Of a stretch of 64,000 bases of DNA, positions 1 to 64,000 are shown in pieces. Numbering within the stretch: the first letter of the stretch is position 1; each line of letters begins with the position of its first letter. Source of the DNA: Methanobacteriota archaeon. Lineage in GTDB: Archaea > Thermoplasmatota > Thermoplasmata > SG8-5 > JACRNV01. The notes beneath the pieces are model-generated. The model saw nothing but the letters and a program-made list of their open reading frames with translations, was not told the origin of the DNA and did no database searches. The stretch covers positions 1 to 64,000 of the forward strand of contig JACRNV010000014.1 of assembly GCA_016214785.1 (NCBI GenBank), read 5' to 3'. A program made the translations under genes and the position numbers.

Positions 1-198
1 CCACACCGAGAGCCGCAGACCGCTATTGACATGGCCAGCGACGGAAGAATCAGCTTCGGGGACTCCTCAAAGGTCTCTGAACGACTTCGCCAACTAACCT
101 TTGAGGATACCCCACCATTTATGGTGGGGAGCACTCATTATGGTCTAGCGCAAGTAAAATATTTGATTTACCCGTGTTGTTTTCTCCTATTAGAATAG
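1..198 (+). CDS. possible C-terminal fragment of a CDS entering from the left edge
   Basis: Frame 1 is open from the first base to a TAG at 196-198, giving about 65 residues with a plausible amino-acid mix up to about residue 50. I do not recognise the family. The same stretch holds two strong hairpins (65-106 and 110-129), so it may instead be the 3' part of a structured RNA or a chance open frame. The ORF track omits it because an internal ATG start gives fewer than 60 residues. Low confidence. Confidence 0.22.
   Translation, partial: PHREPQTAIDMASDGRISFGDSSKVSERLRQLTFEDTPPFMVGSTHYGLAQVKYLIYPCCFLLLE
65..129. other. pair of perfect inverted repeats (candidate structured RNA or terminator)
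   Basis: CCTCAAAGG at 65-73 pairs perfectly with CCTTTGAGG at 98-106 across a 24-nt loop. Three bases later CCCCACCAT at 110-118 pairs with ATGGTGGGG at 121-129 across a 2-nt gap. Sequence after 140 becomes AT-rich. Two tight stems in a row resemble the other intergenic hairpin pairs in this window, near 7.2 and 34.3 kb. What lies upstream is outside the window. Confidence 0.45.
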
Positions 199-363
199 CG
201 ATCGAATTTAAAGATTTAATTGAAATTTCATTACCAAACGACCTAAAGTTATCGATTTTAATATCTTTAATTATCACAACACCTCAACTTCTTCTCTATC
301 TTATAATCTTTTGTACCATATATTATATTACTTCTTGATTTCATCCCCCCCGAAATCAATATA

Positions 364-1110
364 ATGCAAACTGCTGATAGGTACATCGTGGCTTTGGACA
401 AGGAACTTGTCAATCAGCTCCGCCGCCAATCGTTATGGCTGCGAGACTCGTGGCTCTGGCTCTTACGGGAGAAGGGCATCTCGGGGAGCGCCCTCGACCT
501 CGGCTGCGGCCCCGGCCTGGTCATGGAGGCGCTCGGAGGTCGGCTCGATATCACCGGACTGGACTCCGACCCGGACATGGTCGCCATGTGCCGCGCGAAA
601 GGCCTCACGGCTGTCGAAGGGATAGCGGGATCCTTACCCTTCGGCGACAGCAGCTTCGATGTCGTCTACTGTTCCTTTCTCCTTCTGTGGGTCAAAGAGC
701 CCGCGCAGGTCGTTAGGGAGATGGCGCGCGTCTCGCGGCGTTTCGTCGTCTGCCTGGCCGAGCCCGACTACGGGGCGCGAATCAACCACCCGGCACAGGT
801 CGAAAGGCTGAACGACATGCTTTGCGAAGGCATCCGTGCGAAGGGCGGCGACCCGCAGGTCGGCCGGAAGCTGAGGACGGTCTTCAAGCGCGCGGGCGTC
901 GAGGCGCAGATAGGCGCGCACGCCGGCGTCTGGGACGTCGAAACGATGAGGCGCGAGATGGAAGGCGAATGGCGCTTCATCGAGGGGACGGCGGCATTCG
1001 GCAGCGATGCGGAGAGATTGGAGCTGAAAAGGATTTGGGAGGAATCGGTGGAGCAGGGGGAGATGCTGCTCTACAACCCCTTCTTCTACGCCGTGGGGGA
1101 GAAGCGATGA
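364..1110 (+). CDS. class I SAM-dependent methyltransferase
   Basis: A 248-aa protein with a Rossmann-type SAM-binding core. Motif I is LDLGCGPG at residues 44-51, followed by an acidic motif II region (TGLDSDPDMV) and a motif IV/V region (FDVVYCSFLLLWV) typical of the Methyltransf_11/UbiE-like group. The C-terminal third has no recognisable domain, so the methyl acceptor is unknown. It is preceded by about 165 bp of very AT-rich sequence with several TATA-like stretches, and no good Shine-Dalgarno is seen before the ATG, so a leaderless transcript is possible. It stands alone; the next gene is convergent. Small molecule, lipid or quinone-like acceptors are all possible. Confidence 0.85.
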   Translation: MQTADRYIVALDKELVNQLRRQSLWLRDSWLWLLREKGISGSALDLGCGPGLVMEALGGRLDITGLDSDPDMVAMCRAKGLTAVEGIAGSLPFGDSSFDVVYCSFLLLWVKEPAQVVREMARVSRRFVVCLAEPDYGARINHPAQVERLNDMLCEGIRAKGGDPQVGRKLRTVFKRAGVEAQIGAHAGVWDVETMRREMEGEWRFIEGTAAFGSDAERLELKRIWEESVEQGEMLLYNPFFYAVGEKR

Positions 1111-1273
1111 TGTTGTACCTTTTCGGAAAATAGAATTATATGGGGTTAGAATGGACTGCTCGTGCAATCCCGCTCAACCGTCTCTACTACCTCATCACGT
1201 AAGCTTCAGATGTATCGAGCAAGCGTGAATTGATGTGTGAGGGGATAGGAAGGTGTGCGCGTTCAAGCGATGA

Positions 1274-1295
1274 GAGGGATTGCGCGCAATCCCTC
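1274..1295. repeat. perfect 22-bp palindrome
   Basis: GAGGGATTGCG at 1274-1284 is followed directly by its exact reverse complement CGCAATCCCTC to 1295, with no spacer. It lies in the gap between two convergent genes. A spacerless palindrome makes a poor RNA hairpin but a good dimeric protein-binding site. A terminator or recombination role is also possible. Confidence 0.6.
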
Positions 1296-1428
1296 GGTAG
1301 GGATTCAAAGGGGAACCCACGATAAGGATAATCTCTGCTGTTAATTGGCCGAATCGATTCTCCTTATCACCTCCCAAAGTTGAACTCATCCGCTTGCCGT
1401 AATAGGGATTTAAATCAGAGAATCTAAT

Positions 1429-1462
1429 AAATCCTTTTAGTCGTAGGGGTCCAAGGGGAATT
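1429..1462 (+). repeat. dispersed palindromic repeat family, copy A
   Basis: AAATCCTTTT (1429-1438) is followed after seven bases by GGGGTCCAAGGGGAATT (1446-1462). The same two blocks recur at 35281-35366 (minus orientation, tandem), and in diverged form at 50267-50300 and inside the tRNA-Ala intron at 34080-34123. The flanking pentamers AGTCG and CGACT can pair around the G-rich block. Confidence 0.6.
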
Positions 1463-1502
1463 GCGACTCACAGAAAAAACCGACAGAGCAATGCCCCTTG
1501 TT

Positions 1503-2837
1503 CTACATGCTGCTGTGCCTGTCCAGGCAGGTGTACTCCCCTTCCTTGATGGACAGGGGGCAGCCCCCTCCGCACGTGTCCCAGAGGGCGCAGTCCTTGC
1601 ACTTCTGGGGGAGGTACTTGCGCTCCCGCAATTCCTTGCACAGCTCGTGGTTCCATATCTTGTTCCAGGGGTCGGTAAGGATGTTGCCCAACGAAGTGTA
1701 GTAGCTCTGACACGGCAGGACGGCGCCGTCCGGCTCGACGGCCATGTTGATCGAGCAGGCCGTGCACTGCTTGATGCCCAGCCCCTCGTTGATTGGGTTG
1801 TACTCGCAGTACGGCGTCGGGGAGTACCATATCAGCCTGGCCTTCGTCTCCTCGGCGACGGCCTTGAGCCTCGCCAGAACAGCGGAGAGGCGCTCGAACG
1901 TGATTCCCTCGGCGCTCTTGCCGCCTCCGGAGCGGATTATGCCGTTGAAGGCGATGTTCTTGACTCCCAGGGAGGCGATGAAGCGCATAGTCTCCTCGAT
2001 GTCGCCGACGTTGCTGACCATTATCGTGGTGTTGGTGCTGACGTATATGTCCTCGGCTAGCGCGGCTTTAATCCCGGCAATAGTCTCATGCCACGCGCCC
2101 TGGGAGCATACGAGCGCGTCGTGGAGGCTCTCCCTGTGCGACAGGAGGGTGATTTGCACGTGGTCCAGGCCGACCTGCACGAGGTCGTGGAGGTAGCCCG
2201 GCCTCGCGAGGCTCCTGCCATTTGTCACAAGGCCGGTGACCTGCCCGTACTTCTCGGACTCGATAATCAATTCCCTGAGCCCGGGATGCAGCGTCGGCTC
2301 CCCCCCGGTGAATACGATGTGCGGGATGCCCTGCTCCCAGGTCTTCGCGATGACCTGCTTCCACTGCTCGGTTGTCAGCGCCTTCCTCTCGCCCGGCTCG
2401 TTGTAGCAGTGGCCGCACCTGTTCTGGCAGTCGTAGGTGAGCGCGAGGTCCATTCGGTAAGGCGAGGGCATGGCGTCCTCGCCTATGACCGGCGTCTCGG
2501 AGCCCATGAAGTCCATCACGCTCATGTCGCCGTGGACGAAGCCCTGGAGCTGCGCCCTCACAGCCCCGTGGTCGGCGACGGCCTGCGCCCTCTTGACCTT
2601 CTTGAACCTAGACAGTATATATTTAATGGTGCCCTTCTCGTCCTTCTCCTGGAGGATGCAGTGGACGTACTCCATCGCCGAGCCGTTGAGGAACAGCAGT
2701 TTCGACGCATCGACCAGAAGAACCCCCTTCCCCTCGGAATCGACGCGCAGGTGGAACCTGTGCCCGGTGAAGTCCCCTTTCCCGTCATACTTGTACGCGC
2801 CAGGCTTCAGGTCCGAGCGTTTCTTCCAGAGCGACAT
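1503..2837 (-). CDS. radical SAM/SPASM protein with N-terminal PqqD-like domain
   Basis: A 444-aa protein. Residues about 25-85 look like a PqqD/RRE peptide-binding domain (GVLLVDASKLLFLNGSAMEY). The radical SAM 4Fe-4S motif CQNRCGHC follows at residues 137-144, with a GGEPTLHP SAM motif after it. A C-terminal SPASM domain carries the cysteines CTAC, LPCQSY and CKDCALWDTCGGGC. This architecture is typical of enzymes that modify ribosomally made peptides or proteins. I chose ATG 2837 rather than the longer 2876 start because GGAGGTGG sits seven bases before it. No precursor peptide gene is evident nearby, so the substrate may be encoded elsewhere or be a larger protein. Confidence 0.85.
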   Translation of the reverse strand: MSLWKKRSDLKPGAYKYDGKGDFTGHRFHLRVDSEGKGVLLVDASKLLFLNGSAMEYVHCILQEKDEKGTIKYILSRFKKVKRAQAVADHGAVRAQLQGFVHGDMSVMDFMGSETPVIGEDAMPSPYRMDLALTYDCQNRCGHCYNEPGERKALTTEQWKQVIAKTWEQGIPHIVFTGGEPTLHPGLRELIIESEKYGQVTGLVTNGRSLARPGYLHDLVQVGLDHVQITLLSHRESLHDALVCSQGAWHETIAGIKAALAEDIYVSTNTTIMVSNVGDIEETMRFIASLGVKNIAFNGIIRSGGGKSAEGITFERLSAVLARLKAVAEETKARLIWYSPTPYCEYNPINEGLGIKQCTACSINMAVEPDGAVLPCQSYYTSLGNILTDPWNKIWNHELCKELRERKYLPQKCKDCALWDTCGGGCPLSIKEGEYTCLDRHSSM

Positions 2838-2935
2838 CAACGACCACCTCCCGCGCCCACCAGAGCATCCTGCCAATCGTATTCTGGTGAACGCCTGATC
2901 GAATTACAATTATCTCCTGGCGCACGCCCGATCAT

Positions 2936-4603
2936 CTACCGCCCTCCCCCGGCGCATGCGCAAGCGCACGCACATGCGCATGCGCAACCGCCCCCGCCCC
3001 CGAACCCGCCGGCGCGGCCTCCGCTGCTGCTGTACTTGTAGACGGGGACTGGGTGAGTGACCCCGGTGACCTCCTGCGACAGGCCCTTGATGTTGCCGAC
3101 GAGGTTGCTGCTCGCGGACTTGACCTTGCTGGTGTAGGACTGGGCGAGCTGCTGGGCGCTGATCCCCGCTCCGGAAGGCGCGCCATAGAAGTGGTGCGGC
3201 CCGTGGATTATCCACGGCAGCACCCAGATGTCCGAGCGCATCCGGCGCTCGTAGTTGTCGTCGAGCATCATCCACTCGTTCTGGTCGGACAGGCCCTGCG
3301 CGAACTCCTCGGGCGTGCCCGCGGCCTTGACCTGCTTCCAGGCCTTATCGCATATCGCCTCGTAATAGCGCTTCGTTGCACCGTAGTTGAACCCCTCGAG
3401 CTTCTTCTGCGTCGAGTTGACGAGGTTGACCATCACGCTCAGGAGCTGCGCCCGGTCGACGCGGCCGTCGAGGCCGATGGCGCGCAGGTAGCCCGTCTCG
3501 TAGTCGTAATCGCCCCTCTCGGCGAGCTTGGTCAGCCTCATGGGCTTCTCTTCGGACACGATGCCGGCCATGCGCTTCCGTACGAGCCCGAAGAGCATCA
3601 TCGTGGCGACCATCTCCAGCGGCTTCTCGAGGACGACAGCCGCCTCAGGGGCCGTCAGGTCGCGTCTCGGCCCTGCGCCCGTTACGGAGAGCTTGGGCTC
3701 GAAGTAAGCGCGCGCCCTCTTCCTTGAATTGTAAATGCTATAAACGATTACGACTCCGAAGATGACGGCGATTATGAGGCAGGGCGCGAGAACGACAATG
3801 ATGTCCCAGAACGCCGACAGCGTGTCGCCGAGCTGGTCCCAAGCGGTGTACGTGTAATAATTGTCAACATATCTGGTCGGCAGTCCGGCGCCGAAGTCGT
3901 AGGAGCCGGCCTCGATGTCCCCCGGGGAGGCGTTGGAGGCCGTCCACGTTGCCATGACAAGCCCGGAAGCGTTGTCGAGCGCGATGCTGTCCCAGGGGTC
4001 GTTCTGGAGATAAATGGCCTCGGAGACGTTCGCGAACCCCGGCGGGAAGTAGACCCGTGAGCGAATGGAGCCCGTCGAGCCACGCTGGGACGAGGAGTCG
4101 AACCACGTGGGCCTGAACCTGATGCCTACGGTACCGGCCGTCTGCTCGTTCACATAGACCATGTGCGGGTTGTTGACCTGGAGGCGCACGGTGAAGTGCG
4201 TCCCGATGCCGATGGCCCTTTGGGTCGAGAGGTCGAACTCAACGCCTATCCCGATGCTCACGTATGGCGATTTCTGGACGCTGCAGGAGCGGGGCGCGAG
4301 ATTCCCGACCAGCACGCTGGCCGAGGCCGAGCCGAGGTTGTAGTACTTGTTCGGCATGCCGATGTCCACGCCGTCGATGGAGCCGTAATTTATGAACTCG
4401 ACGTCGTAGATTATGTCCACGCTGCCGTCCTTCTTCATGTAGACGTCCACCCACTCGTGGACGACGGAGAAGTCGTAGTCGGCCGCCCTAACATTGCTGG
4501 GAACCGCTACGAGAAATGCGAAGGACGATAGGACGATCGCCATGGTCACAGCGCTCGCGAGCGTCTTCCGGCGTTTTCCGACGATTCCCATCCCCCTCAC
4601 CAC
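2936..4603 (-). CDS. DUF2207-like membrane protein with Gly-rich, Cys-Ala repeat tail
   Basis: A 555-aa protein. An N-terminal signal segment (residues 12-40, ending near VRAADYDF) leads into an extracytoplasmic beta-rich domain with sequons. One strong TM segment follows near residues 265-290 (IIVVLAPCLIIAVIFGVVIVY), then a cytosolic region. The overall layout matches the DUF2207/YciQ family of predicted membrane proteins, whose members often end in a Gly/Ser tail. Here the tail is GGFGGGGG followed by six Cys-Ala repeats and GGGR. GTG 4603 is chosen because GGAGGAG lies about five bases upstream. It overlaps the end of the upstream zinc-ribbon membrane gene, so the two are likely cotranscribed. 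Function unknown. Confidence 0.75.
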   Translation of the reverse strand: MVRGMGIVGKRRKTLASAVTMAIVLSSFAFLVAVPSNVRAADYDFSVVHEWVDVYMKKDGSVDIIYDVEFINYGSIDGVDIGMPNKYYNLGSASASVLVGNLAPRSCSVQKSPYVSIGIGVEFDLSTQRAIGIGTHFTVRLQVNNPHMVYVNEQTAGTVGIRFRPTWFDSSSQRGSTGSIRSRVYFPPGFANVSEAIYLQNDPWDSIALDNASGLVMATWTASNASPGDIEAGSYDFGAGLPTRYVDNYYTYTAWDQLGDTLSAFWDIIVVLAPCLIIAVIFGVVIVYSIYNSRKRARAYFEPKLSVTGAGPRRDLTAPEAAVVLEKPLEMVATMMLFGLVRKRMAGIVSEEKPMRLTKLAERGDYDYETGYLRAIGLDGRVDRAQLLSVMVNLVNSTQKKLEGFNYGATKRYYEAICDKAWKQVKAAGTPEEFAQGLSDQNEWMMLDDNYERRMRSDIWVLPWIIHGPHHFYGAPSGAGISAQQLAQSYTSKVKSASSNLVGNIKGLSQEVTGVTHPVPVYKYSSSGGRAGGFGGGGGCACACACACACAGGGR

Positions 4604-4974
4604 TTCGGCTCCTCCTCGAACACGCTCGTCTGGCCGCAGTAGGGGCAGACGGCGCTCAGGCCGCCCGATATCAGCGTGACGCTCCTACCGTCCAGCGCCG
4701 CCCCGCAGGACTTGCAGGAGAGCTTCCTTTCCCTGAACTCGCCCGAGCCGCCCATCGTGACGTTGTAGCTCTGCCGCACGATGGTCGGGGTCTGAGCCTC
4801 CTTCCTGATTATCATGTAGGCGATGCCGAAGAGCGCGAAACCGATGAGGGCCAGCACAGCCCCCATGATTATCGTGTCCATTGCCCCGGCGATCATGAAT
4901 ATGGCGCCGAGCATCAGGAGGAAGAGCCCTCCGATGACCAGGAGCCCGACGGCGACCTTTCCCATCATGCCCAT
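4597..4974 (-). CDS. small membrane protein with C-terminal zinc ribbon
   Basis: A 125-aa protein. Two adjacent TM segments (residues about 7-32 and 35-56) are followed by a linker and a four-cysteine ribbon: CKSC near residue 87 and CPYC near residue 110. The ribbon probably binds zinc in the cytosol. Its last codons overlap the start of the DUF2207-like gene, indicating an operon and a shared envelope role. No enzymatic motif is visible. The start ATG 4974 is followed by a second Met at position 3, so the exact start is uncertain by a few codons. Confidence 0.75.
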   Translation of the reverse strand: MGMMGKVAVGLLVIGGLFLLMLGAIFMIAGAMDTIIMGAVLALIGFALFGIAYMIIRKEAQTPTIVRQSYNVTMGGSGEFRERKLSCKSCGAALDGRSVTLISGGLSAVCPYCGQTSVFEEEPKW

Positions 4975-5100
4975 GAAGACTCGAAATGTGCGTCCGGCTA
5001 TAAACCTATCGGTAGGGCGACGAGGAAGAAACCATCAAATATCACAAGGGCGTTATATCCCCCGCAAGAGGCGCGCGCCGGGCGCTCCCGGGAGCGGCGC

Positions 5101-5358
5101 TTGCAGGTGATTCAGTTGAAGAAGTTCGCCACGGAGCTGCGGGGCAAGACGGTGATGACAAACGACGGCCAGATACTTGGCATGATAGACAACTTCGTCT
5201 TCGACACTGTGACCGGTGACATACACCACGTGCTGGTCATACCGTCGGAGGACATCGAGACGCGCCTCTACAGGACCGACGCCCAGGGAAGGATAGTCCT
5301 CCCGTTCAAGGAGATGAAGGCCATCCGGGACGTCGTAGTCATGGACGTGAAGAAGTAA
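5101..5358 (+). CDS. PRC-barrel domain protein
   Basis: A compact 85-aa protein that is a single PRC-barrel: KKFATELRGKTVMTNDGQ, then GMIDNFVFDTVTGDIHHVLV, ending in VVMDVKK. Archaeal stand-alone PRC barrels of this size are common and are linked to RNA processing or cell division, but no partner is evident here. The ORF track places it inside a 280-aa frame that is mostly shadow. TTG 5101 has GGAG at 5091-5094 with six-base spacing. GTG 5107 is an alternative start. A TATA-like GTTATATCC lies near 5053. Confidence 0.8.
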   Translation: MQVIQLKKFATELRGKTVMTNDGQILGMIDNFVFDTVTGDIHHVLVIPSEDIETRLYRTDAQGRIVLPFKEMKAIRDVVVMDVKK

Positions 5359-5391
5359 GGGCGTCCGAGCGCCGTACTGCCCGGAGCAGCA

Positions 5392-5610
5392 ATGGACATC
5401 GACGAGAAGATCGACAGGGGGGCGAGCATCCTCTGGTACATGGCCATATTCGCGGGCATCGCGATGGCGCTCGCCGGCGTCCTCTGGTTCCTCGAGCAGC
5501 AGGGGCTCATCCACATAGACTTCAATGCCGTCTGCGCATTCTCGCTCGTATTTCTAGGGATAGGTGTTATATTGTTCGGCCTCTGGCTGAGGTCCCTGAT
5601 AAAGTCGTGA
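5392..5610 (+). CDS. small two-TM membrane protein
   Basis: A 72-aa protein with a short charged N-terminus (MDIDEKIDRGASI) and two hydrophobic segments (about residues 13-33 and 43-66) separated by an amphipathic stretch, ending in RSLIKS. It starts 33 bp after the PRC-barrel gene and ends four bases before the DUF2156 gene, so it is probably part of a three-gene transcript. I do not recognise the family. Confidence 0.7.
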   Translation: MDIDEKIDRGASILWYMAIFAGIAMALAGVLWFLEQQGLIHIDFNAVCAFSLVFLGIGVILFGLWLRSLIKS

Positions 5611-5614
5611 GCAA

Positions 5615-6502
5615 ATGGACATACCGCAGTACCCGAAGTTCGCGCCGGTGGAGCTGGCGCACAGGCCAGCCGTCCTGGATTTCCTGAGGGAGGAGCGGAC
5701 GGAGGTCTCCGAGGTGAGCTTCTCCAGCATATACAGCTGGCGCGACAGCTATGCCCCCTCGCTCTCAGTCCTCGACGGGCTGCTTGTAATCCGAATTCTG
5801 TTTCCCGACGGCAGCGTCCACTGCTTCCCCCCGTTAGGCGAGGGGGACAAAGTGGGCGCAGCCGAACGCCTCTTCGCCGATGGCTGCCAGGCCATGGCCG
5901 GCGTCACGAACCCTCTCATGGGTATGCTCAGCTCGAAGGGCCACCCGGTCGAGCCGGACAGGGACAACTGGGACTACGTCTATGGCACTGCCGACCTGGC
6001 CGCCCTCGCCGGGACGAAGTACCACCGGAGGCGCAAGGACATCAACAAGTTCGAGAAGGCTGGGAAGGCCGAGTCCGCAATTCTCCGCAGTGAGGACATG
6101 GCCGACTGCATCAGGCTCGGTCGCGTATGGTGCGAGGAGCACATCGAGGACGAGAAGGCAATCGTCATCGCCGAGTGCAAGGCTCTGGTGCGCGCGTTCG
6201 AGGATTACGAGACTCTAAGCCTCTTCGGCGTCGTAGCCAGGCTGAACGGCCAGATATGCGCGTTCGCGGTGGCCGAGGAGCTGAACCCGGAAATGGTCGC
6301 CACGCACTTCGAGAAGGCCGATGCACAGGTCCCGGGAGCGTTCCAGTACGTCAACAGGGAGTTCGCCAAGGCTTTCCAGTCCAGATACAAGTGGGTGAAC
6401 AGGGAGCAGGACCTCGGGCTGCCGGGCCTGAGGGAGAACAAGCTCTCATACCATCCGCAACGCATGGTCGAGAAGCACATAGTGCGGAAGGTGGTGGCGT
6501 AG
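5615..6502 (+). CDS. DUF2156 (GNAT-fold, LPG synthetase C-terminal-like) protein
   Basis: A 295-aa soluble protein resembling the DUF2156 family, which shares its fold with the catalytic domain of phosphatidylglycerol lysyltransferase. Visible hallmarks are the N-terminal FSSIYSWRD, the central KYHRRRKDINKFEK basic motif, and the C-terminal WVNREQDLGLPGLRENKLSYHP. Stand-alone members are presumed aminoacyl- or acyl-transferases using an activated donor. No TM segments are seen, unlike full-length MprF. It lies four bases downstream of the small membrane protein gene. The acceptor is unknown. Confidence 0.8.
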   Translation: MDIPQYPKFAPVELAHRPAVLDFLREERTEVSEVSFSSIYSWRDSYAPSLSVLDGLLVIRILFPDGSVHCFPPLGEGDKVGAAERLFADGCQAMAGVTNPLMGMLSSKGHPVEPDRDNWDYVYGTADLAALAGTKYHRRRKDINKFEKAGKAESAILRSEDMADCIRLGRVWCEEHIEDEKAIVIAECKALVRAFEDYETLSLFGVVARLNGQICAFAVAEELNPEMVATHFEKADAQVPGAFQYVNREFAKAFQSRYKWVNREQDLGLPGLRENKLSYHPQRMVEKHIVRKVVA

Positions 6503-6625
6503 GGGCAAATGCACAGAGGCAGGAGCCCAGATGCGAACGCGCAGGCGCAAAGACGCTTGCGCAGATGTGCTGGGGCTTGAGCGCATACGCAAAGTTTTTT
6601 ACCGGCGCTAGCCAATGGCGTCCGG

Positions 6626-7156
6626 ATGACTGTCGAGGGCCAGAGGGGTCTTGTCGTCAAGGCGCATCTCGGCTATGTGAAGCAGCAGTGGGGCGCAGAG
6701 GCCCTGAGGGAATGCTGCGGCCATATCGGCATGGGGTACGACGACATCGACGAGGACGAGTTCTATTCCCGGGACGTCGAGAACGCCGTCCTGACGTGGA
6801 TATCGAGGAACAAGGGGATGGAGCACGTGCAGCGCTCGGGCCACCACGGCGTCATGAACCTCGGTGTATATTCATATCTCATCCCCCAAAAGAGCATCGA
6901 GACCATAGCCAGGGTCGCCGAGATGAGCTACATGGACACGTACAACTACGGCAGCATCAAGGTCATCAGCAACCCGCGCGAGAAGACGATATTCGTGCAA
7001 TTCGTCGCCAAGGACAGGATGCCCGAGAACTGCGCCGCGTGGCTGGGCGCGATGCAGGGCATATTCGACCTCGCGAAGGTGCGCGGCTCCGTGGAGCACA
7101 TCCGGTGCGTGCACAAGGGGGACCCGCTCTGCGAGTACAGGCTGAGGTGGAGATAG
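6626..7156 (+). CDS. V4R-like ligand-sensing domain protein
   Basis: A 176-aa protein whose C-terminal half fits the V4R/heme-NO-binding-associated fold. It ends in IRCVHKGDPLCEYRLRWR, matching the conserved C-x-H-x-G-D-x-x-C-x-y signature of V4R domains, which bind small hydrophobic ligands in sensors and chaperone-like proteins. There is no attached output domain, so it may act as a separate ligand-binding subunit. The start is ATG 6626, because the ATG at 6614 runs into a stop. A T6 tract and small GCGCAA/TTGCGC hairpin lie upstream in 6530-6600, perhaps ending the previous transcript. Confidence 0.7.
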   Translation: MTVEGQRGLVVKAHLGYVKQQWGAEALRECCGHIGMGYDDIDEDEFYSRDVENAVLTWISRNKGMEHVQRSGHHGVMNLGVYSYLIPQKSIETIARVAEMSYMDTYNYGSIKVISNPREKTIFVQFVAKDRMPENCAAWLGAMQGIFDLAKVRGSVEHIRCVHKGDPLCEYRLRWR

Positions 7157-7184
7157 GAAGGGCTCCTCATTATTCCAGAGATGG

Positions 7185-7380
7185 TTTCACGATGAGGAAT
7201 TCATTGGAAAACGATTTCCTCATCGTGGGTATGGACTTGCTGCGGCAAGTCCTACCGTTGCATTCTTTTGCTTCTATCACGACGAGAATTTACTGAGGAA
7301 ATGATTCCTCGTCGTGGGTTTCGACCACTTTGGTAGCTTTCCAATTGGTTAGCTGTGCGGTGGTCTTACCATTTTTCTTT
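7185..7380 (+). ncRNA. candidate structured RNA with four hairpins
   Basis: Four inverted repeats occur in a row: CACGATGAGGAA/TTCCTCATCGTG (7188-7199 with 7216-7227); GGACTTGC-TGCG-GCAAGTCC (7233-7252); CACGACGAG/CTCGTCGTG (7278-7286 with 7308-7316); and GACCAC/GTGGTC (7323-7328 with 7360-7365). A T-rich run ATTTTTCTTT follows at 7371-7380 and would end a plus-strand transcript. The first and third stems are related in sequence and both are followed by GGT. No known RNA family is recognised. It could also be the V4R gene's 3' UTR. Confidence 0.45.
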
Positions 7381-7406
7381 GATGTAATTTGATTGTAAAA
7401 GAAAAA

Positions 7407-7510
7407 TGGGCCCATCCGGATTCGAACCGGAGATCTGGTGTGTGTGAGACACCCGTCATTTGCGACGCAATTTCGCGGACGGAATTGCGCAACCGCTAGA
7501 CCATGAGCCC
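7407..7510 (-). tRNA. tRNA-Val(CAC) with an insertion in the D-loop
   Basis: Read on the minus strand: acceptor GGGCTCA pairs with TGGGCCC (one G-U pair); anticodon stem GGTGT/ACACC encloses loop CTCACAC, so the anticodon is CAC; T-arm is TCCGG-TTCGAAT-CCGGA; the discriminator is A. Between D-loop AGCGGTT and ATGAC lie about 31 extra bases (7460-7490). Removing them restores a normal D-arm AGCGGTTATGAC. The insert contains stems TTGCG/CGCAA and CAATT/AATTG separated by a 3-nt bulge (CGT), which is BHB-like. A T5CT4 terminator follows the 3' end. Confidence 0.88.
7460..7490 (-). other. probable non-canonical tRNA intron in the D-loop
   Basis: This 31-nt block interrupts tRNA-Val after G18-G19 of the D-loop. 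Exact junctions cannot be fixed by eye because shifts of one or two bases give equally plausible mature D-loops. The bulge between two short helices fits a relaxed bulge-helix-bulge substrate of archaeal splicing endonuclease. Confidence 0.6.
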
Positions 7511-7584
7511 GCGCATTTCGGCATCGCCATTGTGGTTATAAGGCTTGCGTCGCCATTTTATCGCTGTCCACCCATCACCCAACG

Positions 7585-7764
7585 ATGCCCTCCGGCCTCA
7601 TGAAGGCGCTCCGCGCGTCCTGGCACGTCATACTGTTCCTAGTGCTGCTCATGTTCTCGATGATCTTCGTCGCGCAGTACACGCAGGCGCTTCCGCTGGT
7701 CATAATCCTCTGGATAATCGTCCCCGTCGTGGCGGTTAAATTGTGGAGGCGCGTGCGCCGCTAG
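7585..7764 (+). CDS. small two-TM membrane protein (59 aa, below ORF-track cutoff)
   Basis: The frame ATG 7585 to TAG 7762-7764 encodes 59 residues: MPSGLMKALRAS, then two hydrophobic helices (about residues 13-33 and 38-52) and a basic tail WRRVRR. Positive charges at both ends predict both termini inside. Its stop overlaps the end of pyrE on the other strand by four bases. The ORF track shows only a different frame here. I do not recognise a family. Confidence 0.6.
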   Translation: MPSGLMKALRASWHVILFLVLLMFSMIFVAQYTQALPLVIILWIIVPVVAVKLWRRVRR

Positions 7765-8279
7765 CGCTTCATTATTTGTGACACCTTCACGAGAGGGACG
7801 AGCTCGACGCCTTCCTGGGCGAGCGCCTCCTTCGCGCCCTCCTCTCTGTCGACGAGGACTATGGCCTTGGTCACTACGCCCCCCATCTCCCGGACTGCGC
7901 GGACGCCCTTCACCAGGCTGCCGCCGCTCGTCGTCACGTCCTCGATGAAGACGACGCTCTCGCCTTTGTTCAGCACGCCTTCCACGAGGTTGCCGGTCCC
8001 GTGGCCTTTCCTCTCCTTGCGCACGATGAGGAAAGGGATGCCAGTCTCGATGGATGTCGCGACGACCGGCGGGACGGCCCCGAGCTCTATGCCCGCGATG
8101 CGGCGCGCGCCCTTGACGAGCGGCGCCAGCGCCTTCGAGGCCTCGACGAGGAACTTGACATCGGTGCAAGCCTTCTTCATGTCCACGTAGTAGTCGCTCT
8201 CCCGGCCGGAGGCCAGCTTGAACTTCCCGAACTTGACCGCGCCCAGCCCTATCAACAGCTCCTGCAATCGCGTCATCAT
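7761..8279 (-). CDS. pyrE: orotate phosphoribosyltransferase
   Basis: A 172-aa enzyme converting orotate and PRPP to OMP in pyrimidine synthesis. The N-terminal FKLASGRESDYYVDMKKA is the family's substrate-binding strand. The PRPP-binding motif is VVFIEDVTTSGGSLV, and RKERKGHGTG is the flexible catalytic loop. Length is normal for archaeal PyrE. The 207-aa ORF is too long; ATG 8279 follows GGTGAG and lies just after the stop of the upstream carS gene (8285), so the two genes are translationally linked. No separate pyrF is seen in the window. Confidence 0.92.
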   Translation of the reverse strand: MMTRLQELLIGLGAVKFGKFKLASGRESDYYVDMKKACTDVKFLVEASKALAPLVKGARRIAGIELGAVPPVVATSIETGIPFLIVRKERKGHGTGNLVEGVLNKGESVVFIEDVTTSGGSLVKGVRAVREMGGVVTKAIVLVDREEGAKEALAQEGVELVPLVKVSQIMKR

Positions 8280-8284
8280 CTCAC

Positions 8285-8851
8285 CTACCATGGCACCTTC
8301 TTCTTGCCCATCCTGAACCCTGCTATGTTCGTCAGCCTGTGGAAGAGCGGCATGATTATTATGACTGTGAGGAGGGCGACCCACCCCCAGCCGAGGACGA
8401 ACCTGTCGAGGAACCAGCCCCAGTTCACGACGGCCGCGAGGATCAGCGCCCCCGCGACGAAGTTATATGCATCGAGAACCGGCGCCTTCGCCCCGCGCTC
8501 CTTGCCGAGCCTGCGCTTGGCGAAGCTGCCGACGAGGTCGCCGAGGAGCGCCCCGACGGGGAGCGCGACGAGCGTCAGCAGATTGTACGGGTACGCCCCG
8601 AAGCCCCACTCGCCCGTCGGGTTCCAGGCCATGGCCGCGCCCTGGAAGGCTAGCGCAGTCCCCACGCCGATGGCAATGCCGCCGAGGAAGCCCGCCCACG
8701 TCTTACCCTCGCCCAGGACGGGGCTGCCATCCTTCATCTTCCTGCCGAAGTCCATCGGCGGGCCGCCGCCGAAGAGCACGGCGGCGGAGTTGGGCACCAT
8801 CGCGGGGAAGATGTACCAGATTCCCTGCAGGGCCGCGAGGAGGGGGTCCAT
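8285..8851 (-). CDS. carS: CDP-archaeol synthase
   Basis: A 188-aa integral membrane enzyme of the CarS/DUF46 family. It transfers CMP from CTP to unsaturated archaetidic acid, giving CDP-archaeol for ether-lipid head-group attachment. Hallmarks seen are VPNSAAVLFGGGPPMDFG, the GEGKTWAGFLGG motif, and GDLVGSFAKRRLGKERG followed by APVLDAYNF, with about five TM segments. ATG 8851 is chosen because it begins the conserved N-terminus; the longer ORF start is unsupported. Divergent from the KaiC-like gene, possibly sharing a TATA-like element at 8901-8910. Followed by pyrE. Confidence 0.88.
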   Translation of the reverse strand: MDPLLAALQGIWYIFPAMVPNSAAVLFGGGPPMDFGRKMKDGSPVLGEGKTWAGFLGGIAIGVGTALAFQGAAMAWNPTGEWGFGAYPYNLLTLVALPVGALLGDLVGSFAKRRLGKERGAKAPVLDAYNFVAGALILAAVVNWGWFLDRFVLGWGWVALLTVIIIMPLFHRLTNIAGFRMGKKKVPW

Positions 8852-8900
8852 CGGCGAGGGATATGCCGGCCATGACAAATATCTTTGGTTTCCGAGTAAA

Positions 8901-8910
8901 GTTATATAGT
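8901..8910. promoter_or_regulatory. TATA-like element between divergent carS and KaiC-like genes
   Basis: GTTATATAGT lies 30-40 bases upstream of ATG 8940 on the plus strand and about 50 bases upstream of ATG 8851 on the minus strand. Being nearly symmetric, it could serve either direction. The plus-strand spacing predicts an almost leaderless KaiC-like transcript. Confidence 0.5.
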
Positions 8911-8939
8911 GAGAGCGCGTTATTCTTCCGGTCATTGAA

Positions 8940-9644
8940 ATGGTCGAGAGGATAAAGACTTACATTGAAGGCTTCGACGAGAAGCTTGAGGGCGGCATCC
9001 CGATGGGGCATGTAGTGCTCATCTGCGGGACGCCTGGGACGATGAAGAGCTCGACGGCCTTCGGCATCCTGTACAACAACGCCAAGCAGGCCGGCATGAA
9101 GGGCATGTACATCACGCTAGAGGAGGGCTACGACAACCTCCGGGGCGCCATGGCCGACCTCGGGATGGGGGACATCGAGGACCTCGACCTCTTCCTCGTC
9201 GACGTGGGCAAGATACGCATGGAGCACAAGGAGGAGGAGTACGGCAAGAACTGGCTCGACATCCTCACCAAGTACATCTCGAGCCGCATCGAGAACGACG
9301 GCTTCGACCTCGTCGCCATAGACTCCATGGCCGCGCTCTATGCCCTGGCCAGCCTGAAGAACCCGCGCATAGAGCTCTTCCACTTCATGCGCAGGCTCAA
9401 GGAGCTCGGAGCCACGATATTCCTCATTTCCGAGGTCCCGCACGGCTCGGACGCGCTGGTGCACCACGACGAGGACTACCTGGCGGACGCCATCTTCCAC
9501 CTCAAGCTCCACGAGGTCGGCGAGACGGACGTACAGCTGCGCATACGCTGCCTGAAGATGAGGAGGACGCGCCACAGCCTGGGATGGATGCGCCTCATCA
9601 TGAAAGACGGCAAGTTCGTCGTCACACCCGCGATTTCAGAGTAA
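8940..9644 (+). CDS. KaiC-like single-domain RecA-superfamily ATPase
   Basis: A 234-aa protein with Walker A GTPGTMKSS at residues 30-38 and Walker B in FDLVAIDSMAAL near residues 121-132. This is the archaeal RAD55/KaiC-like family of single RecA domains, thought to be regulatory ATPases or kinases rather than recombinases. The GTPGTMKS loop (rather than GxxGxGKT) is typical of this group. No second KaiC domain or attached sensor is present. Its promoter is probably the TATA element at 8901. Confidence 0.85.
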   Translation: MVERIKTYIEGFDEKLEGGIPMGHVVLICGTPGTMKSSTAFGILYNNAKQAGMKGMYITLEEGYDNLRGAMADLGMGDIEDLDLFLVDVGKIRMEHKEEEYGKNWLDILTKYISSRIENDGFDLVAIDSMAALYALASLKNPRIELFHFMRRLKELGATIFLISEVPHGSDALVHHDEDYLADAIFHLKLHEVGETDVQLRIRCLKMRRTRHSLGWMRLIMKDGKFVVTPAISE

Positions 9645-9688
9645 TAATACTGGGTGTGCCCGACGCCGGCCATCTCGGAATAGAAAGA

Positions 9689-12190
9689 CTACCAATCGAC
9701 TACCCAAACAGTATCTGCTGGGACGTAGACCCAATACCCTTCACCCGGTTTCATAATATAATTCGGGCCGACGACCTTGGTATGGTAAGTTGCATTCGCG
9801 TCGAAGGCCTCGACCATGGTTGCGCCGGTGCCCCAGAAGGCTACTGCCACGGTCGTTGTGGTATTGAGCGAAGGATAGCCAACCATGTTCCAACCTGTAT
9901 GCAAAGGGATTGATGTGAAGGTCGAATTTAATCCAGTCAGGTTTAGGAATCCATCGCCAACTGTAGTGATGTTGATCCAAACACCCATCGTACGGTTCAC
10001 CGTCGTCAGGTCGTTCAAAGTGCTCGCCCAACCTGTGTTGTACTGTTTCCAGTAGTTTGTAGCATCGAATGGGTCATACCATTGCAACCTGTCCCAAGTC
10101 GTATCCCCATCACAATCTAGAAGAGCGTTGGGGAGTACTAAATAGCCATTAATTAATGGCGAGGAAATGAAAGACCAACCAGCTACAACAGGTATTTTAT
10201 AATTGGTAAAGGACGTGTTTGAGAGTGAATACTCGACGGTGGATGGGGTTGCATTGTTGTCGAAAGCGAATGAGAATGTTGGGGCATTACCATATATTTG
10301 AGTGATGTTTATTGCGATATAATCAGTCGAACCTGCATTCCAATTTAGCATTCCCCAAAGTAAATATCCACCGGAAATGTAATTCGAACAATTATATGTG
10401 ATATTAGCAACAAAGATGCCACTCTGACCCCATCCAGTATACCAATTGTTAATTAGATCCCATATCCCTGTTACGGTGTTCCAGGCATGTATCTCAAGTG
10501 CCCCCCATGGGTCAACATTGCAGATTCCATAAGTCCCATTACACAATAAAGAAATGAAATTAACAGTCGTTGGCACTTCATCGATTTTAACTTTAAACCT
10601 AAAGAACTGACTATTATCAATACTTATAGAATCGATACATGAAATTTCGGAATACTCCACGTTACTGAACTCCACTAGATTGCTGTCAAATCCTCCTTGG
10701 CATTTCCATGCATCGTGAGGTCCACTAGTCTGCGTAACATTGGAATAATCATAAGTGTGTGTTATATTACAATTGAGTAATACTGAACTCACATGAATCC
10801 ACAGTTCAATTAAAAGTCTATCATTCGCTGGAAGGAGTGTTTTATTTATTACAGAATAATCCCAATAAAAACAGTGAAAGGATGTGAAGTTTACTATATC
10901 CTCATCGTCGTAATTTGTTGTGAAGAGTTTCTCGCCACTTACATTCTTTTTTACAATAGAGTATAAGTAGCCATGTGCATTATAAGTATTTAGTTTCCCA
11001 AACACCCTGAACTTCCATGTGCCTAGTAAATTCTGTGGCGATAAAAATATGTTACTAAGCCAGCCCGAATTAATTGAGTCAATCTTAAAGTCTCCAGTGC
11101 TATTAAGCAAGGAACTGTTCGCAATCTGAATTGAACTTTCGAATGAATCACAGTTTATAATCCTAAATCCGGGATATGGAGACTGAACTTGGAAAATGAG
11201 GACATTTTGAAAGATACCAATTGGATATCTATCTTTATTGAAACCGCCGGAGACTAAGTATGGCGTATCTCCAATACCATCGCTGCCAGATAAATCCTGA
11301 TTGGGTCCAGACATTACATCCGTGCCATTATAATTATCCCAATAATTGCCGCCGGATGGATAGCCGTTATCCCATGTATTTGTGCCAGTGTCTGATGCCT
11401 GGATTGTGTTGTTTCTGAAATTGTTGTGATATAAAGTATTACTAACAGGACTATTTACTAAATTAATTCCATAACTGTTATTGTATACATCATTGCCTCT
11501 CACTAGATTGTTTTTACAATTTTTATAAAATCTTAACCCATCGGAATTGAAAAATAACGTGTTATTTTGTATCGTATTGTTATCGCTCCAGGGGGCAGCA
11601 TTATAGTACAAATAGATTCCTTGCTGGTTCAATGCTGCAGTACAATTCATGATATTGTTGCCCGAGGACGATTCAAGGGCAATTCCAAAGGCATTGGACC
11701 ATATTGCATTATTATAAACGGTATCATTATTCGAATTGAGAAGATAAATACCGACGTTGCTACAAAGTGAAACATTATTATCGTTTAATGTGCCATTTTT
11801 AGTTAAATACAAGTACATTCCGCTATTCCGGGCATACGTTGCTGAATTCCCACTGGCATGATGCAGGTAACATCCGTGTACTGTAAAAAATGAAGTGACG
11901 TTTCCGATGAAAATGCAATAGCCAACGCCTGTGCCATTGATGTTATAATTCTCGATGATATAGGGATTTCCATAGGCCCCGTCCCCCGCCCATCCCTCGC
12001 TCGTCGCCATCGACGCAAACTCAGCGTTGGAGTTTATCCTAAAAGGCGCATGCGACGTATAATTCGAGAATGGAGATTGTATATTCGCATCTCTCTCGTT
12101 TTTTCCATCCTGGCTGCCCACGACCATGGCGCACAGCACCATCATTAGGCGGACGGCAACCGGTATGCACTTCCCCAGGGTTTTGCCCAC
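9689..12190 (-). CDS. large secreted NosD-like right-handed beta-helix surface protein
   Basis: About 833 aa. GTG 12190 is chosen because AAGGAGG precedes it by about five bases. A basic N-terminus and hydrophobic segment form the signal peptide. Residues about 50-330 carry NosD/beta-helix repeats with NNTI, GIYLY and NSNNDTVYNN-type rungs. The later half is beta-rich and ends in GWNMVGYPS and GEGYWVYVPADTVW modules seen in other secreted proteins. N-x-S/T sequons are numerous. No C-terminal TM anchor is visible. The gene is clearly more AT-rich than its neighbours, suggesting acquisition or fast surface evolution. Binding to polysaccharide is the likely role, by family. Confidence 0.75.
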   Translation of the reverse strand: MGKTLGKCIPVAVRLMMVLCAMVVGSQDGKNERDANIQSPFSNYTSHAPFRINSNAEFASMATSEGWAGDGAYGNPYIIENYNINGTGVGYCIFIGNVTSFFTVHGCYLHHASGNSATYARNSGMYLYLTKNGTLNDNNVSLCSNVGIYLLNSNNDTVYNNAIWSNAFGIALESSSGNNIMNCTAALNQQGIYLYYNAAPWSDNNTIQNNTLFFNSDGLRFYKNCKNNLVRGNDVYNNSYGINLVNSPVSNTLYHNNFRNNTIQASDTGTNTWDNGYPSGGNYWDNYNGTDVMSGPNQDLSGSDGIGDTPYLVSGGFNKDRYPIGIFQNVLIFQVQSPYPGFRIINCDSFESSIQIANSSLLNSTGDFKIDSINSGWLSNIFLSPQNLLGTWKFRVFGKLNTYNAHGYLYSIVKKNVSGEKLFTTNYDDEDIVNFTSFHCFYWDYSVINKTLLPANDRLLIELWIHVSSVLLNCNITHTYDYSNVTQTSGPHDAWKCQGGFDSNLVEFSNVEYSEISCIDSISIDNSQFFRFKVKIDEVPTTVNFISLLCNGTYGICNVDPWGALEIHAWNTVTGIWDLINNWYTGWGQSGIFVANITYNCSNYISGGYLLWGMLNWNAGSTDYIAINITQIYGNAPTFSFAFDNNATPSTVEYSLSNTSFTNYKIPVVAGWSFISSPLINGYLVLPNALLDCDGDTTWDRLQWYDPFDATNYWKQYNTGWASTLNDLTTVNRTMGVWINITTVGDGFLNLTGLNSTFTSIPLHTGWNMVGYPSLNTTTTVAVAFWGTGATMVEAFDANATYHTKVVGPNYIMKPGEGYWVYVPADTVWVVDW

Positions 12191-12263
12191 CTTGCGCCTC
12201 CTTGTGCAATATACATGCACGGGACGGCTTATAAGAGTTCCGCTGCTTTACTCGTTAATCTGC

Positions 12264-13196
12264 CTACTCGACTTTCTCCAGCGCCTGGAATATCGCCGTC
12301 GGGTACTTGTCTATGTCGAAAAGGCGACTGCGGTCGCCCGTCCATGTCTTGAAGGTCTCGGAATGCTTGCGCTCCAGGATGTCGGTGACCTTCTTCAGCA
12401 CCCTGCGCAGTATCTGCGGCTCTTCCCCGTGGAACGACAGCGCCACGCACACATACGCGCCGGGCTGTATCGAGAACTTCGTGCCGTCGACGTCCAGGGT
12501 AGCGCCCTCTGGATATTGCAGCGCCGCCTCCCTTATCTTCACGATGGCCTTGCTCAGGAAGCGCTTGTCCAGCTCTTCCTTAGGCTTCTTGCTTTTCACA
12601 GCCAGCAGAGTGCCGTCCTTGTGCATGACGACGATGGTGTCGAGCATCAACCCGGGGCTGGACGGCGCAGGCCTTGATTCAAGCTGGACGGCGAACTCCT
12701 GCTCGAAGAACTTCTCCTTTATCTTCTTCTTCAGGGTGCCTATGGCCATCTCGGCCTCGTTGAGCCTCCTCGGGTCCTCCAGTGCCTTCTTTATGGCCTC
12801 GGCCTCGCGCTCGAAGCCCTTGGTGTTGAGCGTGGCCAGCTCGGCCCTGAGCTCGGAGGTCTTGGGCTCGTACTTGAGCTGCGAGAGCCTCCTCTCCAGC
12901 TCCGGGATCTTCGACGGGTCGACGAACATCGGCTCGAGTTCGCTCAGCTTCTCCGGCGGCAGGGCGGCCTGGAACTCCCTGCGCAGAGCCTCGAGCATGT
13001 GTATCTTGGCGGAGAAGTCTTTCATTATCTGCGGTACGTGCTCCTCCCTCGCTCCCTTCAAGGCTATCATGAGCTCGGACAGGTGGTACCCCCTAAGGGT
13101 CCAGTCCATCAGAGTGTCGCCGTGGGTGGTGTCCCCGGCCCTCGGCAGCTCGCTGGCGGGCCTGGCGACTTCCCCGCTTCCCTTCCGCTTGGCCAT
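12264..13196 (-). CDS. coiled-coil protein with C-terminal longin/roadblock-like domain
   Basis: 310 aa. ATG 13196 is chosen over the 649-aa ORF, whose upstream part is the antisense of dihydropteroate synthase. Residues about 45-200 are Leu/Glu/Lys-rich helices, likely coiled coil (RELE, ERRLSQL, EMAIGTLKKKIKEKF). The last 120 residues look like an alpha-beta sensor fold: LMLDTIVVMHKDGTLLAV, a central TKFSIQPGAYVCVALSFHG, then an amphipathic helix. Such domains resemble roadblock/longin modules used in protein complexes; this is a fold guess, not a match. Divergent from folP, with facing AT-rich promoter sequence between. Confidence 0.6.
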   Translation of the reverse strand: MAKRKGSGEVARPASELPRAGDTTHGDTLMDWTLRGYHLSELMIALKGAREEHVPQIMKDFSAKIHMLEALRREFQAALPPEKLSELEPMFVDPSKIPELERRLSQLKYEPKTSELRAELATLNTKGFEREAEAIKKALEDPRRLNEAEMAIGTLKKKIKEKFFEQEFAVQLESRPAPSSPGLMLDTIVVMHKDGTLLAVKSKKPKEELDKRFLSKAIVKIREAALQYPEGATLDVDGTKFSIQPGAYVCVALSFHGEEPQILRRVLKKVTDILERKHSETFKTWTGDRSRLFDIDKYPTAIFQALEKVE

Positions 13197-13247
13197 CGGT
13201 GCCCAATATACAATCCAGCCATTTATCGTTTTTGCTTGGCAAGCTTT

Positions 13248-14459
13248 ATGACCGAACAGGGATATCGAGCCCCGATGGCGACCGCTCGCAGGTTCCGCAC
13301 CGGGGACGAGGCAAGGGCGTTCATGGGGCGCCTGGGCGTCCATTCGAAGGGCGCGGACATCATGGCGGCGAAGGCCATGCACCTGTGCGTGGCGCTGCGC
13401 GACGTTGAAGGACGGTGCGCGAACATAGTCAAGCAGGAGGCGCTGGCCGCGGGCGCGGAGGCGGCCGTGCCGTGGCAGGCCCTCACCGGCAAGGACTGCG
13501 GCACCGTCCTGCTGATGGGCACCGTCCAGCAGCTCGGCAGGGTGTGCGAGAAGCTGCGCGTGCAGCCCTTCTCCCTCGGCGAGAGGGCGGACGAGATTGA
13601 TGCCGCAATCGAGAATTACCTTTTCGAGGGCGTCAGGCTCCCAAGGCTTAAGGGAAAGAGGCTGAAGGGGAGCGCACCCCTCATCATGGGCGTCGTCAAT
13701 GCCACGCCGGACTCCTTCTACGACGGCGGGAGGCACGGGGGCGCGAAGGATGCCATAGCCCATGCCAGGAAGCTGATCTCCGACGGCGCGGATGTAATCG
13801 ACATCGGCGGCGAATCGACAAGGCCGGGCGCAAGGCCAGTCCCCTTGAAGGAGGAACTGAAGCGCGCGATACCCGTCGTCGAGGCATTGCGCGGTGCCGT
13901 CGTCTCCATTGATACGATGAAGCCGCAGATCGCCGAGAGGGCGATAGAGGCCGGGGCGTCCATAATCAACGATGTCACAGCGCTCTCTGACCCGAAGATG
14001 GCGCGGGTGGCAGCGAAGGCCGGCGCAGGCGTCGTCCTGATGCACATGCAGGGCGAACCGCGCACGATGCAGGACAACCCCAAGTACGACGATGTCGTGG
14101 GCGAGATTGCGCAGTACCTGGCGGAGCGCGCCGATGCAGCCATTTCGGCGGGCGTCAGGCGCGAGCGCGTCGCCATCGACCCGGGCATCGGCTTCGGCAA
14201 GACCACCGAGCACAACCTTGAAATCCTCTCGCGGCTCAGGGAGCTCAGGTCGCTGGGCTATCCGGTCTGTGTCGGCGTATCAAGAAAGGCGTTCATCGGA
14301 AAGACGCTGGACCTGCCGCCGGAGGAGCGCCTCGAGGGGACGCTCGGGGCTGTGGCAGTCGCGGTCATGAACGGCGCGGACATCCTGCGAGTGCATGACG
14401 TGAGGGAGTGCAGAAGGGCGATGCTGGTGGCGCACGCGATACATTCTGGTAAGCTCTAA
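13248..14459 (+). CDS. folP: dihydropteroate synthase-like protein
   Basis: 403 aa. The C-terminal 270 residues are a DHPS TIM barrel: LIMGVVNATPDSFYDGG (pterin/phosphate loop), DVIDIGGESTRPGA, VVSIDTMKP, IINDVTAL, VVLMHMQG, DPGIGFGKT and VGVSRKAFIG. An N-terminal extension of about 130 residues (GADIMAAKAMHLCVALRDV) is typical of archaeal homologues, which may act in tetrahydromethanopterin rather than folate synthesis. ATG 13248 sits about 26 bases after a TATA-like CATTTATCG, fitting a leaderless message; ATG 13275 is an alternative. Confidence 0.88.
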   Translation: MTEQGYRAPMATARRFRTGDEARAFMGRLGVHSKGADIMAAKAMHLCVALRDVEGRCANIVKQEALAAGAEAAVPWQALTGKDCGTVLLMGTVQQLGRVCEKLRVQPFSLGERADEIDAAIENYLFEGVRLPRLKGKRLKGSAPLIMGVVNATPDSFYDGGRHGGAKDAIAHARKLISDGADVIDIGGESTRPGARPVPLKEELKRAIPVVEALRGAVVSIDTMKPQIAERAIEAGASIINDVTALSDPKMARVAAKAGAGVVLMHMQGEPRTMQDNPKYDDVVGEIAQYLAERADAAISAGVRRERVAIDPGIGFGKTTEHNLEILSRLRELRSLGYPVCVGVSRKAFIGKTLDLPPEERLEGTLGAVAVAVMNGADILRVHDVRECRRAMLVAHAIHSGKL

Positions 14460-14506
14460 TAGCTTATTGTATCACGATATGAGTTAAATTTCCTTACCGT
14501 GAGGGT

Positions 14507-14616
14507 TACCAATTAGTAAGGTCTCGTTTGTAGCCTATATGAAGTCTCGCTAACGCAACAGAACCCTACCCCGTCGGATGACCGACGGCCTACAAATTAG
14601 AATCTACTAATTGGTA
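14507..14616. other. long nested stem structure (candidate structured RNA or mobile remnant)
   Basis: Three nested perfect stems occur: TACCAATTAGTA (14507-14518) with TACTAATTGGTA (14605-14616), 12 bp; TTTGTAG (14527-14533) with CTACAAA (14590-14596), 7 bp; CCGTCGG-ATGA-CCGACGG (14571-14588), 7 bp. The segment between 14534 and 14570 has no obvious pairing. A diverged third copy of the outer arm, TACTCATTAGTA, lies just downstream. It lies between folP and a small membrane gene on the other strand. No known RNA family is recognised. Confidence 0.5.
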
Positions 14617-14624
14617 GGGAAAAG

Positions 14625-14852
14625 CTACTCATTAGTAACTTTTTCTTTATGGTTGCAATTACATGGAAGCGATTTCCATTTTAACCATAATCCGCTAGGT
14701 AGCAATAGTATTCCCGCTATAAGCATTGTATAACGAATAATATCAGAAGATGTATTAGAAAACCCTGCTAATGCTATTAAGAAGATTCCACCTAAAATAC
14801 AGGCCATAGATTCTGTTTTCACGATAATCGTAGTGTCCACATTAACCGCCAT
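14625..14852 (-). CDS. small two-TM membrane protein
   Basis: A 75-aa protein from ATG 14852, preceded by GGTGAG at five-base spacing. Two hydrophobic helices (about residues 17-34 and 40-57) are followed by a tail with CNCNHKEK that could bind metal. The segment is AT-rich compared with flanking genes. It starts inside the end of a possible upstream 74-aa ORF. Function unknown. Confidence 0.55.
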   Translation of the reverse strand: MAVNVDTTIIVKTESMACILGGIFLIALAGFSNTSSDIIRYTMLIAGILLLPSGLWLKWKSLPCNCNHKEKVTNE

Positions 14853-15066
14853 TTTTCTCACCTTCAAGCATTTGACCATTGTACGACTGTTTGTAGTAAC
14901 CGTTCGTCCCGAAGTAATCCGTTGTCTGTCGTGCGTTCATCGAACAGTAATCGATTTGTTGATATAAGAGGCTTTCCGAACCCTCTAAGCGCACTTTCGG
15001 CGGAGAATTTCTTGTCATTCTCCTACCGAAAGGAATCCCCGTGCCTAGATTTTTACTTTCGGCCAC
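14842..15066 (-). CDS. doubtful small hypothetical protein
   Basis: A 74-aa frame from GTG 15066, ending 11 bases inside the next small membrane gene, which would fit translational coupling. Composition is polar with YYKQSYNGQ near the end. Against it: a weak ribosome binding site, position over the likely RPA promoter region, and no recognisable family. Low confidence. Confidence 0.28.
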   Translation of the reverse strand: MAESKNLGTGIPFGRRMTRNSPPKVRLEGSESLLYQQIDYCSMNARQTTDYFGTNGYYKQSYNGQMLEGEKNGG

Positions 15067-15143
15067 CCCCTGGCAACCCTTTTAATGGCCGACCCCATCA
15101 TCCTCCCGGGGCAGCTGGAAAGACATGCCCCGGAAGTGATTAG

Positions 15144-16463
15144 ATGATAGACGAAAAGACGATCGCGCCCGTCGTGAAGGAACTCGCCAGGGCGCTGGGA
15201 GACGGAGCGGACGAGCAGCGCATCAGGGAGCTGCTGAGGGACTTTCTGGAGAACATGAAGCTCGAGATGGACCAGGCCAAGCGCATGGTCATCAAGGTCA
15301 TGGGCGGCAGGCCGATGGCCACGGCGATGCCGGGGTCGGACAGGAAGCTCGACGGGCTCGCGCTCGACGAGAAGAGCGTGAATTTGGTAGTCCGGGTCGT
15401 GCACGTGACCGAGAAGGAGATAGAGGCGCAGGGCACCAAGAAGCGCATCTATTCCGGCATCCTGGGGGACGAGACTACAACGAGGCCGTTCACGGCATGG
15501 GACGCCGGCGCGTTCAAGCTCTCCAAGGGCGACGTCATCAAGATCGAGAACGCCTACACGACCGAATGGAAGGGGGAGCCGCAGGTGAACCTCGGCAGGG
15601 GCGCCAGGGTGGCAGCGCTGCCGCAGAGCGCCCTGCCCAAGGTCGGCCGGAGGTCCGAGACGCGCAAGATCGCCGAGCTCCAGGAGGGAATGAGCGGCGT
15701 CGGCTTGAGCGGGCGCATCCTGAGCATCGAGAGGCGCGAGGTCACCGTGGGCGAGGAGAAGAAGACCGTCTTCTCCGGAACGCTGGCCGACCAGACGGGC
15801 AAGACGATGTTCTCGTCGTGGCACGACTTCGGCCTAAAGGAAGGCGACGCCATCAAAGTCGCGGGCGGTTACACCAAGAGCTGGCGCGGCATCCTGCAGT
15901 TCAACTTCGACGACAGGTCGCAGCTCGACAAGCTCGACGACTTCCCTGCCGCGAAGGACCTTTCGAAGCCTGTTACCCACAGCATCGAGAGCCTCGACAG
16001 GGCGGCGAGCGCCATCGACGTCGAGGTGCGCGGCATCGTGCTGGACATACGGCCCGGCAGCGGCCTCATCTTCCGCTGCCCGCAGTGCAACCGCGTGCTG
16101 CAGGCGGCGAGCTGCCGCGAGCACGGCGATGTGGAAGGGGAACCTGACATGAGGGTGAAGGCAATCCTCGACGACGGCACGGGGGCCATGACAGTGGTCT
16201 GCGGGCGCGAGGTCACGGAGCGCCTGCTGGGGAAGAGCCTCGACGCAGTCTTGAAGGAGATACATGGCAAGAAGGTCGTCAATTACGATACCGTGAGGGA
16301 CAAGGTCTCCGAGATGCTCATAGCCAAGCCAGTGTCGGTGCGCGGGAACGCGACCAACGACGAGTTCGGGCTCATGCTCGTGAGCACCGAACTGCGATTC
16401 CTGAGCATGGGCGTGGCCGACGACGCGCGCGCCATCCTGGCCGAAGAGGAGGGTGCGCAATGA
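15144..16463 (+). CDS. rpa: replication protein A large subunit (OB-fold, zinc finger)
   Basis: A 439-aa single-stranded DNA-binding protein. Two clear OB-folds occur at about residues 70-165 and 180-275 (VNLVVRVVHVTEKE and GVGLSGRILSIERREV starts), followed by a third OB region with an embedded zinc finger CPQCNRVLQAASCREH near residue 314. This matches euryarchaeal RPA1 (COG1599). It protects ssDNA in replication and repair. The stop overlaps the start of the COG3390-type partner, the usual archaeal pairing. A TATA-like CTTTTAATGG lies near 15080. Confidence 0.92.
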   Translation: MIDEKTIAPVVKELARALGDGADEQRIRELLRDFLENMKLEMDQAKRMVIKVMGGRPMATAMPGSDRKLDGLALDEKSVNLVVRVVHVTEKEIEAQGTKKRIYSGILGDETTTRPFTAWDAGAFKLSKGDVIKIENAYTTEWKGEPQVNLGRGARVAALPQSALPKVGRRSETRKIAELQEGMSGVGLSGRILSIERREVTVGEEKKTVFSGTLADQTGKTMFSSWHDFGLKEGDAIKVAGGYTKSWRGILQFNFDDRSQLDKLDDFPAAKDLSKPVTHSIESLDRAASAIDVEVRGIVLDIRPGSGLIFRCPQCNRVLQAASCREHGDVEGEPDMRVKAILDDGTGAMTVVCGREVTERLLGKSLDAVLKEIHGKKVVNYDTVRDKVSEMLIAKPVSVRGNATNDEFGLMLVSTELRFLSMGVADDARAILAEEEGAQ

Positions 16464-17365
16464 TGCGCAGGGAGACGGCATGGCGCGTCTTCTCCGCCGA
16501 ACTCGGCGACGCGACGCTGGAGCTGCGGGGCGAGGGGGAGCGCGCCCCGACCTACCTGGTGACACCGCTCGGCGCGAAGATAAACCGCGTCATAGCCGTG
16601 GGCGTCATAACCGACGTGGAGAACACCGGCGAGGACGACAACCCGTACTGGCGCGCGAAGATGGCCGACCCGACGGGGACGTTCTTCATCTCCGCAGGGC
16701 AGTTCCAGCCCGATGCAGCAAAGGCGCTGTCCAGGCTCAAGCCGCCGGTCTTCGCGGCCGTCATAGGCAAGGTGAGGGCGTACTCGCCCGAGCCCGGCGT
16801 CACTTACATAACGCTCAGGCCGGAGATAGTAAAGGAGGTCGATGCCCAGACGCGCGACTACTGGGTGCTGGACGCCTGCCGGAGCCTGAGGCGCAGGCTC
16901 CATGCCTTCGAGGAGACCAAGGCGCTGGAGAAGCCCACGCGCGAGGCAGTGGCCGCGCTCGGCTACTCCGAAGTGGCAGACGGCATCATCACCGCCATCG
17001 AGCATTACGGCGAGGCCGATACCCCGAAGTACCGGGCCATCCTGCTCGAGGGGCTGAGATACCTGCTACCGGAGTACCAGCAGTCCCCGCCCGCAGAAGA
17101 GCCCGCGGAGGAGTCCGAGGCCGCCGAGACCGAGGAGGAGGAGGACGCCCTGGAGGCGATGCTCGCACCCACGCCGGACGAGGAGAAGGTCCTGAAGATA
17201 ATCGACGACCTCAACAAGGACGGCAAGGGCGTGCAGGTCGATAAAATCGTCGAGGCCGCCAAGCCCAAGAAGATGAACAAGGAGGCGGTCGAGAAGATGC
17301 TCGAGAGCCTCAAGGAGAAGGGGCAGGTCTACGAGCCCAAGCTCGGCAGGTTCATGCGCTCCTGA
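16460..17365 (+). CDS. RPA-associated protein (COG3390-type)
   Basis: 301 aa. The N-terminal 130 residues form an OB-fold (VIAVGVITDVENTGEDDNPYWRAKMADPTG), followed by a helical middle and an acidic linker of Glu runs near residues 210-235. The C-terminal 70 residues look like a winged helix (KILDLN-type helix then VDKIVEAAKPKKMNKEAVEKML). This is the standard partner encoded after euryarchaeal RPA and likely forms the heterotrimer or modulates its DNA binding. The ATG at 16460 overlaps the RPA stop. Confidence 0.88.
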   Translation: MMRRETAWRVFSAELGDATLELRGEGERAPTYLVTPLGAKINRVIAVGVITDVENTGEDDNPYWRAKMADPTGTFFISAGQFQPDAAKALSRLKPPVFAAVIGKVRAYSPEPGVTYITLRPEIVKEVDAQTRDYWVLDACRSLRRRLHAFEETKALEKPTREAVAALGYSEVADGIITAIEHYGEADTPKYRAILLEGLRYLLPEYQQSPPAEEPAEESEAAETEEEEDALEAMLAPTPDEEKVLKIIDDLNKDGKGVQVDKIVEAAKPKKMNKEAVEKMLESLKEKGQVYEPKLGRFMRS

Positions 17366-17412
17366 GGGGCGATGATGTCAGCGAAGGGATAATCGCACAA
17401 TATCCGTCGCAC

Positions 17413-17444
17413 TGGCGCCCATGGCAGAGGCGGCATGGGCGCCA
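17413..17444. terminator. strong hairpin between convergent genes
   Basis: TGGCGCCCATG (17413-17423) pairs perfectly with CATGGGCGCCA (17434-17444) across a 10-nt loop. It sits between the end of the RPA partner gene and the end of a convergent membrane gene, so it may end or shield both transcripts. There is no clear poly-T run after it on either strand. Confidence 0.5.
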
Positions 17445-17464
17445 CTAACCTTTCCGACGATAAC

Positions 17465-17797
17465 TCACCACGGGATGTCCTTGCGGCAGTGCGGGCAGGC
17501 GCGGCTCTCCTCGGGCATCTGCGCGCCGCAGTGCATGCACGCAATCTTCTGGGGAGGCTGCCTTGCGGGTGCCTCGGTGAAGGCGAAAGCGCCCAGGACG
17601 GCTGCGAGAACGACGAACGTGACGCCGGCGACGAGGCTGAAGGTCACAAGCTCGGCGAAGTTGATGGATTCCCCGGCGGCTGCGCCGAGGAGCTGGACCA
17701 TCGTCGGGTATGCGAACCAGCCGAGCGCCATCCACAGGCACAGGGGGGATGCGAACCTCGCTGCCACTCGCGCCGCCTCCGGGAAGCGCTCCGTCAT
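17465..17797 (-). CDS. membrane protein with C-terminal zinc ribbon
   Basis: 110 aa from ATG 17797, which overlaps the stop of the PrsW-like gene (ATGA). Two or three TM helices (about residues 14-40 and 46-72) are followed by CMHCGAQMPEESRACPHC, a treble-clef-type zinc ribbon, and a short tail DIPW. The 200-aa ORF in the track reads upstream out of frame with the real neighbour. Likely acts with the PrsW-like protease in the membrane; the function is unproven. Confidence 0.7.
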   Translation of the reverse strand: MTERFPEAARVAARFASPLCLWMALGWFAYPTMVQLLGAAAGESINFAELVTFSLVAGVTFVVLAAVLGAFAFTEAPARQPPQKIACMHCGAQMPEESRACPHCRKDIPW

Positions 17798-18363
17798 CCC
17801 ACCACCGAGACGGCGAAGTTGAAGAAGCCGTGGATGCACATCGCAACGGCGATGAAGAAGATGAAGTGCCAGGGGTCCTTGCTCTTCGTCCAGAGGCCGT
17901 ATCCCACGCCCGTCAGGGTCGTGCAGAGCATGTGCACCGGGAAGAGCAGGCGCGTCCCGAGGAGCATGAGCATCGTCCCCCAGCCCCACGAGGAGATGCT
18001 CCACATGTAGAGCGCGTCCTCCATGAGCGCGAACCCGAGACCGGCCACGAACCCTAGCACGGCCCATTGCACGAGCGAGAAGTCCGGCCGCTCCTCGTGC
18101 CAGACGACCATGAGCCCGATGGGCTTCACGGCCTCCTCGACGAGCGGCGCGACTATGGTCACCGTCAGCAGCGAGAAGAAGAGCGGGTCTATGAGGGCGA
18201 GCGCGAAAGACGGGACGATGTAACCCGTCTCGCCGAGCATGGCGAACGCGCCCGCGATGGCGCCCACGCCCATCGCCAGCGCGACGTGCCTGGCCCGTAG
18301 CTTGGGGGGCGCGCCTGGCGCATCACCCGTTGCTTGCGCGGGCGGGGGGCTCGTGCCTTCCAT
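17794..18363 (-). CDS. PrsW/CPBP-like intramembrane metalloprotease
   Basis: 189 aa with about six TM helices. The key motifs are PLVEEAVKP (EExxK), GFVAGLGFALMEDALYM (second acidic/Phe-rich motif), and conserved histidines in LLFPVHMLCTTLTGVGYG and CIHGFFNF. These are the metal-ligand motifs of the PrsW family, which cleaves membrane-anchored regulators. A Pro/Ala-rich cytosolic N-terminus precedes TM1. It lies between a zinc-ribbon four-TM protein and another zinc-ribbon protein, a plausible membrane signalling operon. Substrate unknown. Confidence 0.75.
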   Translation of the reverse strand: MEGTSPPPAQATGDAPGAPPKLRARHVALAMGVGAIAGAFAMLGETGYIVPSFALALIDPLFFSLLTVTIVAPLVEEAVKPIGLMVVWHEERPDFSLVQWAVLGFVAGLGFALMEDALYMWSISSWGWGTMLMLLGTRLLFPVHMLCTTLTGVGYGLWTKSKDPWHFIFFIAVAMCIHGFFNFAVSVVG

Positions 18364-18367
18364 CCCC

Positions 18368-19375
18368 TCACTTCCCCGCCCTCTGGAGGAGCGCGTCCTC
18401 GAACTGCCACTGGCAGTGGAAGTGCGTGTTCCAGTCGGTTATCACTACGTATAGCCAGTAGTACGAGAACACGAGCAGCGAGATTACGGAGATGATGAGG
18501 TAGAGCGAGGTCGGGCGCTCCCACAGCTCCTTCGCGTCGGACGTTACCACCGGCGTGCCGAGCCTGGCGAAGGCCAGCCTGGTCTGGTGCAGGAAGGTGT
18601 GCTGCCTCGCGTCGTGTGCGTGGGCGTCCTTGGTCAGGGTGTTCAGTACTATGAGGAGTGCGAATACGTCCACGACCGGGATGGCGCAGAGAACCGCCCA
18701 CGTGACCGCGCCGCGCTCCGCGCCCTCGTCCGCGCTGCCGAGGGCGTCCACGGCGGTCATGCTCGCGACCTCCATGCCTATCGCGCCCTCGCTCTTCATG
18801 TTCCTCGCCGTTAGGTATTCCACAAGTCCTAAGCGGAACAGCCTGTCCCTTTTGACGTGGCGGTCCCTTCTGTCGACGAGTCGATAGACGACGACGGCCT
18901 GGACCACGTACTTCGTGGCGAAGAGGAAGAAGAGCCCTAGGGCGAATACGACGAAGAAAGGCCCGGAGTTCCAGCTTGAGGTCAGCGAGATGCTGTAAAC
19001 AACTACATAGAAGAAGAGAAGAACCCAGGAGCCCACCGTTGCAAGGAGCATCACCCAGACCCATATCGCCGAGAGGGGCCTGTCGGCCTCCTTCCTGTGG
19101 CGCAGCCCCTCGTTCAGCTTCTTCAGGCCATCCTCCTCGCTCGGAGCCTTGAACCCCAGAGGCCAGGGGCCGTGCCCCATCGGCGGCGGTGGCGGGGGCG
19201 GCGGCGTGGGCTGGGCGTACATCGGTATATATTGAGGTGTGTACTGTGGGGCGTAATGCTGCTGGTCGTGCGCGGACGGCATGTAGAGCTGGCAGCGAGA
19301 GCAGTACCAGCGCTGGTACTGGGTAATGAATGTGAGATTCTCCCCGCACCTGTAGCACTTGTACTCCGGTTCCAT
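18368..19375 (-). CDS. zinc-ribbon multi-TM protein (DUF4234-like)
   Basis: 335 aa. An N-terminal ribbon (CYRCGENL, then CSRCQLYM) is followed by a linker rich in Gln, Tyr and Pro (APQYTPQYIPMY, then poly-Pro). The membrane region has several helices, with WVWVMLLATVGSWVLLFFYVVVY and a C-terminal LYLIISVISLLVFSYYWLYV pattern reminiscent of DUF4234 modules. TATA-like TTTTATATACAG is on the minus strand near 19400, so it has its own promoter. It is followed four bases later by the PrsW-like gene. Confidence 0.65.
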   Translation of the reverse strand: MEPEYKCYRCGENLTFITQYQRWYCSRCQLYMPSAHDQQHYAPQYTPQYIPMYAQPTPPPPPPPPMGHGPWPLGFKAPSEEDGLKKLNEGLRHRKEADRPLSAIWVWVMLLATVGSWVLLFFYVVVYSISLTSSWNSGPFFVVFALGLFFLFATKYVVQAVVVYRLVDRRDRHVKRDRLFRLGLVEYLTARNMKSEGAIGMEVASMTAVDALGSADEGAERGAVTWAVLCAIPVVDVFALLIVLNTLTKDAHAHDARQHTFLHQTRLAFARLGTPVVTSDAKELWERPTSLYLIISVISLLVFSYYWLYVVITDWNTHFHCQWQFEDALLQRAGK

Positions 19376-19418
19376 GATACCATCCAGAGTAGATTATATC
19401 TGTATATAAAACCTGCCT

Positions 19419-19913
19419 CTAAGGCTCGTACCCCCAGAGCCTGTCCCCGACGAAGTGCAGTGTGCGCACGACCTTTCCCTTCGAGCCTCGCATGCTCGGG
19501 CCGGCCGCGAGCGCCTTCCCGACGGCCAGCGGGGCTCCGTTCTTCATGTCCCGTATCCAGACGCCCTCCCCCTCCTGAATCGAGGCCTCAGCTTCGACGA
19601 CGCCGGGCGCCATGACGTCCGCGCCGTTGCAGACGAACTTGACCGCGCCCATGTCGACGGTGACGAACTTTGTTCGGGGGTGCATCGAGAGAATGAGGTG
19701 TACCGTCGGGAGGAGCGTTCCGCCATCCCTGAAGGCGACTATCCTCCCCTTGAGGATGATGACGTCCTGCTTGTCGAATGAGCCGCTCTCCACGGCCGAT
19801 TCCGGCGGGAAGGGGGTGATGCCCCACGCACGTTTCATCTCCGCGTCCAGGCTCTCCACCTCGCGGGTACGGAGGCGCCGCCTTTTGTGGACCCTAAGGG
19901 GCTCGGCGGGCAT
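19419..19913 (-). CDS. PUA-domain protein, archaeal MCT1/Tma20-like
   Basis: 164 aa with an N-terminal alpha-beta region (RLRTREVESLDAEMKRAWG) and a C-terminal PUA domain (KFVTVDMGAVKFVCNGADVMAPGV, EGVWIRDMKNGAPLAVG). Length and order match the archaeal COG2016 family, relatives of eukaryotic MCT-1/eIF2D that act on ribosome recycling or initiation. It is eight bases downstream of the SHOCT-repeat protein gene of module 1, so it may be cotranscribed with that surface module, probably without functional link. Confidence 0.82.
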   Translation of the reverse strand: MPAEPLRVHKRRRLRTREVESLDAEMKRAWGITPFPPESAVESGSFDKQDVIILKGRIVAFRDGGTLLPTVHLILSMHPRTKFVTVDMGAVKFVCNGADVMAPGVVEAEASIQEGEGVWIRDMKNGAPLAVGKALAAGPSMRGSKGKVVRTLHFVGDRLWGYEP

Positions 19914-19921
19914 GTCTCAAC

Positions 19922-20899
19922 CTACAGTTCCTCGAGCTCGTTCAGTATCTTCTCCTCGAAGGCGGTGTCCTTCTTCTTCGGCTTGTCCTCGGGATCCTTC
20001 TTGAGGTCCAGGTCGTCGAGCAGGTGGTGGAGTTCCTTCAGCGAGACCTCCTCCTTCTCGTCGGCCGTGAGGTCGCCCTTGAGCAGCTCCTCCTCCTCCA
20101 TCTTCCCCTTCGCGGTCTCGGCATCGAGTTCGCTCCGGTACGCAGGCTGGAGCCTCTCGTACGTGGCCTTGGACACGCTGCCCAGAGCGTAGGCGTCCTC
20201 GAGCTGGTCGAGCTTCTCCTGCGGCGTGAGACCGACCTTTGGCAGTGTGTCCCTCTCGGCCTTCAGGGCCTTCTCGTAGTTGGCGAGGCTCTCGCCGTAG
20301 AGCCCCTTGGAGACCTTTCCGGCGGCGAACGCCCTCTCCAGTCCGGAAATCCTGTCCTCCGGCGAGAGTTCTGAGGACGGCAGGTGCTCGAACCCGAACT
20401 CCTCGTCTTCGGCGGGCTTGCGGGGTGCGGGGGCCTCTTTCTTGGCTGGCTCGCCCTTCTCCTCGGGCTCCTCCGGCGCTTCCCCCTTGCCCGGCAGGAA
20501 GTCCCATGCGCAGATGGCAACGATGCCGATTGCGAACGGCACTATCGAGCCGATGTGCCCCTGCGGCTCCTGGCTGCCGATGCCCGAGAAGGGGTTCTGG
20601 ATGCCGAGGATGTAGATCTGCACGACATTCAGCCTGAGGCCGACGATTCCGAAGACCCCTGCTGCCGCAAGGACGAGTCCGACGATGAGGAGCCAGTAGG
20701 TGGCCACGAACCCTTTGCCGCTCTCCTTTTCCTTGGGGTGCTCGGGCTTCTTTGGCTTTTCCTCCTTCTTCATCGGCGCCTTCTTTTCGGGCACTCTATC
20801 CCGGCGCTCGAGCTCCTCGTAGAGGTTCCGGCTGCTCTGCTTCTCGGTCTCCTGGGCCACGCCCCTGGCGCGCTTGTCGTCGATGGCCTTCGCGCTCAT
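19922..20899 (-). CDS. two-TM protein with SHOCT-like repeats (module 1 partner)
   Basis: 325 aa. A Lys/Glu-rich N-terminus is followed by TM1 (YWLLIVGLVLAAAGVFGIV), a short external loop LNVVQIYILGIQNPFSGIG, TM2 (IVPFAIGIVAICAW), and a long acidic cytosolic tail. The tail holds two SHOCT-like units (DRISGLERAFAAGKVSKGLY and EKLDQLEDAYALGSVSKATY) and ends DTAFEEKILNELEEL. ATG 20899 overlaps the stop of the GLTNG protein gene and has GGAGGGG six bases upstream. It is a clear paralogue of the 26238-27479 protein. SHOCT units are usually oligomerisation or tethering modules. Function unknown. Confidence 0.7.
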   Translation of the reverse strand: MSAKAIDDKRARGVAQETEKQSSRNLYEELERRDRVPEKKAPMKKEEKPKKPEHPKEKESGKGFVATYWLLIVGLVLAAAGVFGIVGLRLNVVQIYILGIQNPFSGIGSQEPQGHIGSIVPFAIGIVAICAWDFLPGKGEAPEEPEEKGEPAKKEAPAPRKPAEDEEFGFEHLPSSELSPEDRISGLERAFAAGKVSKGLYGESLANYEKALKAERDTLPKVGLTPQEKLDQLEDAYALGSVSKATYERLQPAYRSELDAETAKGKMEEEELLKGDLTADEKEEVSLKELHHLLDDLDLKKDPEDKPKKKDTAFEEKILNELEEL

Positions 20900-23800
20900 G
20901 GGCGTCCCCTCCTGCGCCGCCAGGCGATGGCCAATGGCACGACGATCAGAACGATGGGCAGCGCCATTGCCTGGAACTCGGGGATGGAACCGATGTTCCG
21001 GGCGTTTGGCGTCGGCTGGTCGGCATTTATTCCGCATGTGATTTCCCAGTCCGCTTTCGCGTTGGTGTCGTTGGAGCTCATGTCCCTGCCGATGGTGTTG
21101 CCCTGAACGAATCCAGTCGTGTCCACGTATCGCCCAGCACCCCCGGGCCAGTTGGACGAGTTGACCGCGAGCTGGTAGTACGCGCCCGAAGGCTCCGAAG
21201 TCCCCCAGGCCACGAAGTCCCTGATGGTGCCGTTTGCGTCCACGAGTGCGAGGTAGTCGTCCGCGCCGAGCGACGAGCCGGCATCGACCTTGCTGTAGCC
21301 GCCGGCGATGAGGGCCGTCGCTGCTGGATATGTGTATACTGCCAGGTCTGTGCCGTCGATGAGCTTCCATCCGGAGATGTCGTACGTTACCGCCGCCGGG
21401 TTGTAGATCTCGAACCAGTCGTCGCCGCTCGTCGGGTCGAACATGGCCTCGTTGATGACCACGGTGCTCTGTGTGAGGGAGACGCGCTGCGCGTACAGGT
21501 CGTAGTCCAAGGTATTCCGAAGGTCATGCCATAGGACGATGGCGCCGCCCTGTCCGTCTATCACGACCTGCGGGGTGTAGGATGTATCGACGGGGCTTGA
21601 TGTGACGAGCAGCGGCATCCCCGCCGCGTCCCACTCGATGGCGCCGGTCGAATTGATGTGCTGGAGGCAGATGCGCCCGTTGGTCGCGTCATTGAAGGCT
21701 ATCAGCGCGCCGCCGTCGCCGTCGGGCACGGCCTGCGGCCTCTCCTGGTTGCCGGTAGCATCGCAGATGCCGATTCCCGAGGGCACCAGAACGTTCCCTT
21801 CGCCGTCGATGTTCTGGGCGAAGACGCTGTTGGTGCCGTCGCGTCCGTCCTGCCAGACGACGATGGCGCCCCCCTTGCCGTCCGGCGATAGCTCGGGGTA
21901 GTACTGGTTCCCCGGGTTGGCGCAGACCTGAATGCCGTCGGCGGTCCAGTTGGCCGCTCCGGACGAATCGATGCGCTGCGCGAAGGCGTGCGAACCACCG
22001 CCGCGGGTGTCCTGCCATGCGATTATTGCGCCGCCGGCCCCGTCCTGCAGCACGCGCGGCGAGAATTGCGTGTCGGACTGGGCGCAGACTGGCATGCCGT
22101 TCGCAGTCCATTGGGACGAGCCCGACGGATCAACGCGCTGGGCGTAGATGTCCGATATGGCATTGGCGGGATCGGACCTGTAATCCTCCCATACGATTAT
22201 GGCGCCGCCCTGCCCGTCCTGGACGGCCTGCTGCGAGTACTGGTCGTTGTCGGCGTCGCCCACCGGCACGCCATCCGCTGTCCAGAGCATGGCGCCCGAT
22301 GAGTTGGCCCTCTGCGCGAATACGCTGTAGTTGACCCCGTTGCGCCAGTCGTCCCAGGCGATGATGGCGCCGCCCTGTCCGTCGGGGACGATTTGCGGCG
22401 TGTTCTGGTCGTTCGGCGCCGTGCAGACCGCAGCCCCGTTCGCGGCCCACAGTACCTCGCCCGTGGCGTTTACGCGCTGGGCGTAGATCTCGCCGTCCCC
22501 GCGCAGGTCCATCCATGCGATGATTGCTCCGCCCTGCCCGTCACAAACGAGCACCGGGAGCAGCTGGTCGCTGCCTTCTGTGCAGATGGCCACGCCGCCG
22601 GCCGTCCAGAGCGCTTGCCCCCCGGCGGTCATGCGCTGCGCGTAGATGTCGACATTCCCCGCGCGCAAGTCCTGCCATGCGACGATGGCTCCGCCCTGCC
22701 CGTCAGGGACGGCCGCGGAGGCTTGCTGGTTGCCAGTTGCGGTGGAGACCGCCGTGTTGGTCGCAGCGTCCCCCCAGTCTGGGTGCAGGGAATGGCTCTC
22801 GACGAACTCCTTGCCGTCCTCGATGATGGCCTGGGCGTAGATGTCCCAGTCTGTCGTTGCGCTATTCCGTTGGTCCAACCAGAGGATGATAATTCCCTTA
22901 AGCTCGTTCGCTGTTTTAGACTGCTCGGGAGATTGCGCTTGCTGGTTGCCGGATAGCCAGCGGTTATCGATAGTAATTCGGGGTATTCTTTGGTTTCCAG
23001 ATGCTGTTGATACCGAAATTTCATTTTCAGCCCAAAGCGGGACCCCATTTATGTTCACTCGCTGGGCGTAGATGTCGCTGTTGCCGCCGTTTCTGAAATC
23101 TTCCCATGTAATTATCGCTCCACCCTGCCCGTCGGGAACGATCCGTTGGTACCCTTGTAGGTTGACAGCTGTGCATATCCCAGTCCCATTGTCAGTCCAC
23201 TGCATAACCCCGGTCGCGTTCACGCGTTGTGCGTAGATATCACCATTGCCACGCCAGTCTTCCCATGCGATTATCGCTCCACCCTGTCCGTCGGGTACAA
23301 GCTGCGGGTTATATTGACCATTAACCGCAGTACATATTGCGGTGCCATTCTCAGTCCACTGAATCGCTCCAAGCACACTCACTCGCTGGGCGTAAATATC
23401 GTTATTAATCACACCTGCCCTGTAATCCTCCCATGTGATGATGGCACCTCCCTGGCCGTCTGAGATTATCTTCGGATAATATTGGTTGTTGGTAGCTGTG
23501 CATATGATGATGCCATTTGCAGCCCATTGTGCTATTCCAGTCGCGTTCACGTGCTGCGCATAGATATCGTGATTACCGTTTCTGATATCTTGCCAGGTTA
23601 TTATCGCGCCGCCTTGCCCGTCAGGTATGAGGTTCGGGTTATATTGACCATTGGCGTCGTTGCATGTTGCCACGCCATTTACTATCCACTGAGTTAAACC
23701 TGATGCATTCACGCGCTGGGTGTAAATGTTCCAGAAACCAAGATGGTTATCTCCCCATGTAATTATCGCTCCACCCTGACCATCTGGGATTATCTTTGGA

Positions 23801-26154
23801 TAATATTGAGTGTCTGTGGCAGTACATATGGCTATTCCATCCAGTGTCCAATTAATCACTCCTGTCGCGTTCACGAGTTGAGCATAGATATCATAGTAAC
23901 CATTTCGACCATCGTGCCAGGTTATTATCGCCCCGCCCTGACCATCGGGAATCAATGTAGGATTATATTGAGATCCGGTCGCAGTACATATTGCTATTCC
24001 ATTGCTTGTCCATTGTGGAGAGCCTGTCGCGTTGGCTCTCTGCGCATAGATATGATTGAAGGTGCCACTGCGATTATCGCTCCATGTCATTATTGTTCCA
24101 CCTTGACCATCTGGTACGAGTTGTGGATCCGACTGAGCATTTACAGCAGTGCACACCGCGGTGTTCGTCGTCTCGTCCCCCCAGCTCGGGTCCAGGACGC
24201 CTCGCGTCCCCCCGCGCACGGCGCCCACCACCGGCTGGAAGGTCGTCGTGTCCTTGCGCTGCGTCCAGTCCGTTGTTTCGATGTAGATGGATGCGTTCCC
24301 CGAGGGATTGCCTATCATGCTGAACGGCACGCCGGCCTCGAGCTGGTGCGCGCCCGATCCCGCCTGCGCGACCCCTATCGGGCCCATGCCAGGATAGCTG
24401 AGAAGCTGCCTGGAGGTTATCTTGCCGCCCGTGCCCTTGACCTCGAGGCAGTAGTCGGCCTGCACGCCGCTTATCCATTGGCCGCCGGGGACGGCGTCGA
24501 TGTAGATGCGCGTCAGGTCCTCGCCGGCTGTCCTTGGAAGGACCGCAGCGCCAGGGGTCACAGTCCCTGAACCGCCGCCCCCCGCCGACCTGACCCTCTT
24601 GACCGGCGATACCATGCCGCCGAAGACCTGTCCCGAGGGGCTGAAGCCGACATATGCGTAGAAGTTCCCCTGGGAAGTTGTCGCCGCGTGCTCTGTGACG
24701 TCTATGTCCGGGTTCGGGCAGGCGACGGCGTTTTCCGTGTACTTGGGCACGCCCCCCCAATCGGCGAACGCGCCATCTATCGCAATGTTCGCTGGCGCGC
24801 CCTGAGCGTAGGCCGCGAGGCCATATCCGGCGACCGACGCGGAGCCGCTCGATGAAACCGTTGCAACGGATGCCCTGACGAGGGTGCCGAGCACGATGTT
24901 GGACATGTCCGCGGTCACGGTCATGGACGCGCTCGTCCCCGCGCGTACCTGCATGCCGGCCGTCAATCCCGAAACAGACGTTTCGGCCACGCCAGAGCTC
25001 GCTATCCGCATCCCGTTCACGGTGACGTCCTTGCCGCTCGCCCTCAGGGTCAGCGCCAGGAGGTTGTTCGCGCTCACGATGCCCGCGCTGTCGAGGGGCG
25101 CCTGCGTGACCACGAGCGCGCCGTTGTCCCCGTCGACTTTCGGCGTGCATATCTCCCCGGTGGCGTTCTCGGACGCCGTCGCAAACCTCGCATAGTAATT
25201 GCCGGGGTTGATGACCGCGCCGACGTTTGCCGCGAACTCTAGCTCGCTCCCCGAGGATCTCCCCATTCCTGTGCCAATAGTCCTGAAGGCGCTCCAGTTG
25301 CGCTGGTCGGAGCCGGAGAACCGCGACGCCTGGACGGTCCAGGGCGAGCTGCGCCAGCCATAGGCCTCGATGACGTAGTCTGCGCCGATGTCCCCTGCGA
25401 TGTACCCGGTAGTATCGGTTTTGTCGGAATCGACGAAGAGCAGGTACCGCTCGATGGCATCCTTGTACTGGAGGTTCCCCCGCGTTTTCAGGTAGCCATA
25501 GACGACCTCTTTCTCCGTCGCGACTGAGAAGTCCACTATGTCCAGTGACGCATCAGTTGCAGCGGTCGTGTCGCTGTAAACTACCTTCGAGCCCCAGTCG
25601 CCGAAGGCGCCGTCAATGTCAACGAACTTCGCCGGGGTCGGCGGAGGCAACAGAACGACGTAGGAAACGGCCAGCGTGACAACGAGGATTATGACGAGGA
25701 AGACCGAGAACCTTTTTCGCATTATGTCCTGGATCCCCAGCATGTTGAACTTGTGCTGGCCGGGAAGGCCGCTGGTGCGCCCGAGCCCGTTGGTAAGGCC
25801 ATTGGTGCAGCCCATGCCGTTGGTCAGGCCGGGCAAGGCCCCCATTCCATTAGTGAGGCCGTTCGCGCGCCCTGCTCCTGCAAGCCCGTTCGTCCTCCCG
25901 AGTCCGTTCGTCAGGCCCGAGCCCTGCGCGAGGCCGTTGCCGTTCGTGAGACCTTTGCACATGCCGTTGGCCAGGCCCTTGGGTGCGCCGTTGCCATTTG
26001 CAAAACCTTTACCGATCCCGTTCGTGAGCCCGCTCCCCAGGCCATTCGTCAGCCCCCTGGATGGCGCTGCCCCGGACCGCGCATCCTTGGGAGTTCCGTT
26101 AGCAAGTCCGTTCCCATTGGCCAAGCCTCGGCGATTCCCGACGTTTCGCGACAT
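20896..26154 (-). CDS. giant surface protein: GLTNG repeats, TM, CBM9-like domains, two 8-unit propellers, lamin-tail domain, C-terminal TM
   Basis: 1752 aa. Residues 1-130 are degenerate GLTNG/GLANG repeats, followed by basic MRKRF and TM1 (about 150-170), predicting a cytosolic N-terminus. The outside has DIDGAFGDWGS-type CBM9-like domains (about 175-330 and 430-600). Next come 16 propeller-like units of about 48 aa (DGQGGAII.W.D.R...IYAQR) in two sets of eight, each set opened by a WGDxxTNTAV linker. A lamin-tail domain (VINEAMFDPTSGDDWFEIYNP) follows, then IPEFQ plus TM2 and an RRRRGRP tail, resembling a PEF-CTERM sorting signal. ATG 26154 has GAGGT upstream. First gene of a two-gene module. 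Confidence 0.78.
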   Translation of the reverse strand: MSRNVGNRRGLANGNGLANGTPKDARSGAAPSRGLTNGLGSGLTNGIGKGFANGNGAPKGLANGMCKGLTNGNGLAQGSGLTNGLGRTNGLAGAGRANGLTNGMGALPGLTNGMGCTNGLTNGLGRTSGLPGQHKFNMLGIQDIMRKRFSVFLVIILVVTLAVSYVVLLPPPTPAKFVDIDGAFGDWGSKVVYSDTTAATDASLDIVDFSVATEKEVVYGYLKTRGNLQYKDAIERYLLFVDSDKTDTTGYIAGDIGADYVIEAYGWRSSPWTVQASRFSGSDQRNWSAFRTIGTGMGRSSGSELEFAANVGAVINPGNYYARFATASENATGEICTPKVDGDNGALVVTQAPLDSAGIVSANNLLALTLRASGKDVTVNGMRIASSGVAETSVSGLTAGMQVRAGTSASMTVTADMSNIVLGTLVRASVATVSSSGSASVAGYGLAAYAQGAPANIAIDGAFADWGGVPKYTENAVACPNPDIDVTEHAATTSQGNFYAYVGFSPSGQVFGGMVSPVKRVRSAGGGGSGTVTPGAAVLPRTAGEDLTRIYIDAVPGGQWISGVQADYCLEVKGTGGKITSRQLLSYPGMGPIGVAQAGSGAHQLEAGVPFSMIGNPSGNASIYIETTDWTQRKDTTTFQPVVGAVRGGTRGVLDPSWGDETTNTAVCTAVNAQSDPQLVPDGQGGTIMTWSDNRSGTFNHIYAQRANATGSPQWTSNGIAICTATGSQYNPTLIPDGQGGAIITWHDGRNGYYDIYAQLVNATGVINWTLDGIAICTATDTQYYPKIIPDGQGGAIITWGDNHLGFWNIYTQRVNASGLTQWIVNGVATCNDANGQYNPNLIPDGQGGAIITWQDIRNGNHDIYAQHVNATGIAQWAANGIIICTATNNQYYPKIISDGQGGAIITWEDYRAGVINNDIYAQRVSVLGAIQWTENGTAICTAVNGQYNPQLVPDGQGGAIIAWEDWRGNGDIYAQRVNATGVMQWTDNGTGICTAVNLQGYQRIVPDGQGGAIITWEDFRNGGNSDIYAQRVNINGVPLWAENEISVSTASGNQRIPRITIDNRWLSGNQQAQSPEQSKTANELKGIIILWLDQRNSATTDWDIYAQAIIEDGKEFVESHSLHPDWGDAATNTAVSTATGNQQASAAVPDGQGGAIVAWQDLRAGNVDIYAQRMTAGGQALWTAGGVAICTEGSDQLLPVLVCDGQGGAIIAWMDLRGDGEIYAQRVNATGEVLWAANGAAVCTAPNDQNTPQIVPDGQGGAIIAWDDWRNGVNYSVFAQRANSSGAMLWTADGVPVGDADNDQYSQQAVQDGQGGAIIVWEDYRSDPANAISDIYAQRVDPSGSSQWTANGMPVCAQSDTQFSPRVLQDGAGGAIIAWQDTRGGGSHAFAQRIDSSGAANWTADGIQVCANPGNQYYPELSPDGKGGAIVVWQDGRDGTNSVFAQNIDGEGNVLVPSGIGICDATGNQERPQAVPDGDGGALIAFNDATNGRICLQHINSTGAIEWDAAGMPLLVTSSPVDTSYTPQVVIDGQGGAIVLWHDLRNTLDYDLYAQRVSLTQSTVVINEAMFDPTSGDDWFEIYNPAAVTYDISGWKLIDGTDLAVYTYPAATALIAGGYSKVDAGSSLGADDYLALVDANGTIRDFVAWGTSEPSGAYYQLAVNSSNWPGGAGRYVDTTGFVQGNTIGRDMSSNDTNAKADWEITCGINADQPTPNARNIGSIPEFQAMALPIVLIVVPLAIAWRRRRGRP

Positions 26155-26237
26155 GTCCCCTACCTCGGTTTCCCTATGGTATAGGGACGATGTTTATTAA
26201 AAGTAGTGGGAAGGGGTTTTGCATGGTCGCGCCGCGC

Positions 26238-27479
26238 TCAGAGGTTCTCGAGGTCCTCTATCTCCTTGAGTATCTTCTCCTCGAAGGCGTCGTTCTTCTT
26301 CTTCTTGTCTCCTTTCTTTTCGTCTCCGGGCTCTTCTATGTCTTCCAGCAGGGAATAGAGCTCCTTGATGGTCTGCTCCTCCTTGACCTCGGCGGTCAAG
26401 TCCCCCGATAGAAGCGCGTCCTCCTCGGCGGCGACCCTGGCCTTCTCGGCGTCGAGCTCGGTCTTCAGCATGCGCAGGTTCTTCTCGAACGTCCCCTTCG
26501 AGATTCCTCCCATCCGGTAGGCGTCCTCGAGATGATTTATCTTCTCCTGGGTGCCGAGGTGGTGCGGAGGCATCGCGGCCTGCTCCTTCTTCAGCTCCTC
26601 CTCGAACCTGGTGAGGTTCTTCTCGAAGAACTCCTTCGTTATCCTGTTGTTGTGATAGCCCTCGGTGAGGTGCGCGATCTTCTCCTCGGGCGTGAGATGG
26701 TGCGGTGGCAGGTGTTTCTCGAGTGCCTTCTCCTCCTCGCTCTTCTTCGCCTCCTCGTGCCCGAGATCCTCTTCGAACTTGGCCAGGCTCTGTTCGTACA
26801 GCCCTTTGCTTACCTTGCCCTGGGCGTACGCCTTCGCGAGGTGCTCTATCTTCTCCTCGGCGCTGAGGTGGTGCGGCGGGAGGTGCTCGTGCCCGAACTC
26901 CCTAGGCGCAGCCGGCTCGGCCTTCGCAGGCGCTCTGATAGGCTTTTCTTCTACTTCCCGCCCGGCTTCCTCGACCGGCTCCGGCTCTTCCTCGGGCTCG
27001 GGGGCAGGTGCGCGCCATCCCCAGACGCCCATCGTAACAATGCCTGCCGCGAAGAAAACGATTCCGACTATGTGCCCCTGCGGTTCGAGCCTGCCAATGC
27101 CCGAGTAGGGGTTTTGTATGCCTAGTATTAGGGTCTGAACGAAGTTCAGGCGTAACCCCACTACGCTGATGAATCCGAGCAATGTGACGAGCAACCCTAT
27201 GATCAGGAGGGCATAGCTGACCTTTTTAGGCTCATCCTCCGACGGAGGCTTGCTCGTGCCATCGCCTTTCTCCTCAGGTTCAGCCGCGTCCTTGATGGTC
27301 GGGACGGTGGATTCCGCCCCTGCGGTGGTTTCGTCTGCGGTCGTTTCCTCGGGCGCCTCTTCGATGGCGCTTTCTTCCGCGCCTCCGGGCTGCCCGAGAT
27401 CCTTCTCGATGTCCTCGGACCCCAGATGCTGCTGGCGCTCCTGCTCCAGACGTCGCTTCTGCTTGCTCTTCTTACCCAT
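26238..27479 (-). CDS. two-TM protein with SHOCT-like repeats (module 2 partner)
   Basis: 413 aa. The N-terminus is rich in Lys/Gln then Glu/Thr. TM1 (ALLIIGLLVTLLGFISVV) and TM2 (GIVFFAAGIVTMGVWGW) flank the loop LNFVQTLILGIQNPYSGIG, nearly identical to its paralogue. The cytosolic tail has three HLPPHHL-led SHOCT-like units (EKIEHLAKAYAQGKVSKGLY and two more) and ends in NDAFEEKILKEIEDLENL. The start overlaps the end of the upstream GLTNG protein gene by eight bases, with GGAGG seven bases before ATG. Same gene order and overlap as module 1, so the pair was duplicated as a unit. Confidence 0.72.
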   Translation of the reverse strand: MGKKSKQKRRLEQERQQHLGSEDIEKDLGQPGGAEESAIEEAPEETTADETTAGAESTVPTIKDAAEPEEKGDGTSKPPSEDEPKKVSYALLIIGLLVTLLGFISVVGLRLNFVQTLILGIQNPYSGIGRLEPQGHIVGIVFFAAGIVTMGVWGWRAPAPEPEEEPEPVEEAGREVEEKPIRAPAKAEPAAPREFGHEHLPPHHLSAEEKIEHLAKAYAQGKVSKGLYEQSLAKFEEDLGHEEAKKSEEEKALEKHLPPHHLTPEEKIAHLTEGYHNNRITKEFFEKNLTRFEEELKKEQAAMPPHHLGTQEKINHLEDAYRMGGISKGTFEKNLRMLKTELDAEKARVAAEEDALLSGDLTAEVKEEQTIKELYSLLEDIEEPGDEKKGDKKKKNDAFEEKILKEIEDLENL

Positions 27480-30066
27480 CCCTTTCCCTCCTCTGCCTCA
27501 AGCGGAAGATGGCGATCGGGACAATTACGAGTAGGATGGGAACAATCATCACGGGGTATTCCGGAATTTCTAAATTACCCCATGTGGAGAGATCCGTGAC
27601 GCTGACACTGCTCCCGCCCCAGTAGTAGTTAGCGGATGTATCGGCATTATAAATGTCAATCGCGAACCCGGCGATATCGCCCGATGCTGGGGTGCTTACT
27701 CCCCAAACCTGAATGAGCGGGATTGCAAATTTGTAGAAAACATAGGAGTCTTTCGCGCCAGCCGCATTCCAACCAGAAACGGATATTCCGGTTGTCCAAA
27801 CACCGCCCGTCCCATCATAGGCATTTGTGGAGGTGGGTGTGGATGTAGTGTCTGTGGCCAGGAATTTCCTATCGTCCGTTGTCGGAGTATTTATACTAGT
27901 ATCGTCTCTATCGAAGTATAGGGCGCAATAGTCACTAGAACTCGCAGTCTCATCTGCCGTGACCCTTATGCCCACATAAAGGTTAGTGCCATCGTGCCAT
28001 ACGTGAAGTTCATATGTCACACCACCGGTATAATTGAAAACCTCTGAATTAGTCCATTCGGAGTCTCTCCAGGTTTTATCAATAGTGATTGAGTTCGAGA
28101 GGCTTGGCACAGTGCTGAACGATAATGTGCCGAGAGTTACTGGTGCCGGTCCAACACTTCTGGTCACACCAGTAATTAGGCTCGTTTGAATGGGAGCAGT
28201 CGTGTCCGTCCTCTTCTCCCAGTCCGTCGTCTCGATGTAAATCGAGATGTTCCCGCTGGGATTCCCTATCAGCGAGTACGGCGCCTCCGCCTCGAGCTTG
28301 TTGCCGCCGGTCTCGGCCTGTATGTCGCCTATCAGGGTCATGCCTGGGAAGCTGAGAAGGCGCTTCGTGGCGATCTTGCCATTGTACCCTTTGAGATCGA
28401 TGCAGTAGTCTGCCTGGATGCCGCCGATGGTCTGGCCGCCGGGGACGCTGTCGATGTAGATGCGCGTTATATCCTCGCCGCTGACCTTCGGGACTACGAC
28501 AGTCCCTCCTCCTCCGCCGCCACCGCCGCCCCCGGTCGACCTGACCCTTTTCACTGGTGAAACGGTGCCGCCGAACGCCTTGCCAGCGCCGTTGAAAGAG
28601 ACGTAGGCGTACAGATTCCCCGACATCGCTGTCGCCGCGTGCTCGGCGATGTCGATGTTCGGGTTCGCGACGTCGTTGGCGGGCGAGTCGGCATGCATCT
28701 GCACGCCTGCCCAGTCCGCGAACGCTCCGTCGATTGATATCGCAGACGGCGCAGAAGAGGCGTATGCCGCCAGGCCCGTTCCGACGATCGTGGACGGCGT
28801 GCTGGCGCTAACCGATGCGACCGACGCCTTGACGAGCGTCCCCGCTGCAAGGCTCGCAACGTCGCCAGTCACAGTAAGCGTGGCCGAAGTGCCGGCGCGG
28901 ACCTGCATGCCGGTCGAGTAGCCGGTTATACTTGTGGAAGCGACGCCCGCGCTCGATATCTGGATGCTGTTGACTGTGACGTCCGTCGCGATTGCGCGAA
29001 GCGTAAGGGTCAGGAGGCTGTTATCGCTGACGATGCCAGCGCTGTCCATCGGTGCCTGCGTGACGACGAGAGCGCCGTTCAAACCATCCGCCAATGGGGC
29101 GCAGGATTCGGCGGTCGCTGACTCTGAAGCGCTCACAAACTTGGCGCGGATGCTCCCCATCCTGAGGGCCGCGCCGACGTTCGCCGCGAACTCGAGCTCG
29201 GTGCCGGAGGATTTGGCGCTCCCAGTCCCAATGGTCCTGAAAGCGCTCCAATTCTGCTGGTCGGCGCCCGAGAACCTCGATGCCTGGACGTTCCATGCCG
29301 AGCCCTGCCAGCCGTAGGCTTCTATGACGTACTCGGCGCCGATGCCGCCGACGAGATAGCCGGTCGCTGCATTATTATCGGAATCGATGAATGCAAGATA
29401 TCTGTCGACCTGGGTGCGCGAGAGGAGAGTCCCCCTAGTCTGCAGGTAGCCATAGACGAAATCCTTCTCCGTGGCAATAGAGAACCTGGATATATCGAGC
29501 GGCGCGTCGGATATTGTTGAGGTGTCGTCGTAAATGGTCTTCGTGCTCCAGTCCCCGAACGAGCCGTCGACGTCGACGAACTTCTCCGGAGCAGATCCCG
29601 GCAGGAGCAGCACGAACGCCACCGGGAGCATGACCAGGAAAAGCACGATGAGCATTATCGATATCTTCTTCGGAGACAGGGACTGCGCCCCGTACATGTC
29701 GAACCTGCGCCTGGCCATCAGGCCGTTCGTGTGGCCGATGCCGTTCGTCAGGCCATTGGTCCGGCCGAGCCCATTGGTAAGGCCGTTAGTCTTTCCAAGG
29801 CCATTCGTGAGCCCGTTCGTGCGTCCTGTCCCGTTTGTAAGGCCATTAGTCCTTCCGAGGCCGTTAGTCAATCCGTTCGTCCGGCCGACGCCATTGGCGA
29901 GGCCGTTAGTCCTTCCCCTGCGCAGGCCATTGGTCCGGCCGACGCCGTTCGTCAAGCCATTGGCGAGGCCGTTGGTAAGACCCCTGCTGTCCGAAACGCG
30001 GCCCGGCTTTTTATCCGCATTCGCAGACCCATTGGTCAGTCCGCGTTCGTTCCTTATCTCACGCAT
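27472..30066 (-). CDS. surface protein: GLTNG decapeptide repeats, TM, CBM9-like domains, C-terminal TM (module 2)
   Basis: 864 aa from ATG 30066 (GAGG six bases upstream; GTG 30078 is an alternative). Residues about 10-115 are a near-perfect decapeptide repeat TNGL-TNGxGR; basic ARRRF and SPKK precede TM1 (about 136-157), so the repeat is cytosolic. The outside N-terminal 560 residues align with the module 1 protein (KFVDVDGSFGDW, YVIEAYGW, SVPGGQ and similar). The last 220 residues differ: a CBM9/DOMON-like domain (LHVWHDGTNLYVGIRVTAD) replaces the propellers. It ends EIPEYPVMI, TM2, RLRQRRERDG. The C-terminal part is more AT-rich than the rest. Confidence 0.78.
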   Translation of the reverse strand: MREIRNERGLTNGSANADKKPGRVSDSRGLTNGLANGLTNGVGRTNGLRRGRTNGLANGVGRTNGLTNGLGRTNGLTNGTGRTNGLTNGLGKTNGLTNGLGRTNGLTNGIGHTNGLMARRRFDMYGAQSLSPKKISIMLIVLFLVMLPVAFVLLLPGSAPEKFVDVDGSFGDWSTKTIYDDTSTISDAPLDISRFSIATEKDFVYGYLQTRGTLLSRTQVDRYLAFIDSDNNAATGYLVGGIGAEYVIEAYGWQGSAWNVQASRFSGADQQNWSAFRTIGTGSAKSSGTELEFAANVGAALRMGSIRAKFVSASESATAESCAPLADGLNGALVVTQAPMDSAGIVSDNSLLTLTLRAIATDVTVNSIQISSAGVASTSITGYSTGMQVRAGTSATLTVTGDVASLAAGTLVKASVASVSASTPSTIVGTGLAAYASSAPSAISIDGAFADWAGVQMHADSPANDVANPNIDIAEHAATAMSGNLYAYVSFNGAGKAFGGTVSPVKRVRSTGGGGGGGGGGTVVVPKVSGEDITRIYIDSVPGGQTIGGIQADYCIDLKGYNGKIATKRLLSFPGMTLIGDIQAETGGNKLEAEAPYSLIGNPSGNISIYIETTDWEKRTDTTAPIQTSLITGVTRSVGPAPVTLGTLSFSTVPSLSNSITIDKTWRDSEWTNSEVFNYTGGVTYELHVWHDGTNLYVGIRVTADETASSSDYCALYFDRDDTSINTPTTDDRKFLATDTTSTPTSTNAYDGTGGVWTTGISVSGWNAAGAKDSYVFYKFAIPLIQVWGVSTPASGDIAGFAIDIYNADTSANYYWGGSSVSVTDLSTWGNLEIPEYPVMIVPILLVIVPIAIFRLRQRRERDG

Positions 30067-30114
30067 GTTTTCCCTCACTCAAGTCAATGAGAGTAACGGT
30101 TGTAATATGTGACT

Positions 30115-30126
30115 TCTATATATAGA
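30115..30126. promoter_or_regulatory. TATA-like element upstream of the module 2 surface gene
   Basis: TCTATATATAGA is a 12-bp perfect palindrome 49-60 bases upstream of ATG 30066 on the minus strand. With archaeal spacing, transcription would start near 30092, leaving a leader that includes the GAGG ribosome site. The other flanking gene, truD, ends here, so this can only drive the surface module. Confidence 0.5.
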
Positions 30127-30148
30127 TTACTTAATTGTTATCATAACT

Positions 30149-31432
30149 TTACGAGATTTTTTCCCGGCTCTCCTTCATGAACTCGCGCATGAGGACCGTG
30201 GCGTACGTGCCGCGCGGGAGGGCGAAATTGAACTGCGCCACCCCTCCCACGACATTGCTGGAGAACTCCCAGTAGGGCGATACGAGCGCGCGACGCGTCC
30301 CCTTGGACGACATCCTGCGCATCGCCGGTATCATGAAATCGTCCTGTTCCAGCCCTTCATCGCTCACGATGCGCTCCTCTATCTCCCCCTGGATGCCGCT
30401 CGCGAAGAGGGATTTCCAGCCGAAGAGCACGCCGCTGACGAAGGCCTTTCCCTCGCGGCAAAGGCGAGCCATGAGATCGACGTTCTCAGTGCCGACCTCT
30501 ATCCTCCGCTCCTGGTCAGGGAGCCCCTTCTTGTCCACAGTCAGCACCATGTCGCCGACGAGCGGGACGTTCGGCGCGTGCCCGAGCCGCATCCTCTCGC
30601 TCAGCGCGCGGTTGAATAAGTACGCCTGGTACGCGTGGACGAACATCATCTGCAGGTTGAACGGGAGGGCCGAGAGCGCCCCCGTGTAATCCCCCGGGCT
30701 CTTCACCAGGTGGTTGATCACAGCCAGCTCGAACGAGAGGTTCTTCGGGAAATACCGAAGAGCGAGGGGGAAGTCGCGCTCCCCCTCGAGCCTGCGCCTG
30801 GCTTCCAGGGCTTCGGGGATCTCGCCCTCGATGGGGTTGGCCAGGTAGAGCATCACGCCCCTCTCGAAGTCGCCGTTGACCATTGCCTTTCCCACGAGAT
30901 GGGTGACGGGGCGCACGGCGCCGAACCTCTGGACGCCGAAGAAATTGGGGAAACCGCCCATCGCCATAAGCTGGCCGTGAATGGCCTCGGTTCTTTCCTT
31001 TGCCTCCTCGTCCGAGCAAGCGAGATCGCGCGCGTTCAGCCGGAACCTGTTGCCGACGAGGTCGCCTATCTCGAGCCTCCTGTTCGTCATGTAGAGGTCG
31101 CTGATTTCCACGTCGGCGATGCGGATGGACGCCACCGCCTCCATGGGCGCCTGGAACTCCATGAGCTGCGTGGTCACGGCCCTCTTGTCCTTGGTCCCGG
31201 CGAAGAAAATCCTGCGCCTGCTGACGCGCAGCTCCCTCGAGAGCTGGCGCACGAGGCGGTTGGACTCCCAGTTGCGCGACTTGACCTTGGCCACGGTATA
31301 GAGGCTGCCGCCCGGCGGAGGGAGGTCGGAAATCTCCTCCACCACGAAGTCCTCGGGCGCGGCCTTCAGGATGCCGCCGATGCCTGGCGATGATGTGGCG
31401 TACTGGCCGATGCCGATGTCATTGCCCATCAT
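30149..31432 (-). CDS. truD: tRNA pseudouridine(13) synthase
   Basis: 427 aa. The TruD family makes pseudouridine at position 13 of tRNAs. The catalytic motif FFAGTKDKRAVTTQ carries the key Asp. Further family blocks are FVVEEISDLPPPGG near the N-terminus, GNRFRLNARDL, GGFPNFFGVQRFGAVRPVTH and the C-terminal SYWEF-type motif (VSPYWEFSSNVVGGVAQFNFALPRG, in part). Length is normal for archaeal TruD with its extra TRUD domain. Single gene; the next upstream gene is 36 bases away on the same strand. Confidence 0.93.
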   Translation of the reverse strand: MMGNDIGIGQYATSSPGIGGILKAAPEDFVVEEISDLPPPGGSLYTVAKVKSRNWESNRLVRQLSRELRVSRRRIFFAGTKDKRAVTTQLMEFQAPMEAVASIRIADVEISDLYMTNRRLEIGDLVGNRFRLNARDLACSDEEAKERTEAIHGQLMAMGGFPNFFGVQRFGAVRPVTHLVGKAMVNGDFERGVMLYLANPIEGEIPEALEARRRLEGERDFPLALRYFPKNLSFELAVINHLVKSPGDYTGALSALPFNLQMMFVHAYQAYLFNRALSERMRLGHAPNVPLVGDMVLTVDKKGLPDQERRIEVGTENVDLMARLCREGKAFVSGVLFGWKSLFASGIQGEIEERIVSDEGLEQDDFMIPAMRRMSSKGTRRALVSPYWEFSSNVVGGVAQFNFALPRGTYATVLMREFMKESREKIS

Positions 31433-31468
31433 AATACGCCACGCGCACGCCCTATAAAAAATTGAGCC

Positions 31469-32488
31469 TCAGAGGTCCCTGAACGGCACGAGGTCGCAGC
31501 ACATGCAGGGGAAGCACATGGTCTCGAACGTCAGGGTCGTGAGCCCGCGCGCGCTCATCATCCGCTTGCTCTTGGCGGACAGACCGACCTGCCGCTCGGC
31601 CGGCTGGGCTTGGGGCGCGAAGCCCAGCGCCGCCTTGAGATTGCCCGAGTTTCTATCGTTGACCCTCAGCGCGCGCAGGTTGGGCACGACGCCCATGTCC
31701 ATCAGCCGCCCGGCGCACTCCAGCGCTTCCTCGTCGCTCTCGCCGAGGCCGCAGATGATGTTCGAGGCGACCTTCCCCTCGCCAAAGAGGGCGACCGCGC
31801 GCTCGAGGGCCGCGATAGCCGCATCCCTGTCACGGCCTCGGCAAACCTTCGAGAACAGCTCATCTGTCGCGGTCTCGACGTTGATTTTTATCTCGTCGGC
31901 GCCAGCGTCCCTCAGAACCTTCACCTGGCTTAATCCGCTGATGTAGGGCTCGACGCCCATTGGCGCGTCGGGGAGCGCCGCGCGCACCTTCCGCAGGACG
32001 CGCGCCATGCCCTCCACCGATTTTTCGGGCGAGCCGATGACGCCGCCCGTTATCGCCACAGATTGGAAGCCCTCCTTCCGTGCGGCGTCCAGAATCGTTT
32101 TCACGACCCTGTCCTCTGTTATCCTTTCTGACAATCTTTCAGAAGTCTGCGGCGTGCTGCAGAATGCGCAGTCGTAGACGCAGCCCGCGCCGAGGTTGAC
32201 GAACGCCTGCCCAGGGCAGTGGAGCAGGATGGGCTCTATTTCCACGCCGCCGGCGATTTTATCGCCGTCGAGAATAAAACTGCCCGCCCTCGTCAGCCTC
32301 AGGCATTCGTTCGGGTGCGGTGAAATGGCCAGTTTCAACCTCGTTTTGCCGAACCGGAACGCGAGCGCCTTGCTCCCGGCGCCCGGCCCTGCCGTCGAGC
32401 GGTCGAACAACCGGGGCAGCGCGAAGCCGGGCTCGACGTACACCTTTCCAGCGGCGAGCAGGCGGGCTTTTACTATGTGAGATTCCAT
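31469..32488 (-). CDS. radical SAM protein, biotin synthase-related (COG2516-like)
   Basis: 339 aa. The radical SAM cysteines are CVYDCAFC near residues 104-111, followed by AITGGVIGSP. The N-terminus is a separate domain including GKTRLKLAISPHPNECLRL. A Cys-rich C-terminal motif CFPCMCCDLVPF may bind an additional cluster or metal. This layout fits archaeal COG2516 proteins, whose reaction is not established. ATG 32488 has GAGGGG eight bases upstream. It lies just downstream of cysS in the same direction, possibly cotranscribed. Confidence 0.78.
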   Translation of the reverse strand: MESHIVKARLLAAGKVYVEPGFALPRLFDRSTAGPGAGSKALAFRFGKTRLKLAISPHPNECLRLTRAGSFILDGDKIAGGVEIEPILLHCPGQAFVNLGAGCVYDCAFCSTPQTSERLSERITEDRVVKTILDAARKEGFQSVAITGGVIGSPEKSVEGMARVLRKVRAALPDAPMGVEPYISGLSQVKVLRDAGADEIKINVETATDELFSKVCRGRDRDAAIAALERAVALFGEGKVASNIICGLGESDEEALECAGRLMDMGVVPNLRALRVNDRNSGNLKAALGFAPQAQPAERQVGLSAKSKRMMSARGLTTLTFETMCFPCMCCDLVPFRDL

Positions 32489-32512
32489 TTGGCCCCCTCG
32501 ATCACTGTCTCA

Positions 32513-33943
32513 TTAAATGTCATTGGGGCTCTCTTCCGGCGGTTTCTTCGTATATTTCCATTTCGCACCGCCTGCCGAGTCCTCGATGGCGATGCCCAGC
32601 GCCTTGAGCCTGTCGCGGATGAGGTCGGCGGCCTTGAAGTCCTTGCGCTTCCTCGCATCCTCCCGCAGCTCGACCAGGATATGCATCAGGGGCGCCAGCA
32701 TGTCGTCGCCCTCGGCTTTCTGCGCCGCGAGGACGCCGAAGAGCCTGTCGAACTCGCCGAAGAGCGCGATCGCCTCCTCCTTCGCCTTCTCGCAAACCTT
32801 GCCTTCGTCCAAGGCTTTGTTTATATCCCTCAGAAGCTCGAAGACCGCAGCGACGGCCCCGCGCGTGTTGAAGTCCTCGTCCATGGCCGCCTCGAAGTCG
32901 GCGCGCGCCTTCTTCGCCCTCTCCCACAGATCGGGGTTCGGGTGCTCCGCGGTCTTTGTGTCCCGGAGCCTGTCCCAGGTCGAGCGGATGCGGGCCAGGG
33001 ACAGCTTTGCCTCGTCCAGCGCTTTGTCGTTGAAGTCTATGGGCTTCCGGTAGTGGGTGTTGAGCAGGAAGAAGCGCACGACGCCGGGCTCGTAGAGCTT
33101 CAGGACGTCTTTGATAGTGAAGAAGTTACCCAATGACTTTGACATCTTCTCCGCACCGACGTTCATGAGCCCTCCGTGCAGCCAGTACTTGACGAATGGC
33201 TTGCCCGTGAGCGACTCGGACTGCATGAGCTCGTTCTCGTGGTGGGGGAAGACCAGCTCCGAGCCCCCGCCGTGGATGTCGAGGGTCTCGCCCAGGTACT
33301 TCATCGACATGACGCTGCACTCGATATGCCACCCCGGGCGCCCCTTGCCCCAGGGCGAGTCCCACGAGGGCTCGCCGGGCTTCCAGGCCTTCCAGAGGGC
33401 GAAGTCCATCGGGTCCTCCTTCCCCTCCTCCGAGTCCACTCGTCCGGAGGACTGCATGTCATCGAGAGACTGGTGTGACAGCTTGCCGTACTCCTTCACC
33501 TTCGAGACCTTGAAGTACACGGAGCCCATCGATGCGTATGCGAAGCCGTCGGCGATGAGCTTCTTGATTGCCTCCCGCATCTCGGGGATGTGGTGGCTCG
33601 CTACCGGGTACTCGTCAGCGTCCCGTACGCCGAGGGCGCGCATGTCTTTGAAGTACTCCGCGATGTACTTCTTCGCCAGCTCGTCGAGCGAGATGCCGAG
33701 CTCGTTCGCGCGCTGTATGCAGTGGTCCTCGACGTCCGTGAAGTTCACCACGTACTTGACGGCGTACCCCCTGCGCTCCAGGTGCCTGCGTATCACGTCG
33801 AACGTGACCGCGGACTTGGCGTGCCCCATGTGGCTGTCGTCGTAGGTGTTGATGCCGCAGACGTACATGCCCACGCGGCCCGGATTCACGGGCGTGAAAT
33901 CATCGAGCTTTCCGGTCATTGTGTTCTGCACGCGCAGCGTCAT
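32513..33943 (-). CDS. cysS: cysteinyl-tRNA synthetase
   Basis: 476 aa class I synthetase charging tRNA-Cys. The HIGH-type motif is HMGH in TYDDSHMGHAKSAVTFD, and KMSKS is in EKMSKSLGNFF. Zinc ligands are C (YVCGIN), C/H (GWHIECSVM) and H (FPHHENE). The C-terminal helical anticodon domain ends KWKYTKKPPEESPNDI. ATG 33943 is chosen because MTLRVQNTMTG is the family N-terminus; the 34015 start adds unrelated residues. A TATTTATCC element lies 30-38 bases upstream, fitting a near-leaderless transcript. Its presence means direct Cys charging rather than only the SepRS route. Confidence 0.95.
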   Translation of the reverse strand: MTLRVQNTMTGKLDDFTPVNPGRVGMYVCGINTYDDSHMGHAKSAVTFDVIRRHLERRGYAVKYVVNFTDVEDHCIQRANELGISLDELAKKYIAEYFKDMRALGVRDADEYPVASHHIPEMREAIKKLIADGFAYASMGSVYFKVSKVKEYGKLSHQSLDDMQSSGRVDSEEGKEDPMDFALWKAWKPGEPSWDSPWGKGRPGWHIECSVMSMKYLGETLDIHGGGSELVFPHHENELMQSESLTGKPFVKYWLHGGLMNVGAEKMSKSLGNFFTIKDVLKLYEPGVVRFFLLNTHYRKPIDFNDKALDEAKLSLARIRSTWDRLRDTKTAEHPNPDLWERAKKARADFEAAMDEDFNTRGAVAAVFELLRDINKALDEGKVCEKAKEEAIALFGEFDRLFGVLAAQKAEGDDMLAPLMHILVELREDARKRKDFKAADLIRDRLKALGIAIEDSAGGAKWKYTKKPPEESPNDI

Positions 33944-34034
33944 TGTCTCACGGTTCGGCGTATCGGGAGATGGGATAAATAGGTTGCCGCCCATGCAAAC
34001 CTTGAAATGGCTCAAGGCGTTCAGAGGCGCGCAA

Positions 34035-34192
34035 GGGCCGGTAGATCAGCGGAAGATCGCTTGCTTCGCAAAGGGATTTCCCTCGGGAAATCCCCCTTGA
34101 CCCCCTGACGGAAAGGATTTAACGACGGTTGAGTCCACGTTGACAGGGGGCGAAATAGCAAGAGGCCGCGGGTTCAAATCCCGTCCGGTCCA
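34035..34192 (+). tRNA. tRNA-Ala(CGC) with an 86-nt anticodon-loop intron
   Basis: Acceptor GGGCCGG pairs with CCGGTCC and includes G3-U70, the alanine identity pair. The D-arm is GATC-AGCGGAA-GATC, anticodon stem CTTGC/GCAAG, loop TTCGCAA with anticodon CGC, T-arm GCGGG-TTCAAAT-CCCGT, discriminator A34192. Exons are 34035-34070 and 34157-34192, so the intron sits at the canonical 37/38 site. A textbook BHB is visible: central helix TTCG/CGAA, 5' bulge CAA and 3' bulge ATA, each cut after its second base. Confidence 0.95.
34071..34156 (+). other. tRNA-Ala intron carrying a dispersed repeat copy
   Basis: The 86-nt intron begins with a perfect hairpin GGGATTTCCC-TC-GGGAAATCCC (34073-34094). 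It also contains CCCCCTG/CAGGGGG near its ends. The block AAATCCCCCTTGACCCCC followed by GGAAAGGATTT (about 34088-34120) matches the dispersed repeat family found at 1429, 35281 and 50202 in the window. It is far too short to encode a homing endonuclease. Confidence 0.75.
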
Positions 34193-34240
34193 TTTTCGCT
34201 TTTACATCGCTCCGAGCATGATACAAGGGATTTGAACCAA

Positions 34241-34326
34241 GACGCAAGGAGTTTTGAATTATTTACACAGCACCTTGCGTCGCAGGTCGCGGTGAGGAAT
34301 CGTTTTAAATCGTATACTCACCGCGA
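34241..34326. other. two adjacent long-stem hairpins downstream of tRNA-Ala
   Basis: GACGCAAGG (34241-34249) pairs with CCTTGCGTC (34273-34281), and TCGCGGTGAG (34287-34296) pairs with CTCACCGCGA (34317-34326). Loops are 23 and 20 nt, both AT-rich. The pair lies in the 229-bp gap between tRNA-Ala and the damaged cysteine synthase gene. It may be a small RNA, a terminator pair or a leader element. No gene is present in this gap. Confidence 0.5.
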
Positions 34327-34421
34327 TAGATGAATTATCGTTATATTTCTAAATTAATACTTTACATCCACCCAAAGTTTAAACAACCCGCTGATGATTG
34401 AGAGTGCGCAGGGGGGCTCCC

Positions 34422-35278
34422 TTGAAAAAGATCCACGACAGCATCCTGGAGACGATCGGCTCGACTCCCATGATAAGGCTGAGGAGGATTGGCGCCGGGC
34501 TCAAGGTCGCAGAGAAGATGGACAGGAAGGGGCGCGTCGTCACGCTGATACCGGACTGCGCGCTGCGCTACATGTCGACAGATCTCTTTACAGGATGATC
34601 GTCGTCATGCCCGAATTCGTCAGCAGGGAGCGAAAGATGATTTGCGAGGCGCTCGGCGCCGAGGTCGTCCGGACCCCGAAGGGAGAGGGCATCGAGGGGG
34701 TCATCAGGAAGGCCGAGCAGATTGTCAGGAACAACGAGGGCGCGTTCATGCCCAACCAGTTCGGCAACCCCGCCAACCCGAGGGCGCACCGCGAGACGAC
34801 CGGCAGGGAGATACTGGAGCAGACCGGCGGGAAGCTCGACGCGTTCGTCGCCGCCGCTGGGACCGGCGGGACGATGACCGGAGTGGCATCGATCCTGAAG
34901 GAGAAGGTGCCGGGCGTCAGGATAATCGTCGTCGAGCCGGCGGGCTCCCCGGTACTCTCTGGAGGGAGGGCGGGATACCACAGGATTGAGGGCATCGGCG
35001 AGGGGTTCGTGCCGGAGAACCTAGACAAGAGCCTCTACGACGAGATCATCGTGGTCTCGGACGAGGACGCGATGGCGATGAGCCGGCGCCTCGGCAAAGA
35101 GGAGGGCATCCTCGCAGGCATATCGTCGGGCGCCAACGTCTTCGCCGCGCTCAAGGTCGCAGAGAAGATGGACAGGAAGGGGCGCGTCGTCACGCTGATA
35201 CCGGACTGCGCGCTGCGCTACATGTCGACAGATCTCTTCCAGAACAAGGGGCATTCTTCGCTTCAATCAAGCTTATAA
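34422..35278 (+). pseudogene. cysK: cysteine synthase with catalytic segment replaced (broken cysK)
   Basis: The 5' end reads KKIHDSILETIGSTPMIRLRRIGAGL as in CysK, then switches in frame to a 90-nt copy (34499-34588) of the gene's own 3' part (35149-35238), reading KVAEKMDRKGR to STDLF. After TG and a TGA stop, the CysK middle resumes in another frame at YRMIVVMPEFVSRERK and runs to a normal C-terminus. About 80 residues are missing, including the NPGGSVKDR lysine that binds PLP and the SGNTG loop. The TGA overlaps a restart ATG (ATGA). Start is TTG 34422 after GGGGGG. Either a real rearrangement or a misassembly. Confidence 0.8.
34499..34588 (+). repeat. 90-bp exact direct repeat, copy 1 (source copy at 35149-35238)
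   Basis: The sequence from GCTCAAGGTCGCAGAG to CGACAGATCTCTT is identical over 90 bases at 34499-34588 and 35149-35238, 650 bp apart. The second copy is in its proper place at the end of cysK; this first copy interrupts the gene. Perfect identity implies a very recent event or an assembly join. Confidence 0.9.
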
Positions 35279-35280
35279 TC

Positions 35281-35366
35281 GAATTCCCCTTGGACCCCGA
35301 AAAAGGATTTGGGGGTCAAGGGGGTTTGCGGTCAAACCCCTTGATCGGATTCCCCTTGGACCCCGG
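35281..35366 (-). repeat. dispersed palindromic repeat family, tandem copies B and C
   Basis: GAATTCCCCTTGGACCCC followed by AAAAAGGATTT (35281-35310) is the reverse complement of copy A. A near-perfect hairpin TCAAGGGGGTTTG-CGGT-CAAACCCCTTGA (35316-35345) follows, then a second GGATTCCCCTTGGACCCCGG (35347-35366). The array lies between the broken cysK and convergent herA and may also act as a terminator. Confidence 0.65.
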
Positions 35367-35421
35367 ACAGAATCTGTTGACGTGGGATTCTAAGACGATT
35401 AGAGTAACAATTCGAATCCCA

Positions 35422-36906
35422 CTAATTGTCTTCGATTATCTTGACCGATTCCCCGCCGTGCAATGTCTCTCTGGGGCGTGTGGCCACGAGCAGCGGCATC
35501 GTGAGGCTTCCGCCAGTGACCAGCGCGACCCCTATCGGGAGGCGCTGTATCTCCTCGTCCATGCCCTTGGTGAGCCCTTCCACCGACGACGTGACCGCAT
35601 TCAGGTCGTTGGGGTTCGTTATCTTGAGGATGACCTGGGTGTTGCACTGGCTGAGGACGTTCTTGTCGACCTTGGCCGGGCGCTGCGTGATGACAGTGAG
35701 CCCGAGGCCGAACTTGCGCCCCTCGGCCGCGATGGTGCGCATTATCTTCGAGCAGGCGGTCGCGCCCTGCTGCGGGCAGTAGTTGTGCGCCTCCTCGACG
35801 ACCATCATCATCGGCGGTATATGGTCGGTCTTGCGAAGCTCGAAGAGGGCCATGGCCAGCCGGTTCACGACCAGCTCGGCTATGTCCGCCGGCGACCCGC
35901 GGAGGTTGAGTATCGTGGTCTTTCCCTTCTCGATCATCTCGCTTATCTTCGTGCCGCGGTCGGCGAAGATGTCTATCTCCTGGAGGTACTCAAGCTCCAT
36001 CAGCAAGTTGCCGGCCGGAAGCTCCTCGTCGGCGTCGAGGGTCTTTATCAGGTCCTTCATGGTGAAGCTCGGCTTCGTGCTGCGCAGGGCTTCGATGGCG
36101 CGCTTGACGGCCGGGAGCGCCTGCCGGACGTTCTTGACGTTGGCAAGGGCGAGTATCTCCCTGGCCTCCAGGTTGGCGAGCGTGAACTTCAGCGGCTGGG
36201 CGCTCGTGTTTATCTTGGTGTCCGGTGAGAACTCGAGTATCCTGTCGGCGTACGCGTGTGGCTTGACGCCGAAGCGCTCCATGTCGGGCGATTGCTTCGC
36301 CGCCTTCGCCAGCGTGGCGTACTCGCCGTGCGGGTCGATGATGAGTGTGGTGACGTTGTGCTTCATCAGCTCCTCGATTATGACGCCGGTGATGTAGCTC
36401 TTTCCGCCGCCGGTCTTGGAGAGCACGCTCAGGTGCTTCTGCACGAGCGTATTTATATCAAGATAGATAGGGATATCGTGGCCGTTGAGCAGGCCGATGT
36501 ACGCGCCGACCTTCTGGTCGCTCTTAAGGCCCACGACCTTGCGGATGAGATCCTCGTCGGCGCGGTGTATCGTCTCGCCGGCCTTCACCGGGGTCTGGGG
36601 GCACTGCATGATGTTGCGCTCGTCCCTGTAACCTATGACTGAAATGGTGGCAGAGACCTTCTCCTCGATGCTGACCTGCTCGCCGTTCGCTATCTTCTGC
36701 GCCTTGTCGATGGAGAGGTTCGTGTGGCGCTCGACGCTCGTCGCCTGGCAGAGGACTGGCCCGCAGGTCTCGTGGAAGACCTGCACGTACTCCATGCGCT
36801 CGAGCGGGGCGTTCACGGCGCATTTGAACTCCGAGGTGGTAACGTCGCCGTAGATGACGCCGACGGGCTCCGAAGAAGAAGTATCATGGCTTCCGTTGTG
36901 GTTCAT
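35422..36906 (-). CDS. herA: HerA-type DNA-translocating ATPase
   Basis: 494 aa. An N-terminal HAS-barrel region (GVIYGDVTTSEFKCAV, ISVIGYRDERN) is followed by the FtsK/HerA-type P-loop LSKTGGGKSYITGVIIEEL, Walker B MMMVVEEAHNYCP, and the arginine-finger region GLTVITQRPAKVDKNVLSQC. Hexameric HerA acts with the nuclease NurA and Mre11-Rad50 in end resection. ATG 36906 is chosen as the natural N-terminus; the 641-aa ORF reads through the promoter region. Neither nurA nor mre11-rad50 is within the window, which is unusual for the operon but known in some archaea. Confidence 0.88.
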   Translation of the reverse strand: MNHNGSHDTSSSEPVGVIYGDVTTSEFKCAVNAPLERMEYVQVFHETCGPVLCQATSVERHTNLSIDKAQKIANGEQVSIEEKVSATISVIGYRDERNIMQCPQTPVKAGETIHRADEDLIRKVVGLKSDQKVGAYIGLLNGHDIPIYLDINTLVQKHLSVLSKTGGGKSYITGVIIEELMKHNVTTLIIDPHGEYATLAKAAKQSPDMERFGVKPHAYADRILEFSPDTKINTSAQPLKFTLANLEAREILALANVKNVRQALPAVKRAIEALRSTKPSFTMKDLIKTLDADEELPAGNLLMELEYLQEIDIFADRGTKISEMIEKGKTTILNLRGSPADIAELVVNRLAMALFELRKTDHIPPMMMVVEEAHNYCPQQGATACSKIMRTIAAEGRKFGLGLTVITQRPAKVDKNVLSQCNTQVILKITNPNDLNAVTSSVEGLTKGMDEEIQRLPIGVALVTGGSLTMPLLVATRPRETLHGGESVKIIEDN

Positions 36907-36994
36907 CGCCTCTGTACCCGAGTGCACGGCATCCCATCCGACTTTCGGTATATACGCGCGACAGGATAAATAATTTCCTATGCCCCAAGGTAAA

Positions 36995-37004
36995 GGATAT
37001 ATAG
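36995..37004 (+). promoter_or_regulatory. TATA-like element upstream of nested-propeller surface protein
   Basis: GGATATATAG lies 41-50 bases before ATG 37045. Transcription would start near 37027, leaving a short leader with GGAGAG six bases before the ATG. On the other strand a separate element, GGTATATACG near 36948, probably serves herA. Confidence 0.5.
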
Positions 37005-37044
37005 TGCCGTCAACTATCTCTTTTTGGTCAATGGAGAGATCATC

Positions 37045-40000
37045 ATGAAGGGGATTGGCTCGGTGATTCTCGTCGCCGCAATCGTGTGCTCGGGCATGCT
37101 CGCTGCCCTGCTGACTGTGTCCGACGGCGTCAGGGCGGACACGTACAAGGCCAACGTCCTCGTCAACGACATGACGTTCGGCAGCCAGTCGTGGCCCAAG
37201 TGTGCCATAGACTCCAGCGGCGCGATGCAGGTCGTGTGGGTGGACACGCGCGACACGAGCCCCTTCGGCCGGATACGCTACGCTTACAGTTCCAACAACG
37301 CGACGTCCTTCCTCACCCCTTCCATTCGGGTCGTGCCCGAAGCCCAAGTCACGGGGAGCCAGGCCAACCCGGACGTGGCAATCCAGAACGGGACCACCAT
37401 CGCGGTATGGCAGGAGAACGTCGGCGGTTACTGGGACGTTAAGGCGGCCGCGAGGAACGGCACTGCGAGCGCCTTTTCGCAGCCAATCACCGTCAATGCC
37501 TGGACGAACGATTCGCAGGAGATGCCATCGGTATCAAATGGTGGGGGCAGGACCGCAGTAGTCTGGAGGGACGGGCGCTCTGACAACCTCGTCCTCATCA
37601 CGAATGCGAACACAGGGGCGGTCGTCTGGTCCCTGGCGCACACAGCCACAGTGACGTCGGTGACCTTCTCGCCTACTGGCGATAGGGTTGCCGCTGCGGC
37701 CGAGGACGGCAGCGTCAGGATATGGAGCATGGCGACGGGCGCGCTCGTCCGCACCCTGAGGGACCACACGCAGCGCGCGACATCGGTATCTTGGTCCCCG
37801 GACGGCTCGAGGCTCGCCACGGCCGGCTGGGACTTCACGGTTAGAATATACGACGGCGCGACATACGCGCCGGCGAGCGTCCTGTCCAATTCCGAAAACC
37901 CCATCAATTCAATGTCGTGGTCGCCGGACGGGGCGCGCCTCGCGGTCGGCCACAACGGGGAGGGTGTGTACACAGGCTGGTCGACGCCGGGCTTCCCCGA
38001 ATACAGGTTCAATCTCACACTCTGGTATCTCAACGGAACCCTTTGGGAATGGGGCTTCGTGGGGACGCACAACGCGCCCATAAACGGCGTCGAGTTCTCT
38101 CCCGACGGCAAGTGGGTGGCCACCGGCGCTGGATTCCCCCCCGGGGAGGGGGCTTCGATGGACAACACGGTTGGCATCTGGAATTCGACGAGCGGTCTCT
38201 TGGCAAACATCGTTCCGCTCGGTTCCTGCGTCAATTCCATTTCATGGTGGTCTGACTCTGTGAATATGACCGCTGGACTGTTTAATGGCACAGCACCGCA
38301 GTTCGATGCCATGAACGACTTGGTCCACGCGTGGCTCGTCGGGCACGGGGGCAGCGTCAGGGCAGTGGACAAAAGCCCGGCCGGCGAAAGCGTTGCAACT
38401 GGCAGCATCGACACGACTGCGAAAGTGTGGAATGCAACGAGCGGCATCGCGACGCAAAACATCACCAGTCACGCCACAACAGTCCACACCGTCGCGTGGT
38501 CGCCCGACGGCGCGCTCGTGGCGTCCGGCTCGGGGAACTCCCTCCAGTACCGTAGGAACGAGTATCACATCTACTGCGCGGTCTCCTCGGATGCGGCCAA
38601 CACATTCCCGGTGCAGAAGCGCGTCACGAAGATCGGCTCGATGTTCACGGCTTCTCCAAGGGTATCTGTGTCGGGCAACGGCAAGATTGGTGTGGTATGG
38701 TACGATAACCACGAGGGCTTCTTCGATATATATTATTCCTCCTCCGTCGATGGCGGCCTGAGCTTCTCGGACGCGGTCTCCGCGGCCAACGGGGCGGTCT
38801 ACTCGGCGAGCATGCGCTACAACCCCGACGTCGCCTTGGATGACGGCGGCGTCGCCCACGTTGCATGGCACGACGGCCGGGGGAAGGTGGCGTTCGACGA
38901 GCGATATGATATATATTACTCGAACTCGACCAATTTCTCATCCACCCTCGCAGTCAGCCCGACGGCCAACTACATGAACCAGTCCGACCCGTCGATATCG
39001 GTCTCCCCGAACGGGGCGAACGTATATATCGCCTGGAGGGAGATAGGAATGCAGAGCGACATCAAGGTCGGCAAGTCCGTCAACAGCGGGGCGACGTGGC
39101 TCGCGCCAGACACCGTCAGCGACGTTGCAGGCGGCTCGAAGGAGCGCCCGTCGGCCGCCTTACTTGGCTCCGAGATGTACGTCTGCTGGCAGGACACGCG
39201 GCTCGGCAGCGCCGACATATTCGCCTCCACCAGCGCGGGACCGGACACGTGGCCGCCGTCCCTGACGAGCCACTACCCCTCCACGGGGGAGTCAGGAGTG
39301 TCCGTCTTCACATCGATCAACCTGTTGTTCTCGGAACCCGTCAACGCATCGACAGTCGGCCCCAGGTTCGCGCTGAGCGGAGGCGGTCAGGTCTGGAACG
39401 AGACGAACTGCGCCTTCGCATGGAGCGCGTACGGGGATTATGTTAGCATCACTCCGAACTCCTCCCTGAAATACAGCGAGGCGTACTCCGTCATCGTGAA
39501 GGCCGGGGTGAGCGATTTGTCGGGCAACCCGAGCGCGTCGGACGCGGCATGGGGGTTCACGACGGGTTCGGACGTGGATGCGCCGAGGCTCTCGCACAAC
39601 CAGCGCTACCTCCAGGTCTCGTACGACCAGACGCTGACGCTGACGGTGGAGGCCATCGAAACAACGGGGCTCTCCTACGTCAACGCCCACACAAAGGGCG
39701 TGGCCGATTCCACTTTCTCCGCCCACAATATGAGCTACCTCGCTGGCAATACCTGGACGTACACCGTGCCCGAGCAGGGCGCTTTAGGCACGATCCAGTA
39801 CTACTTCCAGTCCGCGGACGCGAACGGCTACACCTCGACCCTCCCTGAGAACCTCAGCGCCGTCGCGCCGTATTCCGTCGCTGTCATAGACCCGTACGTC
39901 CCGGTTATCTCGCACGCGCCGCTCGCGCAGGCGAGGATAATGTCCCCGATCCAGGTCAGGGGGAACATCAGCGACGGCATCGGCGTCCAGAGCGCCTTCC

Positions 40001-40752
40001 TGTACTACAAGGGGAGCCAGTCCCTGGGCTATTCGGCCATCGCGATGGATAGGGAGAGCGGCGACGCGAAGAACGGCTCATACCTGGCCACGATTCCACA
40101 GCAAACTGCAGTTGGAGTAATCAGGTACTACATTTGGGCCAACGACACATCGAACAACACGGCCCAGACCACGGCGGCGGACATCGCCGTGAGCGACAGC
40201 ACGCCGCCTACGTTCCTTGGGGAGCCTACCCTGCAAATCCTGGACGACGGCTCGATTGAGATAAGGGTCAACGTCACGGACGACAACGGCATGGCGCGCG
40301 TCATCCTGCACTTCCTCCCCGTCGGGGGCTCGGGCTACATCGAGAAGGAGATGACCGGCGTGGGCGGGACGGAATACAGCGCCCACATCCTCGCCCAGGT
40401 GCGCACCGGGGATTTCAGGTACTACATCGAGGCTTTTGACGTATCGGGCAACATGAACAGCACGAAGGGGATGAACGGCGGCGAGCCGTACACCGTCCAC
40501 ATGGAGGGCAGCACCCCCGCGCCCGAGTACATCATCCTCGCCGTCGCCATAGTCGTCATCATAGGCTCCCTCGTCGCGCTGGCCTTAATCATCAGGGCCC
40601 GGCGCAGGAAGGGAGGCAGTGCCCGCGAGGATGCCACGCCCCTGAAAGACAGCGCGGCCGACGGCCAGGCTGCATCGCGCCCGGGCGGCGGCGACGGCAC
40701 CGTATCTGAGGATCCATCGACAAACAGGGACATGCCTGGGAAGAAGGGTTAG
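37045..40752 (+). CDS. surface protein with WD40 propeller nested in a sialidase-like propeller
   Basis: 1235 aa. A signal peptide (GSVILVAAIVCSGMLAALL) leads to sialidase/BNR-like blades (VVWVDTRD, IAVWQENVGGYWDVK, AVVWRDGRSDN). A WD40 array of about 325 residues follows (VTSVTFSPTGDRVAAAAEDGSVRIW, VSWSPDGSRLATAGWDFTVRIY and more). The interrupted blade then resumes at EYHIYCAVSSDAANTF and further blades follow to about residue 725. Next come a Big_5-like Ig domain (STGESGVSVFTSINLLFSEPV), Ig-like domains, and a C-terminal TM with basic tail (ARRRKGG). ATG 37045 has GGAGAG upstream. Likely an adhesin or binding scaffold; ligand unknown. Confidence 0.75.
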   Translation: MKGIGSVILVAAIVCSGMLAALLTVSDGVRADTYKANVLVNDMTFGSQSWPKCAIDSSGAMQVVWVDTRDTSPFGRIRYAYSSNNATSFLTPSIRVVPEAQVTGSQANPDVAIQNGTTIAVWQENVGGYWDVKAAARNGTASAFSQPITVNAWTNDSQEMPSVSNGGGRTAVVWRDGRSDNLVLITNANTGAVVWSLAHTATVTSVTFSPTGDRVAAAAEDGSVRIWSMATGALVRTLRDHTQRATSVSWSPDGSRLATAGWDFTVRIYDGATYAPASVLSNSENPINSMSWSPDGARLAVGHNGEGVYTGWSTPGFPEYRFNLTLWYLNGTLWEWGFVGTHNAPINGVEFSPDGKWVATGAGFPPGEGASMDNTVGIWNSTSGLLANIVPLGSCVNSISWWSDSVNMTAGLFNGTAPQFDAMNDLVHAWLVGHGGSVRAVDKSPAGESVATGSIDTTAKVWNATSGIATQNITSHATTVHTVAWSPDGALVASGSGNSLQYRRNEYHIYCAVSSDAANTFPVQKRVTKIGSMFTASPRVSVSGNGKIGVVWYDNHEGFFDIYYSSSVDGGLSFSDAVSAANGAVYSASMRYNPDVALDDGGVAHVAWHDGRGKVAFDERYDIYYSNSTNFSSTLAVSPTANYMNQSDPSISVSPNGANVYIAWREIGMQSDIKVGKSVNSGATWLAPDTVSDVAGGSKERPSAALLGSEMYVCWQDTRLGSADIFASTSAGPDTWPPSLTSHYPSTGESGVSVFTSINLLFSEPVNASTVGPRFALSGGGQVWNETNCAFAWSAYGDYVSITPNSSLKYSEAYSVIVKAGVSDLSGNPSASDAAWGFTTGSDVDAPRLSHNQRYLQVSYDQTLTLTVEAIETTGLSYVNAHTKGVADSTFSAHNMSYLAGNTWTYTVPEQGALGTIQYYFQSADANGYTSTLPENLSAVAPYSVAVIDPYVPVISHAPLAQARIMSPIQVRGNISDGIGVQSAFLYYKGSQSLGYSAIAMDRESGDAKNGSYLATIPQQTAVGVIRYYIWANDTSNNTAQTTAADIAVSDSTPPTFLGEPTLQILDDGSIEIRVNVTDDNGMARVILHFLPVGGSGYIEKEMTGVGGTEYSAHILAQVRTGDFRYYIEAFDVSGNMNSTKGMNGGEPYTVHMEGSTPAPEYIILAVAIVVIIGSLVALALIIRARRRKGGSAREDATPLKDSAADGQAASRPGGGDGTVSEDPSTNRDMPGKKG

Positions 40753-40765
40753 CGGAGGTTGTCGC

Positions 40766-42880
40766 GTGCGCATAGTCGATCTCCCTCTCCCAGATAACTA
40801 CATCGACGCTCTCGTGAAGGCCGGCTATTCCGATTTCTACCCTCCGCAGGCGGAGGCCATGCCCGCCGTGCTCGCCGGGAAAAGCGTCGTGCTGGCGGCG
40901 CCGACCGCGAGCGGGAAGTCGCTCGTCGCCTACGTCGCCTGCATGCAGCACGTCCTCAAGGGCGGTAAGGCGTTCTACATCGTGCCGCTGAGGGCGCTCG
41001 CGAGCGAGAAGCAGGCCGACCTCCGGGGCTTCGAGGGTCTGGGGATCAAGGTCGCCTACGCCGCAGGCGATTTCGACGGCCCGGACCCCACGCTGGAGAG
41101 GTACGACATCATTGTGGCCACGTCCGAGAAGGCCGACTCGCTCATGCGCCACAAGAGCCACTGGCTGAACGAGATTACGCTTGTCGTGGCCGACGAGGTC
41201 CATCTCATCACCGACCCGGACCGCGGCCCGACGCTCGAGGTCACGCTGGCGAAGTTCAGGAAGATGAACGCCGGCGCGCAGATAATCGCCTTGTCGGCGA
41301 CAATTAAGAACTCCAAAGAGCTGGCCGATTGGCTCGGCGCAGAGCACGTCTACAGCGAGTGGCGCCCCGTGCCACTGAAGGAAGGGGTCTATCTCGACGG
41401 CACAATATCGTTCAGCGATTTCACTAGCCGCGAAGTCGTAGGAGGCGCCCGCGACCCGGTGGAGCGAATGGTGCTGGACGTCGTCGCCGAGGGCGGCCAG
41501 GCGCTGGTCTTCGTCAACACGCGCCGCTCGTCCGAGAGCCTGGCCGGGAAGATATCGGGCGCGCTCCTGAAAGTGCTCGGCGAGGGGGAAAAGGATGCGC
41601 TTTCGGCCTTGGCAAAGGAGCTGGCCGAGTGCCAGGACGAGCCCACGTCCTTCGGCGACAGGCTCGTGATATGCGCCAGGGGCGGCGCGGCCTTCCACAA
41701 TGCGGGGCTGACGAACGCGCAGAGGACGAGGGTCGAGAAGGCCTTCAAGGAACGGGTGCTGAAGTGCATTATCGCGACACCGACGCTGGCCGCTGGCATC
41801 AACCTCCCCGCGCGGCGCGTTATCGTCCGCGATGTCCACCGGTACGACGCGAACTTCGGCAACGTGCCGATACCCATCATGGAAATCAAGCAGATGTGCG
41901 GCAGGGCGGGCAGGCCGCGGTTCGACAAGTACGGAGAGGCCGTCCTGATAGCGAAATCGGACTCCGAGCGCGAGCGTTTGATGGAGCGCTACCTGCTCTC
42001 CGACGCCGAGCCGGTCGTCTCGAAGCTCGGTGCCGAGCCTGCGCTGCGCACGCACATCCTCGCCGCCATCGCGACGGGGCAGGTCGCCGACCGCAGGTCG
42101 CTGGACGATTTCATCTCCGGCACATTCTTCTCGCATCAGCAGGACAAATGGAAGATAGACGCGGACATAGAGAACGTCCTCGAGTTCCTCTGCCAGGAGG
42201 GGCTCGTGCAGGATCGCCAGGGCCTGAGGCCGACGCAGTTCGGCAAGCGGACTTCGGACCTCTACATAGACCCTCTCTCGGCGGTCACGCTGAAGAAGGC
42301 CGTCGAGGAGTACGGCAAACTCGAGGGCGTGAGCAATCTGGCGCTGCTGCACTCCGTCTGCGCCACGCCCGACATCCAGGCGCTCTACCTGCGCACTGGC
42401 GACGACTGGGTCGAGGAGGCCGTCGATGCCAACAAGGGGCCTTTCCTCATCGGGCGCGCCAATGATTTCTTCCTCGCCGAGGTGAAGACGGCGGCGCTCA
42501 TCCACGACTGGATGGACGAGCGCAGCGAGAACCACATAGTCAACAGGTTCGGCATCGGTCCCGGCGACATCAGGTCGAAGGTCGAGAGCGCCGAGTGGAT
42601 TGCGTACTCCTTCGCGGAGCTTGCTAGGCTCTTCGGGAACGCCGAGCTGACTGAGCGGCTGCGGGTTCTCGTACTGCGCATCCAGAACGGCGTGAAGGAG
42701 GAGCTGGCGCCGCTGGTAAGGCTGCGCGGCATCGGGCGGATAAGGGCGCGCCTCCTGTTTCAGGCCGGGTACAAGAGCGCGACGGACATCGCGCAGGCCG
42801 ACGAGAAGAAACTGAGCGCGCTGCCGGGCATCGGGCCGAGGATAGCTGCGAGCATAAAGGGGCAGGCGGGACGTATATGA
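40766..42880 (+). CDS. hel308: Hel308 DNA helicase
   Basis: 704 aa Ski2-like superfamily 2 helicase acting at stalled forks, unwinding lagging strands 3' to 5'. Motifs: Q-region YPPQAEAM, Walker A APTASGKSL, motif II VADEVHLI, motif III LSATIKN, motif IV-V VNTRRSSESLAG and TPTLAAGINLPARRV, motif VI QMCGRAGRPR. Then a winged helix, ratchet and C-terminal helix-hairpin-helix (LRGIGRIRARLLFQ and LPGIGPRIAASI). Length is typical. The start is GTG 40766, with GGAGGTTG a few bases upstream. It starts 13 bp after the surface protein gene. Confidence 0.95.
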   Translation: MRIVDLPLPDNYIDALVKAGYSDFYPPQAEAMPAVLAGKSVVLAAPTASGKSLVAYVACMQHVLKGGKAFYIVPLRALASEKQADLRGFEGLGIKVAYAAGDFDGPDPTLERYDIIVATSEKADSLMRHKSHWLNEITLVVADEVHLITDPDRGPTLEVTLAKFRKMNAGAQIIALSATIKNSKELADWLGAEHVYSEWRPVPLKEGVYLDGTISFSDFTSREVVGGARDPVERMVLDVVAEGGQALVFVNTRRSSESLAGKISGALLKVLGEGEKDALSALAKELAECQDEPTSFGDRLVICARGGAAFHNAGLTNAQRTRVEKAFKERVLKCIIATPTLAAGINLPARRVIVRDVHRYDANFGNVPIPIMEIKQMCGRAGRPRFDKYGEAVLIAKSDSERERLMERYLLSDAEPVVSKLGAEPALRTHILAAIATGQVADRRSLDDFISGTFFSHQQDKWKIDADIENVLEFLCQEGLVQDRQGLRPTQFGKRTSDLYIDPLSAVTLKKAVEEYGKLEGVSNLALLHSVCATPDIQALYLRTGDDWVEEAVDANKGPFLIGRANDFFLAEVKTAALIHDWMDERSENHIVNRFGIGPGDIRSKVESAEWIAYSFAELARLFGNAELTERLRVLVLRIQNGVKEELAPLVRLRGIGRIRARLLFQAGYKSATDIAQADEKKLSALPGIGPRIAASIKGQAGRI

Positions 42881-42941
42881 TGTTTGACGACCTACTATCA
42901 GAGGTGCAGTTAAAATAGAAGCAGTCCATTTGCAGTGCAGC

Positions 42942-43023
42942 GCGGGGGTACCCGAGCGGCCAAAGGGGCAAGGCTTAGGACCTTGTGGTTAGTCCTTCGC
43001 CGGTTCAAATCCGGCCTCCCGCA
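42942..43023 (+). tRNA. tRNA-Leu(UAG)
   Basis: Acceptor GCGGGGG pairs with CTCCCGC (one G-U). Anticodon stem CAAGG/CCTTG encloses loop CTTAGGA, giving anticodon TAG. There is a long class II variable arm (TGGTTAGTCCTTC), T-arm GCCGG-TTCAAAT-CCGGC and discriminator A. No intron is needed. The last 15 bases are repeated 84 bp downstream. Confidence 0.95.
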
Positions 43024-43108
43024 TAGATTTATTATTCTAACAGAGGGAGGCCGGATAGGCCTAATTTAATAGCGTGAAAGGAATTAGGTCGTGTCCGGCC
43101 TCCCGCAT
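43010..43108 (+). repeat. duplicated tRNA-Leu 3' end with intervening hairpin (att-like)
   Basis: TCCGGCCTCCCGCAT is present at 43010-43024 (tRNA 3' end) and again at 43094-43108. Between them GGGAGGCCGGA (43045-43055) is the inverted form, and GGCCTAATT/AATTAGGTC extends the pairing, giving an imperfect hairpin of about 20 bp from 43045 to 43104. tRNA 3'-end direct repeats are the usual scar of integrase-driven insertion; no integrase gene is present here. Confidence 0.7.
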
Positions 43109-43122
43109 CCCAATTCGGTAAG

Positions 43123-44712
43123 ATGGAGTATAGTATGATATCGAAAATAGTAACGGTTGCAACCACTCTCCTCCTCCTCTCGATATTGTTCAGCGCCACT
43201 GCGCAACCCTCCGATTTGGGCTCTGTCTGGTCCGTCCAGAAGCTCGACATCAGCCAGGGCGATGTGGGTGACTTCTCGATGGTAATCGATTCCAAGGGGA
43301 ACCCCCATGTGTGCTACTACTACCGTCCGAACCAGAAGAGCAACATGCTGAGGTATGCCCGTTACGACGGGACGCGCTGGAAGGTCGAGACCGTGGACGA
43401 GCAGACCGGTGAGGGCAGCATTTCGTCCCCTTCTCTCAAACTCGATTCCAGGGACGTTCCGCACATCGCGTATGCCGATCTCAGCGCCGAGGCCTACGAT
43501 AGAGGCGGGACGCTCAAGTACCTCTCCCCGAATGGAAGCGCGTGGAAGAACGAAACTGTCGGCTACTTCGGCATTCTAGAATCCTTTTCATTTACGTTCG
43601 ACACACAGGACCAGCCGCACTTCGCAGTCCTCGATTACTCGCTTATTCGGAAGGGCTCGTTGGATCACATCACATTCACTGGGTTGAACTGGACGACTGA
43701 AGTAATCGATGTCGGGCTCCCATCCAGTAGCTTGACATCCATGGTCATTGACAGGCATGACAGGATTCATGTCGGTTATTCAGGAGTATCGTATCTGACC
43801 CCTATAGATACAAAGAACATCTTGAAGTACGCGCTCTTCGATGGAAGGTCGTGGAGGAACAGCACTATAGGAACTGGCTGCGATGTGGGAAGGACTTCGA
43901 TGGTACTGGATTCAAGCGAGAACCCTCTCATATGTTATTACGATAAAGGCAACACGTCGCTGAATTACGTATCCTTCAACGGTACAACCTGGGCTCACGA
44001 AACAATCGACAGCGCATGGGACGTCGGCGATCACTGCTCTCTGGCGCTGGACTCGGGAAACGAACCGCGCATCGCCTACTACCTGCGCAGCACATCCTCG
44101 GAATTCGTTGACGAGAGGCACAAAGAAGACCCCGCAGACATCAAGTGCGCCTACCGCTCGAACTCGACCTGGCGGACCGAGTTCGTCGAGGGCGCGAACT
44201 CGTTCACAGAGTCGATTGCGTTGGCGCTCGACCGCAACGACACTCCATACATCGTCCACAAGGGCTACGAGGCCGGCGGGCTGTTCGATTTCAGCACTTG
44301 CGCGAGGCTGCTGAAAAAAGTCCCTGCGGGACCGGGCCCCGAGCCAGGCGCAGATTCCGACAACGATTCCCTGCCGGATATGTGGGAGACGAAAAAAATC
44401 GGGAACCTGACATACTCGGGGGAAGATGACTCGGACGGCGATGGCTACACCAACTTCCAGGAGTACCAGGCTGGCACCGACCCGATGAACATCCTGACCA
44501 GGCCGAACTCTGTGGACAGAAGCGCCAGCCAAATCGATTACCGCATCGTGGCGGGCGTAGTTATCGTTACATTGGTCATCATCGCCGCCGTCATCGCAAT
44601 GTCGTCCTGCAGATGGAGGAAATCCGAGCCTACTGTCCGGGATGCGGCAACCTCCTCCAAACCCTCTCGAGATGAATCGCTGGAATCCCCTCCCCCGCCC
44701 CCCTCTGGATGA
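43123..44712 (+). CDS. secreted seven-unit propeller protein with EF-hand-like linker and C-terminal TM
   Basis: 529 aa. The signal peptide is TVATTLLLLSILFSATAQ. Seven related units follow with the pattern of SMVLDS..NP.I.YYD then LKYA.FDG..W (for example MVIDSKGNPHVCYYY, LKLDSRDVPHIAYAD, MVLDSSENPLICYYD). The linker DSDNDSLPDMWE and DDSDGDGYTNFQEYQAGTDP has calcium-binding-loop spacing. TM IVAGVVIVTLVIIAAVIAM and a basic, Pro-rich tail close the protein. ATG 43135 (GGAG six bases upstream) is an alternative start. Starts just after the duplicated tRNA-Leu end. Likely a cell-surface binding protein. Confidence 0.72.
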   Translation: MEYSMISKIVTVATTLLLLSILFSATAQPSDLGSVWSVQKLDISQGDVGDFSMVIDSKGNPHVCYYYRPNQKSNMLRYARYDGTRWKVETVDEQTGEGSISSPSLKLDSRDVPHIAYADLSAEAYDRGGTLKYLSPNGSAWKNETVGYFGILESFSFTFDTQDQPHFAVLDYSLIRKGSLDHITFTGLNWTTEVIDVGLPSSSLTSMVIDRHDRIHVGYSGVSYLTPIDTKNILKYALFDGRSWRNSTIGTGCDVGRTSMVLDSSENPLICYYDKGNTSLNYVSFNGTTWAHETIDSAWDVGDHCSLALDSGNEPRIAYYLRSTSSEFVDERHKEDPADIKCAYRSNSTWRTEFVEGANSFTESIALALDRNDTPYIVHKGYEAGGLFDFSTCARLLKKVPAGPGPEPGADSDNDSLPDMWETKKIGNLTYSGEDDSDGDGYTNFQEYQAGTDPMNILTRPNSVDRSASQIDYRIVAGVVIVTLVIIAAVIAMSSCRWRKSEPTVRDAATSSKPSRDESLESPPPPPSG

Positions 44713-44774
44713 GCCCGCCATTCAGTAGAAAACCATATCTTCTATGGCGCATTTCACCCTATGGGCGTGCAGCA

Positions 44775-45329
44775 ATGATCGAGATAAGGTTCCACGGCCG
44801 GGGGGGCCAGGGCGCAGTCGTGGCCTCGAACATCCTCGCCGACGCGGCGTTCCAGGAAGGTAAGTCCGTGGCGTCGTTCCCGTTCTTCGGGGTCGAGCGC
44901 AGGGGCGCGCCCGTCACGGCCTACACGCGCATAGATGATCGGCCGATACGAATCAAATCCAGTATATACAAGCCCAATTACGTCATCGTCATGGACCAGA
45001 CCCTTCTGAAGGCCGTTGACGTCTTGGCAGGGCTGAAGGACGACGGCGCGATCCTCGTCAACACTCAGAGGAAGCACGAGGAGATGGGCATCGACAGCAG
45101 GTTCAAGCTTGCGACTGTCAACGCCACTGGAATCGCCATCAAGCACAAGCTCGGCAGCAGGGAGGCGCCCATCGTGAACAGCGCCGTCCTGGGGGCTTTC
45201 GCGAAGGTATCCGGCCTTGTGAAGATCGACACGCTGGTGACCGCCATAATAGCGGCGGCCCCTTCGAAGAAGGAGGAGAACGCTCTCGCCGCCAAGGACG
45301 CATACGCGGAAACGGTGGTGCGCCAATGA
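44775..45329 (+). CDS. porG: 2-oxoacid:ferredoxin oxidoreductase gamma subunit (PorG-like)
   Basis: 184 aa. Starts [21 protein letters not shown], the invariant gamma-subunit motif, with [22 protein letters not shown] following. The longer 206-aa ORF start is unsupported; ATG 44775 fits family length. The gamma subunit binds CoA near the active site. Gene order gamma-delta-alpha-beta here is that of archaeal pyruvate synthase, but valine or other 2-oxoacid specificity cannot be excluded. The stop overlaps the delta gene by four bases. Confidence 0.9.
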
Positions 45330-45604
45330 CGACTAGAAAGGCCGCTCACAAGGACCTGCCGCGGATGCCGATAACAACGATCCCTTCGACCAAGGTCGTC
45401 ACGGGTTTCTGGCGCACGTTCAGGCCCACGCTCGACGAGTCGAAATGCATCAAGTGCCGCATCTGCTGGAAGTTCTGCCCCGACGTCTCGATTTCGATGA
45501 CCGACGATTCTTTCCCGGCCTTCGACTACGAGCACTGCAAGGGCTGCGGGATATGCGCGAACGAGTGCCCGAGGAAGGCGATAATCATGGTCATGGAGGA
45601 ATGA
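45326..45604 (+). CDS. porD: 2-oxoacid:ferredoxin oxidoreductase delta subunit (2[4Fe-4S] ferredoxin)
   Basis: 92 aa with two 4Fe-4S motifs: CIKCRICWKFCP and CKGCGICANECP. The N-terminal 40 residues are the usual non-cluster extension ([14 protein letters not shown]). It passes electrons from the catalytic alpha-beta core to external ferredoxin. ATGA overlap with the gamma gene; followed directly by alpha. Confidence 0.92.
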   Translation: MTTRKAAHKDLPRMPITTIPSTKVVTGFWRTFRPTLDESKCIKCRICWKFCPDVSISMTDDSFPAFDYEHCKGCGICANECPRKAIIMVMEE

Positions 45605-45606
45605 GG

Positions 45607-46788
45607 ATGCGCAAGGTCATCACCGGCAACTCGGCGTCGGCGTACGGCGCCAAAGTGTCGCGCGCGGAGGTCATAGCCGCCTACCCGATAACGCCGCAGA
45701 CGTCCATCGTCGAGAAGATCGCCGACTTCGTTGCCAACAAGGAGATGGACGCGAAGTTCATCAAGGTCGAGAGCGAGCACAGCGCGATGGCGGCGTGCAT
45801 CTCCGCCTCCATGGCCGGCGCGAGGACATACACGGCCACGTCGTCCCACGGGCTCCTGCTCATGCACGAGATGCTCATCTGGGCGTCGGGCTCCCGGGCT
45901 CCCGTAGTCATGTCGAACGTCAACCGCGCCAACGGCCCGCCGTGGAGCGTCTGGGCCGACCAGCACGACACTATGGCCCAGCGCGACACGGGCTGGATGC
46001 AGTTCTACTGCGAGAGCAACCAGGAAGTCCTTGACACCATCATCCAGGCGTACAGGGTCGGCGAGCAGCGCGACATCATGACCCCCTCCATAATCATCGA
46101 GGACGCGTTCGTGCTGTCGCACACCGCAGAGCCCGTGGACATCCCGGACATCGGGGTGGTCGACAAGTTCCTCCCGCCGTTCGACCCCCCGAGCAAGGTA
46201 ATACCCGGCGAGCCGTATGGTTATGGTTCCTTGGTCATGCCCGACCTCTACATGGACTTCAGGTACAAGATCGCGGAATCGATGGACCTGGCCAGGGACA
46301 GGCTCAGGCAGGTCGACAGAGACTTCCAGAAGCACTTCGGCAGGTCGTACGGCGGCCTCGTGGAGTTCTACGAGTGCGAGGGCGCCGACGCGGTCATTCT
46401 GACAGCGGGCACGGCCGCCAGCACCGCCAAGGACGTCGTCGACAAGATGCGCAGGGAAGGAAAGAAGGTCGGCGTTGCGAGGATGCGCGTCTTCAGGCCC
46501 TTCCCTTACGAGGAGGTGCGCAAGCTGGCGAAGATGGCCGGCGCCATCGGCGTTCTGGACCGCTCCTACTGCTTCGGCTACGCGGGCCCGATAGCGTGCG
46601 AGGTCATGGGCGCGCTTTACAACATCAGCGACAGGCCTCCCATCAGGAGCTACATCGCCGGCCTCGGCGGCAGGGACATAACCCCCGAGGTGCTGGAGCG
46701 GCTCTTCGACGAGATACTCGCATTCAAAGGCAAGGGGTCAGGCGAGGAAGTAAAGTGGGTCGACCTGAAGGGACTGGAGGGGCTCTGA
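45607..46788 (+). CDS. porA: 2-oxoacid:ferredoxin oxidoreductase alpha subunit (PorA-like)
   Basis: 393 aa. YPITPQTSIVEKIADF is the hallmark substrate-side motif, followed by KVESEHSAMAACI and ATSSHGLLLMHEML. The C-terminal domain contains KKVGVARMRVFRPFPYEEV and AIGVLDRSYCFGY. It works with the beta subunit in oxidative decarboxylation of a 2-oxoacid to acyl-CoA, or the reverse carboxylation. ATG 45607 is preferred over 45601 because GGAGGA is six bases upstream. Ends in a one-base overlap with beta (TGATG). Confidence 0.92.
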   Translation: MRKVITGNSASAYGAKVSRAEVIAAYPITPQTSIVEKIADFVANKEMDAKFIKVESEHSAMAACISASMAGARTYTATSSHGLLLMHEMLIWASGSRAPVVMSNVNRANGPPWSVWADQHDTMAQRDTGWMQFYCESNQEVLDTIIQAYRVGEQRDIMTPSIIIEDAFVLSHTAEPVDIPDIGVVDKFLPPFDPPSKVIPGEPYGYGSLVMPDLYMDFRYKIAESMDLARDRLRQVDRDFQKHFGRSYGGLVEFYECEGADAVILTAGTAASTAKDVVDKMRREGKKVGVARMRVFRPFPYEEVRKLAKMAGAIGVLDRSYCFGYAGPIACEVMGALYNISDRPPIRSYIAGLGGRDITPEVLERLFDEILAFKGKGSGEEVKWVDLKGLEGL

Positions 46789-47687
46789 TGGCCAAGGCCA
46801 CGATCCCGGAAGAGGAGCTGATGCTCTCGGGCCACGTCGGATGCCTCGGGTGCGGCGCGACGCTGACGATGCGCTACGTCCTCAAGGCCCTCGGAAAGAA
46901 CACCGTAATCAGCGTTCCCGCCTGCTGCTGGGCGGTCATGCCAGGCCCGTACCCTCTCAGGTGCCTGGAGATACCGATGCTCTACAACGCCTTCGAGACG
47001 ACGGGGGCGTCCATATCGGGCCTGCGGGCGGCGTACGACATGAAGGGCAGGCCGGACATCAACGTCCTCGGCTTCGCCGGCGACGGCGGCACCGCTGACA
47101 TAGGCATACAGTCGCTCTCCGGCGCCGTCGAGCGCGGGGACAACGTCTTCTACGTCATGTACGACAACGAGGCCTACATGAACACGGGCGTACAGCGCAG
47201 CTCATCGACGCCCTACGGCGCCTGGACGACCACGACGCCCGGCGGGACGACCGGGGACTGGAAGCGCCAGCCGAAGAAGAACATGATGGAGATCATGGTC
47301 GCGCACAGGATACCGTACGCAGCCACGGCCTCCGTCGCCTATCCCGAGGACATGGTGAAGAAGCTGCGCAAGGGCATCGACGTCAGGGGACCGAAGTTCT
47401 ATCACATATACGCCCCGTGCCCGACGGGCTGGCGCCTGTCGCCCGACAAGACGATAGAGATTTCAAAGCTGGCCACGGACTCTTGCATCTTCCCCATCTA
47501 CGAGGTCGAGAACGGCATCTACACCATCAACCGCAAGCCGGCCAAGAAGGTGCCGGTGCGCGACTACCTGCGGCTCCAGGGGAGGTTCAGGCATCTCGGA
47601 GAGGAAGAGTTGAATCGCATACAGGAAGCGGTCGACTGGGACTGGAAGCTTCTCCTCCGGAAGGAGGAGTTCATGAAGGACATGTGA
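46788..47687 (+). CDS. porB: 2-oxoacid:ferredoxin oxidoreductase beta subunit (TPP-binding, PorB-like)
   Basis: 299 aa. The proximal 4Fe-4S cysteines appear in HVGCLGCGATLTMRYV and VPACCWAV. The TPP/magnesium motif is GFAGDGGTADIGIQSL with DNEAYMNTG. The fourth cluster Cys is in HIYAPCPTGW. This is the catalytic subunit of the PorGDAB complex. Its start overlaps the alpha stop, completing a tightly coupled operon that continues into iorA two bases after the beta stop. Confidence 0.92.
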   Translation: MAKATIPEEELMLSGHVGCLGCGATLTMRYVLKALGKNTVISVPACCWAVMPGPYPLRCLEIPMLYNAFETTGASISGLRAAYDMKGRPDINVLGFAGDGGTADIGIQSLSGAVERGDNVFYVMYDNEAYMNTGVQRSSSTPYGAWTTTTPGGTTGDWKRQPKKNMMEIMVAHRIPYAATASVAYPEDMVKKLRKGIDVRGPKFYHIYAPCPTGWRLSPDKTIEISKLATDSCIFPIYEVENGIYTINRKPAKKVPVRDYLRLQGRFRHLGEEELNRIQEAVDWDWKLLLRKEEFMKDM

Positions 47688-47689
47688 GC

Positions 47690-49540
47690 ATGGACCGGAT
47701 ACTGAGCAGGGACGAGGGAAAGAAGCTCTTCCTCCTGGGGAACGAAGGCATCGCGCGGGGCGCGCTCGAGGCGGGCATAGGCCTCGCCGCAACATATCCC
47801 GGCACGCCGTCGTCGGAGATTGGCAACGTCCTATCGAGAATTGCCAAGGACGCCGGCATCTATTTCGAATTCTCCGTGAACGAGAAGGTCGCCGTCGAGG
47901 TGGCCGCCGCAGCGTCGGCGTGCGGCGTGCGCTCCCTGACGTTCATGAAGCACGTCGGCCTCAACGTCGCCGCGGACCCGTTCATGACCATCGCATATAC
48001 GGGGGTGCGCGGGGGATTCGTTCTAGTTTCGGCAGACGACCCGTCGTGCCACTCGAGCCAGAACGAGCAGGATAACAGGTACTACGGCCAGATTTCGGGC
48101 GCACCCATCATCGAGCCATCGACCCCTCAGGAGTGCAAGGACATGACGAGGATTGGCTTCGATTTATCGGAGAAGTTCGAGCTCCCGTTCATCCTGCGCA
48201 CGACGACGAGGGTCAGCCACATGCGCGCCCCCGTCTCCATAGGCCCTCTGAGGGGGCCGAAGGCCGAGGGGAGGTTCGAGAAGGACCCGGAGAGATTCGT
48301 CGTCCTGCCGGCGCATGCGAGGAAGCGCCACGCCGTCCTCCTGGAGCAGCTGGCGAAGCTGCAGGAGTTCTCAGAGAAATCGGAGCTGAACCGCTTCGAG
48401 GGCTCGCGCGACTCGAAGCTCGGCGTGCTGACCGCTGGCGCGGCCTACAACTACACGGCGGAGGTGATTCACGCTTCCGGGCTCGGCCACAGGCTCCTGA
48501 AGCTCGGGCTCCCGCATCCATTCCCCGCTAAGCTAGTGCGCGAGTTCATCGAACCGCTCGACACGCTCATCGTCTCGGAGGAGCTGGAGCCGATAATGGA
48601 AACGCAGGCGCTGGCGCTCGCGAAGGACGCGAATCCGAAGCTCAAGGTCATCGGCAAGGGGAGCGGGCACTTCCCCAGGCTCTACGAGTACAGCCCCGAC
48701 ACGATGGCGTCTGCGCTCGACAAAGCCTTAGGCACGAAGCTCGCCAAGCCAGTTGCGACTCCTAAGGAGATGAAGCTCCCGAACAGGCCGCCGGTGCTGT
48801 GCCCAGGCTGCCCGCACAGGAGCACGTACTACGCCGCGCGGAAAGCGCTGAACAAGAGGGACTCCGTCTATTCCACCGACATCGGCTGCTACACGCTGGG
48901 CATACAGCCGCCGATGCTCGCCGCCGACTTCCTGCTCTGCATGGGGTCGAGCGTCGACGCGGCCTGCGGGTTCTCCAAGGCAACGGACCAGTTAATCCTC
49001 GCGTTCATCGGCGACTCGACCTTCTTCCATTCGGGCATCCACGGGATGATAAACGCCGTCTACAACGGAGACAGGTTCGTCTACACCATCCTGGACAACC
49101 GCACGACCGCGATGACGGGCCACCAGCCCAACCCCGGGATGGGCGTCAATGGCATGGGCGAGCCCTCCCCGGAGGCGGACATCGAGGGCATAGCGAAGGC
49201 CTGCGGCGTCAAGTGGCTGCGCACCATCGACCCGAGCGAGACCAAGGATGCGATAGAGGCGTACAAGGAGGCGCTCGACTACCAGGGCGTCGCCGTCATA
49301 GTCTCCCGGCGCGCGTGCGTCCTGCTCGAGGCCAGGGACAGGAAGAAGGCCGGCTCGTTCAGGCAGTTCCACGTCAAGCCCGACGATTGCAGGTTCTGCC
49401 TCACGTGCATCAAGCAGTACGGATGCCCGGCCCTCGTGAAGGGGGAGAAGAAGGTCCACATCGACGCCGCGCTGTGCAACGGCTGTGGCGTCTGCGCGCA
49501 GGTCTGCCCGTACAAGGCCATCGAGGAGGATAAAGAATGA
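47690..49540 (+). CDS. iorA: indolepyruvate ferredoxin oxidoreductase alpha subunit
   Basis: 616 aa. IorA oxidises aryl pyruvates from aromatic amino acid transamination to aryl-acetyl-CoA. N-terminal blocks: LGNEGIARGALEAG, YPGTPSSEI and NEKVAVEVAAAAS. TPP domain: VLCPGCPHRSTYY, DIGCYTLG, and GDSTFFHSGIHGMINAVYN. C-terminal ferredoxin domain: CRFCLTCIKQYGCP and CNGCGVCAQVCP. ATG 47690 begins the family N-terminus; the 707-aa ORF adds shadow sequence from porB. Followed by iorB with ATGA overlap. Confidence 0.95.
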   Translation: MDRILSRDEGKKLFLLGNEGIARGALEAGIGLAATYPGTPSSEIGNVLSRIAKDAGIYFEFSVNEKVAVEVAAAASACGVRSLTFMKHVGLNVAADPFMTIAYTGVRGGFVLVSADDPSCHSSQNEQDNRYYGQISGAPIIEPSTPQECKDMTRIGFDLSEKFELPFILRTTTRVSHMRAPVSIGPLRGPKAEGRFEKDPERFVVLPAHARKRHAVLLEQLAKLQEFSEKSELNRFEGSRDSKLGVLTAGAAYNYTAEVIHASGLGHRLLKLGLPHPFPAKLVREFIEPLDTLIVSEELEPIMETQALALAKDANPKLKVIGKGSGHFPRLYEYSPDTMASALDKALGTKLAKPVATPKEMKLPNRPPVLCPGCPHRSTYYAARKALNKRDSVYSTDIGCYTLGIQPPMLAADFLLCMGSSVDAACGFSKATDQLILAFIGDSTFFHSGIHGMINAVYNGDRFVYTILDNRTTAMTGHQPNPGMGVNGMGEPSPEADIEGIAKACGVKWLRTIDPSETKDAIEAYKEALDYQGVAVIVSRRACVLLEARDRKKAGSFRQFHVKPDDCRFCLTCIKQYGCPALVKGEKKVHIDAALCNGCGVCAQVCPYKAIEEDKE

Positions 49541-50130
49541 AGCCTTACAGCATCCTCGTCACGGGCGTCGGCGGCCAGGGGGTTCTTTTCATTTGCCAGA
49601 TAATCGGCGAGGCCGCGCTCCTCGAGGGGAAGGAGGTTGTGATGAGCGAGGTCCACGGCATGGCCCAGCGCGGAGGCGTCGTGACATCTACAGTAAGGAT
49701 AGGCGCGGGCGCCCTCAGCCCTCTGGTCGCTCGGGGAGACGCGGACATGCTCATCGGCATGGAGCCAGTCGAGACCTACCGCATGCTCAATGTCGTCTCG
49801 CCAAATACGGAGATTATCACATCGGAAGTGCCAATAGTCCCGGCATCGGTATCCATCAGTGGCGAGGTCTATCCAGATGTCAACGAATTATTTTCGGAAG
49901 CGAAGAAGACCTGCCCTGCGTTCAAGGTCATAGAAGCGGGGAGGATTGCGCGCGAGCTCGGCAACCCGGTTGTGGCGAACGTCGTGCTGCTGGGCGCCTT
50001 CGCGGCGGCGAAGACGTGCCCGATAAGGAAGGAGAGCCTGCTGGCCACCATGAAAGAGAGCGTCCCGGCGAAGGCGCTGGCCATCAATTTGAAAGCATTT
50101 GAAAAGGGATTTGAGTCGGTGAAGGCTTGA
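49537..50130 (+). CDS. iorB: indolepyruvate ferredoxin oxidoreductase beta subunit
   Basis: 197 aa gamma-type subunit: SILVTGVGGQGVLFICQIIG and VVMSEVHGMAQRGGVVTSTVRIG are the characteristic IorB blocks. It forms the CoA-binding half of the IorAB complex. The ATG overlaps the iorA stop. The operon porGDAB-iorAB ends here, and is followed by a palindromic repeat element. Confidence 0.93.
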   Translation: MKPYSILVTGVGGQGVLFICQIIGEAALLEGKEVVMSEVHGMAQRGGVVTSTVRIGAGALSPLVARGDADMLIGMEPVETYRMLNVVSPNTEIITSEVPIVPASVSISGEVYPDVNELFSEAKKTCPAFKVIEAGRIARELGNPVVANVVLLGAFAAAKTCPIRKESLLATMKESVPAKALAINLKAFEKGFESVKA

Positions 50131-50201
50131 GATACAACTGCGCCTTCACGCTCAATGAGATTCAACCGTTTTAAAAAATCCCATCACGCAAAGCTACAAT
50201 G

Positions 50202-50310
50202 AAAAGGATTTGTGGAAGTAGAGACGGTTGATTGTCGACCGCACGCAATTCCGTATCTTATCGTCTAAATCCTTTTGGAGGCGAAGGGGGATTTTCGGTA
50301 ATATCCCCTT
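50202..50310. repeat. dispersed palindromic repeat family, copy D (likely also a terminator)
   Basis: AAAAGGATTT (50202-50211) pairs with AAATCCTTTT (50267-50276), with inner AGACG/CGTCT pairing. Immediately after comes AAGGGGGATTTT-CGGT-AATATCCCCTT (50284-50310), a hairpin with the same CGGT loop as the element at 35316-35345. It fills the gap between convergent iorB and the aryl-CoA ligase gene. Confidence 0.6.
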
Positions 50311-51615
50311 CTACTTTGGTCTCTCATCCACCACTCGCTTCGCCTTGACCGTCACCTGCTCTATCGATCCCGGCGGGAGCACCTTCACTTCGGGGCGCAG
50401 CGTGACCACCGAGTGGATGCCGTCCTGTATCTCCCGCGCCAGTATCTCCGCGTCCCGGTCGGGCATCTTCCTCCTCGCCTCGACCTCGACGCGCATCTGG
50501 TCAAGCAAGCCAGTGCGGTAGAGCACGATGCGGTAGTTCGAGCCCACGGCGGGGAACCTCATCAGCACGCTCTCGACCTGGCTCGGGTAGACGTTCGTCC
50601 CCTTGACGATGAACATGTCGTCGGTGCGCGCCTTCACAGGCGCGTGTTTCACGTGAGTCCGGCCGCACTCGCACTTCCTCGTGTCTAAGAGGAACGAGAT
50701 GTCCCTCGTCCGGTAGCGCAGCAGCGGCATGCCCTCCTTGGTGATGGTGGTCAGCACGACCTCCCCCTCCTCTTCGGCTTCGACTGGCTCTAAGGTCTTC
50801 GGGTCGAGTATCTCGACGATGAAATGGTCCTCCCAGAGATGCAGGCCGTCGTGCATGTCGCAGTCCGTGGATACTCCGGGCCCGCACATCTCCGTCAGGC
50901 CGTAGATGTCATGGACGTCCATGTCCCACGCCTCGGATATGCGCTCCTTTAAGCCCGACGTGAAGAACTCCGCCCCGAAGAGGCCGTTTCTGACTTTCAA
51001 ATCCTTCGCCGGATTGAGCCCCATCTCGGCGGCTTTCTGCCCGAGATGGGCGGCGTAGGACGCCACGCCCGAGATGAACGTCACGCCGTAGTCCATCATG
51101 AGCTGGAGCTGGCGCTCGGTCTGCCCGCCTCCGGCGGGAACGACGAGGGCGCCGACCTTCTGCGCGCCGTAGTGGAATCCGAACGCGCCGGTGAAAAGCC
51201 CGTACGGGATCGGGTTCTGGAATACGTCCTTCTTCGTCAGGCCGGACATCGTAAGGCACCGCGCCATCACGTCCGACCAGACATCAAGGTCGTGAGGGGT
51301 GTAGCAGACCGTCACGGGCTTGCCGGTCGTGCCCGACGAGGCGTGAAGCTCGACGCACTTCTCCAGCGGCGCGGCCATCATCCCGAAGGGGTATGCGTCC
51401 CGGAGGTCGTTCTTGACTGTGAAGGGCAGCTTCGTGATGTCGGAGAGCCTGCGGATGTCGCCGGGCGCGACGCCGAGCCTCTTCATCTCCCCCTTGTAGA
51501 ACGGGACCTTCTGGTAGACGAGCTTCGCCGTGGCCCTCAGCCGCCTGAGCTGCAGGGCATCGAGCGCCTTCCTGTCAATCTGCTCGGACCCCCTCTGGAA
51601 ATACGACGCTTTCAT
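50311..51615 (-). CDS. paaK: phenylacetate-CoA ligase family protein
   Basis: 434 aa ANL-superfamily adenylating enzyme of the PaaK type, making aryl-CoA from the acid, ATP and CoA (or acting in reverse as salvage). ATP motif HASSGTTGKPVTVCYT, DIYGLTEMCGPGV (A5-like), LRYRTRDI, then KGTNVYPSQVE of the C-terminal domain. ATG 51615 begins the family N-terminus MKASYFQRG; the 528-aa ORF runs through the promoter region. Placed convergent to iorAB, whose product is aryl-acetyl-CoA, so the two may share aromatic acid metabolism. Confidence 0.92.
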   Translation of the reverse strand: MKASYFQRGSEQIDRKALDALQLRRLRATAKLVYQKVPFYKGEMKRLGVAPGDIRRLSDITKLPFTVKNDLRDAYPFGMMAAPLEKCVELHASSGTTGKPVTVCYTPHDLDVWSDVMARCLTMSGLTKKDVFQNPIPYGLFTGAFGFHYGAQKVGALVVPAGGGQTERQLQLMMDYGVTFISGVASYAAHLGQKAAEMGLNPAKDLKVRNGLFGAEFFTSGLKERISEAWDMDVHDIYGLTEMCGPGVSTDCDMHDGLHLWEDHFIVEILDPKTLEPVEAEEEGEVVLTTITKEGMPLLRYRTRDISFLLDTRKCECGRTHVKHAPVKARTDDMFIVKGTNVYPSQVESVLMRFPAVGSNYRIVLYRTGLLDQMRVEVEARRKMPDRDAEILAREIQDGIHSVVTLRPEVKVLPPGSIEQVTVKAKRVVDERPK

Positions 51616-51705
51616 GGCGCACCGCGCGGCAATCCCCCCGCGCGTATATGGAGGTTTCGGGGGCGGGCTTTTATGTCGGATGGCGAAGGCGCGGCGCAGG
51701 ACAAT

Positions 51706-51716
51706 GGTTATATACT
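51706..51716 (+). promoter_or_regulatory. TATA-like element of the carbamate kinase gene
   Basis: GGTTATATACT ends 31 bases before ATG 51748. This predicts a start site about 10-15 bases before the ATG and so a very short leader. The divergent paaK gene has its own element, CATAAAAG, near 51670 on the minus strand. Confidence 0.5.
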
Positions 51717-51747
51717 CGTATAGGTTGGCAGCCTTTCTCTGATATAT

Positions 51748-52695
51748 ATGAAGACAGCGACCATCGCAATCGGAGGGAACGCCATCCTGCGCGCGGGCCA
51801 GAAGGGGACGGCGGGGGAGCAGCTCGCGAACCTCGGTAAGGTCTGCGAGACGCTCGCCACCCTGATCGAGCAGGGCTACGACGTCGTGCTCACCCATGGC
51901 AACGGACCCCAGGTCGGCAACATAGTCCTCCAGCAGGACTCTTGCACAGAAGCCGTCCCGGCGATGCCGCTAGACGTCTGCGTCGCCGAGTCGCAGGGGA
52001 TGATAGGCTACATGCTCCAGCAGACGCTCCAATCCGCCCTCGTCAGAAGGAAGATAACGAAGCGCGTCTGCTCCGTCGTCACGCAGGTCGTCGTGGACGC
52101 GCGCGACCCGGCGTTCAAGAAGCCCACAAAGCCAATCGGAACTTACTTCCCCAAGGAAGCGGCGGAAAGGATGGCGAAGGAGCGAGGCTGGGCGATGAAG
52201 GAGGACAGGGCTCGCGGCGGCTACAGGCGCCTTGTGCCGTCGCCGAGGCCCATCGACATCGTCGAGAAGGACTCGATAAAGCGCCTGGTCTTCAACCCAT
52301 CGGGAGGGTACATCATCATCGCTGCCGGGGGCGGTGGAATTCCTGTCATAGCGACGCCGCAGGGCTTCAAAGGCGTCGAGGCTGTCATCGACAAGGACCT
52401 GGCCTCCGGCGTGCTGGCATCGTCCATCGGCGAGAAGCTGTTCGTCATGCTCAGCGACGTCCCGCAGGTCTACGTCGGCTACGGCAAGCCCAGCCAGCAC
52501 GCGCTGGCCAAGACCACCGCCGCGAAGATGAGGGAGTACATGGGGAACGGCGAGTTCCCGGCGGGGAGCATGGGCCCGAAGGTCGAGGCGGCAATATCCT
52601 TCCTCGAGAAGGGGGGCAAGGAAGTCATCATCACGAGCCCGGAGGCGCTGCTCGACGCCCTCGCTGGGAAGGCGGGGACGAGGATAACGCAGTAA
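51748..52695 (+). CDS. arcC: carbamate kinase
   Basis: 315 aa amino-acid-kinase-family enzyme transferring phosphate between carbamoyl phosphate and ADP/carbamate. Motifs: IAIGGNAILRAGQKGT, VLTHGNGPQVGNIVLQ, PTKPIGTYF, RRLVPSPRP, and IIIAAGGGGIPVI followed by AVIDKDLASGVLAS. Length is typical. Divergent from paaK; no arginine deiminase or ornithine transcarbamoylase gene is adjacent, so its source of carbamoyl phosphate is not shown here. Confidence 0.95.
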   Translation: MKTATIAIGGNAILRAGQKGTAGEQLANLGKVCETLATLIEQGYDVVLTHGNGPQVGNIVLQQDSCTEAVPAMPLDVCVAESQGMIGYMLQQTLQSALVRRKITKRVCSVVTQVVVDARDPAFKKPTKPIGTYFPKEAAERMAKERGWAMKEDRARGGYRRLVPSPRPIDIVEKDSIKRLVFNPSGGYIIIAAGGGGIPVIATPQGFKGVEAVIDKDLASGVLASSIGEKLFVMLSDVPQVYVGYGKPSQHALAKTTAAKMREYMGNGEFPAGSMGPKVEAAISFLEKGGKEVIITSPEALLDALAGKAGTRITQ

Positions 52696-52735
52696 GGGGC
52701 ATACCGTTAAGTAAGCCCGCGCTTTTCGCACTCCG

Positions 52736-53440
52736 ATGGTCGAGTTCAGGATGCTCCAGGGCTCCTCGTTCCTGGACTGGGACGGGATGATCTCTGCCGT
52801 GGCATGGGTCCCGCGCTGCAACCTGAAGTGCTCGTTCTGCCAGAACGGGAAGCTCATCTCGAAGCCGGAGGAATTCCCGGTTATAGCCGAAGAGCAAATC
52901 ATCGCGCTCTTCGCCGAGCACGGCGATTACCTCGACGGTTTATGTGTCACAGGAGGCGAACCGACCACTTACTCAGGCATTCCAGCATTTTTAGAACGAA
53001 TCAAGCCCGCTTGTAAAAGGATAAAGCTCGACACCAACGGGACAAATCCAGCGATGCTGCGTGAGATACTCGCCTCGAAGCTCGTCGATTATGTCGCCAT
53101 GGACGTCAAGGCGCCGCTGGACGAACGGTACGAGCGAGCGGTGGGATGCAAGATCGACGTTGAGAAGGTGAGAGAGAGCATCAGGCTGATAATGAAAATG
53201 GCGCCCGGCTACGAGTTCCGGACCACAGTCGTTCCGACGTTGGTCTCAAAGAGGGAAATCCCCGAGATGGGGAAGGCCATCGAGGGCGCGGGGAAGTGGG
53301 CGCTGCAACAATATGCCCCTCGGGACGCCTGGCAGCCGGAGATGAGGCTCGTGAAGCCCTACCAGCGCGAGACTGTGATGGAGATGGCGCAGATTGCCCA
53401 AGGATATGTAAAAGAAGTGGTCGTACGCGGCAGCTTCTAA
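52736..53440 (+). CDS. radical SAM activating enzyme (NrdG/PFL-activase-like)
   Basis: 234 aa. Radical SAM cysteines CNLKCSFC near residues 29-36 are preceded by SAVAWVPR, and GGEPT follows (CVTGGEPTTYSGI). This pattern matches the anaerobic ribonucleotide reductase activating protein group found with class III NrdD, which installs a glycyl radical. No nrdD gene is in the window. It starts 40 bases after arcC. Its 3' end faces the cupin gene across a hairpin. Confidence 0.85.
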   Translation: MVEFRMLQGSSFLDWDGMISAVAWVPRCNLKCSFCQNGKLISKPEEFPVIAEEQIIALFAEHGDYLDGLCVTGGEPTTYSGIPAFLERIKPACKRIKLDTNGTNPAMLREILASKLVDYVAMDVKAPLDERYERAVGCKIDVEKVRESIRLIMKMAPGYEFRTTVVPTLVSKREIPEMGKAIEGAGKWALQQYAPRDAWQPEMRLVKPYQRETVMEMAQIAQGYVKEVVVRGSF

Positions 53441-53494
53441 AATGCTCCTATCCAAATCGTAAAGGATTTAAGTTATTGGATTTAATGCATTTTA
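53438..53494. terminator. inverted repeat between convergent genes
   Basis: TAAAATGC (53438-53445) pairs perfectly with GCATTTTA (53487-53494), enclosing AT-rich sequence containing AAAGGATTTAA, a block also seen in the dispersed repeat family. It sits between the ends of the radical SAM and cupin genes and may serve both as a terminator. The inner part is only partly paired. Confidence 0.4.
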
Positions 53495-53501
53495 GGTTTA
53501 T

Positions 53502-53840
53502 TTAGTCCTTGTACGGTATCAGGCAGAGGAACTTCGTCGGCCCCTTCCCCTTCTGGAGGAACTGGTGCCACTCGCCGGCGGGTACGAAGATGAAGTCCCC
53601 TCCCTTGAACTTCCTCTCCCCTTTCTCGGTCTTGAGCGCGCCCTCGCCCTCGACGATGAAGACCTCGTGCTCCCAGTCGTGCTGGTGGTACGGCGTGTAG
53701 CCGCCGGTGCTCATCTCGAACATGCGCATGGCGAACCTTTCCGCGCCGTCCTTCTTGGTGATGAGCCACCGTATCGTGATGTCCTTCGAGCCCTGCCCCG
53801 GGTCCTCGGCCTTGACCTCGGTGTAGTGCGCGTGCCTCAC
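53502..53840 (-). CDS. single-domain cupin protein
   Basis: 112 aa from GTG 53840, whose GTGA overlaps the serA stop. A small beta-barrel cupin with metal ligands in PYHQHDWEHEVFIVEGEG (motif 1) and FVPAGEWHQF (motif 2). Stand-alone cupins of this size often isomerise or bind small acids or sense them. Translational coupling to the D-3-phosphoglycerate dehydrogenase-like gene suggests a related substrate, unproven. The 189-aa ORF reads upstream antisense sequence of serA and is not used. Confidence 0.82.
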   Translation of the reverse strand: MRHAHYTEVKAEDPGQGSKDITIRWLITKKDGAERFAMRMFEMSTGGYTPYHQHDWEHEVFIVEGEGALKTEKGERKFKGGDFIFVPAGEWHQFLQKGKGPTKFLCLIPYKD

Positions 53841-54781
53841 TTCAGCACCTCTTTGTTCACGACGGCGTCGGGCCTCTCGCCGCGCAGGGCTTTGAGCACC
53901 TGCTCCGCGACCATAACGCCGGCGCGCTCCTGCCCCTCGTGCGTCGAAGCCCCGATGTGCGGCGTGAGGATGATGTTGTCCAGCGTCAGCAGCGGGCTGT
54001 TCGCCGGAGGCTCGCTCTCGTACACGTCGAGCGCCGCGCCGGCGATCCTCTTCGACTTCAGTGCCTCGCAAAGCGCCTTCTCGTCGATGATGCCGCCCCT
54101 CGCGCAGTTGACTATGAAAACGGTCCTCTTCATCTTCTCGATGGCCATGGCGTTCACCATGCCCTTCGTCTCGGGCGTGAGCATCGCATGTATGGTGATG
54201 TAGTCCGAGTCCTTCAGGACTGTGTCCAGGTTCACGAGCTTGATGCCCATGTTCTCCGCAGCCTCCTTCGGCAGGTACGGGTCGTACGCGACCGTCCTCA
54301 TGCCGAAGGCCTGGGCGCGCTTCGCGACCTCGCCGCCTATCCTGCCGGCGCCGATGAAGCCCAGTGTTTTGCCGCAGAGCTCAGTCCCCATGAACCCCTT
54401 CTTTTCCCACTTCCCGACGTGCATTGTCAAATCCGCCCTGGGCAGGCCCCTGGCCAGCGACAGCATTAGCCCGAGCGCGAGCTCCGCGACGGATACGGTG
54501 CTCCCCTGCGGGGCGTTGACGACCATTATGCCTTTCCTGGTCGCAGCGGCGACGTCGATGTTGTCGACGCCGATGCCCGCCCTGCCTATGACCTTCAGGT
54601 TCGCGCCCTTCTCAATGACCTCCGCGGTGACCTTCGAGCGCGAGCGCACGATGAGCGCGTCGTACTTGCCTATCTCCGCGGGCAGCTCCTGCGGGGAGAG
54701 ATCCTTCTCCACGACCTCGTGCTCCTTCCTCAGGGCCGCAGCGCCCTCCTCCGCGATGCCGTCAGTGATTAGTATCTTCAT
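53837..54781 (-). CDS. serA: D-3-phosphoglycerate dehydrogenase-like 2-hydroxyacid dehydrogenase
   Basis: 314 aa short form lacking the C-terminal ACT domain. NAD-binding Rossmann motif LGFIGAGRIGGEVAKRAQAFG, substrate loop RAGIGVDNIDVAAATRKGI, active-site Arg in NCARGGIIDEKAL and Glu-His pair in LTPHIGAST. It would oxidise 3-phosphoglycerate for serine synthesis, though 2-hydroxyacid specificity cannot be read with certainty. It has a downstream coupled cupin. Confidence 0.88.
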   Translation of the reverse strand: MKILITDGIAEEGAAALRKEHEVVEKDLSPQELPAEIGKYDALIVRSRSKVTAEVIEKGANLKVIGRAGIGVDNIDVAAATRKGIMVVNAPQGSTVSVAELALGLMLSLARGLPRADLTMHVGKWEKKGFMGTELCGKTLGFIGAGRIGGEVAKRAQAFGMRTVAYDPYLPKEAAENMGIKLVNLDTVLKDSDYITIHAMLTPETKGMVNAMAIEKMKRTVFIVNCARGGIIDEKALCEALKSKRIAGAALDVYESEPPANSPLLTLDNIILTPHIGASTHEGQERAGVMVAEQVLKALRGERPDAVVNKEVLK

Positions 54782-54875
54782 GGTCTCGCACCCAGATGGG
54801 CGAACGCGGATTTAAACGGTTCGGCGAAATAGGCCGCCCCGCAAGCTTAATAACGCCACATTTACATCGGCGCGC

Positions 54876-55628
54876 ATGGACCATTCCACTAGGCATCGCC
54901 TCGCGAAGGGCATATGCTCCCGCGTCGTCGGGAAATACCCGGGGCAGGTCGTCCTCTGCGGCCTATATGGCTCGACGGCGAGAGGGGACGACACGGAGTG
55001 GTCCGATATAGAGATGTACTTCGTGACAAAGAAGGGGTGCAGGCTCCGAACACGCCATTTCATCTTTAATGATGTTCAGGTCTATGCCGGGGCGATAACG
55101 GAAAATACCCTGCTCGGGATCCTCGGGGCTCCAAGCTACAAATGGGCGTTCTGGATGGGCGTATTGGATGTAACAGAAACTCTTCACGGCGAATCCAAGA
55201 AGGTGAAAGCATGGATGGCCGTCGGGAAGGCCGTCCCCGAGGCCAAGTTCAAGAAGGCGCTGTCGGAGATACTCTCAGACGACGAGCTCGTCGAATCCTA
55301 CGGGCGCATAATGTCCTGCAGGGAGCGCGGGAACGCCAGGGACGCGCACCTCGCTGTGGTCGAAGTGCTCTATGAGATGCGGAACGCGCTCTGCCTCCTC
55401 AACAGGGGCTGGGTGATGCACGATTACTACAATGGATTGGAAGACACATTCAGGTTCGCGAAGCTCCCGCGCGGGTGGAAGTCGATCGTGCCGAGAATCT
55501 GGGCCGCGAGAGATCTTGACGAGGTCGCGCATCTCGCCGAGAGATTGATGGAAAGTTTCATGGAATTGATGGCTAAAGAAGGGATAGAAAGGCATGTATA
55601 TCGGGAATTATCGGAGATTCCTCTCTAA
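54876..55628 (+). CDS. nucleotidyltransferase-fold protein, kanamycin nucleotidyltransferase-like
   Basis: 250 aa. LCGLYGSTARGDDTEWSDIEMYF shows the G-S-x9-D-x-E polymerase-beta-type nucleotidyltransferase motif at residues about 28-50, with a helical C-terminal half (ALCLLNRGWVMHDYYNG). This resembles the family of antibiotic and small-molecule nucleotidyltransferases found chromosomally in archaea, here of unknown natural substrate. No HEPN antitoxin-like partner is adjacent. Divergent from serA. Confidence 0.78.
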   Translation: MDHSTRHRLAKGICSRVVGKYPGQVVLCGLYGSTARGDDTEWSDIEMYFVTKKGCRLRTRHFIFNDVQVYAGAITENTLLGILGAPSYKWAFWMGVLDVTETLHGESKKVKAWMAVGKAVPEAKFKKALSEILSDDELVESYGRIMSCRERGNARDAHLAVVEVLYEMRNALCLLNRGWVMHDYYNGLEDTFRFAKLPRGWKSIVPRIWAARDLDEVAHLAERLMESFMELMAKEGIERHVYRELSEIPL

Positions 55629-55637
55629 TCCCTCATT

Positions 55638-56585
55638 TCAATCAATCGCGCACCCGTTCTTCCTCAACCTTTCGAGGACGGCGTCCCAGGTCGGCGGGTT
55701 GGTCTGCGCGCCCTCGCTCTCTATGACGAAGCTCGCCGCCGCCGAGCCGGCGAGCGCGCACTCCGTCAGCTCGCGCCCGCGCTCCCACGCGGCGTAGAAC
55801 CCGGCCCTGTAGGAATCGCCGGCGCCGGTCGGGTCGACCATGCGCCTTGGCGGCATCGCTGGCACGGCGTCGAAGGAATCGCGCACGTACAGCTCGCTGC
55901 CGCGCTTGCCGCGCGTGACCACGAGCACGTCGACGTGGTCTAGCAATGCTCGCGGCGATTTCCCGCCGATGTATTCCAGGGCTGTGGCGAGCTCCGCGCC
56001 GTTGGCGAACATGATGTCCGCCATCTCGAGCATCTGCGCGAAGCTACGCTTGTCATATACGTAGTGGATTTCCTGCGACGGGTCGAGCGCAATCTTCTTC
56101 CCGCGCTTCGTGGCGTACGCGGCGACCTTCGAGTAGTACTCGGGCCTCCCGGTGCCGAAGTGGACGAGCTTGCTCGTGTCCACGGAATGCGCGAGCACCT
56201 CGAAGCGCTCGGCGTCCCTCATCGGCCCCTGGTCTATGTAGGCCACCTGTCTTTCGTCGGGGTCGGTGACTATCATGCAGGTGGGCGTCGAGTATTTCTC
56301 GCACCTGACGAGGTCTGTGACGTCCACCCCCGCGGACCTGAGGGCGTCCTCGTAATCCTTGGGGAAGTCCTCGCCGACGAACGACGCCAGCGCCGGCGTC
56401 CCCCCCATCCTCGCCATGAGGAATGCTATGTTCGCGCCAGTGCCGCCCCTGTAAGTGCGCTGGCCGCGCACCTCTATGGAGGTGTTCGGCTCCGGGAACT
56501 TGGGCACTTCCATTATGCGGTCTATCGTCGTATGCCCGAAAATACCGACGAAATTCGCGCGCTGCGCGACCTGCCTGCCCCTCAT
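55638..56585 (-). CDS. PfkB-family carbohydrate/nucleoside kinase
   Basis: 315 aa. PfkB signature 1 region GGTGANIAFLMARMGG and signature 2 DPTGAGDSYRAGFYAAW with the catalytic Asp. The N-terminus VGIFGHTTIDRIMEVPKFP fits archaeal ribokinase-like kinases. It overlaps the HAD phosphatase gene by ATGA and is in an operon with adenosylhomocysteinase, so adenosine or another methyl-cycle nucleoside is a reasonable substrate guess. The 439-aa ORF start is antisense shadow; ATG 56585 is chosen. Confidence 0.85.
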   Translation of the reverse strand: MRGRQVAQRANFVGIFGHTTIDRIMEVPKFPEPNTSIEVRGQRTYRGGTGANIAFLMARMGGTPALASFVGEDFPKDYEDALRSAGVDVTDLVRCEKYSTPTCMIVTDPDERQVAYIDQGPMRDAERFEVLAHSVDTSKLVHFGTGRPEYYSKVAAYATKRGKKIALDPSQEIHYVYDKRSFAQMLEMADIMFANGAELATALEYIGGKSPRALLDHVDVLVVTRGKRGSELYVRDSFDAVPAMPPRRMVDPTGAGDSYRAGFYAAWERGRELTECALAGSAAASFVIESEGAQTNPPTWDAVLERLRKNGCAID

Positions 56586-57217
56586 CCCAGACCCTCCAGC
56601 ACATTCTTGGCCTGATGGAAGTCCTTGAAAGGCATCCCGCCGAGCTTCTTGAGGAGCGCCCCCCTGGCCAGGAGGACGTCGGCGCGCTTCGCGGCGTCCA
56701 TGTCCGAGTAGCCGTCGCCGATGTACAGCACCTTCCTCCCGCTCTTCTGGAACGCCATGACGCGCGCCTCCTTGCGCACGCCCGACAATGGCGATTTTCT
56801 CGCCGGATCGCGGAAAATTATCGAGATGCGATTCCCTGCGAAGGCGGCGCTGTTCGCCTCGAACTTCGCGTCCACCCCGGCTTTTTTCAGGACGGGCCCT
56901 ATGTAGAAGTCCAGGCCCTCGCTGAGGATGACGAACGGTATGCCCGCCGTCTGGCATTTGTCAACGAAAGCCTTGAAACCGCGCCGGACGACGGCGCTCT
57001 TCAGGGCGAAAGAGACAATCTCTTCCTTGCCGGCGCGCACGAGCGCGAACTGCCTTGCCAGCGCCTCGCGCGAGCCTATCTTGCCGTCCCGATACTCCTT
57101 CTCGACGGATAGCCATGCGTCGCCGGTGTATTTCCGCAGTATCTCCTCGGCCACGTCCCTGGTGGTCACGGTGCCGTCGAAGTCGCAGGCCACGGCCCAC
57201 TTCCCCCCCGGAGCCAT
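56582..57217 (-). CDS. HAD-family phosphatase, MtnX/SerB-like
   Basis: 211 aa. Motif I DFDGTVTTRDVAEE carries the nucleophile Asp, IPFVILSEGLDFYI motif II, and KVLYIGDGYSDMDAAKRAD motif IV. The size and motif order match MtnX-like phosphatases of methionine salvage, or phosphoserine phosphatase. Start ATG 57217 overlaps the adenosylhomocysteinase stop (TGATG) and has GGAAGG six bases upstream; GTG 57235 is an alternative. Being between adenosylhomocysteinase and a PfkB kinase favours a salvage role. Confidence 0.82.
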   Translation of the reverse strand: MAPGGKWAVACDFDGTVTTRDVAEEILRKYTGDAWLSVEKEYRDGKIGSREALARQFALVRAGKEEIVSFALKSAVVRRGFKAFVDKCQTAGIPFVILSEGLDFYIGPVLKKAGVDAKFEANSAAFAGNRISIIFRDPARKSPLSGVRKEARVMAFQKSGRKVLYIGDGYSDMDAAKRADVLLARGALLKKLGGMPFKDFHQAKNVLEGLG

Positions 57218-58464
57218 CAGGTCCCTTCCCGCCACGAGGTCAGATACTCTTTCTGCCTCTTCGAGAGCGAGTCGATCTCGATGCCGTGCGACGAGAGCGC
57301 CAGCTTCGCCACCATGCCGTCCAGCTCGCGCGGCACGTCGTAGACGCCCGGCTTCATCCTCCGGCCGTTCTTTGCCAGGTGGCCGGCGCAGAGCGCCTGT
57401 ATTGCGAAGCTCATGTCCATGATCTCGACCGGATGGCCTTGGCCGGCGGCGAGGTTCACGAGCCTCCCTTCCGCGAGCAGGTAGAGCTTCCTGCCGTCCC
57501 CGAGGGCGTACTCGTCGACGAACTCGCGCACTCTCTTCACCGTTTTAGAGGCCTTCTTGAGCGCGTCCTTCGATATCTCGTTGTCAAAGTGCCCGGAGTT
57601 GGCCATGACGCAGCCGTCCTTCATGTTAGCGATGTGCTCGGCGGTTATGATGTCCCTGCAGCCCGTGGCCGTGACTATGAAGTTCGCTTTCTTGACGGCT
57701 TCCGCCATGGGCGCGACCTCGAACCCGTCCAGGTGCGCCTCGACGGCCCTTGTCGGGTCTATCTCGGTCACGACGACCCTCGCGCCCATGCCCCTGGCGC
57801 GCATGGCGATGCCCCTGCCGCACCAGCCGTAGCCGGCGACGACGAACGCGCGCCCGGCGACCAGCAGGTTCGTCGCATTGAGGATGCCGTCCATCGTCGA
57901 CTGGCCGGTGCCGTACCTGTTGTCGAAGAGGTACTTCATGCTCGCGTTGTTCACAGCCATGACGGGGAACTTGAGAGCGCCCTCGGCGTGCATGGCCCTG
58001 AGCCTGATGATGCCGGTAGTGGTCTCCTCGTTGGCGCCGATGACCTCATCTAAAAGCTCCCTGCGCTCGGTATGTAAAAGGAAGATGAGGTCTCCGCCGT
58101 CGTCTATCGTTATCTGCGGTTTGATGTCCAGCACCCTGTGCAGGCTCTCGTAGTACTCCTTGTTCGACTGCCATTTCTTCGCGCGCGTGTCGAGCTTGTA
58201 GCGCTCGTTCAGCGCGACGGCGACGGAATCGTCGGTGGAGAGCGGGTTGCAGCTCGTGAGCCTGACTTTGGCGCCCGCCTCCTGCAGCGTCAGCGCGAGC
58301 ACGCCCGTCTTCGCCTCCACGTGCAGGGCCATGCCTATCCTCAGGCCTTTGAGAACCTTGCTCTTGATCAGCCCCTGGCGCACGTCTGCCAGGACGTCCA
58401 TGTGAGCCCTCGCCCATTCGAGTCGGAGGGCGCCTTTGTCGGCCAGCGCCTTGTCAGCGGACAT
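57217..58464 (-). CDS. ahcY: adenosylhomocysteinase
   Basis: 415 aa. It hydrolyses S-adenosylhomocysteine to adenosine and homocysteine. NAD motif VVAGYGWCGRGIAMRARGMGARVVVTEIDP; substrate region DDGGDLIFLLH and FDNRYGTGQSTMDGI; C-terminal GHPVEIMDMSFAIQAL. Length is normal for archaeal enzymes. ATG 58464 is chosen over the 457-aa ORF, which runs through the promoter; CCTAATATAAATCC lies near 58520. First gene of an operon with the HAD phosphatase and PfkB kinase. Confidence 0.95.
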   Translation of the reverse strand: MSADKALADKGALRLEWARAHMDVLADVRQGLIKSKVLKGLRIGMALHVEAKTGVLALTLQEAGAKVRLTSCNPLSTDDSVAVALNERYKLDTRAKKWQSNKEYYESLHRVLDIKPQITIDDGGDLIFLLHTERRELLDEVIGANEETTTGIIRLRAMHAEGALKFPVMAVNNASMKYLFDNRYGTGQSTMDGILNATNLLVAGRAFVVAGYGWCGRGIAMRARGMGARVVVTEIDPTRAVEAHLDGFEVAPMAEAVKKANFIVTATGCRDIITAEHIANMKDGCVMANSGHFDNEISKDALKKASKTVKRVREFVDEYALGDGRKLYLLAEGRLVNLAAGQGHPVEIMDMSFAIQALCAGHLAKNGRRMKPGVYDVPRELDGMVAKLALSSHGIEIDSLSKRQKEYLTSWREGT

Positions 58465-58669
58465 GTATGTACCAGAAGGGAGAAGGAGGGGGAGGACAAA
58501 AGGGTTTTGGACGGAAGGATTTATATTAGGGTTAAAGACGTGCTCGGCATTATGAGCCGCGGCTCGTGCGTCGTAATCGAGCTCACTCAAAATAGCCAGG
58601 AGTTCCTGAATAATAATGAATGCAGATAGAGAGATTCTTGATTTCTTCGTCTATCCTAATCGTTGTATA

Positions 58670-58903
58670 TCAGTGAACTATGATCACGATTAATATTACT
58701 ATTACAAATGCGATAAGCAGCCAACCTTTTATTGAGTCTGTTGTTCGAATGATAAATCTATGTCTACTTGCAGTAAGTTCAGTATCGTAATATTCTGTAA
58801 ATATTGGAGAACATGCAGTGGCACATCCTTCAGGATCGCCTCCTTCCTTGTTACAGACCTTAATGCAATGGTCAAACATTTCCTCTTGTCGTCGATGATT
58901 CAT
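58670..58903 (-). CDS. small single-TM protein with cysteine-rich N-terminus
   Basis: 77 aa: a soluble N-terminal half with C-x3-C pattern (HCIKVCNKEG, GCATACSPIF), then a C-terminal hydrophobic helix (GWLLIAFVIVILIVIIV) as a tail anchor. The region is AT-rich. It begins four bases after the HTH gene on the same strand, so the two form a small operon. Family unknown. Confidence 0.6.
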   Translation of the reverse strand: MNHRRQEEMFDHCIKVCNKEGGDPEGCATACSPIFTEYYDTELTASRHRFIIRTTDSIKGWLLIAFVIVILIVIIVH

Positions 58904-58907
58904 TATC

Positions 58908-59141
58908 TCACTTCCCTCTACTTTTTACACAAAAGATATGCTTTTTATCTGCGTCTGAAAACTTACCGTATCCATCTATTTCCATTATCTCCAGATGCTT
59001 CTTTACAGTTCTTGAGTCCATATCCAATTCCTTTGCAAGCTCAGAAAGAGGGACACAACTTGATCCATCAGTTTCTTCTCTGATACGCTCGATCATTTCT
59101 CTTACTGAGCGGTGCTCTCGTGAATATTTTGTGAAGGACAT
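58908..59141 (-). CDS. small HTH transcription-regulator-like protein
   Basis: 77 aa. VPLSELAKELDMDSRTVKKHLEIMEIDGYG is a helix-turn-helix with ArsR/TrmB-like spacing, preceded by a helix (REMIERIREETD) and followed by a short beta tail. It probably binds DNA as a dimer. A tandem CATATTGTT repeat with 10-bp period (59201-59219) lies upstream of its TATA-like TATTTATAC, a candidate autoregulatory operator. Part of an AT-rich island. Confidence 0.65.
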   Translation of the reverse strand: MSFTKYSREHRSVREMIERIREETDGSSCVPLSELAKELDMDSRTVKKHLEIMEIDGYGKFSDADKKHIFCVKSRGK

Positions 59142-59200
59142 TTAGCGCGCCTCGGTAACGCACATGGTCAATCCTGTATAAATACTTTTTCTTTTTAATA

Positions 59201-59219
59201 CATATTGTTGCATATTGTT
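59201..59219. promoter_or_regulatory. tandem operator-like repeat upstream of the HTH gene
   Basis: CATATTGTT occurs at 59201-59209 and again at 59211-59219, one helical turn apart. It lies about 15-45 bases upstream of a minus-strand TATA-like element (59174-59186) of the HTH gene and also upstream of the plus-strand gene at 59319, so it could control both. Confidence 0.4.
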
Positions 59220-59318
59220 TACCTAAATCTGCTAGTAGGCTTTAAGGTGCAGAGAGACATCGAATCTCCTTTTCCATCACTTTGAATACAAACACTTCAT
59301 TCAGGAATCTTTATTACT

Positions 59319-59561
59319 ATGTTTGAAATCTGTAGTATTATGGATCGCGCTCAATCAACCATTCGACGAATACGAAATGCAATAAAAGACGGAAATCTGA
59401 AGAAGAAATTTACTGGGATGGATTTAGTAAAAATTGGAATTAGGCCAGGAACCGCATGGACATTTCTCTGGAAACATAGAAAAGGAACAACGCAATCAGT
59501 TAGGGAATATTTTATCAAGAACTCAGTCGGCCAATATAGTTTGATAGATGATGATTCTTAG
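59319..59561 (+). CDS. small basic hypothetical protein
   Basis: 80 aa, Lys/Arg-rich, with a predicted helical N-terminal half (RAQSTIRRIRNAIKDG) and FTGMDLVKIGIRPGTAWTFLWKHRKG. The GMDLVKIGIRPGTAWTFL stretch has helix-turn-helix spacing, but I do not recognise a family. AT-rich, like its neighbours. It ends overlapping the stop of the convergent DUF5677-like gene. Its ATG at 59319 has no good ribosome site, and ATG 59340 is an alternative. Confidence 0.5.
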   Translation: MFEICSIMDRAQSTIRRIRNAIKDGNLKKKFTGMDLVKIGIRPGTAWTFLWKHRKGTTQSVREYFIKNSVGQYSLIDDDS

Positions 59562-60583
59562 TCTTTTGTCTTAAAGCAATTGGTATGCACCTCAATAAAC
59601 GCTAGCTTTATTTCCTCTAGTAATCGTTCCATTGAGTTGAGTATTATCAAGTTTTCAATAGATGGCTTTGAGGTGAGTAATGCAACGTTGACGTGATATA
59701 ATGAAATAGCCGCGTTTTGTCCGGGATCGGCCAAACCAGCATTGCTTGGTCCTGAAAGAATCAAGTCTTTGGACGAAATAATCCCTAAATTGAAACGAAT
59801 CCCTTTAGGATTTGCATGAGTAGGATGGCTAGCCATTCTGTAATATGGTCGTAGATGATTTAAACCAACTGCTTTTTCAATGTCAACGAAGCTAGGTCCA
59901 TGCCCATCTTTTCTATTTGTGTTCACGACTCTTGATGCCCAGCCATAATTGCCAGAAAATGGCTTGCCATATTTCCGACAAAGTTCATCTCGCATTTTGT
60001 TAAGTTTGTCTAATTCATCCTGGGTAATTGGTTCCGTGTCTAATTTTCTTTCATGCGTCTTTAATTCGTTTAGAGCCTTATATGATTCGATTATTTCATG
60101 AAGTAAGTATCGCTCCGCAAGTTCTTTGTCATGCATTTTTATCAAGTGACTTGTCACAGCTATTTCGTGTAAAGTTCGCCATCTAGCATGAGCGCCCGAG
60201 GCATAACCGCTACGAAGCAGGGTATGTATTTCATATGCTGTTAAACAAGCTCGGCCATGCAGCCTGATTAAAACCTCGAATATAAAATCATTCTCTTTTA
60301 CTGCTACTGGTCGGAATTTTTTATTGAATGTTTCACCTGTTTCGTGAGACATCACAATAAACATTCCTAGAAGGTCAAGTGGTTTTTTCCATATGTCATA
60401 AAGACGCTTTTCAAAATTTCTCCTTATTAGTTGATGTTCTTTAAGTATTCTAGGCGCATCGTGCTTCAGTTCATCGAGTAATTTAGAGCCTCCTTCATGA
60501 ATTGCCTTTTTAGTTATTTTTGAAATTATACTAGGTACATCGCTAATTTTACTCAAATCAATTTCATTCTTTTTTAATGGCAT
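59558..60583 (-). CDS. DUF5677-like protein
   Basis: 341 aa from ATG 60583. The conserved core HGRACLTAYEIHTLLRSGYASGAHARWRTLHEIAV matches the DUF5677 pattern of a helical bundle with an invariant Arg-x-Leu-His-Glu, and ASHPTHANPKG follows later. Members occur singly in bacteria and archaea and are thought to be HEPN-related or accessory, but the role is not established. The gene is AT-rich compared with flanking housekeeping genes, suggesting horizontal acquisition. It is convergent with the small basic gene. Confidence 0.6.
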   Translation of the reverse strand: MPLKKNEIDLSKISDVPSIISKITKKAIHEGGSKLLDELKHDAPRILKEHQLIRRNFEKRLYDIWKKPLDLLGMFIVMSHETGETFNKKFRPVAVKENDFIFEVLIRLHGRACLTAYEIHTLLRSGYASGAHARWRTLHEIAVTSHLIKMHDKELAERYLLHEIIESYKALNELKTHERKLDTEPITQDELDKLNKMRDELCRKYGKPFSGNYGWASRVVNTNRKDGHGPSFVDIEKAVGLNHLRPYYRMASHPTHANPKGIRFNLGIISSKDLILSGPSNAGLADPGQNAAISLYHVNVALLTSKPSIENLIILNSMERLLEEIKLAFIEVHTNCFKTKD

Positions 60584-60599
60584 AATATCGAATCCACGC

Positions 60600-61031
60600 T
60601 CACAACTTATATCTCGCCGGGTACATCTCTCCTGGCTTGAGATATTCAATCTCTTTAATCAGGAGTTCGACGAGCGCGAACTCCGGGTCGTCCGGGCCCT
60701 TCCAGTACTCCTTGAAGAAGGGGCACTGCGCGACCATCTTCGCCTTCGTTCTCCTGTCCTTCACGATGCGCGCCTTCCCGCTGGCCCGGATGTAGCCGCT
60801 GTGCTCCCCGCCCTTGAAGGCGTAGCAGAACTCGAAGGCGGGGTCTTTGGCCATCTCTCTGGCCTTCTTGGAGCCTGCGCTCGTGAACACCCACAGCCTC
60901 GAATCGATGCAGCCGAGGCTCACGGGCCTGACCCTTGGCGTCTTACCATCGTAGGTGGCCAGGTAGGCCGTCTGGAATTTCGAGAAGTTCCCCCATATCT
61001 CCTTTTTTGCGCTGGCTGTGAGCTTTTTCAT
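60600..61031 (-). CDS. pyridoxamine 5'-phosphate oxidase-like flavin-binding protein
   Basis: 143 aa split-barrel protein: ATYDGKTPRVRPVSLGCIDSRLWVFTSAGSKKAREMAKDP and FCYAFKGGEHSGYIRASGKARIV are the typical FMN-binding strands of this family. It lacks the residues of true PNPOx and is probably a general flavin- or F420-type reductase. GC-rich, unlike the island beside it. It is 16 bases upstream of the DUF5677-like gene on the same strand. Confidence 0.82.
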   Translation of the reverse strand: MKKLTASAKKEIWGNFSKFQTAYLATYDGKTPRVRPVSLGCIDSRLWVFTSAGSKKAREMAKDPAFEFCYAFKGGEHSGYIRASGKARIVKDRRTKAKMVAQCPFFKEYWKGPDDPEFALVELLIKEIEYLKPGEMYPARYKL

Positions 61032-61214
61032 TTTCCGACCCCGTGTTTCAGACAGATAAACCGCTTGCAGGGCATTAACCTATCGTCCGTATGGCGCAAT
61101 CCAATACGAGAGCAATTCACAAATCCACTTTATCTTCTGGATATTATGTACATTGGGAATTCCCACGGATGTCCGCAGGAACCCTTATTAACGGCCGCGA
61201 AATCGGGTATCCAG

Positions 61215-62144
61215 ATGGAAAAGAACGTAATAGAAGTCAGGGGCCTGGTCAAGGTCTACGGCGAGACCAGGGCAGTCGACGGCATTTCGTTCGACGTCCG
61301 CGAGGGGAGCGTCTTCGCCTTCCTGGGGCCGAACGGCGCAGGCAAGACAACGACGGTCGAAATCATCGAGACCATACGCCGCCCAACGGCAGGCGAGGTC
61401 GGGCTCCTGGGCATGGACATCAACAAGGACAGGAAGAAGATACTCGAGCGCATCGGCGTGCTGCCGCAGGAGTTCAGCTCGTTCGACAGGATGACCGTGC
61501 GCGAGACCGTCCACTACTTCCGGCAGCTCTTCGGCGCAGGCTCCGACGTCGACGCTCTCCTGAAGCTGGTCAACCTCGAGGAGGAGAAGGACAAGCTCTA
61601 CATGAACCTCTCCGGCGGCCTCAAGCAGCGCGTGGGCATAGCGGTCGCTCTCGTGAACGACCCCGAGCTGGTCTTCCTGGACGAGCCCACGACCGGCCTG
61701 GACCCGCGCTCGAGGCGGGAGGTATGGAACGTCATCGAGGGCCTGAAGAAGCGCGGCAAGACGATATTCCTCACCACGCACTACATGGAGGAGGCCGAGG
61801 TCCTCGCGGACCACATCGCCATCATCTCCAAGGGGAAGATCATTGCCCAGGGCAGTCCGTCCGAGCTGATAGACGCCTTCGGCAAGGCAATCCACGTCAC
61901 GATAAGGGGCGCGGGAGCCGAAATCGGGCCCATTGCCAAGGATATGGGGCTCGCCCTCCCGAAGAACGGGAACGGCAAGACGGTCGTCGACGTGAGGACG
62001 AACGACCAGGTGCTGGTCCTTCTCGACAGGCTCAAGGCCGCGAAGGTGAGCTACTCGGGCATAGACGTCCGCAAGGCCAACCTCGAAGAAGTGTTCCTCT
62101 CGCTCACGGGCGAGAAGCTCACGGCCGGGGGCGACGAGCGATGA
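61215..62144 (+). CDS. ABC transporter ATP-binding subunit (ABC-2 type)
   Basis: 309 aa. Walker A LGPNGAGKTTTVEII, Q-loop region VLPQEFSSFD, signature LSGGLKQRVGIAVAL, Walker B LVFLDEPTTGLDPRSRREV, and H-loop LTTHYMEEAEVLADHI. The C-terminal 80 residues (IHVTIRGAGAEIG ... EEVFLSLTGEKL) are the usual DrrA-type extension. It pairs with the permease that starts with an ATGA overlap. The substrate is unknown; by family it could be a lipid, drug or surface polymer. The 447-aa ORF extends upstream without support. Confidence 0.92.
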   Translation: MEKNVIEVRGLVKVYGETRAVDGISFDVREGSVFAFLGPNGAGKTTTVEIIETIRRPTAGEVGLLGMDINKDRKKILERIGVLPQEFSSFDRMTVRETVHYFRQLFGAGSDVDALLKLVNLEEEKDKLYMNLSGGLKQRVGIAVALVNDPELVFLDEPTTGLDPRSRREVWNVIEGLKKRGKTIFLTTHYMEEAEVLADHIAIISKGKIIAQGSPSELIDAFGKAIHVTIRGAGAEIGPIAKDMGLALPKNGNGKTVVDVRTNDQVLVLLDRLKAAKVSYSGIDVRKANLEEVFLSLTGEKLTAGGDER

Positions 62145-63751
62145 ACCTGACCAGGATATACGCCAACATAGTGGTCAACATCAAGGGGTTCTACAGGAAC
62201 AAGGGGGCGATGTTCTTCGTCCTCTTCTTCCCGATACTGCTCATACTCCTGTTCGGGGCGATATTCTCGAACATTGGAGATCAATCATACCCGATCGCCG
62301 TTCAGAACAAGGACGGCGGCTGGTGGTCGCAGCAGGTCGTCGAGGGCCTGAACAAGACCGGGATGATAACTGTAACGATGGTCGACCCGTCCGCCGACCC
62401 GTATGCCTACATGAACGACACCAAGTCGAACGCCGTCCTCATAATACCCGAGAACTTCACGGCAGACATCAACAACACGAAGCTGTCGTTCCAGTACACA
62501 CTCGACGCGCTATCGAAGACGACAGAGTCGTTGAATTACACGGTCGAAGCCCTATCACGGACGACGGACTCGCTCAACTACACCCTGATGGCGCTGAACG
62601 ACACCGGCAACGCGCTCAATTACACGGCGATGGCCCTGAGCAGCACGCAAGGGGCCCTCAACTACTCCCTGATGGCGATGAACAGCACGCAGTGGGCGCT
62701 GAACTACTCGGGGATGGCGCTAGCGTCCGCGCCGCCGAGCTCCACGACGTTCATCGGGCTCGCGATGAACGCCAGCGCCGAGTCGCTGGGGAGCACCGGG
62801 ATGGCCCTGAACCTGACGCCGGCCGCGCTGAACGCCTCGCTCGCGGCATTAGGCGGCTCGCAGTCCTCGATGAACGCCACCCTGCTGGCGCTCCAGTACA
62901 CCCAGGCCACGCTGAACGCCACGCTGGGCGCGCTCAACGCCACGCAGGCGGCGCTGAACTTCACCATCGGCGCCCTGAACTTCGCCATACCGTCCAACGA
63001 GACGCTGAAGCTTACCATGCTCTACGATTCCAGCTCCAGCAGCGCGCTGACGAAGGTGCAGATACTCCAGCAGGTCATGGACGGCTTCAACAAGGGGCTG
63101 AGCAACGCGCAGGACGTCATGGCCATAGACCCGCAGTCGGTCGTCGCCAAGCAGTTCAAGTTCATAGACTACTACGCGCCGGGCATCGTCGGAATGTCGG
63201 TCATGACGGCGAGCCTCTTCGGCACGGTGGGCATGAACACCGAGCTCAGGCAGAAGGGCGTGCTGCGCAAGCTGGCCACCACCCCGCTCACGAGGGCGGA
63301 GTGGCTCGTGTCGAACATCCTCTACCAGCTCATACTCGCGTTCATATCGACCGCGCTCATTCTATTCGTAGGCTATCTGGCGTTCGGGCTCAAGCCAATC
63401 ATAAACATCTTCCTCTTCGTCTTCGTGCTCATGGACGTATTCGCCTTCTCGGGCATAGGCATGCTCATCACGCGCTTCGTGAAGGACGCCGAGGCCGCGC
63501 AGGCTGCGGCGAACCTGGTCATGTTCCCGGTGATGTTCCTGTCCGGGACGTTCTTCCAGATCGAGATGATGCCGGACTTCCTGCAGACGGTCGCCAACTT
63601 CATGCCCCTCTACTACGTGAGCGACGGCCTGAGGCAGGCGATGATACTGCTCAACTGGGCGATGCTCTATTATGACCTCATGGTCATTTCCGTCTTCGGG
63701 ATCATCATGTTCGTCCTGGGCATCCTGCTGACGTCGTGGAAGGAAGACTGA
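62141..63751 (+). CDS. ABC-2 permease with extracellular sequon-rich heptad stalk
   Basis: 536 aa. TM1 (AMFFVLFFPILLILLFGAIF) is followed by a large external domain (residues about 45-335), then five TM helices with the ABC-2 permease core (YYAPGIVGMSVMTASLFG, ELRQKGVLRKLATTPLTRAEWL). The external domain carries a stretch of repeats: five 14-residue units each with NYT or NYS (TTDSLNYTLMALND and similar), then heptads such as ATLNATLGALNATQ, with over 20 N-x-S/T sequons. The heptad pattern predicts a coiled stalk, as in YhgE/Pip-type permeases. The start overlaps the ATPase gene. Confidence 0.85.
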   Translation: MNLTRIYANIVVNIKGFYRNKGAMFFVLFFPILLILLFGAIFSNIGDQSYPIAVQNKDGGWWSQQVVEGLNKTGMITVTMVDPSADPYAYMNDTKSNAVLIIPENFTADINNTKLSFQYTLDALSKTTESLNYTVEALSRTTDSLNYTLMALNDTGNALNYTAMALSSTQGALNYSLMAMNSTQWALNYSGMALASAPPSSTTFIGLAMNASAESLGSTGMALNLTPAALNASLAALGGSQSSMNATLLALQYTQATLNATLGALNATQAALNFTIGALNFAIPSNETLKLTMLYDSSSSSALTKVQILQQVMDGFNKGLSNAQDVMAIDPQSVVAKQFKFIDYYAPGIVGMSVMTASLFGTVGMNTELRQKGVLRKLATTPLTRAEWLVSNILYQLILAFISTALILFVGYLAFGLKPIINIFLFVFVLMDVFAFSGIGMLITRFVKDAEAAQAAANLVMFPVMFLSGTFFQIEMMPDFLQTVANFMPLYYVSDGLRQAMILLNWAMLYYDLMVISVFGIIMFVLGILLTSWKED

Positions 63752-63806
63752 ACACGATAAAACGCGCAGGACGCTGTGCTCCTATCATAAGAAGTGCGGA
63801 GGCCGG

Positions 63807-64000
63807 TCAATCCTTCTTCTCCCAAATCCGCCTGTAATAATCGTTTATGGAATTCCAACTATAGTCATATCTCTTCCATTCCCATGCAAAGTAATTCACG
63901 ACGGCGGCGCACTCATAAAACGCACTAGCGACGTAAGGTTTATTGTCATGGTCCGGATGGCCATCGGCAATCTCTGGACGGGTGCGCAAATCCCATGCGC
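63807..64000 (-). CDS. C-terminal part of a protein running off the right edge
   Basis: The frame ending at 63807 stays open to the window edge (codons GCA TGG GAT before the nominal TTG), so the ORF-track start at 63989 is probably not real. The visible 64 residues are rich in Tyr, Trp and Asp (YFAWEWKRYDYSWNSINDYYRRIWEKKD), unusual in composition. I do not recognise the family. Confidence 0.5.
   Translation of the reverse strand, partial: AWDLRTRPEIADGHPDHDNKPYVASAFYECAAVVNYFAWEWKRYDYSWNSINDYYRRIWEKKD

Follow-up and report, generated by a model that had tools for sequence, protein, structure and literature searches.

Whether a complete beta-propeller can be lodged within a single blade of a second propeller of another repeat family is the question raised by one gene in a 64,000-nucleotide stretch of archaeal contig JACRNV010000014.1 (hereafter the window). 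Its frame, on the forward strand as are all window features given below, is open without internal stop from an ATG at 37,045 to a stop at 40,752 (37,045–40,752), and it encodes 1235 amino acids. A TTG at 37,024 is a possible upstream alternative to that ATG; the starts of orthologues coincide with the start of the frame. The order within the product is signal peptide, Asp-box propeller with a nested WD40 propeller, Big_5, Ig-like domains, transmembrane (TM) helix and short cytoplasmic tail. The explanation offered here, taken as a whole very probable, is of an exported seven-bladed Asp-box propeller raised on an Ig-like stalk, with a complete WD40 propeller nested in its blade 3, that would be a surface receptor or adhesin. 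It starts from sequence anatomy, conservation, synteny and orthologues with an empty site, all of which can be read directly.

Once the insert is removed the outer blades number seven, with the motifs VVWVDTR, IAVWQEN, AVVWRDGR//EYHIYCA, VVWYDN, VAWHDGR, IAWREIG and VCWQDTR, the double stroke marking the interruption. Blades 1 and 2 occupy 37,144–37,476 (VVWVDTR...IRYAYSSNNATSF and IAVWQEN...VKAAARNGTASAF), blade 1 having an Asp-box-like SSNNATSF. Strands a and b of blade 3 follow at 37,477–37,578 (PSVSNGGGRTAVVWRDGR) and terminate at the insertion point, and strands c and d of the same blade, with the Asp-box SSDAANTF, lie at 38,557–38,607. Blades 4 to 7, at 38,608–39,237, have Asp-boxes in 4 and 6 and align blade by blade with those of orthologues that lack the insert. 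The Asp-box consensus, S-x-D-x-G-x-[ST]-[FWY] at the turn between strands c and d, was scanned for with a relaxed pattern; the window protein has four degenerate copies (outer blades 1, 3, 4 and 6) and orthologues up to five, and within the WD40 insert of the window protein and orthologues the same scan found none. No BNR model of Pfam passes its cut-off on the window protein's own outer blades, and their assignment is based on orthologues, Asp-boxes and alignment. BNR_2 does pass (cut-off 31.4) in two orthologues: L017 with its outer flanks joined (38.3 bits), where one stretch of the match spans the join, and the insert-less L166 (34.7 bits). Comparison of the outer propeller with solved structures gave no significant match. 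Beyond the propellers come a Big_5 Ig-like domain at 39,244–39,564 (PF13205, 68.7 bits against a cut-off of 23.6) and about three further Ig-like stalk repeats at 39,565–40,497, where the repeat pattern was recognized by inspection, the Big_7 match is weak and orthologues align.

Outer blade 3 breaks after '...GRTAVVWRDGR' (residue 177, nucleotide 37,578) and resumes with 'NEYHIYCAVSSDAANTF' (residue 504, nucleotide 38,557). Between the two lies a seven-bladed WD40 propeller of 326 amino acids (residues 178–503, 37,579–38,556) that is matched by PF00400 and many WD40-propeller models and recurs at this site in 11 further proteins. A first-pass annotation of the DNA had placed a split blade signature at about 37,584 and 38,558, within 5 bases of these limits, and had described a complete WD40 array of about 325 residues, as is indeed found. 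Its view that a BNR/sialidase-like blade is split also holds, except that the cut does not fall inside the Asp-box: it precedes it, between strands b and c. PF00400 matches the insert five times (43.6 bits at best with a cut-off of 27; 132–141 bits summed), four passing the cut-off singly and one together with its neighbors. The array is made of six whole blades and one that is itself split, the half-blades being residues 178–196 and 474–503. Strands c and d of the split WD40 blade open the insert (37,579–37,635, SDNLVLITNANTGAVVWSL), and its strands a and b (HTVAWSPDGALVASGSGN) close it together with a short linker (38,467–38,556, SHATTVHTVAWSPDGALVASGSGNSLQYRR). Rejoined, the two halves score in Pfam as one WD40 repeat, at 24.5 bits in the window protein, just below the cut-off of 27, and at 37.3, 39.7 and 27.8 bits in three orthologues. 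Because they do so, and with strands assigned by motif, both rings are read as opened at the equivalent turn, the one between the second and third strand.

A fusion of two genes through faulty assembly or binning would be the most trivial source of such a sequence, and the genome is a draft of 67 contigs; yet 11 proteins of other genomes are fused at the identical residues, with the same frame and neighbor gene, and this conservation rules out a chimera, to which next to no probability was assigned in any case. The full-length relative L009 (JAUSPR010000208.1, Thermoplasmata, from a public archaeal assembly) is 30% identical across an alignment of 1184 columns and has the insert in the identical place. 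Nested copies, full or partial, were found in 10 genomes besides that of the window, in three families in all (13 genomes of the window's order), and a further copy is present in G012 (L027/L091), which belongs to a fourth family of the same class, outside the window's order. Among 390 genomes sampled across the phylum, a full nested match is present in only G000, G011 and G012. Both junctions are preserved in 12 proteins, that of the window included. The arrangement is not due to chance, since it is kept at about 30% identity in the 11 other proteins with the outer blades resuming in register. Viral contigs had plain WD40 proteins only, none nested, and the outer-propeller query had no match there.

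The gene directly 3′ of the nested copies, where enough flanking sequence is available, encodes a Hel308-like helicase (40,766–42,880 in the window), a synteny marker that in several families adjoins nested and insert-less versions alike. It served as an anchor in 150 genomes, and the slot upstream of it was read in about 35. In families f16, f19 and f27 that slot holds a protein of about 1050–1130 amino acids with an Asp-box propeller, Ig-like domains and a TM segment, and without WD40; the f27 protein was recognized by reading its sequence, as that family lay beyond the reach of sequence searching with the window protein. These are the homologues with an outer propeller and no insert for which the first-pass annotation had advised looking. 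The insert-less positional orthologues are L131, L132, L133, L140, L161, L162, L166 and L194, and also L130, from whose contig the helicase is absent. In the other sampled families the slot upstream of the helicase has no similar protein. For the joined outer ring an end-anchored global alignment took the place of local ones, which can slip by one blade because the blades resemble each other. In the global alignment the seven outer blades of nested and insert-less proteins match one to one, and blade 3 of the latter is uninterrupted, as in VVWANQ--EETIRLARSIDGGQSF of L161 and AAWADD--YLDIRASASSDGGQTF of L130. With relatives at the same locus having the outer ring without the insert, and on the strength of sequence comparison throughout, the nested arrangement is judged to be real, old and conserved.

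The insert-less orthologues carry an unrelated domain of about 325 amino acids between outer blades 6 and 7. It reads NYFFD...DDGNGRLDHGRLNGTDSPDEIV... in L161, L162, L166, L130 and L133, and it has no match in Pfam. By strand geometry it would also emerge on the face of the ring formed by the loops between second and third strands.

Two other ways of arranging the same blades were weighed. The blades at the junctions might be mixed, outer strands a and b pairing with WD40 strands c and d and WD40 a and b with outer c and d, in a continuous ring of about 14 blades or some hybrid. The chain is smooth across both junctions, for instance VAVAWEEYRSDNTIRLW in L009, but the split halves re-pair by type, and the orthologues that lack the insert at this locus have the seven outer blades as a unit, which so closes without WD40. 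We know of no precedent for a single ring of 14 blades. The Asp-box literature does predict hybrid propellers for sequences of mixed motifs, and its large example has 10 blades (PMC2716378). The hybrid is considered quite improbable. Less probable still, and by now hard to credit, is a plain tandem in which a three-blade and a four-blade piece flank the WD40 propeller and do not form one propeller. The linear order is indeed three blades, WD40 and four blades, but the cut falls inside blade 3, with strands a and b on one side and c and d on the other, neither set of blades alone would be able to close, and the orthologues have seven blades without WD40. The nesting of one propeller within another, as first proposed for this gene, is supported by the seven plus seven blades, by rejoined halves that score as a repeat, by junctions held in 12 proteins and by insert-less orthologues beside the helicase. 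The two arrangements that the annotation had set against it, one continuous ring or a plain tandem, give way to the finding that the flanking three and four blades are an uninterrupted seven-blade unit in homologues.

A tree built from the shared parts puts every nested protein on one side of a single branch (support 83/83), which is compatible with one insertion or one loss. Support for a single insertion goes no higher than this, and family f14 is on a long branch; in the helicase tree the window's order is recovered (98/98), as is f16 with f19 (98/97), and f14 is unplaced.

An AlphaFold model had been suggested as a check, and its outcome was divided. Two runs were made with an alignment of two sequences, the window protein and L009. 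Model 1, of the window protein, has a mean pLDDT of 59.9 and a pTM of 0.51, with the WD40 part mostly at 70–88 and acceptably folded, and the outer region at about 50–60; model 2, of L009, has 55.5 and 0.50. With Foldseek the WD40 part of model 1 resembles complete propellers (5nnz, TM score 0.79 by target length; 5yzv, about 0.7). Because the outer ring was not resolved in these two-sequence models, the nested fold is a strong inference from sequence and is not read off a model.

The most plausible history has a complete seven-bladed WD40 propeller entering outer blade 3 at its b–c turn (loop 2-3), in what was probably a single, ancient event. The insert would itself have been opened at its own equivalent b–c turn, so that its two ends would meet to complete the WD40 ring, with the outer ring closing around the insertion point. 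Closure in three dimensions, location on the top face and a binding function are what we infer beyond the direct readings. In Asp-box propellers the face with loops 1-2 and 3-4 (the bottom) is well defined, and the loop 2-3 face is highly variable and is the functional one in known structures (Quistgaard and Thirup, PMC2716378). With WD40 in loop 2-3, it is therefore expected on the variable, functional top face. There the outer ring may bind a glycan or protein, and the WD40 ring, held by two strands, may add a second binding ring to give a two-ring clamp or cleft.

The protein is probably an exported type I membrane protein, to judge from the N-terminal signal and C-terminal TM segment, both seen by inspection, and from a count of glycosylation sequons. 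A putative signal peptide or hydrophobic segment (MKGIGSVILVAAIVCSGMLAALLTVSDGVRA, 37,045–37,143) has its hydrophobic counterpart in orthologues, and a TM helix with a cytoplasmic tail of about 55 amino acids (YIILAVAIVVIIGSLVALALIIRARRRKGG..., 40,516–40,749) is likewise matched in orthologues by a TM segment and then a charged tail. N-glycosylation sequons number 25 in the ectodomain, seven of them in the insert, and zero in the tail, a distribution that supports an extracellular position, short of proof. A nested protein could instead be an enzyme (a glycosidase such as sialidase) in which WD40 assists binding, in the manner of the lectin insert of Vibrio cholerae sialidase. Asp-box propellers are mostly glycosidases and an inserted domain is known in one of them (type 2, PMC2716378), but none of the full orthologues examined shows an R-I/L/V-P motif within its first 800 residues, and no glycosidase family passes its Pfam cut-off. 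A single 'RLP' in the fragment L025 sits beyond the propellers. The term 'sialidase-like' applied earlier consequently describes the repeat family well and the catalytic signature not at all, and enzymatic activity is regarded as unlikely. The likeliest role remains binding at the cell surface, with the two rings forming a putative clamp; the label of surface receptor or adhesin, much less certain than the topology, is held only tentatively, a shade short of an even chance.

In DDB1 the propeller BPB lies in the chain between parts of other propellers. DDB1 has three seven-bladed propellers, BPA, BPB and BPC, in one chain, with two packed as a clamp (PMC10665379). It is eukaryotic, intracellular and WD40-like throughout, whereas the protein described here is archaeal and probably exported and combines two repeat families. 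The solved sequences nearest to its WD40 part (phmmer) are 2ymu, the designed WRAP proteins and 5yzv. To our knowledge no prokaryotic WD40 protein such as PkwA is nested in a host propeller. The insert resembles these prokaryotic proteins (PkwA, 5yzv; PMC5587647) in its regular canonical repeats. The survey in question gives a total of 63 WD40 proteins for archaea; the words 'insert', 'sialidase' and 'Thermoplasm' do not occur in its main text (PMC5587647).

A close formal parallel is the type 2 Asp-box propeller, a propeller interrupted by an inserted domain, as in V. cholerae sialidase (PMC2716378). Shared with it are an Asp-box propeller, here probably also at the cell exterior, and a blade series interrupted by a foreign domain, between or within blades, for which the empty-site orthologues and the in-register resumption of blades are the evidence here. 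Unlike the lectin-like insert of the catalytic V. cholerae enzyme, the insert here is a complete propeller of another family within one blade, and the protein has no catalytic signature. An Asp-box propeller with an inserted domain is thus already known; an insert that is a propeller of another family is absent from the four types described (PMC2716378). No WD40-in-sialidase case was found in the mostly open-access literature searched for nested or inserted propellers. Nearer home, the f16, f19 and f27 orthologues share the Asp-box propeller, Ig-like stalk, TM segment and helicase neighbor, and differ in having no WD40 and the domain of about 325 amino acids instead.

The first-pass annotation had also called WD40 repeats outside an archaeal cell rare, and here it is contradicted: the other WD40 proteins read in the window's order carry signal or membrane segments and look exported or membrane-bound, and several other Thermoplasmatota families have such proteins, so that extracellular WD40 repeats are ordinary in this group. 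Related genomes encode exported or membrane-anchored plain WD40 proteins, such as L075:1902-3485 (WD40, Ig and TM) and L085:1188-3182 (TM, WD40 and several TMs). Three candidates for nesting picked by WD40 score, L138, L139 and L098, were rejected as plain WD40 with other repeats. Those in family f49 (L138:1229-4687 and L139:756-4277, both on the minus strand) are exported tandem proteins of about 1150–1170 amino acids in which WD40 precedes a TM segment and numerous repeats of the calcium type (D-x-D-G-D); in L098:4985-10003 it is followed by a long repeat-rich ectodomain and a TM segment.

The only other WD40-bearing gene found in a contig search of the window's genome (L008:106-9456, minus strand, contig C64) encodes an exported subtilase-like protein of 3116 amino acids (PF00082, 69 bits). 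Its WD40 array interrupts a beta-sandwich-like stretch, with DPAGYYIDTDAAH before it and KPDMVIYIDF after it; the stretch in turn sits between the protease Asp motif and the remaining protease domain. The catalytic motifs appear to have degenerated (QGSMAAAI, GSVVSAAV). The family recurs across the order and in several families of the class. In the copy of G058 (L079:3199-11829, residues about 497–1087) a Kelch array (614–912) lies within the WD40, making Kelch in WD40 in sandwich in protease.

Together with the WD40 nested in an Asp-box propeller, these two cases suggest that such archaea may assemble surface proteins by fitting entire propellers into the turns of other beta domains. Propellers opened at the b–c turn would then serve archaeal surfaces generally as portable insertion cassettes, an idea that at present seems somewhat more likely wrong than right. 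At the locus described here both states are kept beside a fixed neighbor gene, which allows a direct comparison of before and after. A natural design rule is suggested, in which each ring is opened at the same turn and the two are cross-connected. In Thermoplasmatota, several exported families put WD40 domains to use outside the cell.
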